Position numbers and translations under genes: made by a program. This document shows positions 1 through 64,000 of a stretch of 64,000 nucleotides of DNA, one piece after another; within the stretch, counting starts at the first letter, position 1, and each line of letters begins with the position of its first letter. This DNA is from Planctomycetia bacterium. Its GTDB lineage: Bacteria > Planctomycetota > Planctomycetia > Pirellulales > Thermoguttaceae. The notes beneath the pieces were generated by a model that ran no database searches, was not told where the DNA came from, and saw only the letters and a program-made list of their open reading frames with translations. The stretch spans positions 1 to 64,000 of the forward strand of contig JAUNBJ010000001.1 of NCBI GenBank assembly GCA_030535245.1, written 5' to 3'.

Positions 1-177
1 TTTAGGAAAATCGGCTTTAATCAGCGGCTCCGGTACCCATTTCCCACCGGTTTTGCGTCAAATTTACAAAATATTGATTTATTTTTGAAAAAATAACTTT
101 CACGGAACCCTCCCCGACAAAATCAGAGATTTGTGCAGCGGTTCCTTTATAGTTATGATAAAATAAGACTTCTTGCA
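1..177. other. Left-edge noncoding stretch
   Basis: No gene is supported here. A 71-codon minus-strand reading frame (17-232) overlaps a well-formed plus-strand promoter, has no convincing ribosome-binding site and resembles nothing I recognise. The DNA is AT-rich and looks like the upstream region of the operon that starts at 327. Confidence 0.4.
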
Positions 178-206
178 TTGACGATTTCGAGAACTTCGTG
201 TACAAT
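178..206 (+). promoter_or_regulatory. Sigma-70-type promoter of the KAS III-LptF-UbiA operon
   Basis: TTGACG at 178-183 and TACAAT at 201-206 are separated by 17 bp. Transcription would start near 213, leaving a leader of about 115 nt before the start codon at 327. The match is by eye. Confidence 0.6.
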
Positions 207-326
207 GCGATAAAAAGTTTGTTTTTGGGCACTTGTTAAAACGCCCCTTTTGCCAAAGCGGCGGTCGTCGTTTTGGGGAAGGGGGGGTTGGAGAGATTGC
301 CTTTAGTCGGAGGAAACGGAATATCG

Positions 327-1343
327 ATGAAATACGCGTCCATTGGCCCCATTGCGGTTTATCTTCCCCAGAAATGCGAAACGATCGATGATTTGAAAGC
401 GGAACATCCGGAGTGGGAGCTGGATGAAATCTGCCTGAAAACGGGTATCTACGCACGGCACATCACGGCGCCGGACGAATTTGCCTCGGACATGGCAACC
501 ACGTCGGCATCGCGTTTGATAGAAAAGTACGATATTCCACGGGAAAGCATCGATTTTTTGCTCCTCTGCACGCAGACGCCGGATTATCCGATTCCCACAA
601 CGGCCTGCATGGTTCAGCATCGGTTGGGTTTGCGGATTGATTGCGGCGCGTTGGATTTTAATCTGGGGTGTTCGGGATATGTTTACGGACTCTGCCTGGC
701 CGACGGGCTGATTCGTACCGGGGTGGCGAAGCGTATTTTGCTGGTGACGGCGGAAACCTACACGAAATACATCGACGCGGGGGATCGCTCGTTGCGAACG
801 ATTTTTGGCGACGCCTCGGCAGCCACCCTGATCGACGCATGCGACACGCAGTCTTTGGGGCCGTTCCTGTTTGGAACCGACGGCGAGGGGGCGGACACGT
901 TGATTGCCTATGGACGTGGCATTCGTCCGGAATCGCTTTCCCTCAAGCCGCGGCATCGGCGTCGCTGGGCGAGCAGCCTGTACATGGACGGGGCCGAGTT
1001 GATGAAGTTTACCAATTCCAAGATTCCTCCGCTTGTGGCGCAGCTTTTGGAAGAGGCTCAGGTGAAAAAAGAAGAAATCGACCTGTTTTTAATGCACCAG
1101 GCGACGCGAAAGATGCTGGAAACGCTGATTGCCAGTCTGGATATCGACCCGCAGAAGGCGCCGATTCAGATGGAACGCGTGGGGAACACGGTGAGTTCGA
1201 CGATTCCGATTTTGATTCATGAATTGCGGCAGAGCGGGCGTCTGACGTGCGACATGCTGACGATGTTGCTGGGGTTTGGCGTGGGGCTTTCGTGGGGGGG
1301 CGGTTTCTGGCGGGACACGTGGGATCGTAAAATCCGCAATTAG
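327..1343 (+). CDS. 3-oxoacyl-ACP synthase III (KAS III) family protein
   Basis: A 338-residue thiolase-fold enzyme of the FabH family, which condenses a primer acyl-CoA with malonyl-ACP in the cytoplasm. The catalytic triad is visible: Cys115 in NLGCSGYVYGL, His257 in FLMHQAT and Asn287 in VGNTVSS, with spacing close to that of FabH. I chose ATG 327 because AGGAAACGGA lies just upstream; the frame opens earlier at 273 but without a ribosome site. It is first in an operon with an LptF/G permease (27-bp gap) and a UbiA prenyltransferase, so a role in an envelope lipid or specialised acyl chain is as likely as bulk fatty-acid initiation. The family also includes synthases for other 3-ketoacyl products, so substrate and symbol are left open. 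Confidence 0.9.
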   Translation: MKYASIGPIAVYLPQKCETIDDLKAEHPEWELDEICLKTGIYARHITAPDEFASDMATTSASRLIEKYDIPRESIDFLLLCTQTPDYPIPTTACMVQHRLGLRIDCGALDFNLGCSGYVYGLCLADGLIRTGVAKRILLVTAETYTKYIDAGDRSLRTIFGDASAATLIDACDTQSLGPFLFGTDGEGADTLIAYGRGIRPESLSLKPRHRRRWASSLYMDGAELMKFTNSKIPPLVAQLLEEAQVKKEEIDLFLMHQATRKMLETLIASLDIDPQKAPIQMERVGNTVSSTIPILIHELRQSGRLTCDMLTMLLGFGVGLSWGGGFWRDTWDRKIRN

Positions 1344-1370
1344 TGCTTCGGGGAGAGGCAGGGGAGTCGC

Positions 1371-2639
1371 ATGAAAATCATTCCGGGAAAGATTCTACGC
1401 GAGATTTTCATCCTTTTTTTGATCGTGCAGCTGAGTTTTACGATGCTGTTCGTGGTGCTTGGGCTGACGTTTCAGGGGGTATTCGACAAGATTCCTTTGG
1501 GGGATATTCCCTATATTATTCCTTATATTTTCCCCTTCTCGCAATACTATGCCAGCCAGTTGACCATGGTGCTGACGGTCTGCGTGGTCTATTCCCGGTT
1601 GAACGCGTCGCGGGAGATCATCGCGTTGCAGTCGTCGGGGATTTCGGCGCTTCGAGTCATGCTTCCCGCGTTTCTTCTGGGGCTTTTGATGAGTTTTTTT
1701 TCGTGGTACATGGGCGAATTACACAACACGTGGGGCCGATACGGGATCAGTCGAGCCGTTTCGACGTACGCGGAGACGATTTTCTACAACATTCTGGCGG
1801 AGAACGAGAATATTTCGTTTGGGAATTACTCCCTTTCGGTGGAGGGGGTGGAGGGGAAAACGTTGATTCATCCGGTTTGCAGTGCGTCGGACGAGAAGCT
1901 GGGGGGCGAGATTCTGTTTTCTGCCGACACGGCCTGCGTTCAGATTGGTGCGGCGAAGGAGTTTTGCAAGGAGGGGGAAGCGTTGGAGAATATTACGGGC
2001 GCTCCTTTTGAGCCGGAGGATCCGGAGGAAACGGTTGTGAAAATCACGTTTGAGCGGGTCAATTCCAGAATGGAGGATATTCGCACCATCATTCCACGAA
2101 CGAAGGTGGTCTATTTGCCGGTGAGTGCGTTACCGATCGGGCAGATTTTTTCCGAGAGTCGGGAGGATTATCCACCGTCGATGTCCCCTGCGCGGCTGGT
2201 CAAATACGCGAAGGAACGCCAGGAAGCCATGGAAAGGAACCGTCAACAGATGGCGTTGGCGGCGACGCGGCAGCTTTTAACGGGGAGCCTGGAGAGTTAC
2301 CAAAATCCCCAATGGGATCAGATGCACCGTGCGGAGCATGAGTATCGCGCCAATCTGAAGCGGGTACGGATCGAGTTTCCACGACGGTGGGCAATGGCGT
2401 TCAACTGCTTTTGTCTGGCGTGGCTCTGTACGCCGTTGGCGCTGATTTATGGCAAAAAGGGAGCATTGCAACTGTTTACGGTTGTGATTTTGCCCATTTT
2501 GCTGATATTTTACTACCCTTTGTGCCAGGTGATGCTGAATTGGAGTAAGCAAATGCTGAGTTTTCCGGTAGAATTGCAGCTGTTGCCCAATATTTTAGCG
2601 TTTCTTGCGGGGATTCCTCTGATTCGACGGGCGATGTGA
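1371..2639 (+). CDS. LptF/LptG (YjgP/YjgQ) family permease
   Basis: A 422-residue inner-membrane protein of the LptF/LptG family. These pair with the LptB ATPase to pull lipopolysaccharide from the membrane into the Lpt bridge. Three hydrophobic segments lie in the first 115 residues, including the family-typical stretch on regulating LNASREIIALQSSGIS. A soluble periplasmic domain follows (about residues 120-335), then hydrophobic segments near the C-terminus (about 340-420). The periplasmic domain is longer than in E. coli LptF/G, with an inserted charged, glutamine-rich stretch (about 270-330). GGGGAGAGGCAGGGGAG precedes ATG 1371. Its stop overlaps the start of the UbiA gene, implying coupled translation. 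Sequence alone does not distinguish LptF from LptG, and no other lpt gene is in the window. Confidence 0.85.
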   Translation: MKIIPGKILREIFILFLIVQLSFTMLFVVLGLTFQGVFDKIPLGDIPYIIPYIFPFSQYYASQLTMVLTVCVVYSRLNASREIIALQSSGISALRVMLPAFLLGLLMSFFSWYMGELHNTWGRYGISRAVSTYAETIFYNILAENENISFGNYSLSVEGVEGKTLIHPVCSASDEKLGGEILFSADTACVQIGAAKEFCKEGEALENITGAPFEPEDPEETVVKITFERVNSRMEDIRTIIPRTKVVYLPVSALPIGQIFSESREDYPPSMSPARLVKYAKERQEAMERNRQQMALAATRQLLTGSLESYQNPQWDQMHRAEHEYRANLKRVRIEFPRRWAMAFNCFCLAWLCTPLALIYGKKGALQLFTVVILPILLIFYYPLCQVMLNWSKQMLSFPVELQLLPNILAFLAGIPLIRRAM

Positions 2640-3568
2640 TGGTTGGAAAAATCCGTAAGTATCTGGAGTTGATTCGGTTTTCGCACACGCTGTTTGCCAT
2701 GCCGTTTGCGCTGTTGGCGGCGGCGATGGCGTGGTTTGGGGATGGGATTTCGCCGACGCTCCCATTTCGCGTGTGGGATTGGGTGGGGATTTTGGTCTGC
2801 ATGGTTTTTGCGCGGGCGGCGGCGATGGCGTTCAATCGGGTGGTGGATCGCAAGATCGACGCGTTGAATCCACGGACGAAGAACCGTCATTTGCCGGCGG
2901 GAAAAATCACGACCGCGCAGGCGGTGGGATTCACGGGGGTTTGTGCGTTGGGGTTTTTGGCCGGGACGTGCTGTTTTTTACCCCGCAACCCGATTCCGGT
3001 GGTTTTCGCGGTGCCGGTGTTGCTTTTCCTGTTTGGCTACAGTTTCGCGAAGCGGTTCACGTGGCTGGTGCATTTCTGGCTGGGGGGAGCGCTTATGCTG
3101 GCGCCGATTGCGGCGTGGGTGGCGATTCGTGGGGAAGTGCTTTTGCCGTACCTTCTTTCAGGGACGTTTGCGTTTCCGACGATGGAGTATTCGCCGTTGG
3201 TGCTGGCGCTTGGGGTCGCGTTTTGGACGGCGGGGTTCGACATGATTTACGCCTGCATGGATGTGGAATTCGACCAGACGCACCGGGTTTTCAGCGTTCC
3301 GGGCTGTTTTGGCATTCGGGCGGCGTTGCGTCTGGCGGCGGTTTGCCACGCAGTGGTGGTGGGGATTCTGGCCTGTTTGCCATGGGTGTACCCCCCCTTT
3401 GGCAGGCTCTGGTGGGGAGGCTGCGGGGTGATTGCGATCCTTTTAATTTACGAGCATTCCGTGGTTGACGTGCGAGACCCCGGCAAGGTGAACGTGGCTT
3501 TTTTCCATGTCAACGCGATCATCAGCGGAACGCTTTTGGCGGTGGGGCTTGGGGACCTGTTCTTTTAG
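2639..3568 (+). CDS. UbiA-family prenyltransferase (4-hydroxybenzoate polyprenyltransferase-like)
   Basis: A 309-residue polytopic membrane enzyme that attaches a polyprenyl chain to an aromatic acid during quinone synthesis. The first Asp-rich Mg-diphosphate motif is clear at residues 66-74 (NRVVDRKID), followed by the typical LNPRTKNRHLPAG. A second acidic motif, YACMDVEFD, lies near residues 200-212. The start ATG at 2639 shares one base with the TGA of the upstream permease gene; a GTG three bases earlier is an alternative. The family member most like this is the UbiA-like enzyme used for ubiquinone or, in futalosine-pathway bacteria, menaquinone (MqnP). Which quinone is made cannot be told here, but Na+-NQR and a bd-like oxidase gene in the window fit a quinone-based chain. 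Confidence 0.87.
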   Translation: MVGKIRKYLELIRFSHTLFAMPFALLAAAMAWFGDGISPTLPFRVWDWVGILVCMVFARAAAMAFNRVVDRKIDALNPRTKNRHLPAGKITTAQAVGFTGVCALGFLAGTCCFLPRNPIPVVFAVPVLLFLFGYSFAKRFTWLVHFWLGGALMLAPIAAWVAIRGEVLLPYLLSGTFAFPTMEYSPLVLALGVAFWTAGFDMIYACMDVEFDQTHRVFSVPGCFGIRAALRLAAVCHAVVVGILACLPWVYPPFGRLWWGGCGVIAILLIYEHSVVDVRDPGKVNVAFFHVNAIISGTLLAVGLGDLFF

Positions 3569-3597
3569 GCTCCCCGACGTTGCTGAGGGGTACCGGA

Positions 3598-6579
3598 TCA
3601 TGGTTCCTTTTTCTCCAGAAGTTTTCCCAGGAAGCGTCCGAACCACGCGACGGGCAAAACGGTAAGGGTTAACAATGTAATGTCGAGCCACTGACGCAGC
3701 GAGAGCGGCTCGGTACGGAAAAACTGGCCGATGGTCCGATTCTGAACCATCAGGATTTGGACGGCGGTAATCGATAAAATGATGCCCAAAAACAGGTGGT
3801 TTTTCGTGATCATGGTGAACGGCGATTCGTTGCTGTGCAAGGCGCGGCAGTTGAATTTGTGCCAGAACTGGAACATGATCAGCACCGTGAAGAATACCGT
3901 CAGGGCCTGCAAATTGTGGGCAAGGTATTCCGGGTGGGTGGGGGAAATGCCGAAGTCGTAGCGGTGTCCCGGGTCCACAAACCAGCCGCCGAACAACACG
4001 GCAAAAAGGATGGCCACCTGATACAGGCTGGCGACCAGAATCGTCATTCCCATGGTTCGGGTAATGATGTGCGCGTTGCGGGGGATCGGTTTTTCCCGCA
4101 TGGTATGCGGACGGGGCGGATCGGTGGAGTATGCCATGGCCGCGAAGGTGTCCATGATGATGTTGATCCACAAAAGCTGCGTGACGGTCAGCGGCAACGG
4201 AATCCCGACCAAAGGCCCAATCAGGGCACAGAGCATGGCCACGGCGTTGACGGAGAGCTGGAACTGCAAAAACCGCTGGATGTTCTGGTAGAGCGTCCGC
4301 CCCCACCAGACGCCCGTCACGATACTTTTGAAATTGTCGTCCACCAGCACAATGTCGCTCGCTTCCTTGGCCACCTCCGTACCGGTGATCCCCATGGAAA
4401 GCCCAACGTCGGCATACTTCAGGGCGGGTGCGTCGTTCGTGCCGTCGCCGGTCATGGCCACGACCTCACCGTTTTGGTGAAGCGCCTTGACAAGCCGCAG
4501 TTTGTCCATCGGCGTGGAACGTGCCAGCACGCGGATTTTTTCGGCGGCTTCGGGAAGCTCCGCGTCGCTGATCTGGGCGAATCCGGAGGAATCGAGACAA
4601 AGCTCGTCGTCCGTGCCGTGATAAATCCCCGCAGCTCTTGCGATGGCCATGGCGGTGGGCAGTGCGTCGCCGGTAATCATTTTCACCTGCACGTGCGCTT
4701 CCTGGCACGTCTGCACGGCGTGGGGAACTTCCTGACGAACAGGATCGGCAATCCCGACCAACGCCACAAAACAGCCGTCGCACAAATCGAGCCACGCATC
4801 CCCCACGACCGGCGTATGCTCTCGAAATTCGCAAAACGCCAATACCCGCAGCGCGTCCTGCGAAGCGGCGTCCAACACGTTCTGGATCGCTTCCCGGTGG
4901 GGCATAATCGGTACCCGTTCCCCCCCCTGCAACATCGTGGAACATCGCGACAGGATTCGTTCCGGCGCACCTTTCAGATACCCCGTTTCCCGGTCGCCAT
5001 CCCGAACCGCCACGAGCGACATTTTTCGTTCCGAGTTGTGCCCCAGCTCAAAAACCCGTTCGTGAGCATTTCGCTCCGACAGGTAATCGGTCTGGTGTTC
5101 GTGAAGAAATTTCAGCAGCGCACCTTCCGTGGGATTGCCGATTGCTGTGACGGTATCGTTCTCAACGTGCAGGTTCGCTTCGCTGTTGACGGCGATCCCC
5201 TCGACCAGAGCCTGCCATTCCGGAGCGTTCTGCAACCGCGTAAATTCCGACGCCGGGTATTCGTTTCCCCCCGCGTAAATCCGAACGGGAGTCATGCGAT
5301 TCTGCGTGAGCGTACCGGTTTTGTCGGTGCAAATCACGGTGGCGGAACCGATCGTTTCCGACGCGACCAGTCGTCGTACCAGGCAGTTTTCGCGGGCCAT
5401 TTTCATCATGTTCATGGCCAGACTGACCGTAACCATCATCGGCAATCCTTCGGGAACGGCCACGACGATGATCGTCACCGCCACGACAAACGCCAGCAAA
5501 ACCTCCTTCAGAAGCAACACCCCCGCTTCCACGTTTCCGCCGAACGTCATGCCCCAAAAACCGACAAGCAGTGTCAGCACCGTCACCACCATCGGAATGG
5601 CAGCCAGGGCTTCGTATCGAACCGATTTCAGTTCCATTCCCATGCCGGCAAAAAACGGCTTCAAAATCTGTCGTACCATCCCGATACCGCACACCAGCGA
5701 GACCAACGACAGCCCCGCCACCCACGCGGGCAAGCACTCCAGCATGCCCAGCAGCGGCGACTGAATCGTACTGGTTATGGCCATGACGGTGAAAATGCCC
5801 ATCGCCCCGACGATCCCCGCCACGCTGATTTGCCGGGCCAGGGTGGAAAGTTTGGCCGTCAGCGGCGTTTCCTGCCGCGTTTCGTCCTCCTGGGCAAGCG
5901 CCATGGCAATCTGCCCCATCTGCGTTTTGTCCCCCACCCGCGTAACCCAAAACGTTCCGTACCCGTCCACCACCATCGTGCCACGCGCCACGAACGCGTC
6001 GTCCCCCAGCGTCACTTCCGGCAAACGCTCCAGATCCAGCGGTTCCGTATAAATTTTCTTCTTCGCGGGAACCGATTCGCCGGTCATCATCGACTGGTCG
6101 AGCGTCAACCCCATCGCTTCCAGCACCACGCCGTCCGCCGGAATTTTGTCGCCCGGATCGATTCGCACCAGGTCGCCCGCCACCACGTCGCCAATGGAAA
6201 TATTCCCGATCTGCCCGTCCCGCAAAACCTTGACGGTAATATCCTCTTTCACACGATTGAGCAGGGCAAATTCCTTCGCACTTTTTCGCTCACTGAAAAA
6301 ACCGACCAGCGTCGCCAGCAGTACCGCCAGAAAAATGCCGATGGAATCCAGGAAATTAACCTCCGTATTCCCCAACGCATACCGTTCGGTCGCCGTGATT
6401 CCCAGAGAAATCACCGCAGCAGCCAGCAGGATACGAATCGTCGGGTCTTTGAATTTCCCCAACAGTTCCTTCCACCAGGGAGTACGCTGGGGAGGCGTCA
6501 ATTCATTACGACCGAACCGCTGCCGTTGTTTGGCTACCTGTTCCTGCGTCAGTCCCCTGTTTCGATTCCAATTTTCCAT
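3598..6579 (-). CDS. Calcium-translocating P-type ATPase (P2 type)
   Basis: A 993-residue ion pump. The N-terminal cation-ATPase domain begins with GLTQEQVAKQRQRFG. It is followed by TGES in the actuator domain, PEGLP (residues 376-380) in the ion-binding M4 helix as in P2 Ca2+-ATPases, the phosphorylated Asp419 in CTDKTGTLTQ, and GDGTNDAP before the C-terminal membrane helices. PEGLP with the P2 layout favours Ca2+ export over heavy metals or K+. ATG 6579 is preferred over one 18 bases upstream because GAGAGGAAG sits at the right distance. The segment between M3 and M4 is longer than usual, with extra hydrophobic stretches (residues about 285-370). It lies downstream of the PPi-PFK gene on the same strand, separated by a 123-bp gap with a strong inverted repeat, so it may have its own promoter. 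Confidence 0.92.
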   Translation of the reverse strand: MENWNRNRGLTQEQVAKQRQRFGRNELTPPQRTPWWKELLGKFKDPTIRILLAAAVISLGITATERYALGNTEVNFLDSIGIFLAVLLATLVGFFSERKSAKEFALLNRVKEDITVKVLRDGQIGNISIGDVVAGDLVRIDPGDKIPADGVVLEAMGLTLDQSMMTGESVPAKKKIYTEPLDLERLPEVTLGDDAFVARGTMVVDGYGTFWVTRVGDKTQMGQIAMALAQEDETRQETPLTAKLSTLARQISVAGIVGAMGIFTVMAITSTIQSPLLGMLECLPAWVAGLSLVSLVCGIGMVRQILKPFFAGMGMELKSVRYEALAAIPMVVTVLTLLVGFWGMTFGGNVEAGVLLLKEVLLAFVVAVTIIVVAVPEGLPMMVTVSLAMNMMKMARENCLVRRLVASETIGSATVICTDKTGTLTQNRMTPVRIYAGGNEYPASEFTRLQNAPEWQALVEGIAVNSEANLHVENDTVTAIGNPTEGALLKFLHEHQTDYLSERNAHERVFELGHNSERKMSLVAVRDGDRETGYLKGAPERILSRCSTMLQGGERVPIMPHREAIQNVLDAASQDALRVLAFCEFREHTPVVGDAWLDLCDGCFVALVGIADPVRQEVPHAVQTCQEAHVQVKMITGDALPTAMAIARAAGIYHGTDDELCLDSSGFAQISDAELPEAAEKIRVLARSTPMDKLRLVKALHQNGEVVAMTGDGTNDAPALKYADVGLSMGITGTEVAKEASDIVLVDDNFKSIVTGVWWGRTLYQNIQRFLQFQLSVNAVAMLCALIGPLVGIPLPLTVTQLLWINIIMDTFAAMAYSTDPPRPHTMREKPIPRNAHIITRTMGMTILVASLYQVAILFAVLFGGWFVDPGHRYDFGISPTHPEYLAHNLQALTVFFTVLIMFQFWHKFNCRALHSNESPFTMITKNHLFLGIILSITAVQILMVQNRTIGQFFRTEPLSLRQWLDITLLTLTVLPVAWFGRFLGKLLEKKEP

Positions 6580-6601
6580 GGCAAAACTTCCTCTCATACA
6601 A

Positions 6602-6668
6602 AAGCACGAAAATCACCACGAACGCCACGCCAAATATTTTCGTGAACGCCCGTAAGATTTTCGTGCTT
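6602..6668. repeat. 13-bp perfect inverted repeat between the PFK and ATPase genes
   Basis: AAGCACGAAAATC at 6602-6614 is the exact reverse complement of 6656-6668. Shorter CGTGAA/TTCACG and CCACGA/TCGTGG matches lie between and beside the arms. In the minus-strand transcript this would fold downstream of the PPi-PFK stop and just before the ATPase ribosome site. It could be a terminator, attenuator or dispersed repeat; no long U-run follows. Confidence 0.5.
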
Positions 6669-6702
6669 CTCGTGGTTCTTCTGTTGGGAAAAACGACCGT
6701 GG

Positions 6703-8061
6703 TTATTTTTCTTCAACCCATTCTTCCATGTACCGAGCCAGTTTGTGCAACCCCTTGCCAATCCGCAACGGACGCTGGTACGCACGCAGGCGGGACATGT
6801 TGATCAAATCTTCAAATTTGGCAAATTCCAGCCCCAGTTCCTTGCCGACCGAGACCATCACGCCGTTGAGTCCTTCTTCCACCAACGCAATGTACGCTCC
6901 GGAACCCAGCTGGCTGCCGAGAATCACGTCGAACGCACATGGCGCCTGGCAACGGCACTCGTAACCAAACTGGAGGCCGGACATCTTGATTTTGCGATAA
7001 CCACGTTTCTGGATTTCCGCCGAAATCAGACGCCCCAGCCGGCTGCTGAATTTCAGCTGGGAAACCGGGAAGTGACCGAATGTGTCGGGCTGCAACGAAC
7101 GGTACTCGTCGTCTGAAACGCAGCAACGAATTTCTTCCAGAGGCAGGTATTCGCCGATCCCCTCTGCCACGGCAATCACGCCGTAGTCTTTGCCCTGCTT
7201 GATCCGTTCCTCCACCGTGTCGGCAATGCGGCCGATCAGACGGTCGAACAACACAATACGACGCTTCCGAGGTACCCCGTTTTCATCCGTGACCACTTCG
7301 CCGGTCTTGGGATTGACGGTTTTTTCCTCGCTCCAGAGGTCGTCGGAAATATCTTCCAGACCGATTACCAGACTCGCTTCGCCGGCAATCGCGGCACCGT
7401 AACTGAGCCACGCAGCCTTGCGGCCCATCAGCTGGGTGATGTAGTAGCACTTCGTCGCCTGGGCGTCGAACAGCAGGTTGCGGAGCTGCTTGGACAAAAA
7501 GTCAACCGCCGTGAAGAAACCAAACGTGAAATCGATCCCCTCGTAATCGTTGTCGATCGTCTTGGGCAGGTGAATGACGCGAATCCGTCTGGCGTCGGCG
7601 GGGAAGGTGTCCTGATAGAGCTTGAACTTCGCGGCCGTCGTCAGGGTGTCGTCGCCGCCGATGGAAATCAGCACGTCGAGATCCAGGCTGCACAACGCGT
7701 CGTACACCCGCTTCATCGGGGCGGTGGCTTCCGTGTTGGTCAGGTCTTCCGGCTTGTCCATCGATTTGCCGGGATTCGCACGGGCCGAACCGATCAGGAT
7801 TCCACCTTCCGTACGACGACCTTCCAGATTCATCTTGTCCAGACGGAGGTAGTCCACGTTTTCGTTGAGCTGATCGCCCGGTTTGAAGTCAACCAGATGG
7901 GAATAGCCGTTCAGGAATCCGTAAACCTGAATGCCGGCACGACGAAAACATTCCGCCGCCGAGCAGATCACCGCGTTGGCCGACGGAGCCGGACCACCGG
8001 AAAAAAGGATACCGACTTTTTTGACATCGGACGTTGTTTTTTGAGGACTTTTCAGAGACAT
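6703..8061 (-). CDS. PPi-type 6-phosphofructokinase
   Basis: A 452-residue phosphofructokinase that phosphorylates fructose 6-phosphate in glycolysis. The phosphate-donor signature is of the pyrophosphate type: GGDDT at residues 135-139 (Asp138 where ATP enzymes have Gly) and PKTIDND at 166-172 (Lys167 as in PPi enzymes). MGRKAAWLS near residue 215 is also typical of the long PPi-PFK clade. With PPi as donor the reaction is reversible and can serve gluconeogenesis. The start ATG 8061 follows GGGAG, and an extended -10 (TGCTATAAT) lies about 75 bp upstream. Donor use is inferred from these residues. Confidence 0.92.
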   Translation of the reverse strand: MSLKSPQKTTSDVKKVGILFSGGPAPSANAVICSAAECFRRAGIQVYGFLNGYSHLVDFKPGDQLNENVDYLRLDKMNLEGRRTEGGILIGSARANPGKSMDKPEDLTNTEATAPMKRVYDALCSLDLDVLISIGGDDTLTTAAKFKLYQDTFPADARRIRVIHLPKTIDNDYEGIDFTFGFFTAVDFLSKQLRNLLFDAQATKCYYITQLMGRKAAWLSYGAAIAGEASLVIGLEDISDDLWSEEKTVNPKTGEVVTDENGVPRKRRIVLFDRLIGRIADTVEERIKQGKDYGVIAVAEGIGEYLPLEEIRCCVSDDEYRSLQPDTFGHFPVSQLKFSSRLGRLISAEIQKRGYRKIKMSGLQFGYECRCQAPCAFDVILGSQLGSGAYIALVEEGLNGVMVSVGKELGLEFAKFEDLINMSRLRAYQRPLRIGKGLHKLARYMEEWVEEK

Positions 8062-8135
8062 TTCACGACTCCCGTCTGTTGAAACCGCATAACCAGTACT
8101 GCCGGCATTCTTTATACCGGAAAAACGACCCGCCC

Positions 8136-8144
8136 ATTATAGCA
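8136..8144 (-). promoter_or_regulatory. Extended -10 promoter of the PPi-PFK gene
   Basis: On the minus strand the sequence reads TGCTATAAT, an exact TGn plus TATAAT extended -10. No good -35 is seen. The transcript would start about 68 nt before the start codon at 8061. Confidence 0.5.
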
Positions 8145-8254
8145 TCTGTTGCAAGAAAGAGAAGTACCGGCCTCCTCATGAATTTCTGGAAAAACCGCGT
8201 TTGGGGTACGATAAATATTTCCCTGCGCAGCACAGGAAATCGCTTTCCAATGCT

Positions 8255-8293
8255 TTTTCCGGAACTACGGGCTACGCCCTTCGTTCACGGCTC
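8255..8293. repeat. Dispersed intergenic repeat, copy 1 (GGAACTACGGGCTACGCCC type)
   Basis: About 38 bp recur almost unchanged at 22444-22480, differing at one base within the core. Both copies are followed within about 15 bp by an AACCATT heptamer array, so the two repeats form a composite. Apart from this and the heptamers, the 379-bp gap 8062-8440 holds only the two divergent promoters. Confidence 0.75.
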
Positions 8294-8303
8294 GCAGTGT
8301 TCA

Positions 8304-8333
8304 TTAACCATTAACCATTAACCATTAACCATT
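8304..8333. repeat. Heptamer array (TTAACCA, 4 units)
   Basis: Four perfect tandem copies of TTAACCA. The same heptamer occurs in other gaps of this window (22488, 29270, 40175 inverted and 40271). Confidence 0.9.
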
Positions 8334-8389
8334 AATATCTTCGCGTCTGGAAATTTTTTCCCCTCGGACTATTTTTTTCTTCGTTCGTC

Positions 8390-8398
8390 TGATATATT
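8390..8398 (+). promoter_or_regulatory. Possible extended -10 promoter of the alpha-2-macroglobulin gene
   Basis: TG at 8390-8391, one base, then TATATT at 8393-8398 forms an extended -10 about 42 bp before the start codon at 8441. No clear -35 is visible. Confidence 0.35.
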
Positions 8399-8440
8399 AA
8401 AGGGAAGAAACGATTCGTGCATTTACCATGGAGAAAAAAC

Positions 8441-11400
8441 ATGTTCAAGCGTTGCGTACTGTTGGGTTGGATTTTGGGTTTCTGGGGGGGTTTGTTTGCG
8501 GAGGAGGATCTGTCCCGGCAGGTTTCCAAAATGTTGGATGACGGTCATTATGCCGAACTGGTGAAATATTGTGACGACGTGCTGTTTCACCAGCGGGATG
8601 TGGTTCAGCGGATGAATTCGGAGAGCGTGCAGCATGTTTTGACGGCGTATCTGGAGGCATTGGAGAACTTGTCGCGAACTCCAAAGACGGATGCGTTTCT
8701 GGAAAAAGTCGTGGCGGCGTATCGGGATCAGTGGCGGGTTCTGGAGGCGGTATCCACGGTTTACGCGACAAGGGTGAACCATCGGGGGCAGGTGATTGCC
8801 GGGGAGTTTCGGCGGGGGCAGCGTCGTGGGAGCGGGCAGTTCGCGTCCTGTCTGGAGCGGGATCGGGTACGTTCGTTGCAGTTATTGTTGGAGTGTCGCC
8901 CGCTGGTGGAGAAGGATTCGGACAAAATCGCGGCGGGGAAGTTTTACCTGAAGTTGGCCGATGTGGTGTTGTGCTTACGCAACGACTCGCAGACGGCGTG
9001 GGAGTTGCAGGATTTAACAGACGTGGAGACGCTTCCGGATTACGACACAGAAAATCCGTGGGGGCGGCAGGATTCATCGCAGGGGGCACCGGTGGACGAA
9101 GCGGGGAATCCGGTGATGTATGGCATTCCCGAATCGTGGGAGAGTGCGAAAAACGACGGCGAGCGGTGGCGTTGGTGCCTGGCGCAGGCGGCGGTGGTGT
9201 CGCGTGGGGCGAAAATCGGGGATTTCGATGTTTCGACGGCATTCGCTGCGGAGGCGGATTTTCACCTGGCGCATTTCCTGATGAGGCAATACGGGACGCA
9301 GACGTTGGCCGGGTATGGATTTTCGACGAACGACGACGACGCGACGGAAAAGACACGGCGTCAGGGGGGAATCAGGACGCTGGAAACGCTCCCAGACGAG
9401 GAAACGATCGCGGATTTGGCAACGGGGGTGAAGCGGTTCGCGTTGCCGGACGATTACAATCCTCTCAAGCTCTTTCAGAAGTTGGCTGCGACGCCGAATC
9501 CACGTCAGGCGGAATCGCTCTCCCTGCTGGGGAATATTTATCTGAATCGTCGGCAGTACGTGCGGGCGGCGGAAAGCCTGAAAACGTTGCTGGATCTTCA
9601 CGAGCGAAACGCGTGGTTCCAGGTTCCAACGGAATTTGGTGTGTCGTTCGTTTTTAATGACACGTATCGGGAACGTTACCAGCAGATTGTCGGCAATTGG
9701 GGACGTTTCGAGTCGCAGCCGATGAAAACGACGGAGAACATGACGATCGGTTTCCGGTTTCGGAATGCGAAAAAGGTGACGTTCCGTGCCACGCGGGTGG
9801 ATGTGGACAAACTGTATGCCGCGATGAAAAGGCAAATTGAGGAGGCGGTGGCCAAGTCGCCATATTCGCCCAAAGAGCGGAACAGCGACTGGAACAACAG
9901 GCTGCTCCAGTGGGAGGGGAACCTTCCCTACGCTCTTGTGGAGGGGGCAATGCAGAAATTCCTGACCAACGAGGTGCAGGAATGGTCGGTGGATTTGGAG
10001 CCTGCCGCACAGCACAAAGACGCGACGCAAAGGTTCGAGATTCCGTTCCGGGAAGCGGGGGCGTATTATATCGTTTCGCAGGTGGAGGGGGGCAACCGGG
10101 CGGCGACGCTGGTCTGGTTCACCGACACGATGATCGTGCGGAAATCCATGGACGACAGGAACCTCTACTACGTGGCGGACGCGGCGACCGGCAAGGAAAT
10201 TGCGGGAGCGCAGATTTTCGGCGTGGGGTATCGTCAGCATTGGTTCAACGAGGGGAACAACCGCCAGCATCCGAAAGTTCGTTTTACGAAAATAGATTTG
10301 CTGGCGAAAACCGACGCGAACGGGCTTTGGAGAGCGACGAACAAGGAAATGCCGCAGCATATGGAATGGTTCCTGGGGGTGAAGCGTCCGGGAAGCGAGC
10401 GGATTTCGGGATTTTTGGGGTTTCATGTAAATCGTGTCTGGTACAACACACGTATCGACGAGATTTATGACCAGACAAAGGCGTTTCCGGTGACGGATCG
10501 ACCGGTGTATCGTCCGGGGCAGACGGTGCGTTACAAATTCTGGTGCGCTCAGGCGAAGTACGAAAACGAGCAAAATCCGGAGGGGAACGACGGTTTCGTG
10601 GCGGACCGTACGGTAACGCTCAGCCTGCACGACCCGCAGGGGGAGGAACTCCAGAAAATCAAGGTAAAAACCGACGCGTACGGTGCCGTTTCGGGGGAAT
10701 ACACGCTGCCGAAAGACGCGAAGCTGGGGCAGTACCAGATTTCGCTGGAATGGGATGTTATGGATCGCTCTCGAGAATCAGGCCAGGTGCGCTTCCGTGT
10801 GGAGGAATACAAGAAGCCGGAATTTGAGGTGACAGTGGATGCTCCAACGGAGCCGGTACGGTTGGGCGACAAGGTGAAGGCGGTCGTGAACGCGAAATAT
10901 TATTTTGGTTCCCCCGTGACAAGCGGCAAGGCGAACGTCAGGATTGTCCGCAAAAGCTATACGCAACGATGGTTCGCGCCGGCACGCTGGGACTGGCTGC
11001 TCGGGCCGGGGTACTGGTGGTTTGCGTCGGAATACGCATGGTATCCGGGGTGGAACGACTGGGGCTGCCTGCCGCCGGTTCCGGAGTGGTTCGACCGCAG
11101 CTACGAGCATCCGGAAATGGTTCTGGAGAAGGAGATCGACCTGACCGAAGCGATGGCGGGGAAAATCGAGGTGGAATTTGACACGTTCCTGGCCGCGGCG
11201 ATCCATCCGAACCAGGATCACGAGTACACCATCACGGTGGACGTGACCGACGCGTCCCGCCGGAGGATTTCCGGAACCGGGAAGGTGCAGGTGGCCCGGC
11301 GTCCGTTCCAGGTGTATGCGTGGACGGATCGCGGGTATTATACGGTGGGGAACGAGATTGCCGCGCAGTTTACGGCGCGAACGCTGGCGGGAAAACCGGT

Positions 11401-14400
11401 GACGGGCGACGGCGTGGTGAAGGTTTTTGAGGTTTCGTATGACGCTCAGGGGGAGCCGGTCGAGAAGGAAATCGTGTCGGAAAAGGTTGCCACGAACGGG
11501 GTGGGCGAGGTGGTGTACCGCCTGAAAGCGACGCATGCGGGGCAGTTCCGGGTGGCGTTGACGCTTTCCGACGCGAAGGGGCGTTCGGTGGAAGGTGCCC
11601 AGTTGATCATGGTGACGGGGGACGGTTTCGACGGCAAAGCGCTGCGGTTCAACGATCTGGAAATCCTTCCTGACAAGCCGGAATACCGACCGGGGGACAC
11701 GATGAAGCTGCTTGTCAGCGCGAATCGGGCGGACTGTACGGTGCTGTTGTTTGTGCGGTGTGTGAATGGGTGTTGCACGGAACCGAAGGTGTTGCACATG
11801 ACGGGCAAAAGCCAGGTATTCGACGTGCCGATTAGCATTGCGGATCAACCGAACCTTTTTATCGAGGCGTTGACCGTGGCCAACGCGCAGGTTTATACGC
11901 AGACGAAGGAAATCTGCGTTCCGCCGGAAAAGCGGATTTTGACGATGGAGATTTTGCCGGAAAAGACGGCGTTCCTGCCGGGGGAAAAGGCGAAGGCGAA
12001 AATCCGGCTGACCGACCAAAATGGCGAGCCGTTTGTTGGCGACACGGTAGTGACGGTGTATGACAAATCGTTGGAGTACATCTCCGGCGGGTCGAATTTG
12101 CCAGATATTTACACCTATTTCTGGGGCTGGAAACGGCGACATCATCCCGATACGCAATCCAATACAAACCTGATTTCCGGGAGCCTTGTTTTTCCGGGGG
12201 AACGAGGAATGACCCATCTGGGAGTGTTCGGTTATCTCACGGAAAGGAAGGAAAAGAACGACATGAGGGGTAGTCTCTTAATGGGAGGTTCTTCGCAAAG
12301 AAAAAGCGAGAACGTTATGGCTGCGGCAGCACCACTGATGATGGCTGCGGCACCAATGGCCCCGGAATCGGTTATGGAAGAAGCTCTGGACGACGCGGTG
12401 CCTGCCGTGGAGGTGGATGAAAAACCGGGCGACGCGGCCAAGCCGGTGGAACCGACGGTACGTTCCCATTTTGCGGACACGGCGTTCTGGGCAGCTTCGG
12501 TGAAAACGGATTCCAACGGTTACGCGGAAATCGAGATTCCCATGCCGGAAAACCTGACGACGTGGAAAATCATGGCGTGGGGGCTGGGGCGTGGTGCCCG
12601 TGTCGGCAAAGCGGAAGCGGAAATCGTCACACGGAAGAACCTGCTGATTCGGATGCAGACGCCGCGATTCCTGACGACTTCGGATGAAATCACGTTGACG
12701 GCCAACGTCCACAATTACCTGAAAACGGCGAAGGACGTGACCGTTTCGATTCGGTTGCCGGAGGGGTCGCCGATAACGCTTTTAGACGACGCGCAACAAG
12801 ACGTGACGATTCCTGCGGATGGCCAGGCGCGGGTGGATTGGCGGGTTCGGGCCAACGACGAGGGGTCGTGCGTCGTGCAAATGGCCGCCCTGACCGACGA
12901 GGAATCGGATGCGATGGAGCTTTCGTTCCCGGTGCAGATTCATGGCATGACCAAGCAGCTGGCGCAAAGCGTGATGCTCCCCGCCAATGCCGCAAGCGGT
13001 GCGGAAACGACCATGACGTTCGTGATTCCGGAAGCGCGGCGTCCGAAGGATTCGCGGCTGGAAATTCGCTTTTCGCCGACGCTGGCCGGGGCGATGCTGG
13101 ATGCGATCCCGTATTTGGCCGACTACCCGTACGGCTGTACGGAACAGACGCTCAACCGTTTCCTGCCGACGGTGCTGGTTCAACGAACGCTGGGGAAACT
13201 GGGCATGAATCTGGAGGAGGTGGCCGGGAAGCTCGCGAACCTGAACGCTCAGGAAATCGGCGACGCTGCCGACCGCAAAAAGCAGTGGGAAACGATCCGC
13301 AGCCCGTATGCCCGTGCGCCGTTTACGCCGGTGTTCGATTCCGAGGAGCTGACCAAACGTGTGAACGAGGGGGCCGGGCGGCTGGTTAACATGCAGTGCA
13401 GCGACGGCGGCTGGGGCTGGTTCAGCGGTTTTGGCGAATACAGTACCCCCTACCTGACGGCGTACGTGACGCGGGGGCTGCTTTTGGCTCAGCAGAACGA
13501 GATGCCGATTCCGGGCGACTGCGTGCAGCGGGGGATAGCGTGGCTCAAACGGTATCAGGCAAAGGAATTGGCACGCCTGGCTCGTGGGAAAGCGGAAAAA
13601 CCGGTCGGGGATTTCAAGTATCTGGCGGACGACACCGACGCGTTTGTGTTTTACGCACTGGCTCAGGCGGGGGTGCTCGACAACGCCACACAAAAAATGA
13701 GCGATTACCTGTTCCGCGACCATGGGAAACTGTCGCACCAGTCCAACGCCCTTTTGGGAATTGCGTGGTTCCAGCGGGGCGAGGAAAAGAAACTTGCCGA
13801 AGCGATCGTCTATCTTACGCAGTTCCTGAAAATCGACGAGGAAAACCAGACGGCTTATCTGGAGCTGCCTGCCAACGGTTTCTGGTGGTTCTGGTATGGC
13901 AACGAAATCGAGACGCAGGCGGCGTACCTGAAGTTGCTCTCTTTGACCCACGACCGGGAAGGCCATGCGCAAAAAGCGGCATATCTGGTGAAGTACCTGC
14001 TGAACAACCGTAAAAACGCGACGTATTGGTGCAGCACGCGGGATACGGCGCTGGTGCTGGAAGCGATGACGGAATACCTGCGGGCGACCGGGGAGCTGGC
14101 TCCCGAAATGACCGTGGAGGTGCTGTTGGATGGGAACGTCGTCAAGACTGTGGCGTTTACGAAAGAGAACCTGTTCACGTCGGACAATACGTTTACGCTT
14201 TCCGGCGAGGAGGTAACCGGCGGCGAGCATGTCGTGACGCTGCGACGCACCGGGAGCGGGCCGCTTTTCGCCAACGGCTATGCCACGTTCTTCACGCTGG
14301 AAGATTTCATCACGAAAACCGGTCTGGAAGTGAAGGTGGAGCGGAAGTATTACAAACTCGTTCGCGACGAAAACGCTACCGAAACCCGTGCCGGTTCCCG

Positions 14401-14824
14401 GGGGCAGGTGGTGAAGGAAAAGGTCGAGAAGTATACCCGCGTGCCGCTGAAGTCGGGGGCCGTGGTGACGTCGGGCGACCTGATCGAAGTGGAGCTTTTC
14501 ATCCAGACGAAAAACGACTACACGTTCCTGATGTTCGAGGACATGAAACCGGCCGGATTCGAGACGGTGGACGTTCGCAGCGGCTACAACGGCAACCCGA
14601 TGGGGGCGTACGTGGAGTTCCGCGACAACCGGGTGGTCTTTTTCGTGAAGCATCTGGAGCGGGGCGACCATAGCGTTTCGTACCGAATGCGGGCGGAAAT
14701 GCCGGGCGTTGTTTCGGCCTTACCGACGCGGTGCGAGGCGATGTACGCACCGGAACTGCGTGCCAACAGCGACGAGATGAAAATCGGCTGCCAGGATGAA
14801 CGCCGTGTGCCTTACGGAGATTAG
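8441..14824 (+). CDS. Secreted alpha-2-macroglobulin family protein with thioester motif
   Basis: A 2127-residue exported protein, well above the roughly 1500-1650 of typical bacterial alpha-2-macroglobulins. A signal peptide covers residues 1-21 (ends GGLFAEE) without a lipobox Cys, so it is probably soluble. Residues 20-400 form an extra N-terminal region with TPR-like helices near 355-390. MG domains follow, including TDRPVYRPGQTVRYKFW. An Ala/Met/Pro-rich acidic stretch at about 1290-1340 looks like the protease bait region. The thioester motif YGCTEQ is present (Cys1566, Gln1569), so covalent trapping of proteases is plausible. ATG 8441 is chosen for its signal peptide; GTG 8417 would add eight residues before it. 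No penicillin-binding protein 1C gene is adjacent, unlike in many proteobacteria. The last bases overlap the convergent glycosylase gene. Confidence 0.9.
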   Translation: MFKRCVLLGWILGFWGGLFAEEDLSRQVSKMLDDGHYAELVKYCDDVLFHQRDVVQRMNSESVQHVLTAYLEALENLSRTPKTDAFLEKVVAAYRDQWRVLEAVSTVYATRVNHRGQVIAGEFRRGQRRGSGQFASCLERDRVRSLQLLLECRPLVEKDSDKIAAGKFYLKLADVVLCLRNDSQTAWELQDLTDVETLPDYDTENPWGRQDSSQGAPVDEAGNPVMYGIPESWESAKNDGERWRWCLAQAAVVSRGAKIGDFDVSTAFAAEADFHLAHFLMRQYGTQTLAGYGFSTNDDDATEKTRRQGGIRTLETLPDEETIADLATGVKRFALPDDYNPLKLFQKLAATPNPRQAESLSLLGNIYLNRRQYVRAAESLKTLLDLHERNAWFQVPTEFGVSFVFNDTYRERYQQIVGNWGRFESQPMKTTENMTIGFRFRNAKKVTFRATRVDVDKLYAAMKRQIEEAVAKSPYSPKERNSDWNNRLLQWEGNLPYALVEGAMQKFLTNEVQEWSVDLEPAAQHKDATQRFEIPFREAGAYYIVSQVEGGNRAATLVWFTDTMIVRKSMDDRNLYYVADAATGKEIAGAQIFGVGYRQHWFNEGNNRQHPKVRFTKIDLLAKTDANGLWRATNKEMPQHMEWFLGVKRPGSERISGFLGFHVNRVWYNTRIDEIYDQTKAFPVTDRPVYRPGQTVRYKFWCAQAKYENEQNPEGNDGFVADRTVTLSLHDPQGEELQKIKVKTDAYGAVSGEYTLPKDAKLGQYQISLEWDVMDRSRESGQVRFRVEEYKKPEFEVTVDAPTEPVRLGDKVKAVVNAKYYFGSPVTSGKANVRIVRKSYTQRWFAPARWDWLLGPGYWWFASEYAWYPGWNDWGCLPPVPEWFDRSYEHPEMVLEKEIDLTEAMAGKIEVEFDTFLAAAIHPNQDHEYTITVDVTDASRRRISGTGKVQVARRPFQVYAWTDRGYYTVGNEIAAQFTARTLAGKPVTGDGVVKVFEVSYDAQGEPVEKEIVSEKVATNGVGEVVYRLKATHAGQFRVALTLSDAKGRSVEGAQLIMVTGDGFDGKALRFNDLEILPDKPEYRPGDTMKLLVSANRADCTVLLFVRCVNGCCTEPKVLHMTGKSQVFDVPISIADQPNLFIEALTVANAQVYTQTKEICVPPEKRILTMEILPEKTAFLPGEKAKAKIRLTDQNGEPFVGDTVVTVYDKSLEYISGGSNLPDIYTYFWGWKRRHHPDTQSNTNLISGSLVFPGERGMTHLGVFGYLTERKEKNDMRGSLLMGGSSQRKSENVMAAAAPLMMAAAPMAPESVMEEALDDAVPAVEVDEKPGDAAKPVEPTVRSHFADTAFWAASVKTDSNGYAEIEIPMPENLTTWKIMAWGLGRGARVGKAEAEIVTRKNLLIRMQTPRFLTTSDEITLTANVHNYLKTAKDVTVSIRLPEGSPITLLDDAQQDVTIPADGQARVDWRVRANDEGSCVVQMAALTDEESDAMELSFPVQIHGMTKQLAQSVMLPANAASGAETTMTFVIPEARRPKDSRLEIRFSPTLAGAMLDAIPYLADYPYGCTEQTLNRFLPTVLVQRTLGKLGMNLEEVAGKLANLNAQEIGDAADRKKQWETIRSPYARAPFTPVFDSEELTKRVNEGAGRLVNMQCSDGGWGWFSGFGEYSTPYLTAYVTRGLLLAQQNEMPIPGDCVQRGIAWLKRYQAKELARLARGKAEKPVGDFKYLADDTDAFVFYALAQAGVLDNATQKMSDYLFRDHGKLSHQSNALLGIAWFQRGEEKKLAEAIVYLTQFLKIDEENQTAYLELPANGFWWFWYGNEIETQAAYLKLLSLTHDREGHAQKAAYLVKYLLNNRKNATYWCSTRDTALVLEAMTEYLRATGELAPEMTVEVLLDGNVVKTVAFTKENLFTSDNTFTLSGEEVTGGEHVVTLRRTGSGPLFANGYATFFTLEDFITKTGLEVKVERKYYKLVRDENATETRAGSRGQVVKEKVEKYTRVPLKSGAVVTSGDLIEVELFIQTKNDYTFLMFEDMKPAGFETVDVRSGYNGNPMGAYVEFRDNRVVFFVKHLERGDHSVSYRMRAEMPGVVSALPTRCEAMYAPELRANSDEMKIGCQDERRVPYGD

Positions 14825-15399
14825 GGAGCCTCCCGGTTGGTAAAGAGGGTGCGATAAAACGCCGCTTTTTTCTTCAGCGATTGGGGATAGGCACGCGACG
14901 TGGACGGCATACGGTAAATCCGCACGGGCCGCCTGGCGAGTGTGGCTTCGACAAACTCGCCGATTTTCAGGGGGGGAACCGAAACGTCGGCCTGCCGCAG
15001 GATTTCCTCCAACGCCTTTTGTCCCGTCGCGACGAGGGTTCGGCAATCCGGAACCTGCCGCAGAAGCTCGGCCAGATCCACCGGCTCCACGATTTTCAGG
15101 TGATGATCGGCGGCATTTCCGGCCAACCGTTCCACTCGCCTGCCAACGTCGTAAAGCGCAATCCCCTCCTTTCGCAAAAACGCTTCGATTTTGGGTTGGT
15201 CGAAACGGCGGGCGTCGGGCGTGAGGAACCACGTTTTGTCGTGGAAAAAGAGGAATCCGACGATTCGCCAAAAATCGTTTTGCGGATTGGGGTAAAAAAA
15301 TGGCATGGACCACCGTTTTTCCGGCGGTGGAAAGCTGCCCAGAAACAGAATCGTCGCGTTTTGGGGCAAAAACGGCGGCCAGGGATGCGTTTCAATCAT
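14821..15399 (-). CDS. Uracil-DNA glycosylase superfamily protein
   Basis: A 192-residue cytoplasmic protein of the UDG superfamily, which removes deaminated or mismatched bases from DNA. The first motif is LFLGSFPPPEKRW (near residues 16-28), followed by FFYPNPQNDFWRIVG, an arrangement seen in the mismatch/hypoxanthine-type glycosylases rather than classical Ung (GQDPY). The C-terminal motif is PSTSRAY. ATG 15399 begins METHP-like MIETHPWPP, the usual start of this family, although the ribosome site is weak; the open frame continues upstream without family similarity. Its TAA overlaps the TAG of the convergent alpha-2-macroglobulin gene. The exact base specificity is unknown. Confidence 0.85.
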   Translation of the reverse strand: MIETHPWPPFLPQNATILFLGSFPPPEKRWSMPFFYPNPQNDFWRIVGFLFFHDKTWFLTPDARRFDQPKIEAFLRKEGIALYDVGRRVERLAGNAADHHLKIVEPVDLAELLRQVPDCRTLVATGQKALEEILRQADVSVPPLKIGEFVEATLARRPVRIYRMPSTSRAYPQSLKKKAAFYRTLFTNREAP

Positions 15400-15454
15400 G
15401 AATGTAACGTAATCTTTTTTCCTGTAAAAACAAGGGGGATCGTTTTTTCCACCC

Positions 15455-15483
15455 TTGATTTTTCTTCTCCCCGCCCGTAAAAT
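15455..15483 (+). promoter_or_regulatory. Sigma-70-type promoter of the bd-like oxidase operon
   Basis: TTGATT at 15455-15460 and TAAAAT at 15478-15483 are separated by 17 bp. The predicted leader is about 38 nt to ATG 15528, which has an AGGAGGCG ribosome site. Confidence 0.65.
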
Positions 15484-15527
15484 AGAATCATGGAAGGAAA
15501 CGACGTTCCCAACACGAGGAGGCGAAA

Positions 15528-16910
15528 ATGGATTTTTTATGGTGGTACGTTCCGTACCTGACATCCCCAATGTTGATTGCGATCATTGCGACGGTGCATG
15601 TTTTCGTGTCGCATTACGCAGTCGGCGGAGGGATTTTTCTGGCCTGGGAGGTTCAGCACGCCTACCGTACGGGGAACGAGGAGTATCTGCGTTATCTCCG
15701 ACGGCACGCGAAGTTCTTCATCCTGTTGACGGTTGTTTTCGGAGCAATCACCGGCGTGGGGATTTGGTGGACGATCGGGCTGGCGTCGCCGTTGGCTACG
15801 GAAACGCTCATTCGCGTATTCGTTTTTGGCTGGGCGACGGAGTGGGTCTTTTTCGTTGTGGAACTGGTCGCGGCGTTCCTGTTTTTCTACCTGTGGGGAA
15901 AGTTGCCGCCGAAAACGCACGTGGCGATTGGCTGGATTTACGCCGTAGCTGCGTGGATCAGTCTGGTGTTGATCACGGGAATCACGGCGTTCATGCTCCA
16001 TCCGGGAAACTGGGTGGCGGCGACCGACGCGGGGAGCGGCCCTCCGAATTTCTGGCTCGCGTTTTTCAACCCGCAGTTCCTGCCCCAGACCGTGGCGCGG
16101 ACGGGGGCGGCACTGCTTTTGGCTGCAACGTACGTCCTTTTGCATGGGGCGTGGACGCTTTCGGAAAAGGAGGCGAAAAACGGCCTGCAAAAACTGCTGG
16201 TGCGGCGGACGGCGCGGTTTGCGCTGCTTGGAATCGTGCTTGCATTGGTGGGAATCGTGTGGGCGGGGGGAACGCTTCCGGAGCTTGCACGTCAGACATT
16301 GCTTCGGGCGGCGGCGCTCAACGTAATCCTGGGGGCCGGAGCGGGTGCGGCGGGGTTGTTGGTGCTGCTTTTGGCGATCGTCACGTGGAAACCGCAATGG
16401 CTTTCACCGATGGGGGCGGTCGCCCTGTTCGCGATGGCGCTGGGAACGCTCACGGCGGGGGAATTTGTCCGGGAGGCGATCCGCAAGCCGTTTGTGGTGA
16501 CGAACGTAATCCTGAGCAATCAGATAACGGTTTCTCAGGTACCAGCGCTTCGGGAAAATGGCCTGCTGGAAAGCGGAACCTGGACGAAACCCTACCTGCT
16601 GGAAAAGTATCCGTACCTGAAAACGGCGGAGGGAAAGATCGACCTTTCGCGGGTGGCGGAAAAAGACCGGGACGCTATCGGGCGGGTGGTGTTCATGCAC
16701 CACTGCAACGACTGCCATGCGGAAACGTTCGGTTATTCGGGGCTGGGGCCGTTGTCGAAAACCGGTTCGCGGGAGGAGTTGTTGCAATTCATTAAAAATC
16801 TCAACAGCATGATTTACTACATGCCGCCATGGTGCGGAAACGATGCGGAAGCGGCGATGCTGACGGACTATTTGCAAAACCGGAATCGGGAGGGAAATCA
16901 TGTGGATTGA
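15528..16910 (+). CDS. Cytochrome bd oxidase subunit I-like protein fused to a C-terminal cytochrome c
   Basis: A 460-residue membrane protein. The N-terminal 160 residues follow the CydA pattern: a first helix with His24 and His29, a helix with GAITGVGIWWTIG, and a helix with Glu in WATEWVFFVVE, matching the haem-bearing core of bd oxidases. I see no long quinol-binding loop. After about eight hydrophobic segments the chain ends in a short c-type haem domain, HHCNDCHAETFG (Cys393, Cys396, His397), with a candidate distal Met in YYMPPW. This suggests electrons may be taken from, or passed through, a c-type haem rather than directly from quinol. A consensus promoter and AGGAGG site precede ATG 15528. 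The gene overlaps the next membrane-protein gene by 11 bp. Similar bd-like proteins are known from Nitrospira and planctomycetes, but their activity is unsettled. Confidence 0.8.
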   Translation: MDFLWWYVPYLTSPMLIAIIATVHVFVSHYAVGGGIFLAWEVQHAYRTGNEEYLRYLRRHAKFFILLTVVFGAITGVGIWWTIGLASPLATETLIRVFVFGWATEWVFFVVELVAAFLFFYLWGKLPPKTHVAIGWIYAVAAWISLVLITGITAFMLHPGNWVAATDAGSGPPNFWLAFFNPQFLPQTVARTGAALLLAATYVLLHGAWTLSEKEAKNGLQKLLVRRTARFALLGIVLALVGIVWAGGTLPELARQTLLRAAALNVILGAGAGAAGLLVLLLAIVTWKPQWLSPMGAVALFAMALGTLTAGEFVREAIRKPFVVTNVILSNQITVSQVPALRENGLLESGTWTKPYLLEKYPYLKTAEGKIDLSRVAEKDRDAIGRVVFMHHCNDCHAETFGYSGLGPLSKTGSREELLQFIKNLNSMIYYMPPWCGNDAEAAMLTDYLQNRNREGNHVD

Positions 16911-18012
16911 AAATCCAGCGTTGTCGCCACTGCCGGCGCCGGTGTGGTTTGTACTGTTTTTCAAGGTGCTGGGATTCGTGCTGCACATGGTGCTGATGAA
17001 TCTCTGGATGGTAGGGTTGCCGTTGGCGCTGTTGCTGCACTGGAAGGGGTGTCCGCAGGGGAAACTCTGGGGGACGCGTCTGATCCGACAAATGCCGGTG
17101 ATCATCACGTTCGGGGTGAATTTCGGTATCGTGCCGCTTTTGTTTATTCAGCTTTTGTATCCACGGGCGTTTTATCCCGCGACGATCCTGATGGCATGGC
17201 ACTGGATTGGGATCATTGCTCTTTTGATACCGGCGTACTACGGCACGTATCTTTACGTGTATGCCATGGCGAAAGAGGGGACGGGAATAGCGTCCTGGCA
17301 ACGGGCGTGCGGGTGGATTTCGGCGATTTTTTTCCTGATCATCGGTTTCTTTTTCGTGAACGGCATGGTGCTGACCGCCAGTCCGGAGAGCTGGAAAGAG
17401 GTCTGGCTTGCCAGGGAGAGTTCCGGCGCAACGCTGGGGCTGGGTTCGGCCATCCGACATGCGACGCTGTTTCCGCGTTGGGTTTTGATGTTCGGGCTGG
17501 CTTTGGGAACCCTTTCCGCCTGGACGCTTTGGGATCGGACGTTTTTCCTTGGCAACCAGATGCCGGACTATCAGAAATGGTCGAACGGCTGGACCCGCAT
17601 GACGGCGTTTTTCGGAGCGATCCTCTTTACGCTGGCGGGGAGCCATTATATTTTCGTGACGCTCTCGCCGGAGCTGCGTCACGCGATGTTTGCCATGCCG
17701 CTTTTGCCCTGGACGCTTTTCGCTGCGGTGATGCCATGGGCGACGGCGATTACGGTCACGTGGGCCACATCCCGTCGGTCGCGTGCTTTTCCGGCTGCCG
17801 TGGTGGTGCTTGCGCAGCTTGCCGCCCTTTCCGCCAACGCCATTTCGCGTCAGCGTTTGCAGATTCTGGAGCTGAACGGATTCCTTCCCCTCTCGGAAAT
17901 TCCCGTTCATACGGAGCTTGGCCCCATGCTCCTGTTTCTGGGGACGTTCGTCGTGGGGGTCGCCGTGATCCTCTGGATGTTGTATCAGGCGATCCTGTCC
18001 CGCGAATCGTAA
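16900..18012 (+). CDS. Partner membrane subunit of the bd-like oxidase
   Basis: A 370-residue polytopic membrane protein with about nine hydrophobic segments and no extramembrane domain. Its first helix (FFKVLGFVLHMVLMNLWMVG) and third-fourth helices (MAWHWIGIIALLIPAYYGTYLYVY) contain histidines in positions that could bind haem. The ATG overlaps the end of the cytochrome c-fused subunit gene by 11 bp, with AGGGAAATC as ribosome site, so the two products are almost surely made together as a complex. It does not resemble canonical CydB closely; it may be a diverged CydA-like second subunit. Function is inferred from context and topology. Confidence 0.72.
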   Translation: MWIENPALSPLPAPVWFVLFFKVLGFVLHMVLMNLWMVGLPLALLLHWKGCPQGKLWGTRLIRQMPVIITFGVNFGIVPLLFIQLLYPRAFYPATILMAWHWIGIIALLIPAYYGTYLYVYAMAKEGTGIASWQRACGWISAIFFLIIGFFFVNGMVLTASPESWKEVWLARESSGATLGLGSAIRHATLFPRWVLMFGLALGTLSAWTLWDRTFFLGNQMPDYQKWSNGWTRMTAFFGAILFTLAGSHYIFVTLSPELRHAMFAMPLLPWTLFAAVMPWATAITVTWATSRRSRAFPAAVVVLAQLAALSANAISRQRLQILELNGFLPLSEIPVHTELGPMLLFLGTFVVGVAVILWMLYQAILSRES

Positions 18013-18130
18013 ACGAAAAAATCCGGCTTCCGAATCCCCTAGTGCTGTGTCCATGTTATAAACGGGATAAAAAGAAAATAAACACTAATAACATAGCGAA
18101 CGCAGTGAGCGCACTAAAAGTTTTTTGAAG

Positions 18131-18212
18131 CCCGGTACGACCGGGAGCGACTACGGCTTCCGCCGGTTGCTATATCCCCGGGAGGCAGGCGCTGGCGCTT
18201 CTGGCCTCCCTT
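18131..18212. repeat. 82-bp structured dispersed repeat, copy 1
   Basis: It is nearly identical, with a handful of changes, to 63348-63429. It starts with the palindrome CCCGGTACGACCGGG and ends with a hairpin in which GGGAGGC pairs with GCCTCCC around an inner GCGC-TG-GCGC stem. The strong folding suggests a REP-like or RNA-structured repeat. Confidence 0.85.
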
Positions 18213-18277
18213 ATTCTATCGCGTTTTCTCTCAAGAGGCTGGAATCGCGGTAGTTCTAACAATCTCGCTTCCAACCT

Positions 18278-18316
18278 CTGGGGAGGAACCCTTTTGAAAA
18301 AGCGGTTCCTCCCCAG
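18278..18316. repeat. GGAGGAACC hairpin repeat, copy 1
   Basis: A 13-bp perfect stem (CTGGGGAGGAACC with GGTTCCTCCCCAG) and a 13-nt loop containing TTTTGAAAAAG. A second version with the same stem core and loop length lies at 51196-51230. Confidence 0.8.
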
Positions 18317-18448
18317 ACCCCACCTCCCAAAACTTTTTACTACGCTCACTGCGTTCGCTTTTATTAATATTTATTTTCGTGACAAAGCAGTAGGGCCCGC
18401 AAGCCGGATTTCGTTGACATCCGAACGCGACCGAAAAGTCGGCGTCGA

Positions 18449-21085
18449 TCACTCCATTTCCAGTTCGTACCAGACGGTCTGGTATTTCGGGTCGAGGCGG
18501 ATTTCGGCTTTGCCATCGAGATCGACGACGGGGACTTCCACCGTCCGATCGCCGCGTGGATTCAGAACGTAACATTTCATCCCCGTGGCCGGACGGTCAA
18601 ACGTCAGCACCGCCGGAATCCCCTCCGAGAGCACCGGGCCGTGCCCCCGGTCGGTCAGCGTGATTTTCCCGGCATCCAGCGTTTTCACCACGCGTCCGCT
18701 GTTCCCGCAGTCGCCGGTAGCCGCGATGAGGATCGTGGATTTTCCCCCCTTGCCAAACGCTTTGGCAAATCGGTCGGTCAGCGAAACGGTCGCCCAGTTC
18801 AGCCGCGTCGGGCCAACGGCGAGCTTCACGCCCCCCAAATCGACCGTCCGTCCCTCAGGGAATCCGGTGAAAAATTTCGTGTTGGCCGTGTTCACCGCAA
18901 CGTACCCCTTCCCCGCAATTTCCCGATTCCAGATGATTTCGCCCGTGTCGCTTTTCAGCACTTTGGCCGCCGGGTCGAGTTGGGGCAAGTCGGAAATGGG
19001 CGTCGCGTCGCATGGGGTGTAGGCTCCGCCGATTTTATGCACGGCGGCCAAACGCATGTCCAGCCCCGGAAACGAATCGGTGTAACGACGCTGCTTCATG
19101 CGGGTTTTGTGGTAATTTTCCAAATCGGTAAAGACGCGATACGCCTTCTTCGCTTCCGATACGTCGCCCCGCAGGAACATGGCGGCGCAGGCCGGGAAAT
19201 GGGCCAGCACGTCGGTTCGCGCAATGCTGTCGAACACGCACCAGGGGTTTTCGTCCGGCTCCCACGCGTTCACGAAATGGTTGTAGCTGTATTGGAAAAT
19301 CCCATTCCACCCTTGCAGGCGTCCAAAAATGGCCAAAAACGGCTGCCCCTCGGCCCCAAACTGGTTGGGATACGGATGGTTGTATTCGCTGATGGTGTAC
19401 GGTTTACCTGCCGTACGCTGGGACGCCATGTAAAGGATATTCCCCAGCCCGTTGACCATGGAATCGTTCGTCAGCGACCATTTTTCACGCCCCGCAAGCG
19501 CCTCGACGTACGACGTGTGATTCCCCGACGGATGCCGCCAGTAACCATGAACGTCGGTGTAATCGAGTTTCGCCTGCACATGCCCGGCACTGTAGGAAAC
19601 CTGCGTTCCGGAAACCGGGGCTTTGGCTTTCAGCTCGTCCTTGATAACGTGGTACATCGTCATCCAGTAAGCCGTTTCGGTATCTTCCAGGAACTGCCCA
19701 AAATCGACCAGCGCCTGCCCGTAAAACGGTTCGTTGGCCCGCATCGGTTCCATCGTTCGCGTCGCGTATCCGGGATACGGGTCGGCCACAATCCCCCCCG
19801 TCTGGAAGGAAAGATCGTCCAGCTCGTATTCCCCAACGTCGAAACGCGAAAACTGAATCAACGCCTTTTCGCAATTTTCCGCCGCCTGGAACGACTGTTG
19901 GAACGAAACCCAATCCTTCCCCACGGAAAGGATTTTCCGAAGCCCCAACCCCGTCCAGCCGTCGTCAAGCGAACAGACCGACGCGGAAAGCTGCCACGTT
20001 CCCGCCTGCGGCGACACGCGACGAATACGGAACGACAGCGTGTAGATCGCATCCTTTTTCAAACGGATTTTTTGGAACAATTTCGGATAAAACGGATCGG
20101 AGGAATCTTTCGTGACCTGGAATTTCAGCGTGCCGTCCGCAACGCGTGCTTCCGCCGTTCCACCGCCGGTCTGCACGTACAACGCCCCGCTTTTCAGCAG
20201 TCCGTCGTCGTCAAACGTTCCGCCGGAAACCTGCTCGTCCTGAAGCGCCTGCGGTTTGGGCAGTTCGCCCCATGCTTCTTTCAACGCCGCAAACGTCGGG
20301 TACTTCGCGTGAATCCAGTCGTTCCACTGCTTCTGGAAAATGGCCTGATACGACGCGTCCATCGAATCGTACTGCCCGCTGAAAAAGCCCCCCTGGAACG
20401 AATCCTCGTTCGTGATTTCGATCATCGCCACCGCCGGTTCCTCGGTATACGCATTGCCCGTATAGGGATTGACGTGCGTCAAAAGCTGGCGGGCGTACTC
20501 CTTTTGCAACGCAATCATCCCCGGCACGAACTGCCCGAAACCTTTGTTCGCCCAGCTCGACGGCGCGAAACCGTCCCGCATGTCCAACGTCCGCCCCACG
20601 TGCAGGTTCAAATTGACATAAATCCCACGTTTCTTGAACGCCGCGATCATGTAGTCCATTTTGTCCAGCTGCTTGGGGCAGAGGTTCCGCTGCGTTTGGG
20701 TATCGTCAGCCAGAATCCCCTGCGTGTTTTTCTCCATGAAATTCATGTACCACGTGTCCATGAAGTGCATTCGGACGCAATTAATCCCCAATCGAGCCAG
20801 ACGCGCCGCCATTTTATCCGCATCGGCATGCGATGGAAAGTTGGCCGGCCCCGTGATGTTCGTGGCATGGAAGCGAATCTCCCCGGCATCGGTATGGAAT
20901 TGCCCATCCTTCACCCGGACAAACCCATCCTTTCCCGCCGGAGCGTCCAGGAAATGCGACACGTTCACCGCATTGTCCGGAGCGTCGTACGAAATCACAA
21001 ACGGAAACATCGGAGTCGGTTCGTCCGCAAACGCTACGGCGCCCATCCCCACAATCCACAACAGGCAGGACAGCAATTTTTTCAT
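18449..21085 (-). CDS. Secreted TIM-barrel glycoside hydrolase with inserted carbohydrate-binding-like domain
   Basis: An 878-residue exported enzyme; the signal peptide covers residues 1-20. The barrel follows the cellulase-superfamily pattern: NCVRMHFMD, then the acid/base Glu227 in IEITNED and a likely nucleophile Glu567 in TISEYNHP. Between them, at about residues 288-428, sits a beta-rich module (GGTFDDDG to YELDDLSF) resembling a CBM4/9 galactose-binding fold. A C-terminal beta region with hydrophobic strands follows. It is probably a retaining beta-glycosidase acting on an extracellular or periplasmic glycan; the family number and substrate are not recognisable. GAGGAG precedes ATG 21085. 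It lies 62 bp downstream of the aldose epimerase gene on the same strand, suggesting a shared sugar-use operon. Confidence 0.82.
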   Translation of the reverse strand: MKKLLSCLLWIVGMGAVAFADEPTPMFPFVISYDAPDNAVNVSHFLDAPAGKDGFVRVKDGQFHTDAGEIRFHATNITGPANFPSHADADKMAARLARLGINCVRMHFMDTWYMNFMEKNTQGILADDTQTQRNLCPKQLDKMDYMIAAFKKRGIYVNLNLHVGRTLDMRDGFAPSSWANKGFGQFVPGMIALQKEYARQLLTHVNPYTGNAYTEEPAVAMIEITNEDSFQGGFFSGQYDSMDASYQAIFQKQWNDWIHAKYPTFAALKEAWGELPKPQALQDEQVSGGTFDDDGLLKSGALYVQTGGGTAEARVADGTLKFQVTKDSSDPFYPKLFQKIRLKKDAIYTLSFRIRRVSPQAGTWQLSASVCSLDDGWTGLGLRKILSVGKDWVSFQQSFQAAENCEKALIQFSRFDVGEYELDDLSFQTGGIVADPYPGYATRTMEPMRANEPFYGQALVDFGQFLEDTETAYWMTMYHVIKDELKAKAPVSGTQVSYSAGHVQAKLDYTDVHGYWRHPSGNHTSYVEALAGREKWSLTNDSMVNGLGNILYMASQRTAGKPYTISEYNHPYPNQFGAEGQPFLAIFGRLQGWNGIFQYSYNHFVNAWEPDENPWCVFDSIARTDVLAHFPACAAMFLRGDVSEAKKAYRVFTDLENYHKTRMKQRRYTDSFPGLDMRLAAVHKIGGAYTPCDATPISDLPQLDPAAKVLKSDTGEIIWNREIAGKGYVAVNTANTKFFTGFPEGRTVDLGGVKLAVGPTRLNWATVSLTDRFAKAFGKGGKSTILIAATGDCGNSGRVVKTLDAGKITLTDRGHGPVLSEGIPAVLTFDRPATGMKCYVLNPRGDRTVEVPVVDLDGKAEIRLDPKYQTVWYELEME

Positions 21086-21147
21086 AAAATCTCCTCAATA
21101 CAAAAACAAAACACCAGGTTCAACGTTCCCGACAGGTTACACAACTT

Positions 21148-22194
21148 CTAAAATCGGACGCGATACACTGTTTTCTGATAATATGTCTCTCCCGCCTTTA
21201 TTATGGGCGATGGAAACGACGGTTCGTTTATGGCGTTGGGATAGTTCTGCGCTTCCAGGCAGATCGCCCCCCGACGAACCAGCTTCCCCTGCGACGTATT
21301 CACCGTGCCGTTACACGACGTGCAGGCGAACAGCACAAAACCAGGCTGGTTCGTCGCCATTTCCAGCGTCCGCCCCGTCTGCGGGTCCCGTACCACCGCC
21401 GCCGGTGTCACATCCTGCGACCCCTTGCGGTTCAACACGTAATAATGCGAATATCCCCCGGAAAAATCAAACTGCGGCTCCTTCGCGTCGTGATCTCTCC
21501 CCACCGCCTTCGGCTGGCGAAAATCAAACGGCGTCCCGGCCACCGGTACGATTTCCCCCGACGGCACAATCCCCTCCCGGAACGGTAAATACCGGTCGGC
21601 AAAAATCTGCAGCTCCCAGTCCGCATTCGCGTTTTCCCTCAAATTCCCCCCGCTCAGGTTGAAATACGTGTGCTGCGTGCAGTCCACCGGCGTCTTTTGG
21701 TCTGCCGTGACGAAATACTCGCACACCCATTCCCCCGCGTCGGTCAGCGTGTAGCGCACCCGGATTTGCACGTTGCCCGGAAACCCTCCCTCGCCATCCA
21801 CACTTTCCGCCGAAAGCTCCACCGACTGCGACGAGGGAAAACGAAACGTGTAAAACTTGTTGTTGAACCCCCGCCAGCCGCCATGCAGCGTGTTGTTTCG
21901 TGGCCCGTCGTTCACATCCAGCGAATACGTCGTTCCCCCCAGCGCGAATTTCGCCCCGGAAATCCGGTTTGCCACGCGTCCTACAAACGCCCCCAAATAC
22001 GGCCCCCCCTGCCGGTCGTACTCCTCCAGCGAGTTGAACCCCACCACGATATTGTCCCTTCCCCCGCTGCTGTTGGGAACCAGCCAACTTCTTAAAATCG
22101 CCCCGTAAGAGAGAATCTCCATCTTCATCCCCAACGCGTTTTCCAGCACCAAAACCGACGCCTCCCGCCCGTTCAGCGTTCCCAAAAAAGCCAT
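21148..22194 (-). CDS. galM: Aldose 1-epimerase (mutarotase)
   Basis: A 348-residue GalM-family enzyme that interconverts alpha and beta anomers of aldohexoses in the cytoplasm. The family landmarks are all present: GRVANRI (residues 72-78), His104 in LHGGWRGF, the catalytic His175 in CTQHTYFNLSG, and the catalytic base Glu314 in CLEAQNYPNAINEP. ATG 22194 is chosen because CAGGAGAAG lies just upstream; the frame is open to 22308 without a better site. A consensus promoter is at 22293-22321. The gene is followed by the secreted glycosidase gene, so the epimerase may handle sugars released by it. Confidence 0.93.
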   Translation of the reverse strand: MAFLGTLNGREASVLVLENALGMKMEILSYGAILRSWLVPNSSGGRDNIVVGFNSLEEYDRQGGPYLGAFVGRVANRISGAKFALGGTTYSLDVNDGPRNNTLHGGWRGFNNKFYTFRFPSSQSVELSAESVDGEGGFPGNVQIRVRYTLTDAGEWVCEYFVTADQKTPVDCTQHTYFNLSGGNLRENANADWELQIFADRYLPFREGIVPSGEIVPVAGTPFDFRQPKAVGRDHDAKEPQFDFSGGYSHYYVLNRKGSQDVTPAAVVRDPQTGRTLEMATNQPGFVLFACTSCNGTVNTSQGKLVRRGAICLEAQNYPNAINEPSFPSPIIKAGETYYQKTVYRVRF

Positions 22195-22292
22195 GTTCTT
22201 CTCCTGCGTCACCTGTTTCATCCCTGTTTTTCCGTCCGTATACCACGAAAACGCGTCGTTTCCCTGGGCCGAACCCCAAAACGATTTTTTCA

Positions 22293-22321
22293 ATTTTACC
22301 ACACCCACGAACGGCTGTCAA
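22293..22321 (-). promoter_or_regulatory. Consensus sigma-70 promoter of the galM-glycosidase operon
   Basis: On the minus strand TTGACA (22321-22316) and TAAAAT (22298-22293) are separated by 17 bp. The leader would be about 90 nt. This promoter lies within the 402-bp gap 22195-22596, which otherwise holds only the repeats at 22444-22515. Confidence 0.7.
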
Positions 22322-22443
22322 TCGTCTGAAAAACGCCCCTTTGAAGCAAAATGGAGTGGGGGTGTCGTGATGCGTGGTGTTAAAATCCTCCGCTTCGTAC
22401 GATCGGAATGACCTAAAGGCCAACGCGAACTCTACCCTATTTC

Positions 22444-22515
22444 TTCCGGAACTACGGGCTACGCCCTCCGTTCACGGCTCCGCACAACACCATTAACCAT
22501 TGACCATTAACCATT
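22444..22515. repeat. Dispersed repeat copy 2 followed by AACCATT-type heptamers
   Basis: Positions 22444-22480 repeat the motif seen at 8255-8293. Positions 22488-22515 hold four heptamers, CACCATT, AACCATT, GACCATT and AACCATT. The same order and close spacing as in the first copy indicate that the two motifs travel together or arose together. Confidence 0.8.
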
Positions 22516-22596
22516 GGGTATAGGGGGGCTTTTGTGTGGCGGGGGAATGGATTAAGATAAAATAAGTTTCGGAAACCTCAATGAAAGGAAAATTTT

Positions 22597-23955
22597 ATGA
22601 AAAAACTGAATCGACGTCAAATGCTTCAAACGCTGTCGGTCGCGGCGGCCTGCACGTTTGTTCCCCGCCATGTTCTCGGCCAGGGGGCGGTTCCTCCCAG
22701 TGAAAAAATCACCGTTGGCGGCATTGGCGTCGGCGGTATTGGCCATCCCCAGCTTCGGGCGGCACGGGATGCCGGTTTCCAGATTGTCGCGTTGTGCGAT
22801 GTGGACTTCAAGCATGCGTCCAAAACGTTCCAAGACCACCCCGACGCCCGACAGTACCGGGATTTCCGTGAACTTCTGGACAAGGAAGGGGACAAAATCG
22901 ACGCCGTGTATTGCGGTACGCCGGATCATACGCATGCGATCGTGTCGTTGGCGGCGCTGCGGGCGAAGAAACACCTTTGCTGCGTGAAGCCGTTGACGCG
23001 AACGATCGAGGAGTGCCGTGCCGTGGCCAAGGCTGCGAAAGAAGCGGGGACGGCGACGCAAGTAACCATGCAGCCCAACACGAGCGAACAGGCGTGTCGG
23101 ATCATGGAACTGATCTACGCCGGAGCGATCGGGAACGTGAAAGAGGTTCACGCATGGTCGGGGCGTCCGGTGTGGCCGCAGGGGATGGTACGTTATCCGG
23201 GCAACACGTCGCCCGTGCCGGAAAATCTGGATTGGGACATGTGGCTTGGCCCGGCGGAGAAGATTCCCTTCGTGGACAAGTGGGCCGACGATGCGCAGAT
23301 TCCGGACATGGCGTGTGCCAACTGGGGCGGGAAAGCGGTGTTCCACCCGTTCAATTTCCGGGGATGGACGGCGTTCGGCACGGGGTCTTTGGGGGACATG
23401 GGCTGCCACCGGGCCAACCTGCCGTATCGGATGTTTGGCTGGAAATATCCCACCCGAATCACGGCGTCCAGCACGCGGATGCATTCGGTGGCGTATCCGC
23501 TGGGGTGTGTGGTGGCGTACGACTATCCGGCCAACGAGCGATTTGGGGAAATCCGGCTGGTGTGGTATGATGGGGGGTTGAAACCGCCGGTACCCAAGTG
23601 TATGGGTTCCGCCGTGTTGCCGGCCGAGGGGGTGCTTTATGTTGGCGACCGGGGAGCGATGCTCAACGACCAGATTTTGGATTCCGAAGCCGCCGCGAAA
23701 TTTGCCGACACCCCGAAAACCATCGAGCGTCGTGGTGGCGTCATGCCGGAGTGGTTGGAAGCGTGCAAAGGGGGGCAGCCGGCCAGTGCCAATTTTGAAT
23801 ACGCCGTTCCCGTCACCGAGTTTGTGTTGCTGGGGAACCTTGCCCTGTTGACCGGCAAGCCGGTGGAATTTGATCCGGTCGCCATGAAAGTGACGAACAA
23901 TCCCGAAGCCGACGCGTTGGTTCACCAGCCGTACCACAACGGTTGGACGCTTTAA
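22597..23955 (+). CDS. Tat-exported Gfo/Idh/MocA family oxidoreductase
   Basis: A 452-residue NAD(P)-dependent oxidoreductase of the glucose-fructose/inositol dehydrogenase family. A twin-arginine signal (NRRQMLQTLSVAAACTF) covers the first 30 residues. The Rossmann motif is VGGIGVGGIG (from residue 40), and CCVKPLTR holds the family lysine (usually EKP). The C-terminal half includes GSLGDMGCHRANLP. AAGGAA precedes the ATG. It is followed 42 bp later by a DUF1080 gene. Family knowledge links such periplasmic oxidoreductases with DUF1080 enzymes in glycoside cleavage through 3-keto intermediates; that role is inferred here. Confidence 0.88.
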   Translation: MKKLNRRQMLQTLSVAAACTFVPRHVLGQGAVPPSEKITVGGIGVGGIGHPQLRAARDAGFQIVALCDVDFKHASKTFQDHPDARQYRDFRELLDKEGDKIDAVYCGTPDHTHAIVSLAALRAKKHLCCVKPLTRTIEECRAVAKAAKEAGTATQVTMQPNTSEQACRIMELIYAGAIGNVKEVHAWSGRPVWPQGMVRYPGNTSPVPENLDWDMWLGPAEKIPFVDKWADDAQIPDMACANWGGKAVFHPFNFRGWTAFGTGSLGDMGCHRANLPYRMFGWKYPTRITASSTRMHSVAYPLGCVVAYDYPANERFGEIRLVWYDGGLKPPVPKCMGSAVLPAEGVLYVGDRGAMLNDQILDSEAAAKFADTPKTIERRGGVMPEWLEACKGGQPASANFEYAVPVTEFVLLGNLALLTGKPVEFDPVAMKVTNNPEADALVHQPYHNGWTL

Positions 23956-23997
23956 ACGGTAACTTCTAAAAACCTGAAAACCACGAAAGGAAAAAAT

Positions 23998-24633
23998 ATG
24001 TTGAGGAAATTACTGCTGGTCGGGCTGGTGCTGTTGGGTGGCGTGGCCTGGGCCGAGGATGGTTTTGTATCGTTGTTCAACGGCAAGGATTTGACCGGAT
24101 GGGTCGGGCGAACGGATTTGTACGAAGTGCTTCCCGGCGGCGTGCTGGGATTTGTTGCGGGGGAACGTAACTACGGTAACCTGATGTATCATGAAAAGTT
24201 CGGCGATTTTGTGTTCCGATTCGAGTTCAAGCTCGTACCGAATGGGAACAACGGTTTGGGCATTCGCGCAACGGCGATCGACAAAGACGCGGCCTACGAG
24301 GGGATGGAGCTTCAGATTCTCGACGATTCCGGTGACAAGAAGCAGCACCTGAAGCCATACCAGTATCATGGTTCGATTTATGGGGTCGTCGCGGCGAAGA
24401 AGGGATTCCTGAAGCCGGTCGGCGAATGGAATTGTCAGGAAGTCGAAGCGGTGGGTTCTCGGATCAAGGTGACGCTCAACGGCACGGTGATTCTGGATAC
24501 CGATGTTTCCGGGATTACCGAAACGCCCGATGGCAAGGCGCATCCGGGGTTGCACAACGCAAAGGGGTATCTCGGTTTTCTGGGGCATACCATGCCGGTA
24601 CAGTTCCGGAACATTCGAATTAAGAAGTTGTAA
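23998..24633 (+). CDS. DUF1080 (3-keto-disaccharide hydrolase-type) secreted protein
   Basis: A 211-residue exported protein with a signal peptide (residues 1-19, ending GVAWAED) and a single jelly-roll domain. The family opening FVSLFNGKDLTGWV and the late motif YLGFLGHTMPVQFRNIRIKKL are characteristic of PF06439. Some members hydrolyse or cleave 3-keto-glycosides made by a Gfo/Idh/MocA oxidoreductase; the preceding gene encodes just such an enzyme, so the pair is probably an operon with that role. AAGGAAAAAAT precedes the ATG. A hairpin at 24661-24688 lies after the stop. Confidence 0.88.
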   Translation: MLRKLLLVGLVLLGGVAWAEDGFVSLFNGKDLTGWVGRTDLYEVLPGGVLGFVAGERNYGNLMYHEKFGDFVFRFEFKLVPNGNNGLGIRATAIDKDAAYEGMELQILDDSGDKKQHLKPYQYHGSIYGVVAAKKGFLKPVGEWNCQEVEAVGSRIKVTLNGTVILDTDVSGITETPDGKAHPGLHNAKGYLGFLGHTMPVQFRNIRIKKL

Positions 24634-24660
24634 GATACTCTCTAAAAACGGTGTTTGAGG

Positions 24661-24688
24661 GGGGCGACAGAGCAGGTTCCGTCGCCCC
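24661..24688. terminator. Hairpin between convergent DUF1080 and RND genes
   Basis: GGGGCGAC pairs with GTCGCCCC around a 12-nt loop. It lies 27 bp after the DUF1080 stop and 10 bp beyond the RND gene stop. The plus-strand tail is only GTTGTTT, so termination strength is uncertain. Confidence 0.6.
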
Positions 24689-24698
24689 GTTGTTTGGG

Positions 24699-27600
24699 TC
24701 AAACTTTTTTCACGCGATACAGGATGACGTAAAACAGCGGTACGACCAACAGGGTTAGGGCGGTGGCGCCGATAAGTCCGCCGGCGACGGTGACGGCCAT
24801 GGAGTTGTAGAACGGGTCCCACATCAGCGGGGCCATGCCCAGTACCGTGGTGCCCGCCGCCATGGAGACCGGACGCAGGCGGGAAACGGCGGCTTCCACG
24901 ATGGCCGGATACGGTTCCATGCGGGCGACCTTCCGATTGTACTGTGTCTGTTCGATGAGGATGATGCCGTTTTTGATGAGCATTCCGGAGAGTCCCAGAA
25001 AACCGAGAATCGCCATGAACGAGAACGAAAGCTGGGCGGCGATCAGGCTCCAGGCCACGCCGATGATCGCCAGCGGGACGCAGCCGAAAATGATGATCGG
25101 CGGTCGGAACTGGTTGAACTGGCAGATCAAAATCAGGAACATGGCTCCCAGGCAAATCGGGAACATGAGGGCCAGCGGGCCTTTTGCCTCGTTCGCGTTT
25201 TTGTACTCGCCGCCCCACAGGATGTTGTAGCCGCCGGGCAGGTTCGCTTCGATTTCCCGCTGAATCCGGGGCATGATGCGTTCGAGAAGCTGGGACGGCA
25301 GCTCTCCGTCCGGGGCGTTGCACTGCGCGGTAAGGGTGCGTACCTGGTGACGCCGCCGAATCAGCGAATCCTCCGTGACCGTCCGGTTCGGGTCGTCCAG
25401 AATCTGTCCCAGCGGAATCATCCCACGAGCGGCGGGAATCTGCACGGCGTCGATTTTGGCGTAGCTCTGCCGCAAATCCTTTTCCGGACGCAGGATCATC
25501 GGAATCTGATCCTCCCCCTCACGATACACGCCGATGGTCGTGCCGGTGAAATTCATTTGGAGGATTCCGGAAATATCGCTCCGGGTGACGCCGTTGAGTC
25601 GCGCTTTGGTTTCGTTGACGACAGGACGCTTGACCTCTACCGGTTGCCGCCAATCCTCACGCACATCCCGTGCCCCCTCCTCCCGCATGATCTGCTGGAC
25701 CTGGGCGGAAAGTTCCCGCAGTTTCTTTTTATCCGGGCCACGCAAACGGCATTCCACCTTAAACGCGGTGGTCGGGCCATTGGCAAAACGGATTCCGTGC
25801 GCCTCGGCATCCGGAAAGGTTTGGGCAATGTATTCCTCCACCAGCGGTTTGAGCCGATCCACCATCGCCTTGTCGCGTACCGTGACCAGAAGTTGGCCGT
25901 AGGCGCTGTTTTGGTCCTGCGACTCGTAGGCCAGGAAGAACCGGAGCGTTCCAGAACCGACGAAGCGGGCGACTTGCTGGACGGCGCGGGGGTCTTTTTC
26001 CCGTTTGTCCGGGCCGTTGACCAGCCGATTCATAAAATTGGAAAAACGGGTGCCAAACGACGGCGACGGAAGGCTTTCCTGGTCGATTTTCGCTCCGGTT
26101 TCCCAGAGGAACGCTTCGATTTTTTCCAGATCGGCGGCAGTTTCGTGGATGTGCGTTCCCTGCGGCCGCCAGTAATCGATGAAGAACTGGTTTCGGTCGG
26201 AATCGGCAAACAGGGAGTCGGGCAGGAACGTCAGGAACGCCCAACACGAAATCAGAAGGATTCCCCCCCCCACCGCAAGGGCTGCGTATCGTTTTTGCAG
26301 CACCCATTCCAAAAGGTGACGGTATTTCTGGAAAATCGGGTGGGCGTACGGGTCGTCGCCGGAAAGCTGCGGGATTTTCAGGAAATCGACGCACAGAAGG
26401 GGGGTGGTCGTGACGGCAAACACCCAGCTGAGCAAAAGCGACGACATCATCACCCAGAACAGCGACCGGCAAAATTCCCCCACGTTGCCCGGAGCGTACC
26501 CGATGGCCGCGAACGCCAGCACCGCGATGATGGTCGCCCCCAGAAGTGGCCACTGGTTTTGACGGACCACATTAATGGCCGCCTCCTCACGGGTTTTACC
26601 ACGTTGGACGCCGATAATCACCCCTTCGGCAATCACGATGGCGTTGTCCACCAGCATTCCCAACGCCAGGATCAGCGCTCCGAGCGAAACCAGCTGCATC
26701 GTAATGCCGCACGCCCACATGTAAATGAACGTGCCGAAAATCGTCATGATCAGAATAAAACCGATGAGGAATCCGCTTTGAACGCCCATGAACAGCATGA
26801 GCAGGGCCAGGACGATCAGCACCGATTCCACCAGATTGACCAAAAACGCATTGAGCGACGCCGTGACGATTTCCCCCTGATTGGAGAGGGTGTACAGCGC
26901 GATATTTTCCGGGAAGAATCCCGATTCCTGCAAGGTCTGAATCCGTTTTTCCACGTCGTTGGCCATTTCGACTGCGTTGCCGCCGGAGACGGTGGAGATG
27001 CCGAAACCGATCGCCTGCCGGCCGTTCACCCGCATGAGCTGGGTCGGCGGATCGACGTAGCCCCGTTTGACTTCCGCGAAATCCCCCAACCGAATGGAAA
27101 CCCCCTTGTCGTTGGTAATCAGCAGGTTGGCGATATCGTCCACCGTCGTGAAATCCCCATCCGGCGTGACGCGAACGTACTGGTCGCCGATCTGGACTTT
27201 TCCCGCCTGCTCGACCAGGTTCTGCGACTGAATCTGGCGCAGCACGGTCTGGGAAGGAAATCCCTGCTCGGCCAGGCGGGAGTAGCGTATTTCCAAATAG
27301 ACCACTTCGGTCTGCGTTCCCCAATACTCGATTTTCTTCACGTCGCGGCACAGGAGCAATTCCTTTTTCAACTCCCTGGCAAACAGCCGCAGTTCCCGGC
27401 AGGTCGGGTCGAAACCGCTGGCGTCGGGCGGAATCTCCTCCTTCAGCGTCAGGGCGTAAAACAGCCCGTACACGTCGCCGAAATCGTCGTTCACTACCGA
27501 CGGCCCGGCCCCCTGCGGCAGTTTGTTCTGGTTGTCGTTGACTTTACGGCGGAGTTCGTCCCAAATCTGCGGCAGCTCGTCGGACGTTTTGTCGTCCTCC

Positions 27601-27887
27601 ATCTCGACATACACGATCGAAAGTCCATCCTGCGACAGCGAGTACAGCTCTTTGATCCCCCCCAGCGCCTGCAGGGCTTCCTCGACGACCTGCGTCACTT
27701 CCCGTTCCACCTCGTCCGGCGACGCTCCGGGATAGGGGGTTGCGACGACCGCCGTCTTGATCACGAAATCGGGCATTTCCAGCTTGCCCAACTGCGTGTA
27801 GGCGTACATCCCCGTAAAAAAGACCAACGCCGACAGGACGTAGGTGACTTTTCGATTTTGAATGGCAATAGCGGCAATGTTCATCAT
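24699..27887 (-). CDS. RND-family efflux transporter, inner-membrane permease
   Basis: A 1062-residue proton-driven pump of the AcrB/MdtB-like family, with the usual layout: an N-terminal helix, a large periplasmic loop (PYPGASPDEVEREV), helices 2-6, a hydrophilic link, a second periplasmic loop and helices 8-12. In helix 4 the usual Asp-Asp pair reads Asp414-Asn415 (GMLVDNAIVIAE), so one proton-relay carboxylate is replaced. Substrates probably include lipophilic compounds rather than metals, but this is open. It is the last gene of tetR-adaptor-permease on the minus strand, 50 bp after the adaptor. Two ATG codons in a row mark the start. No outer-membrane TolC-type gene is in the window. 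Confidence 0.92.
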   Translation of the reverse strand: MMNIAAIAIQNRKVTYVLSALVFFTGMYAYTQLGKLEMPDFVIKTAVVATPYPGASPDEVEREVTQVVEEALQALGGIKELYSLSQDGLSIVYVEMEDDKTSDELPQIWDELRRKVNDNQNKLPQGAGPSVVNDDFGDVYGLFYALTLKEEIPPDASGFDPTCRELRLFARELKKELLLCRDVKKIEYWGTQTEVVYLEIRYSRLAEQGFPSQTVLRQIQSQNLVEQAGKVQIGDQYVRVTPDGDFTTVDDIANLLITNDKGVSIRLGDFAEVKRGYVDPPTQLMRVNGRQAIGFGISTVSGGNAVEMANDVEKRIQTLQESGFFPENIALYTLSNQGEIVTASLNAFLVNLVESVLIVLALLMLFMGVQSGFLIGFILIMTIFGTFIYMWACGITMQLVSLGALILALGMLVDNAIVIAEGVIIGVQRGKTREEAAINVVRQNQWPLLGATIIAVLAFAAIGYAPGNVGEFCRSLFWVMMSSLLLSWVFAVTTTPLLCVDFLKIPQLSGDDPYAHPIFQKYRHLLEWVLQKRYAALAVGGGILLISCWAFLTFLPDSLFADSDRNQFFIDYWRPQGTHIHETAADLEKIEAFLWETGAKIDQESLPSPSFGTRFSNFMNRLVNGPDKREKDPRAVQQVARFVGSGTLRFFLAYESQDQNSAYGQLLVTVRDKAMVDRLKPLVEEYIAQTFPDAEAHGIRFANGPTTAFKVECRLRGPDKKKLRELSAQVQQIMREEGARDVREDWRQPVEVKRPVVNETKARLNGVTRSDISGILQMNFTGTTIGVYREGEDQIPMILRPEKDLRQSYAKIDAVQIPAARGMIPLGQILDDPNRTVTEDSLIRRRHQVRTLTAQCNAPDGELPSQLLERIMPRIQREIEANLPGGYNILWGGEYKNANEAKGPLALMFPICLGAMFLILICQFNQFRPPIIIFGCVPLAIIGVAWSLIAAQLSFSFMAILGFLGLSGMLIKNGIILIEQTQYNRKVARMEPYPAIVEAAVSRLRPVSMAAGTTVLGMAPLMWDPFYNSMAVTVAGGLIGATALTLLVVPLFYVILYRVKKV

Positions 27888-27937
27888 GGTAAACGGGACG
27901 CGTTCGCCCGAAAAAAGGGGTGGTTCTTCAAAGGGGG

Positions 27938-29215
27938 TTATTTCACCGCGATCTTTTCTCCGTCATGGAGATACCGGGCGCCTTGGGTGACGATTTCCTC
28001 CCCCTCGTTCAGGCCGGAGGTGACGATGCACTGATCGTTGGCCACCAAAGCACCGCAGGATACCAGGCGGCGAGACACTACCGAAGTGTTGGAATCCACC
28101 ACCCAGACCGCATGATTCACGACCGATTCCGACGGAACCACCAGCACGTCCTGGGCCGGCTGGCTGCTGTAGTCCGGCAGGCTCAGTTCGCAAACCATGC
28201 CCGGCAGGATGTGGATTTCGCGGGGAGCGTCCAGCACGAACGTCAGTTTGTACGTCATTCCCACGTCGGTCGGCTGGGTGTCGATTTCGTAGAGTTTCGC
28301 CTCAAACGTCCGGTCGGGGCAGGCGGTGAAACGAACGCTTCCGGAAATCCCCTTGACCAGTTTGCCCGTGACCATCTCCTTTTCAGGAACGTAAATGTCG
28401 ATTTTCAGCCGCGAAATGTCATGGATGCCGAGAACCTCCCGGTACGTTGGCGAAACCGTGACCATTTCGTAGTTCTCGATCATGCGTGTTGTGATCACCC
28501 CATCGTATGGGGCCAGGAGCGTGGTGTCGGCAAGGTCGTTCTCCGCCGAGCGAAGGGCCGCTTCCAGCCCCCGTATTTCCGCTTTCGTGGCCAGAATATC
28601 TTCTTTTCGGGAACCGGCCTTCCCTTTTTCCAACTCTTTTTTCGCCGAGTTTACCGCCAGCCCTGCCGCGACGTACGTCTGATATGCCATGTCGTATTCC
28701 GAATCGGAAACGGCATGGGTTTCGATCAGTTTTTTGAACCGTTCAAACTCGTTCTTCGCCAGCTGGTACGACGCCTCCGCCTGGGCTACGGAGGTTTCCA
28801 AAAGGGCGATATCCTCCGGACGCGAACCTTTTTCCATCGCTTCCAGCTTTGCTTTGGCGGCGTCCAGGCCTGCCTGGGCAGAATCCCGGCGGACGATATA
28901 ATCTCGCGGGTCGATCTGCATGAGTTTATCTCCCTTTTTCACCACGTCGCCCGGTTCGACGCAGATTTCCCGCAGCGGTCCTGAAACGCGGAAGGTGAGG
29001 ATTGACTTTGCAAACGCGTACACCTTACCGGGGTACGTGGTGGTACGTTCGACGTTGGTACGTGCGACCTTCATGACCGCCACGTTCCGGGTTTGTGGGG
29101 CATATCCCGGTTCTTCATCCCGATTTTCTGCACGCAGTCCGGTGAAAAGTCCCGCCACGATCGCCAATCCTCCTGCGATCAGGGCCAAATGGTATTTGTG
29201 CTTCATGTTTTTCAT
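27938..29215 (-). CDS. RND efflux periplasmic adaptor (membrane fusion protein)
   Basis: A 425-residue HlyD/AcrA-type adaptor that links the RND permease to an outer-membrane channel. An N-terminal membrane anchor or signal (residues 8-28) is followed by a lipoyl half (VSGPLREICVEPGDVVKKGDKLMQID), a long alpha-helical hairpin rich in Lys, Glu and Ala (about 105-235), the second lipoyl half (DTTLLAPYDGVITTR) and beta-barrel and proximal domains. ATG 29215 is chosen because GAGGGAG lies just upstream; a longer frame runs to 29275 through the heptamer repeats. It sits between the TetR gene and the permease gene and is probably cotranscribed with both. Confidence 0.92.
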   Translation of the reverse strand: MKNMKHKYHLALIAGGLAIVAGLFTGLRAENRDEEPGYAPQTRNVAVMKVARTNVERTTTYPGKVYAFAKSILTFRVSGPLREICVEPGDVVKKGDKLMQIDPRDYIVRRDSAQAGLDAAKAKLEAMEKGSRPEDIALLETSVAQAEASYQLAKNEFERFKKLIETHAVSDSEYDMAYQTYVAAGLAVNSAKKELEKGKAGSRKEDILATKAEIRGLEAALRSAENDLADTTLLAPYDGVITTRMIENYEMVTVSPTYREVLGIHDISRLKIDIYVPEKEMVTGKLVKGISGSVRFTACPDRTFEAKLYEIDTQPTDVGMTYKLTFVLDAPREIHILPGMVCELSLPDYSSQPAQDVLVVPSESVVNHAVWVVDSNTSVVSRRLVSCGALVANDQCIVTSGLNEGEEIVTQGARYLHDGEKIAVK

Positions 29216-29269
29216 TGGAATCTCCCTCATGTTTATGAAATGGATATGGGAATATGGTTTATAATTTCC

Positions 29270-29290
29270 AACCATTAACCATTAACCATT
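29270..29290. repeat. Heptamer array (AACCATT, 3 units)
   Basis: Three perfect AACCATT units sit in the 98-bp gap between the TetR and adaptor genes, inside the presumed operon. Confidence 0.85.
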
Positions 29291-29313
29291 AATTATCAAT
29301 TCCCCCGCGTTTG

Positions 29314-29913
29314 TTATTTCAACAAAATTCCATTCAAAAAAAGGTGGAACGTAAACCGTACCCGTTCGACCAGGGACAGTGGGTCCATGGCCGCGTTGTA
29401 GTGCGAGATAACGCCCCACATGGAGTTCATCATTGAAATTTGGTAGCTCATTGGGTTTCCGATGGCCATCAGTTTTTTATCCATTGCTTCGCGGAAAATC
29501 ACGCATCCGGCGTCGATAAATCGGTTTTGTAGCAGCGTGACCAGCCGGTCGGGAAGCAGATTCAGCGGAAGCGAACGGGTCTGCTGCATGATTTTGATGT
29601 AGGACGGGTTTCGTGCGAACAGTTCGGCCGAGGAGGTTAAAAAAAACTCCAGCCGTTCAAACGTGCTTCCGGCCATTTCTTCCATAATTTTAAGCCGTCG
29701 TTCCAGCGCTTCGAAAATGGAGAGGGCGGCCTCGAAAAAGAGGTTGTCCTTGCTTTCAAAGGTGCGGTAAACGGTTCCTTTGCCGATCCCACAGAGGTTG
29801 GCGATGAGTTGCACGTCGGTATTCAGGTATCCCCGTTCGGCGAATACGTGAATGGCGGTCTGAAGGATTTGGTCACGGCGTGGAAGTGAGTTCTGGTCGG
29901 AGGCATTTTCCAT
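29314..29913 (-). CDS. TetR/AcrR family transcriptional regulator of the RND operon
   Basis: A 199-residue repressor with an N-terminal TetR helix-turn-helix: QILQTAIHVFAERGYLNTDVQLIANLCGIGKGTVYRTF, quoted here as its two halves (helix 1, residues 16-28; recognition part, 34-55). A ligand-binding helical domain follows. ATG 29913 is preferred over 29925 since GGAGAATCCC precedes it. The gene is first in the tetR-adaptor-permease cluster. Upstream lie a consensus promoter (30047-30075) and two identical 18-bp palindromes, one just after the predicted transcription start and one just before the start codon, which fit autorepression relieved by a pump substrate. Confidence 0.9.
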   Translation of the reverse strand: MENASDQNSLPRRDQILQTAIHVFAERGYLNTDVQLIANLCGIGKGTVYRTFESKDNLFFEAALSIFEALERRLKIMEEMAGSTFERLEFFLTSSAELFARNPSYIKIMQQTRSLPLNLLPDRLVTLLQNRFIDAGCVIFREAMDKKLMAIGNPMSYQISMMNSMWGVISHYNAAMDPLSLVERVRFTFHLFLNGILLK

Positions 29914-29927
29914 GGGATTCTCCATCT

Positions 29928-29945
29928 GGACGGACGCGTCCGTCC
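29928..29945. promoter_or_regulatory. TetR-type operator palindrome 1
   Basis: GGACGGACGCGTCCGTCC is an 18-bp perfect palindrome ending 15 bp before the TetR start codon. It is identical to the one at 30016-30033, with centres 88 bp apart. Confidence 0.7.
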
Positions 29946-30015
29946 GCCACAAAAAGGCAAAAAAGTTCTAAATATGCTACGTTGCACAACCGAGTTGGGT
30001 TCTTGCGGAAGGTTC

Positions 30016-30033
30016 GGACGGACGCGTCCGTCC
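30016..30033. promoter_or_regulatory. TetR-type operator palindrome 2
   Basis: A second exact copy of GGACGGACGCGTCCGTCC, starting about 14 bp downstream of the -10 of the minus-strand promoter, that is at the predicted start of transcription. Bound repressor would block polymerase there. Confidence 0.75.
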
Positions 30034-30046
30034 ACTTCTGGGTTGG

Positions 30047-30075
30047 ATTATAACGTGCTGCGTTTCCGGTGTCAA
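30047..30075 (-). promoter_or_regulatory. Perfect-consensus sigma-70 promoter of the TetR-RND operon
   Basis: On the minus strand TTGACA (30075-30070) and TATAAT (30052-30047) are both exact, with a 17-bp spacer. Such a strong promoter fits a gene set kept off by a repressor. Confidence 0.8.
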
Positions 30076-30136
30076 GTGGAATTTTGGAAAAAATCTTGTT
30101 TTTTTGTAAATTTTAAAATTTTTTCTGTTTTTTTAG

Positions 30137-30164
30137 TTGACAAGGGAAAACGTTGGGATAAAAT
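30137..30164 (+). promoter_or_regulatory. Sigma-70 promoter of the first PEP-CTERM gene
   Basis: TTGACA at 30137-30142 and TAAAAT at 30159-30164 with a 16-bp spacer. It is divergent from the RND operon promoter. The 309-bp gap 29914-30222 thus holds two promoters, two operators and a tandem repeat. Confidence 0.7.
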
Positions 30165-30171
30165 GGTGAGA

Positions 30172-30195
30172 TATGAGTTTTCGTATGAGTTTTCA
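30172..30195 (+). repeat. Tandem 12-bp repeat in the 5-prime leader
   Basis: TATGAGTTTTC occurs twice with one base between, just downstream of the predicted transcription start and 28 bp before ATG 30223. It may be a regulator-binding site or a leader-RNA element. Confidence 0.6.
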
Positions 30196-30222
30196 CTGTG
30201 AAGTTTTTTGGGGATCATCAAC

Positions 30223-32133
30223 ATGAAACGTTTTTTCCTTGTCGCCGTGGTGCTTTTCGGACTGTTCTTTCCAGAATCTCCTGTCAAAGCGGTAGAAGTT
30301 CAATCAGGGACGCAGGAGGCTGCGTACACCGGTACGATGGATTTGGTGAAAACCACGGACGGAACGTTTGAACTGAATCGGACCAACAGTTTCACCGGAA
30401 CGACGACCGTTCAGGCGGGAACGCTGAAAATCACGGCGGGAACGCTTATTTCGTCTGGGGGGATCATCCTCAATGGGGGAACGCTGGAGTTGGCCAATTC
30501 GTCGGCCAACAACTCGTTGGGAGCACAGCAGGCGGTTCCTGATATTACACTCAACAGCGGCGGTACGCTCACGACCACGAACAGCAAATATTCCAACATT
30601 CGACACATCACGCTCAACGGCGGCACGCTGACCAGTTCGGGCAGCACAAACACCGACTATGGGACGTACCTCATCGGTGGAAAGGTGACGACGACGGCGG
30701 ATTCTGCCATTACCGCCTCGAAGATCATGGTTCGTTCGGTTTATGGAACTGGTGGAAGTACTGGGAAATGGACGGTCGACAACGGGGCGACGCTTTCTGT
30801 TTCGTCGCTTATACGCATGACGGATTCGGACACCTCTAATACCCGGGCGACTTTGGAAAAATTGGGGGCGGGAACGCTCGCGTTGACCGGGACGAACCTG
30901 CAATTTGCCGACGGTGGTACGCTGAAAATCACCGAAGGGGTGGTTACGTCGTCGCGCACCAGCCTTTCAGGAGGGGCGACAGACGACAACGTCAAGCTCC
31001 AATTCAACGGCGGTACGCTCCAATTGACCAGCAACGGCAACCTTTATAATGAAATTAATGTCACGGCGGACTCCACGTTTGTTTACAATTTGGAGGACCA
31101 TTTTCATTTTTATAACTCATGGACCGGCTCGGCCAACCTGACCTACCAGTCCAACCAACGCGCCGTGGGATGGCTCAATGGCGACATGAGCGGTTATACC
31201 GGCACGCTGATTCTGGACGCCACCGGGAGTAGTGAATTTTTCATGACTCTGGATGGTTCGGCACAGAATTCCAGTTCGTACGCCGTTCATTTTGCCGATA
31301 GTTCGGGCCGATTGGCACTCCACGCAAATAACGCCAGCGATACGGATTTTCGCGTGGGAATGCTTTCCGGAAATGGGCAGGTAAGGCATTATGCGAATGA
31401 TGTGGCATCCACCGTTACCCTGAAAGTGGGGAACGATACGGAATATACGGATCATACCTTCGGCGGACGGATTTATAACAATAGCGATACCCAGATCATT
31501 GCGGTTGAGAAAGTTGGCTCCAACACCTGGACGCTTTCGGGAACCAACACGTACACCGGGGCGACGACGGTTTCGGACGGGGTGTTGGAATTAACGCGTG
31601 CGGGTTCTCTTACGGCTTCGGAAGTTACCGTCAATGGCGGAACGCTGAAAAATGCGGGGACGATTGCAAAGGGGATAACGGTTCGTAATGGGGGAACGTA
31701 CGAATCGGCAGGCGGCACGGCGACGGAGGGATTGACCATCGACGCGGGAGGCGTTTTGACGGGCGATTATTCCGGACAGGCGACGTTCGCGGAGGGGGCG
31801 ATTTTGGCGTTCGACCTCGACGCGTTTCAAAGCATGGATTTAGACGACGCTACGTTCAACGGGGATATTATTATCGCGTTGACGGCGGCGGATGCGGAGT
31901 CGCTTTACGGCCAGACGTTCGACCTTTTCAAGACGGACGAAGCGGATATTTTGGAGATGATTTCACTGAATACGGCAAATGCTCCGGGGCATGTCAACTG
32001 GATTACGAGTTGGAGCAACGGGCTGCTTCACGTGCTGGCGGGCAACCCAAGTAGTACGCCGGAACCGGGGACGTGGTGTTTGCTGTTGTTGGGGTGCCTG
32101 TATGGTTTCCGTCGCCGGCGAATGGGGCGATAG
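30223..32133 (+). CDS. PEP-CTERM surface protein with autotransporter-type beta-strand repeats
   Basis: A 636-residue exported protein. A signal peptide (residues 1-24) leads into a Gly/Thr/Asn-rich beta-helix with autotransporter-associated beta-strand repeats, for example NSFTGTTTVQAGTLKI near residue 55 and NTYTGATTVSDGVLEL near 445. It ends in a PEP-CTERM tail: TPEPGTW, a short hydrophobic helix, then RRRR. That tail is normally recognised by an exosortase, which cleaves and transfers the protein to the surface or an exopolysaccharide matrix. No exosortase gene is in the window. ATG 30223 is taken with GGGGATC upstream. A stable terminator follows at 32169. No enzymatic motif was seen, so a structural or matrix role is most likely. 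Confidence 0.9.
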   Translation: MKRFFLVAVVLFGLFFPESPVKAVEVQSGTQEAAYTGTMDLVKTTDGTFELNRTNSFTGTTTVQAGTLKITAGTLISSGGIILNGGTLELANSSANNSLGAQQAVPDITLNSGGTLTTTNSKYSNIRHITLNGGTLTSSGSTNTDYGTYLIGGKVTTTADSAITASKIMVRSVYGTGGSTGKWTVDNGATLSVSSLIRMTDSDTSNTRATLEKLGAGTLALTGTNLQFADGGTLKITEGVVTSSRTSLSGGATDDNVKLQFNGGTLQLTSNGNLYNEINVTADSTFVYNLEDHFHFYNSWTGSANLTYQSNQRAVGWLNGDMSGYTGTLILDATGSSEFFMTLDGSAQNSSSYAVHFADSSGRLALHANNASDTDFRVGMLSGNGQVRHYANDVASTVTLKVGNDTEYTDHTFGGRIYNNSDTQIIAVEKVGSNTWTLSGTNTYTGATTVSDGVLELTRAGSLTASEVTVNGGTLKNAGTIAKGITVRNGGTYESAGGTATEGLTIDAGGVLTGDYSGQATFAEGAILAFDLDAFQSMDLDDATFNGDIIIALTAADAESLYGQTFDLFKTDEADILEMISLNTANAPGHVNWITSWSNGLLHVLAGNPSSTPEPGTWCLLLLGCLYGFRRRRMGR

Positions 32134-32168
32134 GGTTGCTCACGATTTTTTAAAGGCGATATTTTTGG

Positions 32169-32200
32169 AAGGCGAACGTTCCTGGAACTTCGCCTTTTTG
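32169..32200 (+). terminator. Rho-independent terminator after the PEP-CTERM gene
   Basis: AAGGCGAA-C-GTTCC pairs with GGAAC-TTCGCCTT (13 bp with a one-base bulge and a tiny loop) and is followed by a T-run. It ends only 14 bp before the next start codon at 32215, so it might also act as an attenuator for that gene. Confidence 0.85.
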
Positions 32201-32214
32201 TTTGCGAGGTGCGC

Positions 32215-34359
32215 ATGTTCCGATGGATATTGGGGTGTTTGGGGATGGGGTGTTTCCTTTCCCCGGTTCTTTTTTCCGCGACGCTCGACACGCTGCGGTG
32301 GGGCGACGAGATTTCGGAGAAGGAACATGCGTTGCGGTACGAGGCGGGGGTTTCGGAGGTACGCGCAGGAGCGATGGGGGAAACGTGTCGCGTTCTGCTT
32401 CCACCGCAGACGCAGGCGTGGCAGGGGGGATCGCTTTTTTTCACGTTGAAAGTGCGGCCGACGGGGGACATGTATCTTTCGTTTCGATTTTGGGGCGGCG
32501 AGGATTCCCCGAACATGCTGGTTTTGTTTGTGGATGGAAAGCAGCTGGGGTATCGGCATTTAGGGGATTACGACATCCTGCATCATGGCGGCGAGGGGCC
32601 TTGTCCGGGGAAATTTTACTGGATCACCACGGTGCTTCCGGAGCGTTTGACGGCGGGGAAATCCAGGATAACGTTTGAGCTGCGTCTTTCGGGGCGGATT
32701 TGGAGTTACGGCGAGCATTTCGAGCAGTTCCAGAAGGCGGTGGAGGGGCCGTCGTTGGGGTTTTACGAAGCGACGACGCACACCGAGGCGTTTTTACCCT
32801 TTGCGGGGAAGTCCGAGAAACGGGCGTGGCCGGTTCGTCCTGCGGCGGGGCGGGAGGTTTTGGAGCGGGTGATTGCGCGGGTGAATCGGGAGCTGGAGGC
32901 ACGTTTGACGCGAACGACGGCGTTGACGCTTCAGGACGTGGAATATTTGGCGCGGGGGTACGTGCAGGATGGGACGGTAGCGTATCGAGACGCGAGGGTT
33001 CCGGAGAAGGTTTTGGAGGCGGGAGACGCGTATTTGGAGGCGGCGGCGGAGCGTCCGGAGCTGCTTTTTCGGGATCCGCGGCAGTACAACAACGATTGGT
33101 TCGGAATCGCGCCTTTGGGCGAGGCGGTGACGTTGGTTTACGACGCAGCGTTTCAGAAACGGCTGGACGAGAGGTTGGAAAATGGGCGGACGAGGCGTGC
33201 GGTCTGGGCCGATGCGTTTTGCAAGAGCGTCGAGAATTTAACGCGAAACCGGCGGGTTTACACGAATCAGTCGATGATCATCGATTGGAACATCTATCGG
33301 ATGAATCGGGCGTTGCGGTTGCTGGATGCGGAAAAAGCGTTGCCGGAGTCGCGTGTGGTGCGGTATTTGCAAGAGGCGATGGGGTGTGTACCGTGGCATG
33401 GTCGGGAGACGGATGCCGGGCCGGAATTGCCGTATGGGGAGGGGTTTTACGAAACGACACGGGTGGGGCTGACGCGGGAGTTGGGGTACGTGGGCAGTTA
33501 TGGCGAGGTGCTGGACTGGGCGGCGTGGATCTGTCTGGCATGTCCGGACGTATCGCTTCGGGAGCAGCTTCGGAAGATGGCCAAAGCGCGGTTGTATTTT
33601 CGTTATCCGGCACCCGACGCGGAGGGGTTTCGTGCCATGCGGCTGGAAACGGTGATTGGCTGGCGGGACGTGGCGTATCTGGGGCCGGTGGTGTACGGTG
33701 CGCGAACGGGCAAGGAGGGGGACGCGTCGCTGGTGGCGCGGGTGGCGGACGACGCGGTGGCTCGAAATGCGTTTCGCAGGCAGCTTGCGGAGAACCAATA
33801 TTGGCCGATGGTGGAACGGTTGCTGGAAGATGGGTCGCTGCGGGTCAGCAACGTGTTGCTTGGCATTCCGGGAAATCTGGCGGCGCTCGAAAAGCAGATG
33901 GCGGAGGAATCTTCCGGGGAGGTTTTTCCCATGGCGGACGGGGCGGCTGATTTTACGTTTCGCGACCCGGAAAATGGCGTGTTGGCGATGAAGCGTGGGG
34001 AGGAGCGGCTGTACGTGTCGTTTTACTGGCGGGCACGGTACGGGATCAATCGGCTGGCGAAGATTCACTACATCACGCCAGATTGCGAATGGATGGCGAC
34101 GGTTCGGTGCGACGTCGCGTTTTTCCCGGAAGGCACGGAATATACCCGTCCGGACTGGACGATTTTCGCGTTTCGTCCGACGTGGGGCGTGCATTATCCG
34201 GAGCGATTCACTTCCCTGCACGCGGGGGAAGTGCTGCCGGTGGCGAAACTGCCAGATTTTCTGCGAGAGGAAATGCGGGCGAAGGAAAATCATTGGGCGG
34301 GTCGTGCGGAGGAGTATTCCGTCACGTTCGGGAAATACCAGCTTCGGATGGGGCGTTAA
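32215..34359 (+). CDS. Exported protein of unknown function, possible alpha/alpha-toroid carbohydrate enzyme
   Basis: A 714-residue exported protein; the signal peptide covers residues 1-21 (ends LFSAT). Residues 25-190 look beta-rich (FTLKVRPTGDMYLSFRFWG). Residues 210-500 look all-helical, with spaced aromatic and conserved-looking patches (RQYNNDWFG, NQSMIIDWNIYRMNRALRLLD, GYVGSYGEVLDWAAW). The last 150 residues are beta-rich again (NGVLAMKRGEERLYVSFYW). A helical toroid followed by a beta domain is the plan of several polysaccharide lyase and glycosidase families, but I cannot name one and see no assured catalytic residues. ATG 32215 has GAGG upstream. Its stop overlaps the convergent LRR gene stop by a few bases. 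The function is unknown; the above is inference from sequence texture. Confidence 0.75.
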   Translation: MFRWILGCLGMGCFLSPVLFSATLDTLRWGDEISEKEHALRYEAGVSEVRAGAMGETCRVLLPPQTQAWQGGSLFFTLKVRPTGDMYLSFRFWGGEDSPNMLVLFVDGKQLGYRHLGDYDILHHGGEGPCPGKFYWITTVLPERLTAGKSRITFELRLSGRIWSYGEHFEQFQKAVEGPSLGFYEATTHTEAFLPFAGKSEKRAWPVRPAAGREVLERVIARVNRELEARLTRTTALTLQDVEYLARGYVQDGTVAYRDARVPEKVLEAGDAYLEAAAERPELLFRDPRQYNNDWFGIAPLGEAVTLVYDAAFQKRLDERLENGRTRRAVWADAFCKSVENLTRNRRVYTNQSMIIDWNIYRMNRALRLLDAEKALPESRVVRYLQEAMGCVPWHGRETDAGPELPYGEGFYETTRVGLTRELGYVGSYGEVLDWAAWICLACPDVSLREQLRKMAKARLYFRYPAPDAEGFRAMRLETVIGWRDVAYLGPVVYGARTGKEGDASLVARVADDAVARNAFRRQLAENQYWPMVERLLEDGSLRVSNVLLGIPGNLAALEKQMAEESSGEVFPMADGAADFTFRDPENGVLAMKRGEERLYVSFYWRARYGINRLAKIHYITPDCEWMATVRCDVAFFPEGTEYTRPDWTIFAFRPTWGVHYPERFTSLHAGEVLPVAKLPDFLREEMRAKENHWAGRAEEYSVTFGKYQLRMGR

Positions 34360-37300
34360 AAGTTGGCGTGCGTTTCCAGATACTGTTTCCAGCGTAAGGG
34401 GGAAATGCGGGGGCAGTCGTTGAGGTCGATTTGGGGGACGCGTTTCCCCTCCAACAGGTTGAAGGTCTCGTCGGTCAGCAAAACGCAGCCACGCAGACGG
34501 ATTTCAAGCAAGCGTTTGCAGGAAACCACGGCGGCAACCCCATGGTCGGTAATCGACTGGCAGCCGTTGAGATTCAGACGCACGAGGGAATCCTGAATGC
34601 TTCTGGAATCCAGAAATTCCCGCAACCCCGCGTCGGTGACGGTGCCGTTTTCCATGACGAGCGATTTCAGGCGGGCGCTTTGCCGCAAAAGAGAGATCGC
34701 CGTATCGTTCCGCAGGGCGATGGGGAGTTCGATAAATTCCAGAAAAGGGGCCTGGGCAAGCGTAATAAGCGACGTGGGCGTCAACTGTTCGCATCTGCCG
34801 AGGTAGAGGATTCGCAGTGCTTTCATTGCGTCGAGGAATTCGAGGCCCGCGTCGGTCACGTTCGAGCAGCCGTGCAGGGAAAGGAGTTGCAGTTTCTGCA
34901 GGACGCAAAGGCGGCTCAAGTCGGCGTCGGAGAGATTCGTGTTTCCGGCGTACAGTTCCAGAAGCTGGGAATGCAGCAACAGGGCATTCCAGCCTTCGGA
35001 GGTGATCTGTCGATTTTTCCAGAGGGCCAGCGATTCGAGGTTTTCGAGCGTCGCGAGTTGTCGCAGGCCGTCGTCGGTGATTCCGGGGCAGCCGCCGAGC
35101 TGGAGTTGCCGCAGTTCAGGGCAATGGCGGGCGAGAAATTCCAGCGATCGGTCGGTGATTTTTTCGCACCGGTTGAGGGAGAGGGCGACGATTCGTCCGC
35201 CGGCGGTGATTTTTTCCAGATCGGCGTCGGTCACGTCGGAGTACGAGAGATCCACGCCAAGTGCCGTGTCGCCGCCGTTGATTTCCGTCCACGTCGCGTC
35301 GTTCGGTTCGGAGGTGGTTAAAAAGGGCAATTCGCCGAGTGAAAAGGGTTGCGGGGCGGAGAGGCGGGGCAGATTCAGGACGACGGAATATTCGGCGGAC
35401 CGCTGGGAGACGAGGGCGTGGGATAACCTGGGGGACTTTTTCTTCAGTTCCGCGACCGTTTCCTGGGTAACGGGGCAGGAAACGAATTGGATCCGAACCA
35501 GGGTTTTCGGCGGGGTAAACTGCTTCACTTCGGAATCGGTAATCCAGGCGTTCCGAATTGTAAGGAACTGTATTTGGCTCAGGGATTCCAACGGTTTCAG
35601 GCAATCTTTACGAAGCATACGGCCCGACAGGGAGAGTTGGGACAATCGGGGCAACTCCGCCAGCCGAGAGAGGGTGCTCCCTTCCATCAGTGGGGAATGG
35701 AGGGAAAGCGTTTGCAGGTTTTTCAGCGTGAAAATCGGTTCCAGCCCCTCATCGGTGAACACGTTGGAATGGTCGATGTGGAGGGCTTCCAGCGGCAACC
35801 CGGCCAACCCGCGCAGCTTTCGATCATTCATGTAAGAAAGTTTCAGTTCGCGTAGTTTGGGCATGGTTTTCAACATGGCCAGCCCGTTTTTCGTCAGCTC
35901 GGAGGGATCGCTGAGGGTGAGGAAATCCAATTCCGGCATTCCTTTCAGGCGTTCCATTGCCTCGTCGGTGACTCGACCGGTGAGGTGCAGCGACCGCAAT
36001 CGGGGCATGTTGCGTAAACATTCGCAATCCCGCGGGGAATAGGTCGGGAGTTGGAGGATCAGGGATCGTACGAACGGCAGGGAGGCTAGCGCTTCCAGGT
36101 CGTCGGACGTGGAGAGGGTGAGTACGCTGGGGATCGATTCAAGCGTTTTCATGGAGGCCAATCCGGCCAGGGCGTGTGGGGGAACCGAGGTGTAAGCGAT
36201 ACTGAGGGAACGGAGAGCGGGAAATTGTTGGAGGTATGGAACGCACGCGGCGGTGAGCTGCCTGGAGCCGGACAGGTTGAGCGTTTCGAGCGATTTCATC
36301 GAAAGGAGCGCTTCCAGATCGGCATCCTGGATGGACGTGTAGGTGAGGGCGAGCTGCTTCATTTGGGTCAGCGACGCGAGAAGCCGAAAATTCGCGTCAG
36401 GTTTTTGAAGTCCGGAAATTTGCAGCCGTTCCAGCGAAGTTAGCTCCGCGATTTGCGAAAGCAGGTTATCCGGCAGTTCATGGTCATCCATCCGATTCAT
36501 GACGGTCATCTCCCGCAGCTGGGGGAGGTCTTTCAGCGTGCCAACCTTTCCCGACCGAAACGCGTCGAACGTCAGTTGCAGCGAAATTCCCCCGGTGGCG
36601 GCACGGATCGTTTGAATATCGGCATCGGTCAACGGTTCCTGAAAAGTGAACCGTTTCGTAAGGACCTCGCGTGGGGGCACCGGAGGCGGGGCGTGGGGCA
36701 CCGGTGGCGGGGAGGTGTGTTGACGCCACAGCACCTGTTTGGCCAGACCCATTTTCATCAATTCCGCCACCTGGGCTGCGGAAACGTTGGGGCAGTGGGT
36801 CACGTTGAGTATTTGCAGCGGTTTTTTACCCTCCCATTTTTTCAACCCTTCGCCCGTGATTTGCGTGCCGATCAGGTGAAGATTTTCCAGACGCGGCATT
36901 TTGGCCAACGATTCCAGACAGGCGTCGGTCAACGGCGACGCAACGACGCTGAACTCTCGAAGTTCCGGCAGCTCGGCAAACCGGGCGACGTCGGCATCTT
37001 TCAGGTCGTTTTCAGAGAGGTGTATTTTCCGGAGCGTCCGCATTTGGGAAAACGGTGCCATTTTCTCCCCGCTCAGCGACCCGTGAGAAAGGAGGAGTTC
37101 CTCCAGTGGTATTTGGGCCAGCACCTTGATTTCTTCCGCGTCGAGGGTGACATTTCGGAGGCAAAGCCGTTTCAGATTCGGGATTTTGGCCAACGATTTC
37201 CACCCTTCCAACGTCAGGTTCCGGGAGTTCCCCGACTCGATTTCCCGCAGTTCCGGAAGCCCTTCAAGTGCTTTCAGCCAGGCATCGTTGACGTTGCATT

Positions 37301-37685
37301 GCAGTTTTTCGAGCCGTTTGAGGTTTTTCAATCCGGCCAACGCGGCGTCGGAAAGCGGCGGTTTTTCCGGGGAAAACGGCTGCTCCTCGATTTGCAGCTC
37401 CCGAATCTCCGGCAATTGCGCAAGGAGTTCCAGGTTCCTGTTCCCCAGACGCAAAAACCGCAGGTGCGGAACCTTCTCCAGAAGCCGCAGATCGTCGTCG
37501 GTCAAAACACGTCCCGAAAAATCCAATCCGACAGGTTCCGTTTGCGAGAGTATCGTCTCCCGCTCCTTTTCGTTTAAAGACTTTTCCGATGGCCCGCCCG
37601 AAAGAGGGAAACGCAATACCGGTACTTCGTCGGCAGACAAAAGCAGGCAAAAAAACAGCGGTAAAACAGCCAGGATTCTTTTCAT
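34356..37685 (-). CDS. Exported two-lobed leucine-rich-repeat protein
   Basis: A 1109-residue exported protein made almost wholly of 22-26-residue leucine-rich repeats of the cysteine-containing/AMN1 type (for example LPELREIESGNSRNLTLEGW and CSNVTDAGLEFLDAM). A signal peptide covers residues 1-18. Two LRR solenoids are joined by a proline-rich linker near residues 322-340 (PPPVPHAPPPVPP), and the second solenoid has an interruption near 780-850. No catalytic domain, transmembrane tail or sorting signal was found. LRR arrays bind proteins or glycans; with secreted neighbours, an extracellular binding role is likely. ATG 37685 is chosen for its signal peptide, although the ribosome site is weak. 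A promoter is at 37728-37756, touching the end of a MITE-like repeat. Confidence 0.88.
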   Translation of the reverse strand: MKRILAVLPLFFCLLLSADEVPVLRFPLSGGPSEKSLNEKERETILSQTEPVGLDFSGRVLTDDDLRLLEKVPHLRFLRLGNRNLELLAQLPEIRELQIEEQPFSPEKPPLSDAALAGLKNLKRLEKLQCNVNDAWLKALEGLPELREIESGNSRNLTLEGWKSLAKIPNLKRLCLRNVTLDAEEIKVLAQIPLEELLLSHGSLSGEKMAPFSQMRTLRKIHLSENDLKDADVARFAELPELREFSVVASPLTDACLESLAKMPRLENLHLIGTQITGEGLKKWEGKKPLQILNVTHCPNVSAAQVAELMKMGLAKQVLWRQHTSPPPVPHAPPPVPPREVLTKRFTFQEPLTDADIQTIRAATGGISLQLTFDAFRSGKVGTLKDLPQLREMTVMNRMDDHELPDNLLSQIAELTSLERLQISGLQKPDANFRLLASLTQMKQLALTYTSIQDADLEALLSMKSLETLNLSGSRQLTAACVPYLQQFPALRSLSIAYTSVPPHALAGLASMKTLESIPSVLTLSTSDDLEALASLPFVRSLILQLPTYSPRDCECLRNMPRLRSLHLTGRVTDEAMERLKGMPELDFLTLSDPSELTKNGLAMLKTMPKLRELKLSYMNDRKLRGLAGLPLEALHIDHSNVFTDEGLEPIFTLKNLQTLSLHSPLMEGSTLSRLAELPRLSQLSLSGRMLRKDCLKPLESLSQIQFLTIRNAWITDSEVKQFTPPKTLVRIQFVSCPVTQETVAELKKKSPRLSHALVSQRSAEYSVVLNLPRLSAPQPFSLGELPFLTTSEPNDATWTEINGGDTALGVDLSYSDVTDADLEKITAGGRIVALSLNRCEKITDRSLEFLARHCPELRQLQLGGCPGITDDGLRQLATLENLESLALWKNRQITSEGWNALLLHSQLLELYAGNTNLSDADLSRLCVLQKLQLLSLHGCSNVTDAGLEFLDAMKALRILYLGRCEQLTPTSLITLAQAPFLEFIELPIALRNDTAISLLRQSARLKSLVMENGTVTDAGLREFLDSRSIQDSLVRLNLNGCQSITDHGVAAVVSCKRLLEIRLRGCVLLTDETFNLLEGKRVPQIDLNDCPRISPLRWKQYLETHANF

Positions 37686-37727
37686 ATCTTGAATTTTAAC
37701 CGATTCCCCCACCATTTACCAGTGGTT

Positions 37728-37756
37728 GGTATAAAAATCTCCTTTTCCGGGTACAA
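37728..37756 (-). promoter_or_regulatory. Promoter of the LRR gene, abutting a MITE-like element
   Basis: On the minus strand TTGTAC (37756-37751) and TATACC (37733-37728) with a 17-bp spacer. The first base of the -35 is the terminal base of the element at 37756-37974. Confidence 0.5.
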
Positions 37757-37974
37757 TCAAACTTTTTGCTTGCCGTACGAATTCCCCTTCTTTGAAGGGG
37801 TACGCCCGTTAGGGCGGGGGGTAGTTCCGAAGTGGTGAACGTTTTCCCAGGTCAAAACACCCCGTCAGCCTACGGCTGCCACCCCTCTAAAAAGAGGGGA
37901 ATTGTGCCTCGGCTGCCAGCCCTTTGAAAAGAGGGGAATTGCCCCTTTTGCTCAAATTCGCAAGGAAGTTTGAT
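37756..37974. mobile_element. MITE-like element, copy 1
   Basis: A 219-bp element bounded by ATCAAACTT and its inverted copy AAGTTTGAT, with further matching just inside (TTGC, GAATT). The body contains hairpins CCCCTT/AAGGGG and CCCCTC/GAGGGG and an outer GAATTCCCC/GGGGAATT pairing. It matches the second copy at 41245-41428 base for base over long stretches, but carries an extra tandem copy of about 42 bp near its right end. It encodes nothing and no clear target-site duplication is visible. The type is inferred from structure. Confidence 0.75.
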
Positions 37975-38353
37975 CGAACCTCCTTTTTCGATCCACCGAG
38001 ACCTTCCGGGAATTTCCCCTGCAACGAAAAAAAATTTTAAAAAAAGTTAAAAAATTTTTTTCTTGCCAAAAATGGCCAAATTTCCACTAAAATTTGGTAT
38101 AATATACCATCCGCAGAAAATATTTTCACTTTTTTTGACCAATTTTGACCAAAATGCCCCCCCCCCCTATTTTGAAATCTGGCTCTCGTTATGATAGCAA
38201 CGCGGTTTCGTGTAAAGGGTCGACAACGGCATTTTCGCCGTCCGATTGGCGATTTTTTTGTCCGAACCACAAACTAAAACGACACGTACAGAGACGCATT
38301 AAACACGTTGGGAATTTACCATGTTTTTTCAACAAAAGAAGGAATAATTGATC
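37975..38353. other. AT-rich noncoding leader upstream of the second PEP-CTERM gene
   Basis: There is no supported gene. It contains A/T tracts (38027-38064), the palindrome GGTATAATATACC (38095-38107) with an embedded TATAAT that could be a -10, and a direct repeat of TTTTGACCA (about 38134-38152). Transcription from that -10 would leave a leader of about 240 nt. A 77-codon minus-strand frame here lacks a ribosome site and is not called. Confidence 0.45.
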
Positions 38354-40174
38354 ATGCAAAAATTTTCTCCAATTGTATTGTTGTCCGTGATTGCCTTGGG
38401 GGTAGGGAACGTCGCTTTGTCAGCTACCATAGAGTGGAATAACACAGCGACGACTACGGGTAATCTTTGGACAAATAGTGCCAACTGGAGTTCGGGTACG
38501 GTTCCGACAAATGACGACGACGTTCAAATTACCAATGGCGGGACGGTCGATTTGGGAAAATTCGAGGTAGGCCACGAGACTCAGAGCACATACCTGCAAG
38601 GTGATATTACGTTTACCAATGGTAAGATCGTAGCCGATGCACCGGGTGTTTTATCCTCTAACTGGTCTGCGGTACCTTTCATGGTCATTGATAAATCTTT
38701 CAACATGTCAGGTACTACAGAGGTGGATATCAATCTCCGACGTTTTCTTATGGGAACGGTGGGTACTTCGGAAAGTTCCATCAGTGGCGGCACCTTCACG
38801 TACAGGCACGATTTTATAAATGAAAGTGGGGATGATGTTGGAGATGGTTCCATGCGAGTCGGTACGGTATGGAGTGGTGTCATAGCAACAACGGAGGACA
38901 TCTCCGCAACGCTGAATATTACCAATGCTGCAGTGGCCAATATTGAACGGTTGGTCGTAGGATTTGGGGGTTGGAGCGATGTAGATGTTTCTGGAAAAGT
39001 TGTGGTGGATGGTGCGACCTTGAACTTGGGAGCCGATGCCACGAATTTGGATCCGGCACAGAACAACAAGACGGAGTATTCCCTGATTGTCGGACACCTC
39101 AGAAACACGAAAGGAGAGGTTGTCGTCACGAACAATGGAATGTTGACTTCAGAGGGGCGGATTTCTGTCGCCCAGGAAAACGGTGAAGGAACGTTCACGC
39201 TTGAAAGCGGAACCGTTTCCGCGAATCAGTTCAACTCGGGACGGCTGGGACGTTACGTCCAAAAAGATGGAACGGCCAGTTTTAGCGGTAATTTTTGGAC
39301 CAACTCCGTTGGGAACAGCTCGGGCGACGATGGTTTGTTCGTAACGGGGGGAGATTTGACGGTTGGTGGGCAGTTGTGGATTGGAACGTCGGGAGGTGCT
39401 AACGCAACGGCGTATGTCAGCGGCGGTAATTTTAATGTGGGAACGTTGCGTATTCAAGGTAATACTTCCTTTACGGCCCAATCGTTTCTGACGATTGACG
39501 GTGCCAAATCCACATGGACGGTTGACTCTTTCCAAATGGCGGGGGGATTGTCGGGAATGGAGTTTAAGTTTGGCAGTGGTGGTTACGCTACGATCAAATG
39601 TAACACAACGACATTTATGACTTCAACGGATACAGGCGCCCCGGACATTACCGCCTCATTTGAAATTGATCGTATCCATATTGTTAAAGACAGGTATGAA
39701 TTGATTACCGCAACTAATACGATGTCTACACTTGCCGATTTGATCAACGAGACGGATTACTGGCGTATGGCTTACGAGGGAAAGAACGTTGTGCTCACGC
39801 TGGAAACGTTTTTCGAGGGGATTCCCGAAACTCCCGTTTCGGAAGGTGTTGTGGATTTGGAAACCTCCAGTAATACCATCGAATTTTACACCGATATTTA
39901 CGATCCCGAGAAGTATGACGATTTTGAGAGATGGCTTGGAGAGGCGGAGGATGTCGAATCGGTAACGTATGGGGACGATGGAAAGTTCACGGTGATACTT
40001 AAGGAGACCTTGGACTATTTCGCGTTCAATTTTACCCTGTTTGATAATGGGGTAAATATTTCCAATAAGAAAATCGAGCAGATTCCAGAACCTGTTACCT
40101 GGGGAATGCTCCTGATGGGCTTCGGCGGAATCTATTTCCTGCGACGCCGAAGTAAGTTGGGAATTGATAAATAA
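38354..40174 (+). CDS. PEP-CTERM surface protein, beta-rich
   Basis: A 606-residue exported protein with a signal peptide (residues 1-23, ending VALSAT). The following text, IEWNNTATTTGNLWTNSANW, and repeated short Gly/Thr/Asn strands (SGGTFTY, TLESGTVSANQF, VSGGNFNVGTL) resemble autotransporter-type beta-helices. The last 30 residues are a PEP-CTERM tail: IPEPVTWGMLLMGF, a hydrophobic helix and RRRSK. It is probably anchored at the surface by an exosortase encoded elsewhere. ATG 38354 has AAGGA 11 bp upstream; a TTG two codons earlier is less likely. Its base composition is visibly more AT-rich than its neighbours and it lies between two MITE-like copies, hinting at transfer or rapid divergence. 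Its stop runs straight into a heptamer array. Confidence 0.88.
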   Translation: MQKFSPIVLLSVIALGVGNVALSATIEWNNTATTTGNLWTNSANWSSGTVPTNDDDVQITNGGTVDLGKFEVGHETQSTYLQGDITFTNGKIVADAPGVLSSNWSAVPFMVIDKSFNMSGTTEVDINLRRFLMGTVGTSESSISGGTFTYRHDFINESGDDVGDGSMRVGTVWSGVIATTEDISATLNITNAAVANIERLVVGFGGWSDVDVSGKVVVDGATLNLGADATNLDPAQNNKTEYSLIVGHLRNTKGEVVVTNNGMLTSEGRISVAQENGEGTFTLESGTVSANQFNSGRLGRYVQKDGTASFSGNFWTNSVGNSSGDDGLFVTGGDLTVGGQLWIGTSGGANATAYVSGGNFNVGTLRIQGNTSFTAQSFLTIDGAKSTWTVDSFQMAGGLSGMEFKFGSGGYATIKCNTTTFMTSTDTGAPDITASFEIDRIHIVKDRYELITATNTMSTLADLINETDYWRMAYEGKNVVLTLETFFEGIPETPVSEGVVDLETSSNTIEFYTDIYDPEKYDDFERWLGEAEDVESVTYGDDGKFTVILKETLDYFAFNFTLFDNGVNISNKKIEQIPEPVTWGMLLMGFGGIYFLRRRSKLGIDK

Positions 40175-40291
40175 TGGTTAGTGGTAAATGGTTAATGGTT
40201 AATTATTTCGATTCCATCTTTTTTGTGGGGGGCAAGCAACCTCTTACTCCAAGAAAAGAGTACGAATCGTAACCATTAACCATTAACCATT
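40175..40291. repeat. Facing heptamer arrays (TGGTTAA and AACCATT)
   Basis: Four units (TGGTTAG, TGGTAAA, TGGTTAA, TGGTTAA) begin at the very next base after the PEP-CTERM stop. Three AACCATT units at 40271-40291 lie in the opposite orientation, so the two arrays can pair as an inverted repeat around 68 bp. This might serve as a two-way terminator between the convergent genes. Confidence 0.8.
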
Positions 40292-40327
40292 AATTAATTG
40301 GCCCCGTTCTTACGGTTTGCGTCCTGT

Positions 40328-41140
40328 TTATCGCATGGTGCCGCCTGAAAAGAGGACGCGTAGGGGGGAGAGGAACCAGCTGAAAAGGGTTCCTACCAGC
40401 ACTTTGTACCGGAACGAGGGGACGCAAACCACGCGTCGAAAACCACGCTTGCGAACCTGCTTCAGCGATTTCTTCACCAGCCAGTCGGCATCCAGCCAAA
40501 GCCAGCGGGGAATCTGGTCGGCCATGGCACTGCTTTTCATGGTCTCGCTCTGGTGGAATCCCGTTCGGACGAATCCGGGACAAAGTGCCTGCACGTGAAT
40601 CCCCCTGCCTGCACAGTCGCACTGAAGGTTCCGCGAAAAGCTGACCAAAAACGCCTTCGTCGCCGCATAGTCCGCAGCCCCACGTGAGGCCAGAAACGCG
40701 GCACAGGACGCCACGTTGATCAGGTATCCTTTCTGATGGAGCGTCATGGGGATCAAAGCCACCCGGGAAAGCCGCATGGGGGCCAGCGTGTGCAGCATCA
40801 ACATCTGCGATTCCAGATTGACATCCACGTTCGGAAACATCCCGGTTCCCGTCCCGAATCCCGCACAGTTCACCAGATACATCAGATTCTCGCACGCTTC
40901 CAGCCGCTTTTCCACCCGCTGGATTTCGTCCAGCTGCGTAAGGTCGGCAGGAAACGCCTCGACGAGCACCCCGTACTGTTTTTCCAGTTCTTCCTTCAGG
41001 GACTCCAGGACAAATTCCCGCCGTGCCACCAGAATCAAGTCGCACCCATCGGCTGCCAATTGACGGGCAAAACTCCTTCCAATTCCGCTGGAAGCTCCAG
41101 TCACGACGGCCAGGGGCCTGGTTTTTCCGGTAATCGACAT
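40328..41140 (-). CDS. Short-chain dehydrogenase/reductase, classical type
   Basis: A 270-residue NAD(P)-dependent oxidoreductase with a Rossmann fold. The cofactor motif is TGASSGIG (residues 14-21). The catalytic residues are Ser145 (in INVASCAAF), Tyr158 and Lys162 (YAATK). LVNCAGFGTG takes the place of the usual NNAG. A C-terminal hydrophobic segment (about 245-265, VLVGTLFSWFLSPLRVLF) suggests membrane attachment, as in DltE-like and lipid-acting SDRs. The start at 41140 fits a consensus promoter (41180-41208), which leaves a leader of about 33 nt. The substrate is unknown. It stands alone, convergent with the PEP-CTERM gene. Confidence 0.88.
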   Translation of the reverse strand: MSITGKTRPLAVVTGASSGIGRSFARQLAADGCDLILVARREFVLESLKEELEKQYGVLVEAFPADLTQLDEIQRVEKRLEACENLMYLVNCAGFGTGTGMFPNVDVNLESQMLMLHTLAPMRLSRVALIPMTLHQKGYLINVASCAAFLASRGAADYAATKAFLVSFSRNLQCDCAGRGIHVQALCPGFVRTGFHQSETMKSSAMADQIPRWLWLDADWLVKKSLKQVRKRGFRRVVCVPSFRYKVLVGTLFSWFLSPLRVLFSGGTMR

Positions 41141-41179
41141 AGCACTACTCTCCCACAAAAGATACCCTGAAACCGCAGC

Positions 41180-41208
41180 ATTCTAACCGATTTCCCCCGT
41201 TTGGTCAA
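41180..41208 (-). promoter_or_regulatory. Sigma-70-type promoter of the SDR gene
   Basis: On the minus strand TTGACC (41208-41203) and TAGAAT (41185-41180) with a 17-bp spacer. Confidence 0.65.
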
Positions 41209-41244
41209 GAGCAGCTTCCCGCAAAAACATTCCGCGGGGGGGGG

Positions 41245-41428
41245 ATCAAACTTTCTGTTAGTCGTACGAATTCCCCTTCTTTGAAGGGGTACGCCCGTCA
41301 GGGCGGGGGGTAGTTCCGAAGTGGTGAACGCTTCCATGGTGCTAAAACACCCCGTCAGCCTACGGCTGCCACCCCTCTAAAAAGAGGGGAATTGCCCCAT
41401 CTTGTCCAAATTCACAAGGAAGTTTGAA
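41245..41428. mobile_element. MITE-like element, copy 2
   Basis: A 184-bp relative of the element at 37756-37974, in the same orientation, with the same terminal ATCAAACTT/AAGTTTGA inverted repeats and the same nested hairpins, and nearly identical from GTACGAATTCCCC to GAGGGGAATTG. It sits between the divergent promoters of the SDR and FAD/Fe-S genes, its right end 36 bp before the latter -35. The 395-bp gap 41141-41535 holds only this element and those promoters. Confidence 0.75.
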
Positions 41429-41463
41429 TGCACCCCTTTCTGCTCCGTTTTTTGCCATCCCCA

Positions 41464-41492
41464 TTGTCAAAACGGGGGGAGAGCGGTATGAT
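41464..41492 (+). promoter_or_regulatory. Sigma-70-type promoter of the FAD/Fe-S dehydrogenase gene
   Basis: TTGTCA at 41464-41469 and TATGAT at 41487-41492 with a 17-bp spacer. The predicted transcription start near 41499 excludes the upstream in-frame ATG codons 41428 and 41488 and supports 41536. Confidence 0.65.
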
Positions 41493-41535
41493 ATATTTTG
41501 TGGATTCTTTTCCCCTCAACCTTTGGAAACATGCC

Positions 41536-44328
41536 ATGCCCTCTTTTTTGAAAAAAATACGAACCTTTCTCCCCGCCGACCGCATTTACACCGACGCATT
41601 ACGGCGGTTGGCCTGGGGAACCGACGCGGGATTTTATCGCCTGCTGCCGCAAATCGTGATCCGCTCGGACAATGAAAACGAGATTTCCCGCCTGCTGAAA
41701 ATTGCGTCGGAAGAAGGGATGCCCGTCACGTTTCGTGCCGCTGGAACAAGCCTTTCCGGGCAGGCCATCAGCGATTCGGTGCTGGTCGTCGCGGGAAAGC
41801 ACTGGGAGAAATACTCCGTTTCCGGCGACGGCACCACCATCACGCTCCAGCCGGGACTGATCGGCGAACGGGTCAACCAGATTCTCAAACCGTACGGGCG
41901 AAAACTCGGCCCCGATCCCGCCAGCATAAAATCGGCCATGATCGGCGGCATCGTCATGAACAATGCGTCGGGCATGAACTGCGGCACACATGCCAACAGC
42001 GACCAGATGTTGCGTTCCGTCCGGATGGTGTTGGCCGACGGTACGATTCTGGACACCGCCGACAAGGTTTCTCGCGACGCGTTTGCCGCCGCCAAACCGC
42101 AATTCCTCGCCGAAATCGTGGCCCTTCGCGACGCCATTCGTGCCGACGAAAAAATCGCCTCCCGCTTGCGGAAGAAGTACGCCATTAAGAACGTCACAGG
42201 GCTGAACCTGCGTCCGTTTCTGGCGTATGACGACCCGTTTGAAATCATGGCACATCTGCTGGTCGGATCGGAAGGAACGCTGGCGTTTTTGTCGGAAATC
42301 ACGATGAAAACCGTGGTCGATTTACCGTTCAAGGCGACGGCCATGCTCTATTTCTCCGACATTCAGGAAGCGGCACGTGCGGTCGTGGCCATGAAACGCG
42401 GGCCGGTGGAAAGTGCCGAGCTTTTGGATAAAAAATCCCTCGCTTCGGTAAACGACACGACGGGGGAAAACCTGACCGCCGTACTGACCGAAACCAAAGG
42501 TTCCACGCAGGAGGAACTCGACGCGAACATCCGGGAAATCCACGCCATTCTGGAACCTTTCCAGACCTTCACGCCCGTCCGCTTCACCGACAGGGAGGAG
42601 GAGTACGCACCGTACTGGCAGATTCGTTCCGGCATTTTTCCCGCCGTGGGGGGAACACGCAAACCGGGAACCACCTGCCTGATCGAGGACGTGGCGTTTC
42701 CGATAGAACAACTCCCCGAAGCGACGCGGGATTTGCAGGATTTGATTGCCGCCAACGGCTACGACGACGGGTGCATTTACGGCCATGCGTTGGAGGGGAA
42801 TTTCCATTTCATTCTGAACCAGGAATTTCACACCGACGCGGAAGTGGCTCGATACGAAAAAATGATGAACGACGTGGCACGGCTGGTCGTGGAGAAATAC
42901 GACGGTTCGCTCAAAGCCGAACACGGTACGGGCCGAAACATGGCGCCGTTCGTAAAATACGAATGGGGCGACGAGATTTTCGCCCTGATGCAACGGGTAA
43001 AAACGTTGTTCGACCCGAAGCATCTGCTCAATCCCGGAGTGATTTTTAACGACGATCCGAAATGTTTCGTGCAGCACTTCAAGCCGCTCCCAAAGTGCAG
43101 CGAAACGATCGACAAGTGCATTGAGTGCGGATTCTGCGAGGTGAATTGCGTGACGTGCGGATTCTCGTTGTCGTCCCGCCAGCGGATCGTGATCCAACGC
43201 GAAATCGCTCGACTGCGTGCGGAGGGCGAGACGGCCCGCGCGAAAAAACTGGAACGGGCGTTTCGCTATCCCGGCAACCAGACGTGTGCCGGCGACGGAC
43301 TTTGTGCGTTGTCCTGCCCGATGGGAATCAACGTCGGGCACCTGACGCATGAACTTCGCGAACGGGAATTTCCCCAGGGAAGCGTCGGTTATCTGCTGGG
43401 CAAAATTGCGGCCGATTTTTTGAAGTGGGTGAAAATCCCGATTCGCATGTTGCTTCGGGTGGCGCATCTGGGACACACGATCCTGGGAACGTCATGGATG
43501 TCGTCGATTTGCCGGACGCTGCACACCGGTTCGTTCCGATGTATTCCGCTCTGGACGCCCGCCATGCCGAAAGCGTACGTGGTTCCCAAAAATCTGCCGG
43601 ACAAAACCGCTGGCCTGCGGACGGTGGTCTATTTCCCCAGCTGCATTAACCAGGCGTTCGGCACGGCCAGGCACTCGCCCGACAGCACCCCGTTGGCGGA
43701 AAAAACCGTCGCGTTGCTCCACAAGGCGGGCTATACGGTTCTTTTCCCGAAGAATGCCGACAACCTCTGCTGCGGCACGATCTGGGAAAGCAAAGGGATG
43801 CCCGCCATCGCCGACCAAAAAACCGCCGAGTTGGAAGCGGCACTGCGGGAGGCGTCGGACAACGGAACGTACCCGATCCTCTGCGACCAGAGTCCGTGCC
43901 TGTATCGGATGCGCGAGAAAATGCCGTCGCTGAAACTCTACGAACCGGTGGAATTCATCACCGAGTTTTTGCTCGACCGGCTCGAATTTCACCCCATCGA
44001 CCGCCCGATCACCATCCACGCCACCTGCTCCACGAAGAAAATGAAGCTCGACGGGAAACTTGTCGCGTTGGCTCAAAGGTGCTCCACGAACGTGACCGTG
44101 CCCACGGAAGTAAACTGCTGCGGCTTTGCCGGGGACAAGGGGTTCACGCTTCCCGAAGTGAACGCTTACGGACTTCGCAAGCTCGGCACGCAGGTCGCGC
44201 AAGCCCACGTGGAGGTCGGTTATTCCAACAGCCGCACGTGCGAAATTGGACTTTCGACCCACACCGGCATTCCGTATTTATCCATTATTTATTTAGTGGA
44301 TGAAGTGACGACGCCCATAACCCCCTGA
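41536..44328 (+). CDS. FAD-linked 2-hydroxyacid dehydrogenase fused to an Fe-S/CCG domain (D-lactate dehydrogenase type)
   Basis: A 930-residue fusion. Residues 35-460 are an FAD-binding PCMH-type oxidase with RAAGTSLSGQ (67-76), GPDPASIKSAMIGG and the C-terminal HGTGRNMAPF. From Cys528 follow two 4Fe-4S clusters (CIECGFCEVNC and CAGDGLCALSCP). The last 300 residues carry CCG-type motifs (NLCCGTIWESKGM and NCCGFAGDKGF) as in heterodisulphide-reductase and LutA/GlpC proteins. Such one-chain enzymes oxidise D-lactate, D-2-hydroxyglutarate or glycolate and pass electrons to quinone. The start is fixed by the promoter at 41464-41492. Which acid is used is not visible. It stands alone and could feed the quinone pool shared by the oxidase and NQR. 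Confidence 0.88.
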   Translation: MPSFLKKIRTFLPADRIYTDALRRLAWGTDAGFYRLLPQIVIRSDNENEISRLLKIASEEGMPVTFRAAGTSLSGQAISDSVLVVAGKHWEKYSVSGDGTTITLQPGLIGERVNQILKPYGRKLGPDPASIKSAMIGGIVMNNASGMNCGTHANSDQMLRSVRMVLADGTILDTADKVSRDAFAAAKPQFLAEIVALRDAIRADEKIASRLRKKYAIKNVTGLNLRPFLAYDDPFEIMAHLLVGSEGTLAFLSEITMKTVVDLPFKATAMLYFSDIQEAARAVVAMKRGPVESAELLDKKSLASVNDTTGENLTAVLTETKGSTQEELDANIREIHAILEPFQTFTPVRFTDREEEYAPYWQIRSGIFPAVGGTRKPGTTCLIEDVAFPIEQLPEATRDLQDLIAANGYDDGCIYGHALEGNFHFILNQEFHTDAEVARYEKMMNDVARLVVEKYDGSLKAEHGTGRNMAPFVKYEWGDEIFALMQRVKTLFDPKHLLNPGVIFNDDPKCFVQHFKPLPKCSETIDKCIECGFCEVNCVTCGFSLSSRQRIVIQREIARLRAEGETARAKKLERAFRYPGNQTCAGDGLCALSCPMGINVGHLTHELREREFPQGSVGYLLGKIAADFLKWVKIPIRMLLRVAHLGHTILGTSWMSSICRTLHTGSFRCIPLWTPAMPKAYVVPKNLPDKTAGLRTVVYFPSCINQAFGTARHSPDSTPLAEKTVALLHKAGYTVLFPKNADNLCCGTIWESKGMPAIADQKTAELEAALREASDNGTYPILCDQSPCLYRMREKMPSLKLYEPVEFITEFLLDRLEFHPIDRPITIHATCSTKKMKLDGKLVALAQRCSTNVTVPTEVNCCGFAGDKGFTLPEVNAYGLRKLGTQVAQAHVEVGYSNSRTCEIGLSTHTGIPYLSIIYLVDEVTTPITP

Positions 44329-44439
44329 CCCAAACGGTGGGAACCGCAGCGTTCCTGAACATGGAACCCTGCCGATCCGTACGTCCGTTACGGGAAGCGG
44401 AAAGGGTCGGCCACAAGCGGGCCAGCCCTTCACGCAGCC

Positions 44440-45378
44440 CTAATTCGAAGGTGCCCGCCGCAGGAGAAAATTATGGCAGTCCGAAAGCCCGGCACGGTTC
44501 AATTTCGCCAGTTCTTTTCTCCAACGTGCCGGCGTCCACTCGCGAACACGCTTTTCCGCGTCGGCATCCTGGTTCAAATAAGCCAGATTCACCTCACTTT
44601 CCAAAAGACAGTTGATAAAGCTGTAGGGAACCGATTTTTCAATAAGGAGTCCATTTTCTCTTACCAGTTTTTCAAAACTCTGCTCCGAATGGAGATAAAA
44701 ATGGTGGGGGATACTCCATGAATACCAAAAGTTACCATATTTCTTCAAAAAATACGCGCTATACATCGGAATCATCACGGCCAGATATCCGTTCGGAGCT
44801 AAAAGACGCCGCATGTTTTGAAACGCCAGGTGCTGATCCGGCATATGTTCCAAACTGTGGCTCATGACGATCACATCGTATTCCCCCTCCACCTGGTCGA
44901 TCGCCTGTTTCAGCAGGCGAAAACCGGTTCCTTCGTGAATTTCCTTATCGATAAACGGATCGGCTCCGGTCAAATGCCGGAACCCCTGACGCTGAAGCAT
45001 TCGCAAAAAATAGCCATTGCCGCAACCGATATCCAGGATGCGTTGTTTTCGGTTCCATGGCACCATGGTGAGCCACTTCCGCATGAAAAAGTCACGAAAA
45101 ACCACCTTCCCAACAGGACGTGCCCAAAAAAGAGACAGGTATTCCTTCCAGAGCGTTATTTTCTGCTTCCAGGGAGGAAGGCGGTCAAACGGATCTCCTT
45201 GCAGGGAATAATAGTCCCCGTCGTAATACTTGGACATATCCGACGGGAATTCCTCGATTTGCAGGCAGCCACATTGGGAACACCGAAAAAAAGTAAACGG
45301 ATCCCCGGTATTCCGGACAATTTCACGAACGTGGTACGTTTCGGGATTGGTTTCGTTTTGACAAATACGGCACCGCAT
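44440..45378 (-). CDS. Class I SAM-dependent methyltransferase with N-terminal zinc ribbon
   Basis: A 312-residue protein. Residues 1-45 hold a zinc-ribbon-like set (Cys3, Cys6, Cys33, Cys36, with Cys38 extra). A Rossmann methyltransferase domain follows, with the SAM motif LDIGCGNGYFLRML near residue 120 and the acidic/aromatic pattern IVMSHSLEHMPDQHLAF typical of Methyltransf_11/23 proteins. A helix-rich C-terminal part is unassigned. CAGGAG precedes ATG 45378. It starts 31 bp after typA, so it is probably cotranscribed with it. Zinc-ribbon plus methyltransferase proteins often act on sugar nucleotides or in surface-polysaccharide loci; target unknown here. Confidence 0.83.
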   Translation of the reverse strand: MRCRICQNETNPETYHVREIVRNTGDPFTFFRCSQCGCLQIEEFPSDMSKYYDGDYYSLQGDPFDRLPPWKQKITLWKEYLSLFWARPVGKVVFRDFFMRKWLTMVPWNRKQRILDIGCGNGYFLRMLQRQGFRHLTGADPFIDKEIHEGTGFRLLKQAIDQVEGEYDVIVMSHSLEHMPDQHLAFQNMRRLLAPNGYLAVMIPMYSAYFLKKYGNFWYSWSIPHHFYLHSEQSFEKLVRENGLLIEKSVPYSFINCLLESEVNLAYLNQDADAEKRVREWTPARWRKELAKLNRAGLSDCHNFLLRRAPSN

Positions 45379-45409
45379 AATATTCTCCTGAAATAACGTT
45401 TCCCTTTCC

Positions 45410-47230
45410 TCAGCCGCCGGAGCGACTTGCACGCCGACGCTCCACCTCGGTGAGCAGGATTTTCCGGAGCCGGATCGACTTCGGCGTCACCTCGACCAGC
45501 TCGTCCTCCTCGATAAACTCCAGCGATTCTTCCAACGTCATCTTTCGAGACGGTTTCAGGATGATATTCTTGTCGTTTCCGGAAGCACGCATGTTGGTCA
45601 GTTTTTTCTCCTTCGTCGGATTCACAGTCATGTCGCCGGAGCGGGAATTTTCACCGACGATCATCCCCTCGTAAACCACATCGTTTGGCGAAACGTGCAG
45701 CTCCGACCGTTCCTGGAGACCGTCCATGGCAAACGCCACGGCATGTCCGTTGGAGTTGGAAATCAGCACCCCGGTCTGCCGCGTTGGGATATCGCCCGCC
45801 TTCGGTTTGTAACAGTCAAAACGGTGGTTGATGACCGCCGTTCCCTTCGTGGCGTTCAACATACGCGTTCGCAACCCAATCAGGCCACGGGCCGGAATGC
45901 TGAACTTGAGCAGGGTGAAATCGCCTCGGCTGGACACTTCCTGAAGCTCGCCGAACCGCATCCCCGTCAGCTCCATCACCGGCCCGGTCGCGGTGCTGGG
46001 GACTTCCACCATCAGCGTTTCGTAAGGCTCATTCACCACACCGTCGATGGTGCGATAAATCACTTCCGGCTTGCCGACGGAAAACTCGTACTGCTCCCGC
46101 CGCATCGTTTCGATCAGCACGGAGAGGTGCAAAATCCCGCGTCCCGACACCATGAACTGATCGGATTTCGGAATCTGCTCGACCCGCAACGCCACGTTCC
46201 GTTCCAGCTCCCGCATCAATCGGTCGCGAAGGTGGCGGGTCGTTACGTATTTCCCCTCTTTCCCGGCCAGCGGCGAGTTGTTGATGCGAAACGTCATCCG
46301 CAGCGTCGGTTCGTCCACATGAATCCGCGGCATCGCACGGGGGGCCATGGGGGAACAGATCGTGTCGCCAATTTCCACAAACGGCAGCCCCACGACCGCC
46401 ACAATATCCCCGGCGTCCGCTTCGTGAACCTCGTTTTTGCCCAGGTTGTTGAACGTGTAGAGGATCGCGACCTTGCCGTTGGTCTGCTGGCCATCTTTCT
46501 GCATGACGACCACCGTCTGTCCCTTGCGGATGGTTCCCGACTCGACCCGTCCAATGGCGATTCGTCCGACAAATTCCGACCAGTCGATCGTCGTTACCAA
46601 CATCTGCAACGGACTGTCCAGTTCCACTTCCGGGCCGGGAATTTTTTCCAAAATCATGTCCAAAAGCGGGATGATGGAGTTCGTCCGCACCGCCGGATCG
46701 GTCGTGACGTAACCTTCCCGGGTGCTGGAGAAAAGATACGGAAATTCCGCTAAATCCTCGTCGGCTCCCAGGCTCAGGAAAAGGTCGAACATTTCGTTGA
46801 CCACTTCCTGCGGGCGGGCATCCTTGCGGTCGATTTTGTTAATCAGCACGATCGGGCGAAGTTTCAGCTCCAACGCCTTGCTCAGCACGAACCGCGTCTG
46901 CGGCATCGGCCCTTCTGCGGCGTCCACCAGCACCAGGCACCCGTCGGCCATCCGGAGCACCCGTTCCACCTCTCCGCCAAAATCGGCATGGCCGGGAGTG
47001 TCCATGATGTTGATCTTCACCCCGCGATACGTCAGGGCAATGTTTTTGGCTAAAATCGTAATCCCCCGCTCGCGTTCCAGTTCGTTGGAGTCGAGAATCT
47101 GTTCACACTGAAACTCGGCATCCCGCATTTGGCTGCACTGTTTGAGCATGCAATCCACCAGCGTGGTTTTTCCGTGGTCCACGTGGGCGATAATGGCGAT
47201 ATTTCGTAAATCGTTGCGTCGTTCGGGCAT
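45410..47230 (-). CDS. typA: Translational GTPase TypA/BipA
   Basis: A 606-residue ribosome-binding GTPase that aids 50S assembly and stress or cold adaptation. The G1 motif is AHVDHGKTT (residues 15-23), G2 lies in ERERGITI, G3 is DTPGHADFGGE and G4 is NKIDRKDARP. Later EF-G-like domains include the TypA-specific RGLIGLRTRMLNATKG and the C-terminal stretch ending near VTPKSIRLRKILL. Length matches the family. A promoter at 47286-47313 gives a leader of about 49 nt. It is followed by the zinc-ribbon methyltransferase gene. Confidence 0.97.
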   Translation of the reverse strand: MPERRNDLRNIAIIAHVDHGKTTLVDCMLKQCSQMRDAEFQCEQILDSNELERERGITILAKNIALTYRGVKINIMDTPGHADFGGEVERVLRMADGCLVLVDAAEGPMPQTRFVLSKALELKLRPIVLINKIDRKDARPQEVVNEMFDLFLSLGADEDLAEFPYLFSSTREGYVTTDPAVRTNSIIPLLDMILEKIPGPEVELDSPLQMLVTTIDWSEFVGRIAIGRVESGTIRKGQTVVVMQKDGQQTNGKVAILYTFNNLGKNEVHEADAGDIVAVVGLPFVEIGDTICSPMAPRAMPRIHVDEPTLRMTFRINNSPLAGKEGKYVTTRHLRDRLMRELERNVALRVEQIPKSDQFMVSGRGILHLSVLIETMRREQYEFSVGKPEVIYRTIDGVVNEPYETLMVEVPSTATGPVMELTGMRFGELQEVSSRGDFTLLKFSIPARGLIGLRTRMLNATKGTAVINHRFDCYKPKAGDIPTRQTGVLISNSNGHAVAFAMDGLQERSELHVSPNDVVYEGMIVGENSRSGDMTVNPTKEKKLTNMRASGNDKNIILKPSRKMTLEESLEFIEEDELVEVTPKSIRLRKILLTEVERRRASRSGG

Positions 47231-47285
47231 TTTGGGTTCCGCTTCGGGTATCTGGGATCATTAATGAATAAAAAGAATCGCTCTA

Positions 47286-47313
47286 ATCATATCCGGAAAT
47301 GAATTTTCTACAA
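47286..47313 (-). promoter_or_regulatory. Sigma-70-type promoter of typA
   Basis: On the minus strand TTGTAG (47313-47308) and TATGAT (47291-47286) with a 16-bp spacer. Confidence 0.55.
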
Positions 47314-47386
47314 CCCGTACCGATGAAAAAAGCTGCCGCGAGGGAGGCTTTGGAAAATCCCCCTCCTACCGGGAAAATTACCGGTG

Positions 47387-47395
47387 TGTTATACT
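47387..47395 (+). promoter_or_regulatory. Extended -10 promoter of the VWA gene
   Basis: TG-T-TATACT at 47387-47395, without a clear -35. A transcript from here would begin near 47403, too close to the first possible ATG at 47407, which favours ATG 47479 as the true start. Confidence 0.45.
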
Positions 47396-47478
47396 GAAGT
47401 CGCCTTATGATGCGTCGTGGTGCTTACGCCACGGCTTCCCGGACGCAGGGAAAACGGAATTTTACCGTGGAATCCGAT

Positions 47479-49854
47479 ATGTTTTTTTTGACCGCCCAAT
47501 CTTCGCCGGAAACGGTCCTTTTTGAATGGGGCCGCATCCACACGAACGCCGACTGGTTTTTGCCGGGGTTGGTGTTTGCGGGGTGCGTCTGGCTGGTCTG
47601 GCGGCTCTACCGACGCGACACGATGGAGGTGGGGAGGTTCTGGAAATTTTTCCTCCCGCTTTTACGAACGGCGACGTTGTTCCTGATTTTGCTGATTTGG
47701 CTTCAACCGCAATGGCGGACGGAGCGGCAGGTTCGGCAAAATTCGCGTGTGACGGTGATGGTGGATACCAGTTTGAGCATGGAGCTTCCCGACACGGACG
47801 ACGCGTCGAAACAGCGCTCCGAGGCGGTGGCGGAGCTGCTCGGAACCACCCCGCTGGTGGAGAACCTGCGTGCGAAACATGACGTCACGTTCCTGGCGGT
47901 GGATAGCGAAACGCGGCGGCTGGGGGAGGCCGTGCGGCTTTTGGGGAAGGACGAAAAAGAAAAGGGGGAAATTCCAACGTTCCAGGCGAACGGCACGCAG
48001 TCTCGGTTGGCGGACGGGGTACGGGAGTGGATTCAGGCCAACGCGACGACGCCGCTTTCCGGGGTGATTCTGCTGAGCGACGGGGCGAACAACGCGGGAG
48101 GCGAGGTGGCTTCCGTGGTGGAAGCGGCGAAAAACGCGGGCATCCCGGTGTTTACGGTCGGTTTTGGTTCCACGCAGGCGGTGGAGAATCTGCGGATTTA
48201 CGAGCTGGAAGCCCCCACGCGGGTGCAGGCGGGGGATCCGTTTCCGCTTTCGGTGCTGGTGCAGGGGCATGGGCTTGTCCCCGGCAGGCCGACGACGGTG
48301 AAAGTCACGCTTTCGTTGAAAAACGGCGACGGGCTGGCGCCTTTGGAAACGGGGGAAGCGGTGTTGGCCACCGACGGCAAGGTGGAGCCGATCCGGTTTG
48401 AGATTCCCCCTCAGAAACCGGGCAAATACACGTACGTTTTACGTATTCCCACGGGGGAGAAAGAACGATTGACCGACGACAACGTTCGCGAAGTGGAAGT
48501 CGAGGTTGTGGATAAAAAGCTGCGGGTACTGGTGCTGGCGGGCGGCCCGACGCGGGAATATCAGTTTTTGCTGACGACCCTGTTTCGCGACAAGACGATG
48601 GAAACGGACGTGCTTCTTCAGAGTGCGCGTCCGGGGATTTCGCAGGAAGCGACGCGTATTTTGACGGCGTTCCCGGAGAGTCGGGAAGAACTGTTCGCGT
48701 ACGACACGATCATTGCGGTGGATCCGGACTGGAAAAAGCTGACCGAATCGCAGGTGACGATGTTGGATACGTGGCTGGCACGGCAGGGGGGTGGGCTTCT
48801 CCTGATTGCCGGGCCGGTTTATATGGGGGAAACGGTAGGAAGTTGGCTGGAAGACCCCCGTTTTGCCCCGGTGCGGGCGATGTATCCGGTGGAGTTTCCA
48901 CGACGTTTTTCCACCAGCCGTCAAAGTACGTACGCGGCGGAAAGCGTTTGGCCGCTGACGTTTACCCGCGAGGGGATGGAGGCGGATTTCCTTCGGCTGG
49001 CCGATTCCGGAGCGGAAAGCCTGGCGGCATGGGAACGGTTTCCGGGCGTTTACGGGTATTTCCCCACCCGCAAAGCGAAGTCGGGTGCGACCGTGCTGGC
49101 CTGCTTTTCCAACCCGCAGACCAAAGATGGCGAGGAATTTCCCATCCTTCTGGCGTCGCAGTTTTACGGTTCCGGGCGTGTGCTGTACGTGGGAACCGGC
49201 GAGTTCTGGCGGCTCCGGGCGGCGAAACCGGAATATTTCACCCGCCTTTACACGCAGTTCGTCCGGTACGTTTCGCAGGGTCGCATGACGCAGCAATCCA
49301 ACCGTGGCCGCCTGCTTTTAACGCGGGACACCTACTTTCCCGGCGACGCGATCGAGGTGCGGGCCATGCTTTTAGATGCGCAAATGCAGCCGCTCGTCAC
49401 GCCTGAAGTCCCCGCCCAGGTGCTCCTCTCCGATGGAAAAATCCAGACCGTGCCCCTCCATGCCGACCCCCAGCAGCCCGGAACGTACGTCGGTTCGTTT
49501 TTTGCCCGAACACGGGGAACCGTGCGGCTGACGCTTCCGATTCCCGACAGTGAAGAAAAGCTGGAACGGCGGCTGGAAGTGGTGCTCTCCGACCTGGAAC
49601 GCGAAAACCCCCAGCGGGATACGGCGTTTTTGAACACCCTTGCGGCAGGCTCCGGCGGACGGGCGTTCGCGTCGTGGAACGCCCCCGAACTGCAAAAACT
49701 CCCGGAGCTTCTTCGGGATCGGACGCGTACGGTCACGCTTTCCCAAATGGCCGACCCCATGTACCAGCGGGATTTCCTCCGGAACCTGATGCTCGCCATC
49801 GTCGGGCTTTTGTCGCTCGAATGGCTCCTGCGACGGATTCTGAAATTGGCGTAA
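47479..49854 (+). CDS. Membrane-anchored von Willebrand factor A domain protein
   Basis: A 791-residue membrane protein. Two hydrophobic helices (about residues 28-45 and 58-76) precede a VWA domain with the metal site VDTSLSM (Asp96, Ser98, Ser100) and LLSDGANNAGG. The middle is beta-rich, with a stretch on regulating glutamine-amidotransferase-like folding (VLVLAGGPTREYQFLLTTLFRDK). A final hydrophobic helix precedes the basic C-terminus (FLRNLMLAIVGLLSLEWLLRRI). The plan matches large planctomycete and bacteroidete membrane VWA proteins usually found beside MoxR ATPase and DUF58 genes, but neither lies here. It probably senses or assembles envelope proteins; no substrate is known. An alternative start at 47407 adds 24 residues. 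Confidence 0.8.
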   Translation: MFFLTAQSSPETVLFEWGRIHTNADWFLPGLVFAGCVWLVWRLYRRDTMEVGRFWKFFLPLLRTATLFLILLIWLQPQWRTERQVRQNSRVTVMVDTSLSMELPDTDDASKQRSEAVAELLGTTPLVENLRAKHDVTFLAVDSETRRLGEAVRLLGKDEKEKGEIPTFQANGTQSRLADGVREWIQANATTPLSGVILLSDGANNAGGEVASVVEAAKNAGIPVFTVGFGSTQAVENLRIYELEAPTRVQAGDPFPLSVLVQGHGLVPGRPTTVKVTLSLKNGDGLAPLETGEAVLATDGKVEPIRFEIPPQKPGKYTYVLRIPTGEKERLTDDNVREVEVEVVDKKLRVLVLAGGPTREYQFLLTTLFRDKTMETDVLLQSARPGISQEATRILTAFPESREELFAYDTIIAVDPDWKKLTESQVTMLDTWLARQGGGLLLIAGPVYMGETVGSWLEDPRFAPVRAMYPVEFPRRFSTSRQSTYAAESVWPLTFTREGMEADFLRLADSGAESLAAWERFPGVYGYFPTRKAKSGATVLACFSNPQTKDGEEFPILLASQFYGSGRVLYVGTGEFWRLRAAKPEYFTRLYTQFVRYVSQGRMTQQSNRGRLLLTRDTYFPGDAIEVRAMLLDAQMQPLVTPEVPAQVLLSDGKIQTVPLHADPQQPGTYVGSFFARTRGTVRLTLPIPDSEEKLERRLEVVLSDLERENPQRDTAFLNTLAAGSGGRAFASWNAPELQKLPELLRDRTRTVTLSQMADPMYQRDFLRNLMLAIVGLLSLEWLLRRILKLA

Positions 49855-49890
49855 TTTTTGGGCTTTCCCCTCCCAAAATCGGGGAAAATG

Positions 49891-49899
49891 TGCTATAGT
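49891..49899 (+). promoter_or_regulatory. Extended -10 promoter of the YkgJ-SDR pair
   Basis: TG-C-TATAGT at 49891-49899, predicted start near 49906, only about 13 nt before ATG 49919, with AAGGGAAAAATC as ribosome site. Confidence 0.45.
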
Positions 49900-49918
49900 A
49901 AGCGGGAAGGGAAAAATC

Positions 49919-50323
49919 ATGAGCAAACCCAAACGAACGGAAGTCCCCGAAGGACACATATTGTGCGAATACTGCGGCGGAAAATGCTGCCGGTATTTCG
50001 CGTTGGAAATCGACAAACCGGTGGATTGGGAAGATTTCGACCATATCCGCTGGTACGTCCTGCATGAAAACGCGGCGGTTTTCACCGAAAATGGCGGGTG
50101 GTTCGTGCTGTACCTCTCCCGCTGCCGCTGCCTGGACGAAAACAACCGTTGCACCGATTACGAACACCGACCCAATATCTGCCGAAAATACACCACGGAA
50201 CGTTGCGAGTACGACGATGATTGGGTCTATGATCGCTACTTTGGCACCCCCCAACAGGTGTGGGAATATGCCGAAGCGGTGCTCGGCCCCCGTTACGACG
50301 ACAACATTCGGACCCCTAAATAA
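49919..50323 (+). CDS. YkgJ-family cysteine-cluster protein
   Basis: A 134-residue cytoplasmic protein of the YkgJ/CxxCxxCC family. Cys16, Cys19, Cys23 and Cys24 form the leading cluster (CEYCGGKCC). A second set (CRCLDENNRC and ICRKYTTERC) completes a probable zinc or iron-sulphur site. The family function is unsettled; it has been proposed to bind a metal cluster. It ends 18 bp before the SDR gene, so the two are probably cotranscribed. Confidence 0.85.
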   Translation: MSKPKRTEVPEGHILCEYCGGKCCRYFALEIDKPVDWEDFDHIRWYVLHENAAVFTENGGWFVLYLSRCRCLDENNRCTDYEHRPNICRKYTTERCEYDDDWVYDRYFGTPQQVWEYAEAVLGPRYDDNIRTPK

Positions 50324-50341
50324 ACCACGAAAGGAATTATC

Positions 50342-51085
50342 ATGTCGAAAATTGCGTTGGTCACCGGCGGAAGTCGGGGTATCGGAGCGGGAATCGCAAT
50401 CGCCCTGGGCAAAGCGGGCTATACGGTTCTGGTCAACTACTGCAAAAGCGACTATGCCGCATCCAGTGTCTGCGAAAAAATCGTCAAAGCGGGCGGAACG
50501 GCGGAAGCAATCAAAGCCGACGTCGGTTTTTATCGCGACGTACAGAAAATGTTCGATACGATCGAGGAGGACTTTGGGCCGGTCGATGTGCTGGTCAACA
50601 ACGCTGGAATCGAAATCCGTCACCCTTCCACCGAGTACGACGAAGCCACCTACGACCTCATCATGAACACCAACCTGAAAGGAGCGTTTTTCTGCTCCCA
50701 GCGGGCACTGCGAACCATGATGGAAAAAAAATGGGGCCGAATCATCAACATCTCCTCCGTCCATGAAGAACGCCCCACCGGAAACCGCAGCATCTACAGC
50801 ATCAGTAAAGCGGGGATGTGGATGATGACCCGCGAACATGCCAAAGAGTTCGGGCCGTACGGGATTACCGTCAACAGCGTTTCCCCAGGCGCCATCCGAA
50901 CCGACCTGAATCGTAAAGTGCTCGAAGACCCCGCCTACGAAGCCAACGTGCTGAAGAACATCCCCGCCAAGTTCATCGCCGAACCGGAAGACATTGCCGG
51001 CATTGTGGTGTTTCTAGCCTCCGAAGAATCCCGCTACCTCAACGGCGCGTCGATTACCGTGGACGGCGGGTTGGCGCTGAATTGA
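50342..51085 (+). CDS. SDR oxidoreductase, 3-oxoacyl-ACP reductase or glucose dehydrogenase-like
   Basis: A 247-residue classical SDR. The cofactor motif is TGGSRGIG (residues 8-15), NNAG is at 86-89, the catalytic Ser is in INISSVHE (138 or 139), and Tyr152 and Lys156 are in YSISK. VSPGAIRTD and the C-terminal YLNGASITVDGG place it near FabG and glucose 1-dehydrogenase enzymes. The glutamate-rich HEERPTG loop is more like the sugar dehydrogenases. AAAGGAATTATC precedes the ATG. The stop codon falls inside the first unit of a degenerate heptamer array. Confidence 0.88.
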   Translation: MSKIALVTGGSRGIGAGIAIALGKAGYTVLVNYCKSDYAASSVCEKIVKAGGTAEAIKADVGFYRDVQKMFDTIEEDFGPVDVLVNNAGIEIRHPSTEYDEATYDLIMNTNLKGAFFCSQRALRTMMEKKWGRIINISSVHEERPTGNRSIYSISKAGMWMMTREHAKEFGPYGITVNSVSPGAIRTDLNRKVLEDPAYEANVLKNIPAKFIAEPEDIAGIVVFLASEESRYLNGASITVDGGLALN

Positions 51086-51180
51086 TAATTGATAATTGAT
51101 AATTGGGGGTTAGGGGGTGGTGAGTGGTGAGTGGTGATTGGGGATTGGTGATTGATGATTGATGATTGATAATCGGTGGT
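51082..51180. repeat. Degenerate heptamer array
   Basis: About 14 units of seven bases, drifting from TTGATAA (three exact units) through TTGGGGG and GGTGAGT to GGTGATT, GATGATT and GATAATC. It begins at the stop codon of the SDR gene. The unit length equals that of the AACCATT arrays elsewhere in the window, but the sequence differs. Confidence 0.75.
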
Positions 51181-51195
51181 TGGTTTTCAGCATCT

Positions 51196-51230
51196 GGAGA
51201 GGAACCTCTTTTTCAGAAGGGTTCCTCTCC
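51196..51230. repeat. GGAGGAACC hairpin repeat, copy 2
   Basis: GGAGAGGAACC pairs with GGTTCCTCTCC around a 13-nt loop containing TTTTTCAGAAG. It corresponds to the hairpin at 18278-18316. It lies between the convergent SDR and GHL10-like genes and may help terminate both. Confidence 0.75.
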
Positions 51231-51255
51231 AAAGGTTGACGTGTTGCGGGTTCCC

Positions 51256-52770
51256 TCAGTGCACGTCCATCTCCAGCCAGACGATCTCCTGCGTCGCGCC
51301 GGCGTCCTGGGAAATCCGTACCGTGTTGATTCCATCCTGTGCGGCAGAAAGCGGGAAGGAGAAGCGAATCGCACGGTCTGCCGACGCGTAACGTATCGGC
51401 GAGTTTTCTTCCGTTTGCCCCGTGGCGGGCACCCCGTTGAGCGTCGCCGAGAATTTCGCGTCGGAAGGTGTCGCTTTGCCCTGGAATGCCGCGACGACCG
51501 AGAGGGTTCCGGATGCCGGTTTTTTTCCAAACTGCACCGTAATTTCACATGGCGCGTCGAGTTTTCGCGGGAGTTGTTTCCCGTAGCTCATCCCTTCCCG
51601 GATTGCCATGTAGTCGTGATACGTCACCACATGACGCCGTGGCCGACGCAGCACGTCTTCCGGGTCCAGCCCTTCTGCCGCCGCACGTTCCAGCAACTTC
51701 GGCATGTACGGCAGGTTGAACAGATAGAGTGCATCGGCTCCGTTGTACCACGCGTTGGCAGCCCAGCCGTTGTACATCGCCCAATCCATTTCCCGACGTC
51801 CCCCCGTGCCGGAAGCCGCCCCGTTGTCGGTTCCCGCCAGCACCGGGATTTTCTCCGCCAGCGGCCCCAGCTCCTTTTTCCATTCCACCAGCGGCATGTC
51901 GAAGTCTGCCGTGCTGAAGAAGCAGGACGCGACGATCTGGTCGATCAATCCCTCTTTAGCCCACTTTACGGCGTCCATCCCCAGCGCCCGCGACGCCTCC
52001 GGATCGACCGGAACGCGCACCGAGATACGAATCGCATGCCCCCGTTTGGTTTCCCATTCCCTGGCCGCTTTCCGGACTTCCCGGACAAATTCGGTCAGGT
52101 ATTTTCCCTCCTCACGTTCGTGATTCGGTGTCAAATGGAGGCAGAACCGCATCCAATCCAGCTCCAGTCCATCGACGTCGTACCGTTCCAAAAGTTCCCG
52201 CGCGACCGCCAGATGAAAATCCCGCGTCTCCTTTTTGGCATAGTTGAACGCACAGTCCGTCCAGTTCCGTCGGTTGCACGTGGGCACACGCCACAGTTCC
52301 GGGTGCTCCCGCCAAAAATTCATGTTACGAAAATAGCGGATGTTGTCGCAAAAATGAACGTCGTTCATCCGCATGGTCAGCCACGGCGAGACTCCGATTT
52401 TGCGGCATTCGTCCGTCCAGACGGTGTACGGGTCGATTCCCCGATCTCGCAGCGACCGGCAATTCGACGTCCAGTATTTTCCATCCGTCCCCTGCCCGTA
52501 GTCGATTTCCATCCCAGGAATGTCGGCCCAGATCGGTTCCACGACCTTGGAATCGTAGCTGGCTCGCTGTCCCTGCGGGCACATGAAGAAATGCGTCACC
52601 CGCGAGTTTTTGAACTGCCCGACGTACGCACGCAGGTCGGCCTCGTTCATGAATTTGGGGTCACGTTTGAAGTAGTGGTCGTTGTCCTCGTTAATGGCCA
52701 GCATTTTCGGCGTTTGTGCGTACAGGGCCGTTCCCAGAACGACCATCCACAAAAGAATCCATCGGTTCAT
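51256..52770 (-). CDS. Secreted GHL10-like putative glycosidase
   Basis: A 504-residue exported protein with a signal peptide (residues 1-18, ending TALYAQ). It has a TIM-barrel texture: TRMNDVHFCDN preceded by GVSPWLTM, an acidic strand end DGLELDWMRFCLHL near residue 200, and VLAGTDNGAASG near 310. A C-terminal beta domain (about 405-504) resembles a small carbohydrate-binding module. The plan is that of glycosyl-hydrolase-like 10 (GHL10/DUF187-type) proteins, whose substrates are mostly unknown. The acidic strand end is the best candidate catalytic site. GAGGAG precedes the ATG. It is the last gene after the U32 and small exported-protein genes. Confidence 0.75.
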   Translation of the reverse strand: MNRWILLWMVVLGTALYAQTPKMLAINEDNDHYFKRDPKFMNEADLRAYVGQFKNSRVTHFFMCPQGQRASYDSKVVEPIWADIPGMEIDYGQGTDGKYWTSNCRSLRDRGIDPYTVWTDECRKIGVSPWLTMRMNDVHFCDNIRYFRNMNFWREHPELWRVPTCNRRNWTDCAFNYAKKETRDFHLAVARELLERYDVDGLELDWMRFCLHLTPNHEREEGKYLTEFVREVRKAAREWETKRGHAIRISVRVPVDPEASRALGMDAVKWAKEGLIDQIVASCFFSTADFDMPLVEWKKELGPLAEKIPVLAGTDNGAASGTGGRREMDWAMYNGWAANAWYNGADALYLFNLPYMPKLLERAAAEGLDPEDVLRRPRRHVVTYHDYMAIREGMSYGKQLPRKLDAPCEITVQFGKKPASGTLSVVAAFQGKATPSDAKFSATLNGVPATGQTEENSPIRYASADRAIRFSFPLSAAQDGINTVRISQDAGATQEIVWLEMDVH

Positions 52771-52823
52771 CGTTTCTCCTCAAAAAATTTTCCAAAAACC
52801 ACACACACTCCACATACAATAAA

Positions 52824-53516
52824 TCAAAAAGGGTGGGGGAGCGTCACGGTTTTTCCGCCCCGCCGGACAAAACGCTCCAGCGTCCGTACCGCTTCCTTTC
52901 GCGTGAATCGAAAATCAGGGGAAATCCACACCTCGGCATACTCCATCGGGCCGATTCCCAGCGTGGTCTGCTCCCGGCAATCCACCGTCGCACGTTCCAG
53001 CATGGTTTCCGTCACGAAATCGGCATCGAAATCGGCATCGGGGATTTTCACGAACGTACCGGACAGGACGCACACCCGGTTTTTCGACGGAACAAACCCC
53101 TTCACGTGATTCACGCTGGCCGCGACAAGTTCCGCCTGTGGCGATCCGTCCGACACGATTTCCAGCCCCCAAAACGCGTCGTCCAGAAAAAATCCCAACG
53201 GCACGCCCGGCTGAATCCGAACCACAAAACGAAACGGTTCGTTCCGTTCCAGGCACGCTTTCCGTTCGGGGAGCAGCGTCTGTTCGTGAAAATGCTCCTG
53301 AATCGTCTGATTCACATCGAACCGGAGCTTCGCGTCGGTCGCCAGTTCCGCCAGTTTCCCCTCCAGCCGATACCCGCGACGCATGGAAAAACGGCTCTGG
53401 AACGCTGCGGTTTTCACGCACTCCGGAACGTTTTGCGAGGTCGCGTATTCCGGACTGGAAAACTCGGCGGCAAACAGGGAAACCACACAACTGAGCCAAC
53501 AGAAAAAAGAACGCAT
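52824..53516 (-). CDS. Exported protein of unknown function
   Basis: A 230-residue protein with a signal peptide (residues 1-16, ending VSLFAAE). I recognise no family. The rest is mixed alpha/beta, with a Phe/Arg/Thr-rich C-terminus and few cysteines. Its ATG shares one base with the TAA of the upstream U32 gene (TAATG), so translation is probably coupled, and AAAGGAATTTT lies upstream. The frame stays open far upstream to 54089 through the U32 gene, but that is a shadow. It sits 53 bp before the GHL10-like gene, suggesting a three-gene operon. Confidence 0.72.
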   Translation of the reverse strand: MRSFFCWLSCVVSLFAAEFSSPEYATSQNVPECVKTAAFQSRFSMRRGYRLEGKLAELATDAKLRFDVNQTIQEHFHEQTLLPERKACLERNEPFRFVVRIQPGVPLGFFLDDAFWGLEIVSDGSPQAELVAASVNHVKGFVPSKNRVCVLSGTFVKIPDADFDADFVTETMLERATVDCREQTTLGIGPMEYAEVWISPDFRFTRKEAVRTLERFVRRGGKTVTLPHPF

Positions 53517-55684
53517 TAAAAAATTCCTTTCGTGTAACCGTAGGAAAACGGATGCCCCGCACGCCCCGCCAGAATCGCCCGAATCTGCTCCGGCGTCTCC
53601 AGCGTGAAATCGTAGCGAATCTCGGCAAATCCGTTCTGTTCCGCGAGATAGTCCGTCAGGTTCATCGGCGTTGCGTAAAATACCCGGCTCCCGGTGGGGG
53701 ATTCGCGAAGCGCCACGAATCGCCGTCCGTCCTGATTTTCCAGTTCCACCTGCGGCGTGGTAAAGAGCGTTTTCCGGGTGAACATGCCGAAAAGGTGCCC
53801 GTACACGACCAGCCCCAGCCGCCCATTTTTCAGCTTCCGAACCGTCTCCCGCGACAGCTCCGGCGACAGGTAAATCACCTCGGCATTCGGGAAAACATGC
53901 TCGTAAAACGCCTGCGTCCGCCTGTTCGCGACGTTGAACATCCAGTCCAACGCGTATGGCGTTCCCGCTTCCTCCAACATCACCGCATCGTGCAAAGAGC
54001 CAGCCAGAGGAGCGAACGCGAACGGTTCCGGTTCGGGCCTGGCAAACCACACGGGGGGCGACAGACGGTAAATCTTCTCCACGCCGCACTCCCGGCAGAC
54101 TTCCGCCTGCGCCGCCGTCCGCACCGCACAGGCCCGAACGGGAGGCGACGTTTTCGGAATGTACTTCGGCGGTGTCCAGGGGGCCACGGTGCCTGACGTG
54201 TCGCGAGAAACCGCCTCCACCGTCTCCAAAAGCTGCGCGACCGCCTCCTGCCGCAGCCGATTGAGCACGGAACGAGGCACGAATACGTTTGCGTCGAACA
54301 CGATTTTCGTCCGCTCCTTGTCAAGTCGGAACGGCGTCTGACCGAACCGATCCAACGCGTCGAACAGGGAGTCCCACGTGTTCTGAAATTTCTCCGAAAC
54401 CCCCGGCACCTCCTGGGAGGTCGCCATTCCCCTTTTGCCGTTCCAGACCAGCTCCAACGTCAACGGACGCCCCACGTTCGCCACCAGGCAAGCCTCCACC
54501 ACGCTGTACCGACGGGTCGTTTTGATCTCCGTTTCCAGCGACTTGTTCAATGCGTAATCGAACGTCTTGTAAACCCACGCCGCCCCCTTGGGAACGTACG
54601 TGTCAAAATGCACCACGTCCCCCTTTTCCGCCGACGGCACCGTCTGCCCCGTCCGCGACCGGACGATTCGGCTCACGTTGGTTCCGTCGATTTTCTGAAG
54701 CTGCGGGTCCAGAAACACCACGCCGTCGCCATGCCGCACGGCGTCGGTCAATAAAATCCCCTCACGCACCACTTTCCCCAACGGCACCCCCCACGACGCC
54801 GAAAATGCCGGATTCAGAAAATCGGGGTCTGGCTCGTAAACGTACCCCTTGGCGTATCCCCGGTTGAACAGCTTCGCAATCCGATTCGGCCGGGCGTTGC
54901 CATCCAGCAGGCTTCGGTAGTACCGCACCGCTTCGAACACGTACTCCGGCGACTTCATCCGCCCTTCCAGCTTGATCACATCGACGCCGATCTCCTCGAA
55001 ACGCCGAATCTCGTCCGCCTCCTGCCACTGGTCTTTCGACGATAGGAAAAACCCGGTCTCCCCGGTTTCCAGATTCCGGTATTTCTGGCGGCAGGGCTGC
55101 GTACACATCCCCCGATTCCCGCTGCGTCCCCCCAGGAAACTGGAGAGATAACACTTTCCCGAACAGGCGATACATAGCGCCCCCGACGCGAACACCTCGA
55201 TTTCCGCCCGAACCGCTCGACGGATTTTTGCGATTTCCGAAAACGAAAGCTCGCGGGCCAAAACCAGCCGGGTGAACCCCTGCCGTTCCGCCCAGATCGC
55301 CTCCTCCGGCGTGGCCAGGGAAAGCTGCGTTGAGGCATGCACGTGCCAGTCGGGAAAATTTTCCCGCAGCATCTCCGCGAAGCCCAAATCCTGCACGATT
55401 ACCGCATCCACCCCCGCCCGGTAGAGTTGCGAAAGCGTAGGGGAAAGCGCCGTCATTTCAGCGTCCGACAGGAGGGTGTTGAGCGTCACGTTCACCTTCA
55501 CGCCGTACCGGTGCGCTTCCGTCGTCGCTTCGCAGTAGGCGTCCACCGAAAAGTTCTTCGCAAACCGCCGCGCTCCGAAACCGGAAATCCCCATGTACAC
55601 TTCATCGGCCCCCGCGCGAAGGGCGGCGTCCATGCAGTCCCGGTTCCCTGCCGGTGCCATGATTCGTAACATTTTTTCATCCAT
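53516..55684 (-). CDS. Peptidase U32/DUF3656 family protein (RlhA-like)
   Basis: A 722-residue protein. The N-terminal U32 domain (residues 7-300) starts LRIMAPAGNRDCMDAALRAGADEVYMG and carries five clustered cysteines (Cys171, Cys174, Cys178, Cys194, Cys198), proposed to bind an Fe-S cluster. A collagenase-associated DUF3656 part follows. In E. coli the homologue RlhA hydroxylates C2501 of 23S rRNA; other U32 members act on tRNA or in quinone hydroxylation, so an RNA-hydroxylation role is the best guess. ATG 55684 is preferred; another is at 55672. It overlaps the next gene by one base. Confidence 0.88.
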   Translation of the reverse strand: MDEKMLRIMAPAGNRDCMDAALRAGADEVYMGISGFGARRFAKNFSVDAYCEATTEAHRYGVKVNVTLNTLLSDAEMTALSPTLSQLYRAGVDAVIVQDLGFAEMLRENFPDWHVHASTQLSLATPEEAIWAERQGFTRLVLARELSFSEIAKIRRAVRAEIEVFASGALCIACSGKCYLSSFLGGRSGNRGMCTQPCRQKYRNLETGETGFFLSSKDQWQEADEIRRFEEIGVDVIKLEGRMKSPEYVFEAVRYYRSLLDGNARPNRIAKLFNRGYAKGYVYEPDPDFLNPAFSASWGVPLGKVVREGILLTDAVRHGDGVVFLDPQLQKIDGTNVSRIVRSRTGQTVPSAEKGDVVHFDTYVPKGAAWVYKTFDYALNKSLETEIKTTRRYSVVEACLVANVGRPLTLELVWNGKRGMATSQEVPGVSEKFQNTWDSLFDALDRFGQTPFRLDKERTKIVFDANVFVPRSVLNRLRQEAVAQLLETVEAVSRDTSGTVAPWTPPKYIPKTSPPVRACAVRTAAQAEVCRECGVEKIYRLSPPVWFARPEPEPFAFAPLAGSLHDAVMLEEAGTPYALDWMFNVANRRTQAFYEHVFPNAEVIYLSPELSRETVRKLKNGRLGLVVYGHLFGMFTRKTLFTTPQVELENQDGRRFVALRESPTGSRVFYATPMNLTDYLAEQNGFAEIRYDFTLETPEQIRAILAGRAGHPFSYGYTKGIF

Positions 55685-55840
55685 CTTTCCAAAATTGCCT
55701 GCCAAAGAACCCCATTCTACCGGAAATTGGAATTTTTTGACAGGGGCGGGTTTCCTTTCGGGCGGTGAAATGGTAGAATTTCGGTTAACGGATAAAAAAT
55801 TTCCCTTCCTTTACTTTTGTCTTTTGCAGGAGTGTATTCC

Positions 55841-57124
55841 ATGAAACGACGTGACATGCTGAAAACGACCGCGGCCCTGGGGCTGTTTCTTCCGGGGATT
55901 TCCGGACTGGCCAGGGGCGAGGATTCCCCCAATGAACGACTGAACGTCGCGTTGGTGGGGCTGGGCAATCAGGGCGGATACCAGGTAAACGGCCTGAAAA
56001 GCCAGAACTACGTGGCGTTGTGCGACTGCGATGAACGGATGGGTGGCAAGGTTTTTGAAGCCTACCCCGACGCTAAAAAATATTTCGACTACCGCAAAAT
56101 GTTCGACGAGATGGCAAACCAGATCGATGCCGTGGCGGTCAGCACGCCGGATCACTCGCATTTTCACCCCGCGTTTACGGCACTGTCGCTGAACAAGCAC
56201 CTCTATCTGGAAAAGCCGATGGCGCACTCGGTCAGCGAATGCCGCATTTTGACGGAGCTTGCACGTGAAAAGAAGCGGGCCACGCAGTTGGGAATGCAAC
56301 GGCACGCCAATCCTGGAATGCGACGTATCGTCGAAGCGGTGAAAAGCGGCGTGATCGGCGACGTGACCGACGTTTACGTCTGGATCAACTCCAGCCGCGG
56401 AATGCCCGAACCGTTGCCATTCGAGCCGGCTCCCGAAGGGGTTCACTGGGACGTCTGGGTGGGGCCTGCTCCGTTCCGGGAGTTTTCGTCCGGACTTTGC
56501 CCGTACAAGTGGCGTTTCTGGTGGGATTACGGCACGGGGGAAACCGGGAACTGGTGCTGCCACAACATGGACATGGCGTTTTGGGCACTCGATTTGACGT
56601 ATCCTGAGTTTGTCAGCGCCACCGGCCCCGAACGCGACGCCGAGCGAACGCCCCAGGCGTTGGAATCCGTCCTGAAATTCCCCGCTCACGGCAATCGCAA
56701 AGCTGTCACCATGCACTGGGGCCAGGGAATGCCGGAGTATGCGAAAAACTTCGCCAGGGAATCGGGACTCAAGCTGGGGAATACGCTGTTCGTCGGCACG
56801 CGGGGAACCCTTTCCTGCGACTACAGTCGTTTCGACCTCTGGCCATCCGACACGTTTTCGCAGTGGCAGGCACCGGAACCGACGATCCCCAACTCGCCCG
56901 GTTTCCATCGGGAATGGATCGACGCCTGCAAGGGGGGAACCCCGGCATCCTGCAATTTCGATTACAGTGGTAAAATCGCCGAGGCAGGTTTGCTGGCCAA
57001 TGCCGCTTACCGGATTGGCGCGAAGGAGGGGATTCGCTGGAACGCCGAAACCCTCCGTTCCCCCGACACGACGGAAATCGACGCCTACACCTACCCGACG
57101 TATCGGAAAGGTTGGGAAATCTGA
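55841..57124 (+). CDS. Tat-exported Gfo/Idh/MocA family oxidoreductase, second copy
   Basis: A 427-residue relative of the enzyme at 22597-23955. The twin-arginine signal is MKRRDMLKTTAALGLFLPG. The Rossmann motif is ALVGLGNQGGYQ near residue 38, the family lysine is in EKPMAH, and GETGNWCCHNMDMAFWALD carries the substrate-region histidine. The C-terminus ends TYPTYRKGWEI, much like the other copy. TGCAGGAGTG precedes ATG 55841. The following comF start lies 6 bp after the stop, so transcription may continue into it. The sugar substrate is unknown. Confidence 0.88.
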   Translation: MKRRDMLKTTAALGLFLPGISGLARGEDSPNERLNVALVGLGNQGGYQVNGLKSQNYVALCDCDERMGGKVFEAYPDAKKYFDYRKMFDEMANQIDAVAVSTPDHSHFHPAFTALSLNKHLYLEKPMAHSVSECRILTELAREKKRATQLGMQRHANPGMRRIVEAVKSGVIGDVTDVYVWINSSRGMPEPLPFEPAPEGVHWDVWVGPAPFREFSSGLCPYKWRFWWDYGTGETGNWCCHNMDMAFWALDLTYPEFVSATGPERDAERTPQALESVLKFPAHGNRKAVTMHWGQGMPEYAKNFARESGLKLGNTLFVGTRGTLSCDYSRFDLWPSDTFSQWQAPEPTIPNSPGFHREWIDACKGGTPASCNFDYSGKIAEAGLLANAAYRIGAKEGIRWNAETLRSPDTTEIDAYTYPTYRKGWEI

Positions 57125-57129
57125 GCGGA

Positions 57130-57903
57130 ATGATTTCCTGGGTCGAGCGACTGATGTTTCCGCCGCGCTGCGTTTTTTGCGGGGATATTTTGGACTTGCG
57201 GGAAGATGAGGCGGTGCGGCAAACCCCGGAAGGGCGGCGTTTTTTCACGGAAATACCGCTCTGCGGGGCATGTCAGGATGCGTTGGCTCAGGAGACGTTT
57301 TCGGGGTGCCGGTACTGCGGAACGTTTTTCGACACGGGATATTTTTCGGAAAATCGGTGTCGGTATTGCGATCGGCAGGAACTGTTTTTCGACCGCGTGA
57401 TTCCGTTTGGAAAATACGTAAACGACCTGCGGGACGTGGTGCTGGAAATGAAAAAGCGGGGTCGGGAACCGTTGGCGCGGGCCATGGGGATGCTGATGTT
57501 TCGGTATCGTGGCGGGATGTTGCAGCGGTTGAAGGCCGACGTGGTGATTCCCATGCCGATGCACTGGTTTTACCGACGTGTTCGTGGGATAAACAGTCCG
57601 GAGATTCTGGCGGAGACGCTGGCGGAAAAGCTGGGGTTGCCGGTGGATGCAGCGCAGGTGGGGTGTCGTCGAACGACGCTTTCGCAAAGGAGCGTTCCGA
57701 TGGAAAAGCGGTGGGCGAACGTGGAGGGGGTGTTCGTAGCACGTTCCCGAAACACGATGGGGAAACGGGCGCTGATCGTGGACGACGTTTTAACGACCGG
57801 GGCGACGTGCAATGCGTTGGCTCGATTATTGAAGAAGGAATTGGGTTTTTCATTTGTCGCCGTAGCGATTTTGGCACGGGCGAAAGGAAAGACGAACGCA
57901 TGA
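57130..57903 (+). CDS. ComF family phosphoribosyltransferase-like protein
   Basis: A 257-residue protein of the ComF family, associated with DNA uptake in competent bacteria. A zinc-ribbon part has Cys14, Cys17 and further CGAC, CRYCG and CRYC pairs (up to about residue 80). The C-terminal phosphoribosyltransferase-type domain has ALIVDDVLTTGATC with the PRPP-site pair Asp218-Asp219. The ATG follows the Gfo/Idh/MocA gene by 6 bp. Its TGA overlaps the hemC start in an ATGA arrangement. The family is widespread in non-competent bacteria too, so competence is not implied. Confidence 0.9.
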   Translation: MISWVERLMFPPRCVFCGDILDLREDEAVRQTPEGRRFFTEIPLCGACQDALAQETFSGCRYCGTFFDTGYFSENRCRYCDRQELFFDRVIPFGKYVNDLRDVVLEMKKRGREPLARAMGMLMFRYRGGMLQRLKADVVIPMPMHWFYRRVRGINSPEILAETLAEKLGLPVDAAQVGCRRTTLSQRSVPMEKRWANVEGVFVARSRNTMGKRALIVDDVLTTGATCNALARLLKKELGFSFVAVAILARAKGKTNA

Positions 57904-58829
57904 AAACAATACGTATCGGAACGCGGGCCAGTCAGTTGGCTCAATGGCAGGCATACTGGTGTGCCAATCAGCTTAAAAAACAGGACATTCCGGTGGAGGT
58001 GGTGCTGATCACCACGTCGGGCGACCATCCGGATTCGTGGAATCAGCCGCTTCGCAGTACGCAGGGAATCTTCACGCGGGAAATTCAGCAGGCGTTGTTG
58101 GAGGATCGGATCGATCTGGCGGTACATAGTTTGAAAGACCTGCCGACCGACGCGGTTCCGGGGCTGGCGCTTTCGGCGGTACCGGAGCGTGGGCCGGTGG
58201 AGGATGTGCTGGTGGCGGGGGTGTCGTTTCGGGGGACGGTGCGTTCGCTGGACGACATTCCGGACGGAACGATTCTGGGGACGAGCAGTCTTCGGCGGAA
58301 GGCGCAGCTGTTGGCATTTGCGAAAGCGCAGGCGAAACTGTGGGAAATCCGCTCGGTGCGTGGGAATTTGAACACGCGGCTGAAAAAGTGCGACGATCGG
58401 GAGTACGACATTCTGGTTTTAGCGCGGGCGGGCCTGGAGCGGTTGGGATTGGAGGGGCGGATTACGGCGGTATTGCCTCCGTACCAGATGTATCCTGCGG
58501 TGGGTCAGGGGGCGTTGGGTTTGGAGACACGTTCGGACGACAAAGAAACCATTTCGATTTTGCGCACGTACTTGAATCATCCCGCGACGGAGTGGGCGGT
58601 AACGGCGGAGCGTGCGATGCTCAAGGCGTTGGACGGGGGGTGTGTAACTCCCATTGCGTGTTGGAGTCGTGGGACGGGGCTTCATGGTCGGGTGATTGCG
58701 GTGGATGGTCGGGAGGTGCTGGACGAGGAACTTTCGGGCGACGATCCCAGGCAGTTGGGGGAGCAGGTGGCGGAGCGTCTGATTCAGGAGGGGGCGGACA
58801 AGCTGATTCAGGAAGCACGCATGGCGTAA
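57900..58829 (+). CDS. hemC: Hydroxymethylbilane synthase (porphobilinogen deaminase)
   Basis: A 309-residue haem-pathway enzyme that joins four porphobilinogens into hydroxymethylbilane. It shows the family start IRIGTRASQLAQWQA, then LITTSGDH, HSLKDLPTD, LGTSSLRRKAQL with the substrate-binding arginines, and Cys248 in LDGGCVTPIAC, the dipyrromethane cofactor attachment. ATG 57900 overlaps the comF TGA (ATGA), with AAAGGAAAG upstream. Haem made here would serve the bd-like oxidase and cytochrome c among others. Other hem genes are not in the window. Confidence 0.96.
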   Translation: MKTIRIGTRASQLAQWQAYWCANQLKKQDIPVEVVLITTSGDHPDSWNQPLRSTQGIFTREIQQALLEDRIDLAVHSLKDLPTDAVPGLALSAVPERGPVEDVLVAGVSFRGTVRSLDDIPDGTILGTSSLRRKAQLLAFAKAQAKLWEIRSVRGNLNTRLKKCDDREYDILVLARAGLERLGLEGRITAVLPPYQMYPAVGQGALGLETRSDDKETISILRTYLNHPATEWAVTAERAMLKALDGGCVTPIACWSRGTGLHGRVIAVDGREVLDEELSGDDPRQLGEQVAERLIQEGADKLIQEARMA

Positions 58830-58864
58830 ATCTTGGAATTTCCAAAAAATTTTGGAAACACCTC

Positions 58865-58893
58865 TTTACAAACGGGAGGAATTTTGTTAATAT
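58865..58893 (+). promoter_or_regulatory. Sigma-70-type promoter of the small-protein-hrpA operon
   Basis: TTTACA at 58865-58870 and TAATAT at 58888-58893 with a 17-bp spacer. Just upstream (58839-58858) lies the inverted repeat TTTCCAAAA-AA-TTTTGGAAA, which could be an operator. Confidence 0.6.
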
Positions 58894-58958
58894 GGCTCCA
58901 ATGACAGAGGAAGTCGTTTTTTTCAATCCAACCCTATCAAGGAAGAAAAGGAACACAA

Positions 58959-59183
58959 ATGAATTTTTTTGACTGGATTCGTCAGGGCGTCAAGCGCTCT
59001 GTTCTGGAAGGTGTTGCGGACGCGGTGGATCATCTGGGAACGCCGGTCGAACAGGACAAAATTCGTGAACAGTTGCTTTCGTACGCTTCGGCCGACGCAC
59101 CGTCGGTGGACGTAATCGAATCGTCGCGTCCGATGCTTCGCAAGCGGCTTGGGCGTGGAATCACGATGGAAACCAATGAATAA
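58959..59183 (+). CDS. Small conserved-looking protein cotranslated with HrpA
   Basis: A 74-residue protein with no family I recognise. It is amphipathic and charged (MNFFDWIRQGVKRSVLEGVADAVDHLG at the start, quoted by its first ten and later residues only in positions 1-27), without a signal peptide or membrane helix. It has a strong ribosome site (AAAAGGAACACA), its own promoter and a 58-nt leader, and its last bases overlap the start of the RNA helicase gene (ATG 59176 lies before the TAA at 59181-59183). Such overlap implies coupled expression and possibly a partner or regulator of HrpA. A leader or spurious frame is possible, though the ribosome site and promoter argue against it. Confidence 0.65.
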   Translation: MNFFDWIRQGVKRSVLEGVADAVDHLGTPVEQDKIREQLLSYASADAPSVDVIESSRPMLRKRLGRGITMETNE

Positions 59184-62100
59184 ACCCTACGGTACGGGGG
59201 GGGCTTTCGACGGTCGTCCCCGTACGAAGCGTAATTCTCCCCAAAACATGGAGCGACGCCGCCGGAGCATTCCGGAGATGGTGTACGATGATAGTTTGCC
59301 GGTTTCGGCACGTAGGAAAGAGATTGCCGACGCGATTCAGCGGTCGCAGGTGCTGATTCTTTGTGGGGAAACCGGTTCGGGCAAGTCCACCCAGCTTCCA
59401 AAAATCTGTATGGAGCTGGGTTTTGGTGTGAAGCGGCTGATTGGTCACACGCAGCCACGGCGGATTGCGGCGATGTCGATTGCGTCGCGGCTTGCGGAGG
59501 AGCTGAACGCCGGGGTGCAGGCTCCGTCAGACGAAGAACGGATACCGCCGGAAAAGCTGGTGGGGTACAAGATTCGTTTTACGGATCACACGTCGGCAGA
59601 CACGTGCGTCAAGTTGATGACGGACGGAATATTGCTGGCGGAGACGCAGACGGATCGGTTTCTGAATCAGTACGAGGTGCTGATTATCGACGAGGCGCAC
59701 GAGCGGTCGTTGAATATCGATTTTATTCTTGGGATATTGCGGCGTCTGGTGGACAAACGGCCCGATTTGAAGGTGATCATCACGTCGGCCACGATCGACG
59801 CGGCGCGGTTTGCGGCGCATTTCGAGACGGAAAAGCGGAAGGTTCCGATTTTGGAAATATCGGGGCGGACGTATCCGGTCGAGGTGGTTTATCAGCCGAT
59901 TCAGGACGACGACTCAAGCGACGAGGTTCGGGAGGGGGACGTTCAGGAAGCGGTGATCGACGCGGTGAATTATCTGGCGGATCGGGAGCTTGCGGGGCAT
60001 GCGACGGGGCGTGGGGACATGCTGGTTTTTCTGCCGACGGAGCGGGACATTCACGAGCTTGCCAAGCGGTTGGAGGGGGAGCGGCAGCGGAAGCAGACGC
60101 GGCTGTTTCGGAACGAGACGGTGGACATTCTGCCGTTATACGCACGCTTGCCGGCGGAGGGGCAGCAGCGGATTTTTCATCCGGGCGGGCATCGGCGGAT
60201 CGTGTTGTCGACGAACGTAGCGGAATCGTCGGTGACGGTGCCGGGGATACATTACGTGATTGACACGGGGACGGCACGTATCCTTCGGTATTCGGCCCGG
60301 TCGAAAACGCAGCGGTTGCCGATTGAAGCAATATCGCGGGCTTCGGCGGACCAGAGGAAGGGGCGTTGCGGACGTATTGGGCCGGGGATTTGCGTGCGGC
60401 TCTATTCCGAGGAGGATTACAACGCGCGGGATCGTTACACCATGCCGGAGATTCAGCGAACGAACCTGGCGTCGGTGATTTTGCAGACGAAGATGTTGAA
60501 TTTGGGGCGAATCGAAGCGTTTCCATTTTTGGATCCGCCGAAAACGCCGGCGATTCGAGACGGTTACAAGACGCTGTTCGAGCTTCAGGCGCTGACCGCA
60601 GCGTCGGGGGAGGGGGAAGTAACGCCGATGGGGGAGAAGCTGGCTCGGCTGCCGGTGGATCCCCGAATTGGTCGGATGGTGCTGGCGGCGATGGACGAGG
60701 CGAAGGAGAACGGAGGGGAGCAGAATCCGTTGGTGGAAACGCTGATCGTTGCGGCGGCGCTGGAGATACGTGACCCGCGGGAGCGGCCCGTAGAGAAGCA
60801 GGCCGAAGCGGACGAGGCGCATCGGCAGTTTTTGCATCCGAAGTCGGATTTTTTCTCGCTTTTGCTGCTCTGGAATTTTTATCACGGTTTGGCGAAGAAG
60901 CTGACGCGGAACCAGCTGATCAAAGCATGTCGGCAGAAATTCCTTTCGTGGAACCGAATGCGGGAATGGACGGACGTGTATCACCAGCTGGGGGAGTTGG
61001 TGGGGCCGATGTTGAAGGAGGCGGGGCTTCCCAAAGTGCGTCTGGCGGAAGGGCCGGTGGAAGGGTTTGAGGCGAAGTACGACACGATTCATCGATCGCT
61101 TCTTTCGGGGCTGCTTTCCAACGTAGGGATGAAGTCCCCGACAACGCCGGAGTACCTGACCGGGGGGGGCGGCAAGGGGTACCTTTGGCCTGGAAGCGGG
61201 CTTTTGAAGGGGAAGTCGAAGGAAAAGGAGAAGCCGCGGGAGGAAAAACCGACGAAGGGGGTGTCGAACGCGTGGGTTATGGCGGCGGAGATGGTGGAGA
61301 CGTCGAAGCGTTTTCTGCGGACGCTTGCGGTGGTGGATCCAGACTGGGTGGAGCGGCTGGGGACGCATTTGGTTTCACGGAGTTACAGCGAACCGCACTG
61401 GTCGAAGCAGAACAATTCGGTGATGGTTTACGAGAAGGTGTCGCTTTTTGGATTGCCGGTTGTGCCGAAGCGTCGTGTTCCGTTTGGGCCGGTTCATCCG
61501 GAGGCGTCGCGGGAGATGTTCCTTCAGGCCGGTTTGGTGGAGGGGAACTGGCAGTCGAAAGCGGCGTTTTACAAGCACAACCAGGAGCTTTTGTATCGGC
61601 TGGAGCAGGTGCAGGCGAAGTTGCGTCGATTTGATTTTTTGCCGAACAATCGACGGATTTATGATTTTTACGACCGTCGGATTCCGTTGGAGGTGGTGGA
61701 CAACGCGACGATGGAAAAGTGGTTGCATGCGCTGTCCACCGGCAAGGCGTTGGGGGCCGACAATGCGTCGGGCCGCAAGACGCTGGAATCGTTGAAAATG
61801 GTGGAATCCGACCTTGTGGAGGAAGAGGTGGACGCGACGTTGAACGAGCGTTTTCCCGATTCGCTTCCGGGGATGGTGACGTCGTTTCCGCTGGAGTACC
61901 ACTTTGAACCGGGCGCGGCGGACGACGGGGTGCTGCTGAAAACGTCGCTGGAGACGGTGCGGCAGATCGTTCCGCAGCGGTTGGAATGGGGGATTCCGGG
62001 CTTTTTTGTGGAACGGGTCACGGCACTTATCAAGTCGCTGCCGAAAGATTTTCGTCGTCGTCTGGTTCCTGCTCCGGACACGGCGGTGCGGGTGTGTCGG

Positions 62101-63327
62101 AAAATTCGGTTTGGCGAGGGGAAACTGCTGAGCGTGCTGGCGACGGAGCTGACGCGGGAGGCGGGGTGCCCGATTCGGGAAAACGATTTTGATTTGTCCA
62201 AAATACCACCGTCGTTGGAGGTGAATATCCGGGTTTCGGACGCCGAGGGGAAAACGTTGGTGCAGAGCCGTGATTTTCATACGGTTTTGCAGAAAATTGG
62301 CAATCAGGCGGAGGAGAAATTCGCGGCGGCGGAGGATAAAACCTGGACGAAAAAGGGGTTGACGGCGTGGGATTTTGGGGAGTTGCCGGTGCGGGTGGAA
62401 ACGTCGGCGGGGCTGGTGGCATTTCCGATGCTTCAGGACGAGGGGAAGTCGGTGGCGATGGGGCTGGCTTCGTCGCAGTTTCAGGCGGAAAGCACGACGC
62501 GGCAGGCGGTGACGCGGCTGTTTCGGCTGGGGGCGTATCGGGAGCTTTCGCAGCAGGCGATTTGGATGCCGGGGTACAACGAAATGGCGATCCAGGCCAA
62601 GCCGTTTTGTGAGAAATTTTTGCTGCCGTTTACGGACGTTCTGTGTGATTTTCTGGCGGCCTCGGCGATAGATCCGTCGGGATTTCCGAAGCTGGCGGCC
62701 ATGACACCGCTTTTACGGGAGATTCCGCGAACACGTGAGGCGTTCGACAAGATTTGCAAGGAGGCGAAGGGGCGGATTTCTTTGATTGTGCAGGATGCTG
62801 CGGCTCCGCTGCGGACATTTTGGAAAGCGTATCACGACGCGGTGAAGGCGATGGGGCTTTTGTCCGGGAAGCCGAAACCGGCGGAGAAGATGACGTTGGG
62901 GAAAATTGTGTTGGCTCCATCGAAACCGGCTTCGGGAACGCAGGCGATTCTGGAGGATATGGAAGCGCAGTTGGAAGCGTTGATGCCGAAGGATTTTCCA
63001 CTGACGACGCCATGGACGCATTTGCGGCATTTTGCGCGGTATTTTCAGGGGATAACGACGCGGGTAGAGACGTTGCGGACGACGAATGCGGGGATGAAAA
63101 ACGCCTTGACGCGTGGGGTCGAGCAGATGGCGGAGCTGGCGAAGTATCGGCAGGCGTACGAGGCGTTGGCGGAGGATTATCGATTACGCTGCGTGGTGGA
63201 GCCGAAGCTGGAGGAGTTGCGGTGGATGCTGGAGGAGTACCGGATTTCGTTGTTCGCCCAGAAATTGGGCACGGCGACGCCGGTTTCCGCAAAGCGGCTG
63301 GACAAAATGATCCAAAGCATGAAATAA
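59176..63327 (+). CDS. hrpA: ATP-dependent RNA helicase HrpA (DEAH box)
   Basis: A 1383-residue DEAH-box RNA helicase, close to the roughly 1300 of E. coli HrpA. Walker A is GETGSGKST (residues 64-72), Walker B is DEAH (172-175) and SAT follows in IITSATIDAARF. The helicase C-terminal half has STNVAESSVTVPGI and QRKGRCGRIGPG. The long C-terminal region carries the HrpA-specific DUF3418-type domain and a terminal helical part. HrpA rescues collided or stalled ribosomes and remodels mRNA. ATG 59176 overlaps the upstream small gene; GGAAACCA is the ribosome site. A further Lys/Glu/Pro-rich stretch (about 670-700) may be a flexible linker. Confidence 0.95.
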   Translation: MNKPYGTGGAFDGRPRTKRNSPQNMERRRRSIPEMVYDDSLPVSARRKEIADAIQRSQVLILCGETGSGKSTQLPKICMELGFGVKRLIGHTQPRRIAAMSIASRLAEELNAGVQAPSDEERIPPEKLVGYKIRFTDHTSADTCVKLMTDGILLAETQTDRFLNQYEVLIIDEAHERSLNIDFILGILRRLVDKRPDLKVIITSATIDAARFAAHFETEKRKVPILEISGRTYPVEVVYQPIQDDDSSDEVREGDVQEAVIDAVNYLADRELAGHATGRGDMLVFLPTERDIHELAKRLEGERQRKQTRLFRNETVDILPLYARLPAEGQQRIFHPGGHRRIVLSTNVAESSVTVPGIHYVIDTGTARILRYSARSKTQRLPIEAISRASADQRKGRCGRIGPGICVRLYSEEDYNARDRYTMPEIQRTNLASVILQTKMLNLGRIEAFPFLDPPKTPAIRDGYKTLFELQALTAASGEGEVTPMGEKLARLPVDPRIGRMVLAAMDEAKENGGEQNPLVETLIVAAALEIRDPRERPVEKQAEADEAHRQFLHPKSDFFSLLLLWNFYHGLAKKLTRNQLIKACRQKFLSWNRMREWTDVYHQLGELVGPMLKEAGLPKVRLAEGPVEGFEAKYDTIHRSLLSGLLSNVGMKSPTTPEYLTGGGGKGYLWPGSGLLKGKSKEKEKPREEKPTKGVSNAWVMAAEMVETSKRFLRTLAVVDPDWVERLGTHLVSRSYSEPHWSKQNNSVMVYEKVSLFGLPVVPKRRVPFGPVHPEASREMFLQAGLVEGNWQSKAAFYKHNQELLYRLEQVQAKLRRFDFLPNNRRIYDFYDRRIPLEVVDNATMEKWLHALSTGKALGADNASGRKTLESLKMVESDLVEEEVDATLNERFPDSLPGMVTSFPLEYHFEPGAADDGVLLKTSLETVRQIVPQRLEWGIPGFFVERVTALIKSLPKDFRRRLVPAPDTAVRVCRKIRFGEGKLLSVLATELTREAGCPIRENDFDLSKIPPSLEVNIRVSDAEGKTLVQSRDFHTVLQKIGNQAEEKFAAAEDKTWTKKGLTAWDFGELPVRVETSAGLVAFPMLQDEGKSVAMGLASSQFQAESTTRQAVTRLFRLGAYRELSQQAIWMPGYNEMAIQAKPFCEKFLLPFTDVLCDFLAASAIDPSGFPKLAAMTPLLREIPRTREAFDKICKEAKGRISLIVQDAAAPLRTFWKAYHDAVKAMGLLSGKPKPAEKMTLGKIVLAPSKPASGTQAILEDMEAQLEALMPKDFPLTTPWTHLRHFARYFQGITTRVETLRTTNAGMKNALTRGVEQMAELAKYRQAYEALAEDYRLRCVVEPKLEELRWMLEEYRISLFAQKLGTATPVSAKRLDKMIQSMK

Positions 63328-63347
63328 CCTCTTACAAACATCCGCCG

Positions 63348-63429
63348 CCCGGTACGACCGGGAGCGACTACGGCTGCCGCCGGTTGATACATCTCCGGGA
63401 GGCAGGCGCTGGCGCTTCTGGCCTCCCTT
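63348..63429. repeat. 82-bp structured dispersed repeat, copy 2
   Basis: It has the same length as 18131-18212 and differs at only a few bases, with the same palindromes at both ends. It lies 20 bp after the hrpA stop, so it could fold as an RNA end structure. The 318-bp gap 63328-63645 holds this, the next repeat and a promoter. Confidence 0.85.
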
Positions 63430-63472
63430 GCCCCAACGGGGCAAATTCAATAGCCTGGGGCAACGCCCTAGG
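63428..63472. repeat. Palindromic repeat (TTGCCCC-AAC-GGGGCAA type)
   Basis: A 17-nt palindrome TTGCCCCAACGGGGCAA at 63428-63444 is followed by CCTGGGGCAACGCCCTAGG at 63454-63472. It directly adjoins the 82-bp repeat. From memory, similar palindromes recur in planctomycete intergenic regions, but this was not checked. Confidence 0.5.
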
Positions 63473-63570
63473 GGAACGAGAATCCACGTGAACGGCCGAG
63501 CCCACGAAATTTGCAGGCATCCCGTGGGGGGTATTTTCTTCCTCCCCCCGGTTTTAGAAAACGGGAAAAA

Positions 63571-63579
63571 TGTTACAAT
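63571..63579 (+). promoter_or_regulatory. Extended -10 promoter of nqrA
   Basis: TG-T-TACAAT at 63571-63579 is an extended -10; no firm -35. It would give a leader of about 60 nt before ATG 63646. Confidence 0.45.
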
Positions 63580-63645
63580 GACCGTTTACTATATAAAAGA
63601 GTTCGTCTTTTATTTCCATTGTTTCCTTTACCCAATGATAAAGCC

Positions 63646-64000
63646 ATGCAGAAATTTACGATTCGAAAAGGCTTGAATCTTCCGATTGCCGGGGAACCGG
63701 TGCAGGAAGTATCCAAAGCAAAAGCCGTGCGTAAAGTGGCGCTTGTCGGGCCGGATTATGTCGGCCTGCGGCCCACGCTGGCGGTGGCTGTCGGGGACAA
63801 GGTGAAAACCGGGCAACTTCTGTTTACCGACACGAAGAATCCCGGCGTCAAATTCACCTCGCCCGGCACAGGTACCGTCGAATCGATCCATCGCGGGGAT
63901 CGCCGCGCTTTCCAGTCGATTGTCATCAAGCTGGAAAGCCCTGAAAAACAGGCAAAGGACAAGGAGCCGATTACGTTTCCGAAATATGCGGAAAATCAGC
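63646..64000 (+). CDS. nqrA: Na+-translocating NADH-quinone reductase subunit A (N-terminal part)
   Basis: The first 118 residues of a protein cut by the window edge. It opens with FTIRKGLNLPIAGEPVQEV, followed by VALVGPDYVGLRPTLAVAVGDKVKTGQLLF, close to the NqrA N-terminus. NqrA is the cytoplasmic quinone-binding subunit of the six-gene Na+-NQR complex, which pumps sodium while oxidising NADH. The rest of the operon presumably lies to the right. ATG 63646 is the only start that gives this opening. Confidence 0.9.
   Translation, partial: MQKFTIRKGLNLPIAGEPVQEVSKAKAVRKVALVGPDYVGLRPTLAVAVGDKVKTGQLLFTDTKNPGVKFTSPGTGTVESIHRGDRRAFQSIVIKLESPEKQAKDKEPITFPKYAENQ

Follow-up and report, generated by a model that had tools for sequence, protein, structure and literature searches.

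The gene pair studied here probably encodes both subunits of an O2 reductase that accepts electrons from cytochrome c and belongs to the cytochrome bd superfamily. The pair is located in a window of 64,000 nucleotides (the whole stretch of DNA that was analysed) from a Planctomycetia bacterium of the family Thermoguttaceae. The subunit I gene (15528..16910, 460 aa, P0001) and the subunit II gene (16900..18012, 370 aa, P0002) are both on the forward strand. An earlier reading of the DNA, made from the sequence alone, had described two overlapping membrane genes at these coordinates; both the coordinates and the overlap were correct. The evidence comes from the anatomy of the sequence and its conservation, from the predicted folds and the pairing of the genes, and from the other respiratory genes of the genome; on this basis a haem content, a donor, an acceptor, a proton route and a role of subunit II can be proposed. 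A Rieske/cytochrome b-dihaem c complex would take electrons from menaquinol and pass them to the haem c of subunit I, directly or through a small cytochrome c. The fused periplasmic cytochrome c would be the electron entry, replacing the quinol loop and haem b558; from there the electrons would pass to the buried haem pair and on to O2, which would be reduced with protons taken from the cytoplasm. Subunit II, as a CydA paralogue, would fill the structural place of CydB.

The proposed O2-reducing core and electron entry of subunit I

Subunit I matched the Pfam family Cyt_bd_oxida_I (PF01654) with 77.4 bits (cutoff 26.2), and a profile of 48 subunit I homologues matched the bd oxidase 5doq_A with an E-value of 2.6e-16. 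The CydA-like membrane domain (residues 12-318) has 8 predicted TM helices, and eight membrane helices are also found in the AlphaFold (AF2) model (pLDDT 93.3, pTM 0.91). The best ten PDB matches in a Foldseek search with this model were all bd subunit I, with TM-scores of 0.52-0.60 by query. The Pfam match, the alignment with 5doq_A and the predicted bd fold agree with the sequence-only reading of a bd-like subunit I with CydA-like helices. The larger homologue set includes 139 proteins; two of these (L029 and L030) have neither haem c nor Arg191 and look like ordinary CydA by sequence, and after they were set aside His24, Arg191, the CxxCH motif and Met432 were conserved in 137/137. This conservation, together with at least 575 relatives of subunit I in public genomes, indicates that the gene is not a chance reading frame.

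The residues around the buried haems are highly conserved. His24 (codon 15597..15599, + strand; profile alignment with 5doq_A) is kept in 48/48 and in 137 of the 139 homologues, the other two being gapped there; we take it to be the helix-1 haem ligand of the bd oxidases (H21 in G. thermodenitrificans, H19 in E. coli). Glu105 and Glu112 (codons within 15840..15863, + strand), each kept in 138/139, presumably correspond to the proton-path glutamates E101/E108 (E99/E107 in E. coli) by the same alignment. Glu316 (16473..16475, + strand), kept in all 139, is likewise taken to be the haem b595 ligand (E378 in G. thermodenitrificans, E445 in E. coli). Haem ligands are thus found at the CydA positions where their absence would have spoken against a bd-type enzyme, with H24 and E316 aligned to H21 and E378, and subunit I appears to keep a haem d/b595-type O2-reducing site. 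The earlier reading had left room for both another electron donor and another acceptor. The donor part is supported by the sequence, profile and predicted structure, which point to a bd-like complex with cytochrome c or a similar donor; the acceptor part is less likely, because the residues associated with reducing O2 are kept, which suggests O2 itself. NO, nitrite or peroxide as the acceptor would be favoured by the wide occurrence of the pair in anoxic habitats and by an active site whose haem type is a prediction; with E105, E112, E316 and H24, which in bd enzymes are linked to reducing O2 and supplying protons, near-invariant, such an acceptor is very improbable.

The TM6-TM7 loop is the quinol loop in the canonical bd enzymes. 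This loop contains only 13 residues in 137 of the 139 homologues and 9 or 12 in the remaining pair of sequences, which bears out the earlier observation that no quinol loop was visible. Arg191 (codon 16098..16100, + strand) is paired with His186 in the alignment with 5doq_A, and is present in 48/48 and 137/139 homologues, the two exceptions being the ordinary CydA proteins without haem c. His186 is presumably a ligand of haem b558 (the ligand roles are taken from general knowledge of bd structures). The helix equivalent to that of the second b558 ligand (Met393) has no conserved Met among the 48 homologues. By these alignments, subunit I therefore seems to have lost its quinol loop as well as the site of the low-spin haem b558, and an intact quinol site, which would have contradicted the sequence-only reading, was not found. 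The three features of the canonical quinol-oxidising enzymes (qOR), namely the quinol loop, the b558 ligands and a CydB partner (PF02322), are all missing. Neither the loss of the b558 His ligand nor the CydA paralogy of the second gene had been noticed before. The b558 loss also counts against a cytochrome c-accepting enzyme, as it leaves a gap between haem c and the buried haems.

A quinol-linked enzyme could instead use another site for the quinone pool, with haem c as an added branch; one example would be a cytochrome c:quinone oxidoreductase that acts in the manner of alternative complex III or runs the reaction backwards, as proposed for Nitrospina bd-like proteins. An alternative-complex-III-like role was proposed for bd-like proteins (PMC3578206), mycobacterial bd oxidases have quinol near haem b595 (PMC8951039), and some genomes with subunit I contain no cytochrome b complex at all. 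Such a link to quinol is nevertheless improbable, given that the quinol loop is absent, Arg takes the place of His186 in all copies with haem c, the region of the Met ligand varies, and the O2-reduction residues are retained.

Electron entry through cytochrome c is consistent with the C-terminal domain of subunit I (residues about 378-455). Residues 383-449 matched the Pfam family Cytochrome_CBB3 (PF13442) with 24.7 bits, just under the cutoff of 27, and the profile of the 48 homologues also matched many monohaem cytochromes c. The haem c attachment motif CNDCH (C393-H397; 16704..16718, + strand) is read directly from the sequence, and a haem c motif is present in 137/139 homologues. Met432 of an MPP motif (codon 16821..16823, + strand), found in 48/48 and 137/139 homologues, is expected to be the second axial ligand of haem c. 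The fused cytochrome c with its terminal CNDCH, as previously described, is thus confirmed and extended by an invariant Met. In the AlphaFold model the C terminus also folds into a helical domain about as large as a cytochrome c, and the eight helices together with the positive-inside pattern would place this domain in the periplasm.

Subunit II and the conservation of the gene pair

No match of subunit II was found in Pfam or NCBIfam. Profile-profile comparison of subunits I and II gave an E-value of 9e-13 over 276 colinear columns, and the reversed-alignment controls of either subunit gave no match. The AlphaFold model of subunit II (pLDDT 95.1, pTM 0.92) has 9 main predicted membrane helices, and its best Foldseek match was the bd subunit I chain 5doq_A; subunit II chains also scored high. 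His29 in helix 1 is invariant (45/45 homologues). At the positions checked, subunit II shows no conserved equivalents of the acidic residues found in subunit I. An assignment as CydB was rejected by sequence, although bd subunits I and II resemble each other in fold: subunit II has no Pfam match, and its own genus has no CydB; a weak match to PF02322 was found in one of the 45 homologues (E=0.005). Subunit II is most likely a CydA paralogue standing in the place of CydB, as judged from the profile comparison and the best fold match. The window's copy contains no haem c motif. Four distant planctomycetes (L019, L021, L025 and L027) have a CxxCH cytochrome c motif at the C-terminal end of each subunit.

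The two genes overlap by 11 nt (16900..16910, + strand; direct sequence), which is likely to reflect translational coupling; the intergenic distance at other loci ranges from -11 to a few tens of nt. The two-gene layout was also looked for in related genomes, as the sequence-only reading had proposed. Of the 130 testable loci (those with enough sequence to judge the adjacency of the partner), 105 have the subunit II gene directly 3' of subunit I; the order is inverted in a few loci (L113, L129 and L141). Both subunits form one natural fusion ORF of 860 aa at L036:265-2844 (- strand) in the genome G307. This was the only clear fusion among five candidates from the profile search (L026, L036, L055, L114 and L153); L026, L055 and L114 were rejected as subunit I proteins of ordinary length, which match the subunit II profile because the subunits are paralogous. 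Inspection of 80 loci by eye revealed no other conserved neighbour that stood out besides the pair. In several Planctomycetaceae MAGs (L102, L130, L132, L134-L138 and L142-L144), subunit I is followed by a short gene that the partner profile does not match; it may encode a truncated subunit II or a replacement for it.

Respiratory genes of the host genus

Subunit I is present in 59 of 81 Thermoguttaceae genomes, and the pair is also found in MAGs labelled Acidobacteria, Chloroflexi, Bacteroidetes, Bipolaricaulota, Armatimonadota, WOR-3 and others. The window belongs to a genus of gut/rumen Thermoguttaceae MAGs, with relatives among 'Planctomycetia' MAGs including those from goat reticulum and water deer rectum. 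All five genomes of this genus contain subunit I, and none contains the haem-copper oxidase gene COX1 (0/5); across the family, subunit I occurs without COX1 in 38/81 genomes. CydB was not found in the genus (one of 26 tested genomes has one), nor was NrfD of alternative complex III. These absences come from searches by gene family in draft genomes that are about 88-93% complete (91% for the window genome), and recur across the five genomes. The oxidase searches covered a few named families (COX1, CydB and NrfD, besides subunit I), and within this scope the gene pair is the only O2 reductase found in the genus.

The same enzyme might serve an anaerobic gut bacterium mainly by scavenging O2, or by detoxifying O2, peroxide or NO, and less for energy respiration. 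The gut habitat is largely anoxic, so that respiring O2 could be secondary to another role. The reticulum and rectum MAGs among the relatives and the lack of a haem-copper oxidase would fit scavenging or detoxification, and canonical bd oxidases share such roles (PMC10839748). The Rieske/b-c complex and the menaquinone genes of the genus suggest a coupled chain instead; genomic data cannot separate the two, and we consider a mainly protective function unlikely.

Menaquinone genes of the MqnA/D type are present in the genus, and the window encodes a UbiA-family prenyltransferase resembling MqnP (2636-3568, + strand), which is consistent with menaquinone synthesis. A cytochrome b gene was found in four of the five genomes; the protein is fused to a dihaem cytochrome c in those examined, and a Rieske gene adjoins it in all three genomes inspected for one. 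A cytochrome c assembly gene was present in 18/18 genomes tested. The Rieske/cytochrome b-dihaem c complex is a plausible donor to subunit I on the basis of these genes. Four genomes with subunit I (G297, G333, G351 and G307, with the loci L039, L040, L042 and L036) yielded no COX1, cytochrome b or convincing NrfD, and this donor scheme does not account for them.

The cytochrome b of this complex (L065:1315-3423, - strand, on G000:C121) is itself unusual. The second haem ligand of helix B, a ligand of haem bH, is His in canonical cytochromes b. Alignment showed Tyr at this position in 19 of the 22 homologues compared (L071-L073 and L158-L176), and Ser, Arg or Thr in the remaining three. The His is retained in two further cytochrome b paralogues of the family. 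The Rieske/b-dihaem c complex may thus lack one b haem, and hence a normal Q cycle.

Relationship to known bd-type enzymes

Murali et al. 2021 reportedly described OR-C members with a C-terminal cytochrome c and no quinol site, some of them as paralogue pairs. A bd core without a quinol site and with a C-terminal cytochrome c reportedly defines OR-C, and the window pair has both features. It most likely falls in the branch without a quinol site (OR-C/OR-N), and in OR-C rather than OR-N, a placement based on these features. The archaeal CydAA' of Caldivirga, said by the same authors to be an oxidase of two CydA paralogues, resembles the window pair in this composition; it differs in its reported use of quinol and in lacking a cytochrome c domain. 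Papers that cite Murali et al. 2021 give the classes as qOR, OR-C and OR-N, and place the enzymes with a quinol site in qOR (PMC13189123, PMC10839748, PMC11707229).

The sequence-only reading had stated that bd-like genes are reported in Nitrospira and planctomycetes. The former holds, with reports from Nitrospira and Nitrospina (PMC3578206, PMC6606698, PMC10839748); for the latter, a literature search for planctomycete bd-like oxidases found none. OR-C had only passing mentions in the open literature, where no published assay of this enzyme kind was found either. For the OR-N enzymes of Nitrospira/Nitrospina, cytochrome c is the presumed electron donor (PMC12324825, PMC10839748). Their CydAA' resembles the window pair in having no quinol site, paired CydA-like subunits and a proposed cytochrome c donor (PMC10839748, PMC12342949, PMC3578206, PMC6606698). 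The Nitrospina bd-like protein has 14 TM helices, with three helices replacing the Q loop (PMC3578206), whereas subunit I has 8 predicted helices and a fused cytochrome c, and so differs from this OR-N layout. Some deltaproteobacterial CydA proteins are also fused to several c-type cytochromes and have no cydB partner (PMC5322542, where they were set aside); these carry multiple c haems, whereas subunit I has one, and a CydA-paralogue partner in addition. Compared with canonical cytochrome bd (5doq, 6rko, 7d5i and others), subunit I has the fold and the haem d/b595-site residues in common; however, the window pair lacks the Q loop, the b558 ligands and, by sequence, a CydB, and has an extra cytochrome c, which in subunit I takes the place of the canonical C-terminal membrane helix.

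The enzyme kind is already described, and the pair is probably a member of a known bd branch. The present analysis adds the invariant Arg191 at the b558 ligand position and the paralogy of the partner, either of which may already stand in Murali et al. 2021, and also the context of a sole oxidase in a gut genus. Arg191 and the CydA-paralogue partner, fused once in nature, are specific targets for mutagenesis and structure work. Cytochrome c oxidation by bd-type enzymes without a quinol site has so far been a prediction in the literature, and a genus in which the pair is the only O2 reductase found, with a visible b/c donor complex, offers a clear test case. More tentatively, and with considerable doubt, the chain of this gut planctomycete lineage might have been rebuilt on c haems at both ends, with a bd enzyme as its sole O2 reductase: a Rieske/b complex without a high-potential haem b ligand would feed a bd oxidase without b558. 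If true, this would be a form of bd respiration that oxidises cytochrome c and does without haem-copper enzymes altogether.
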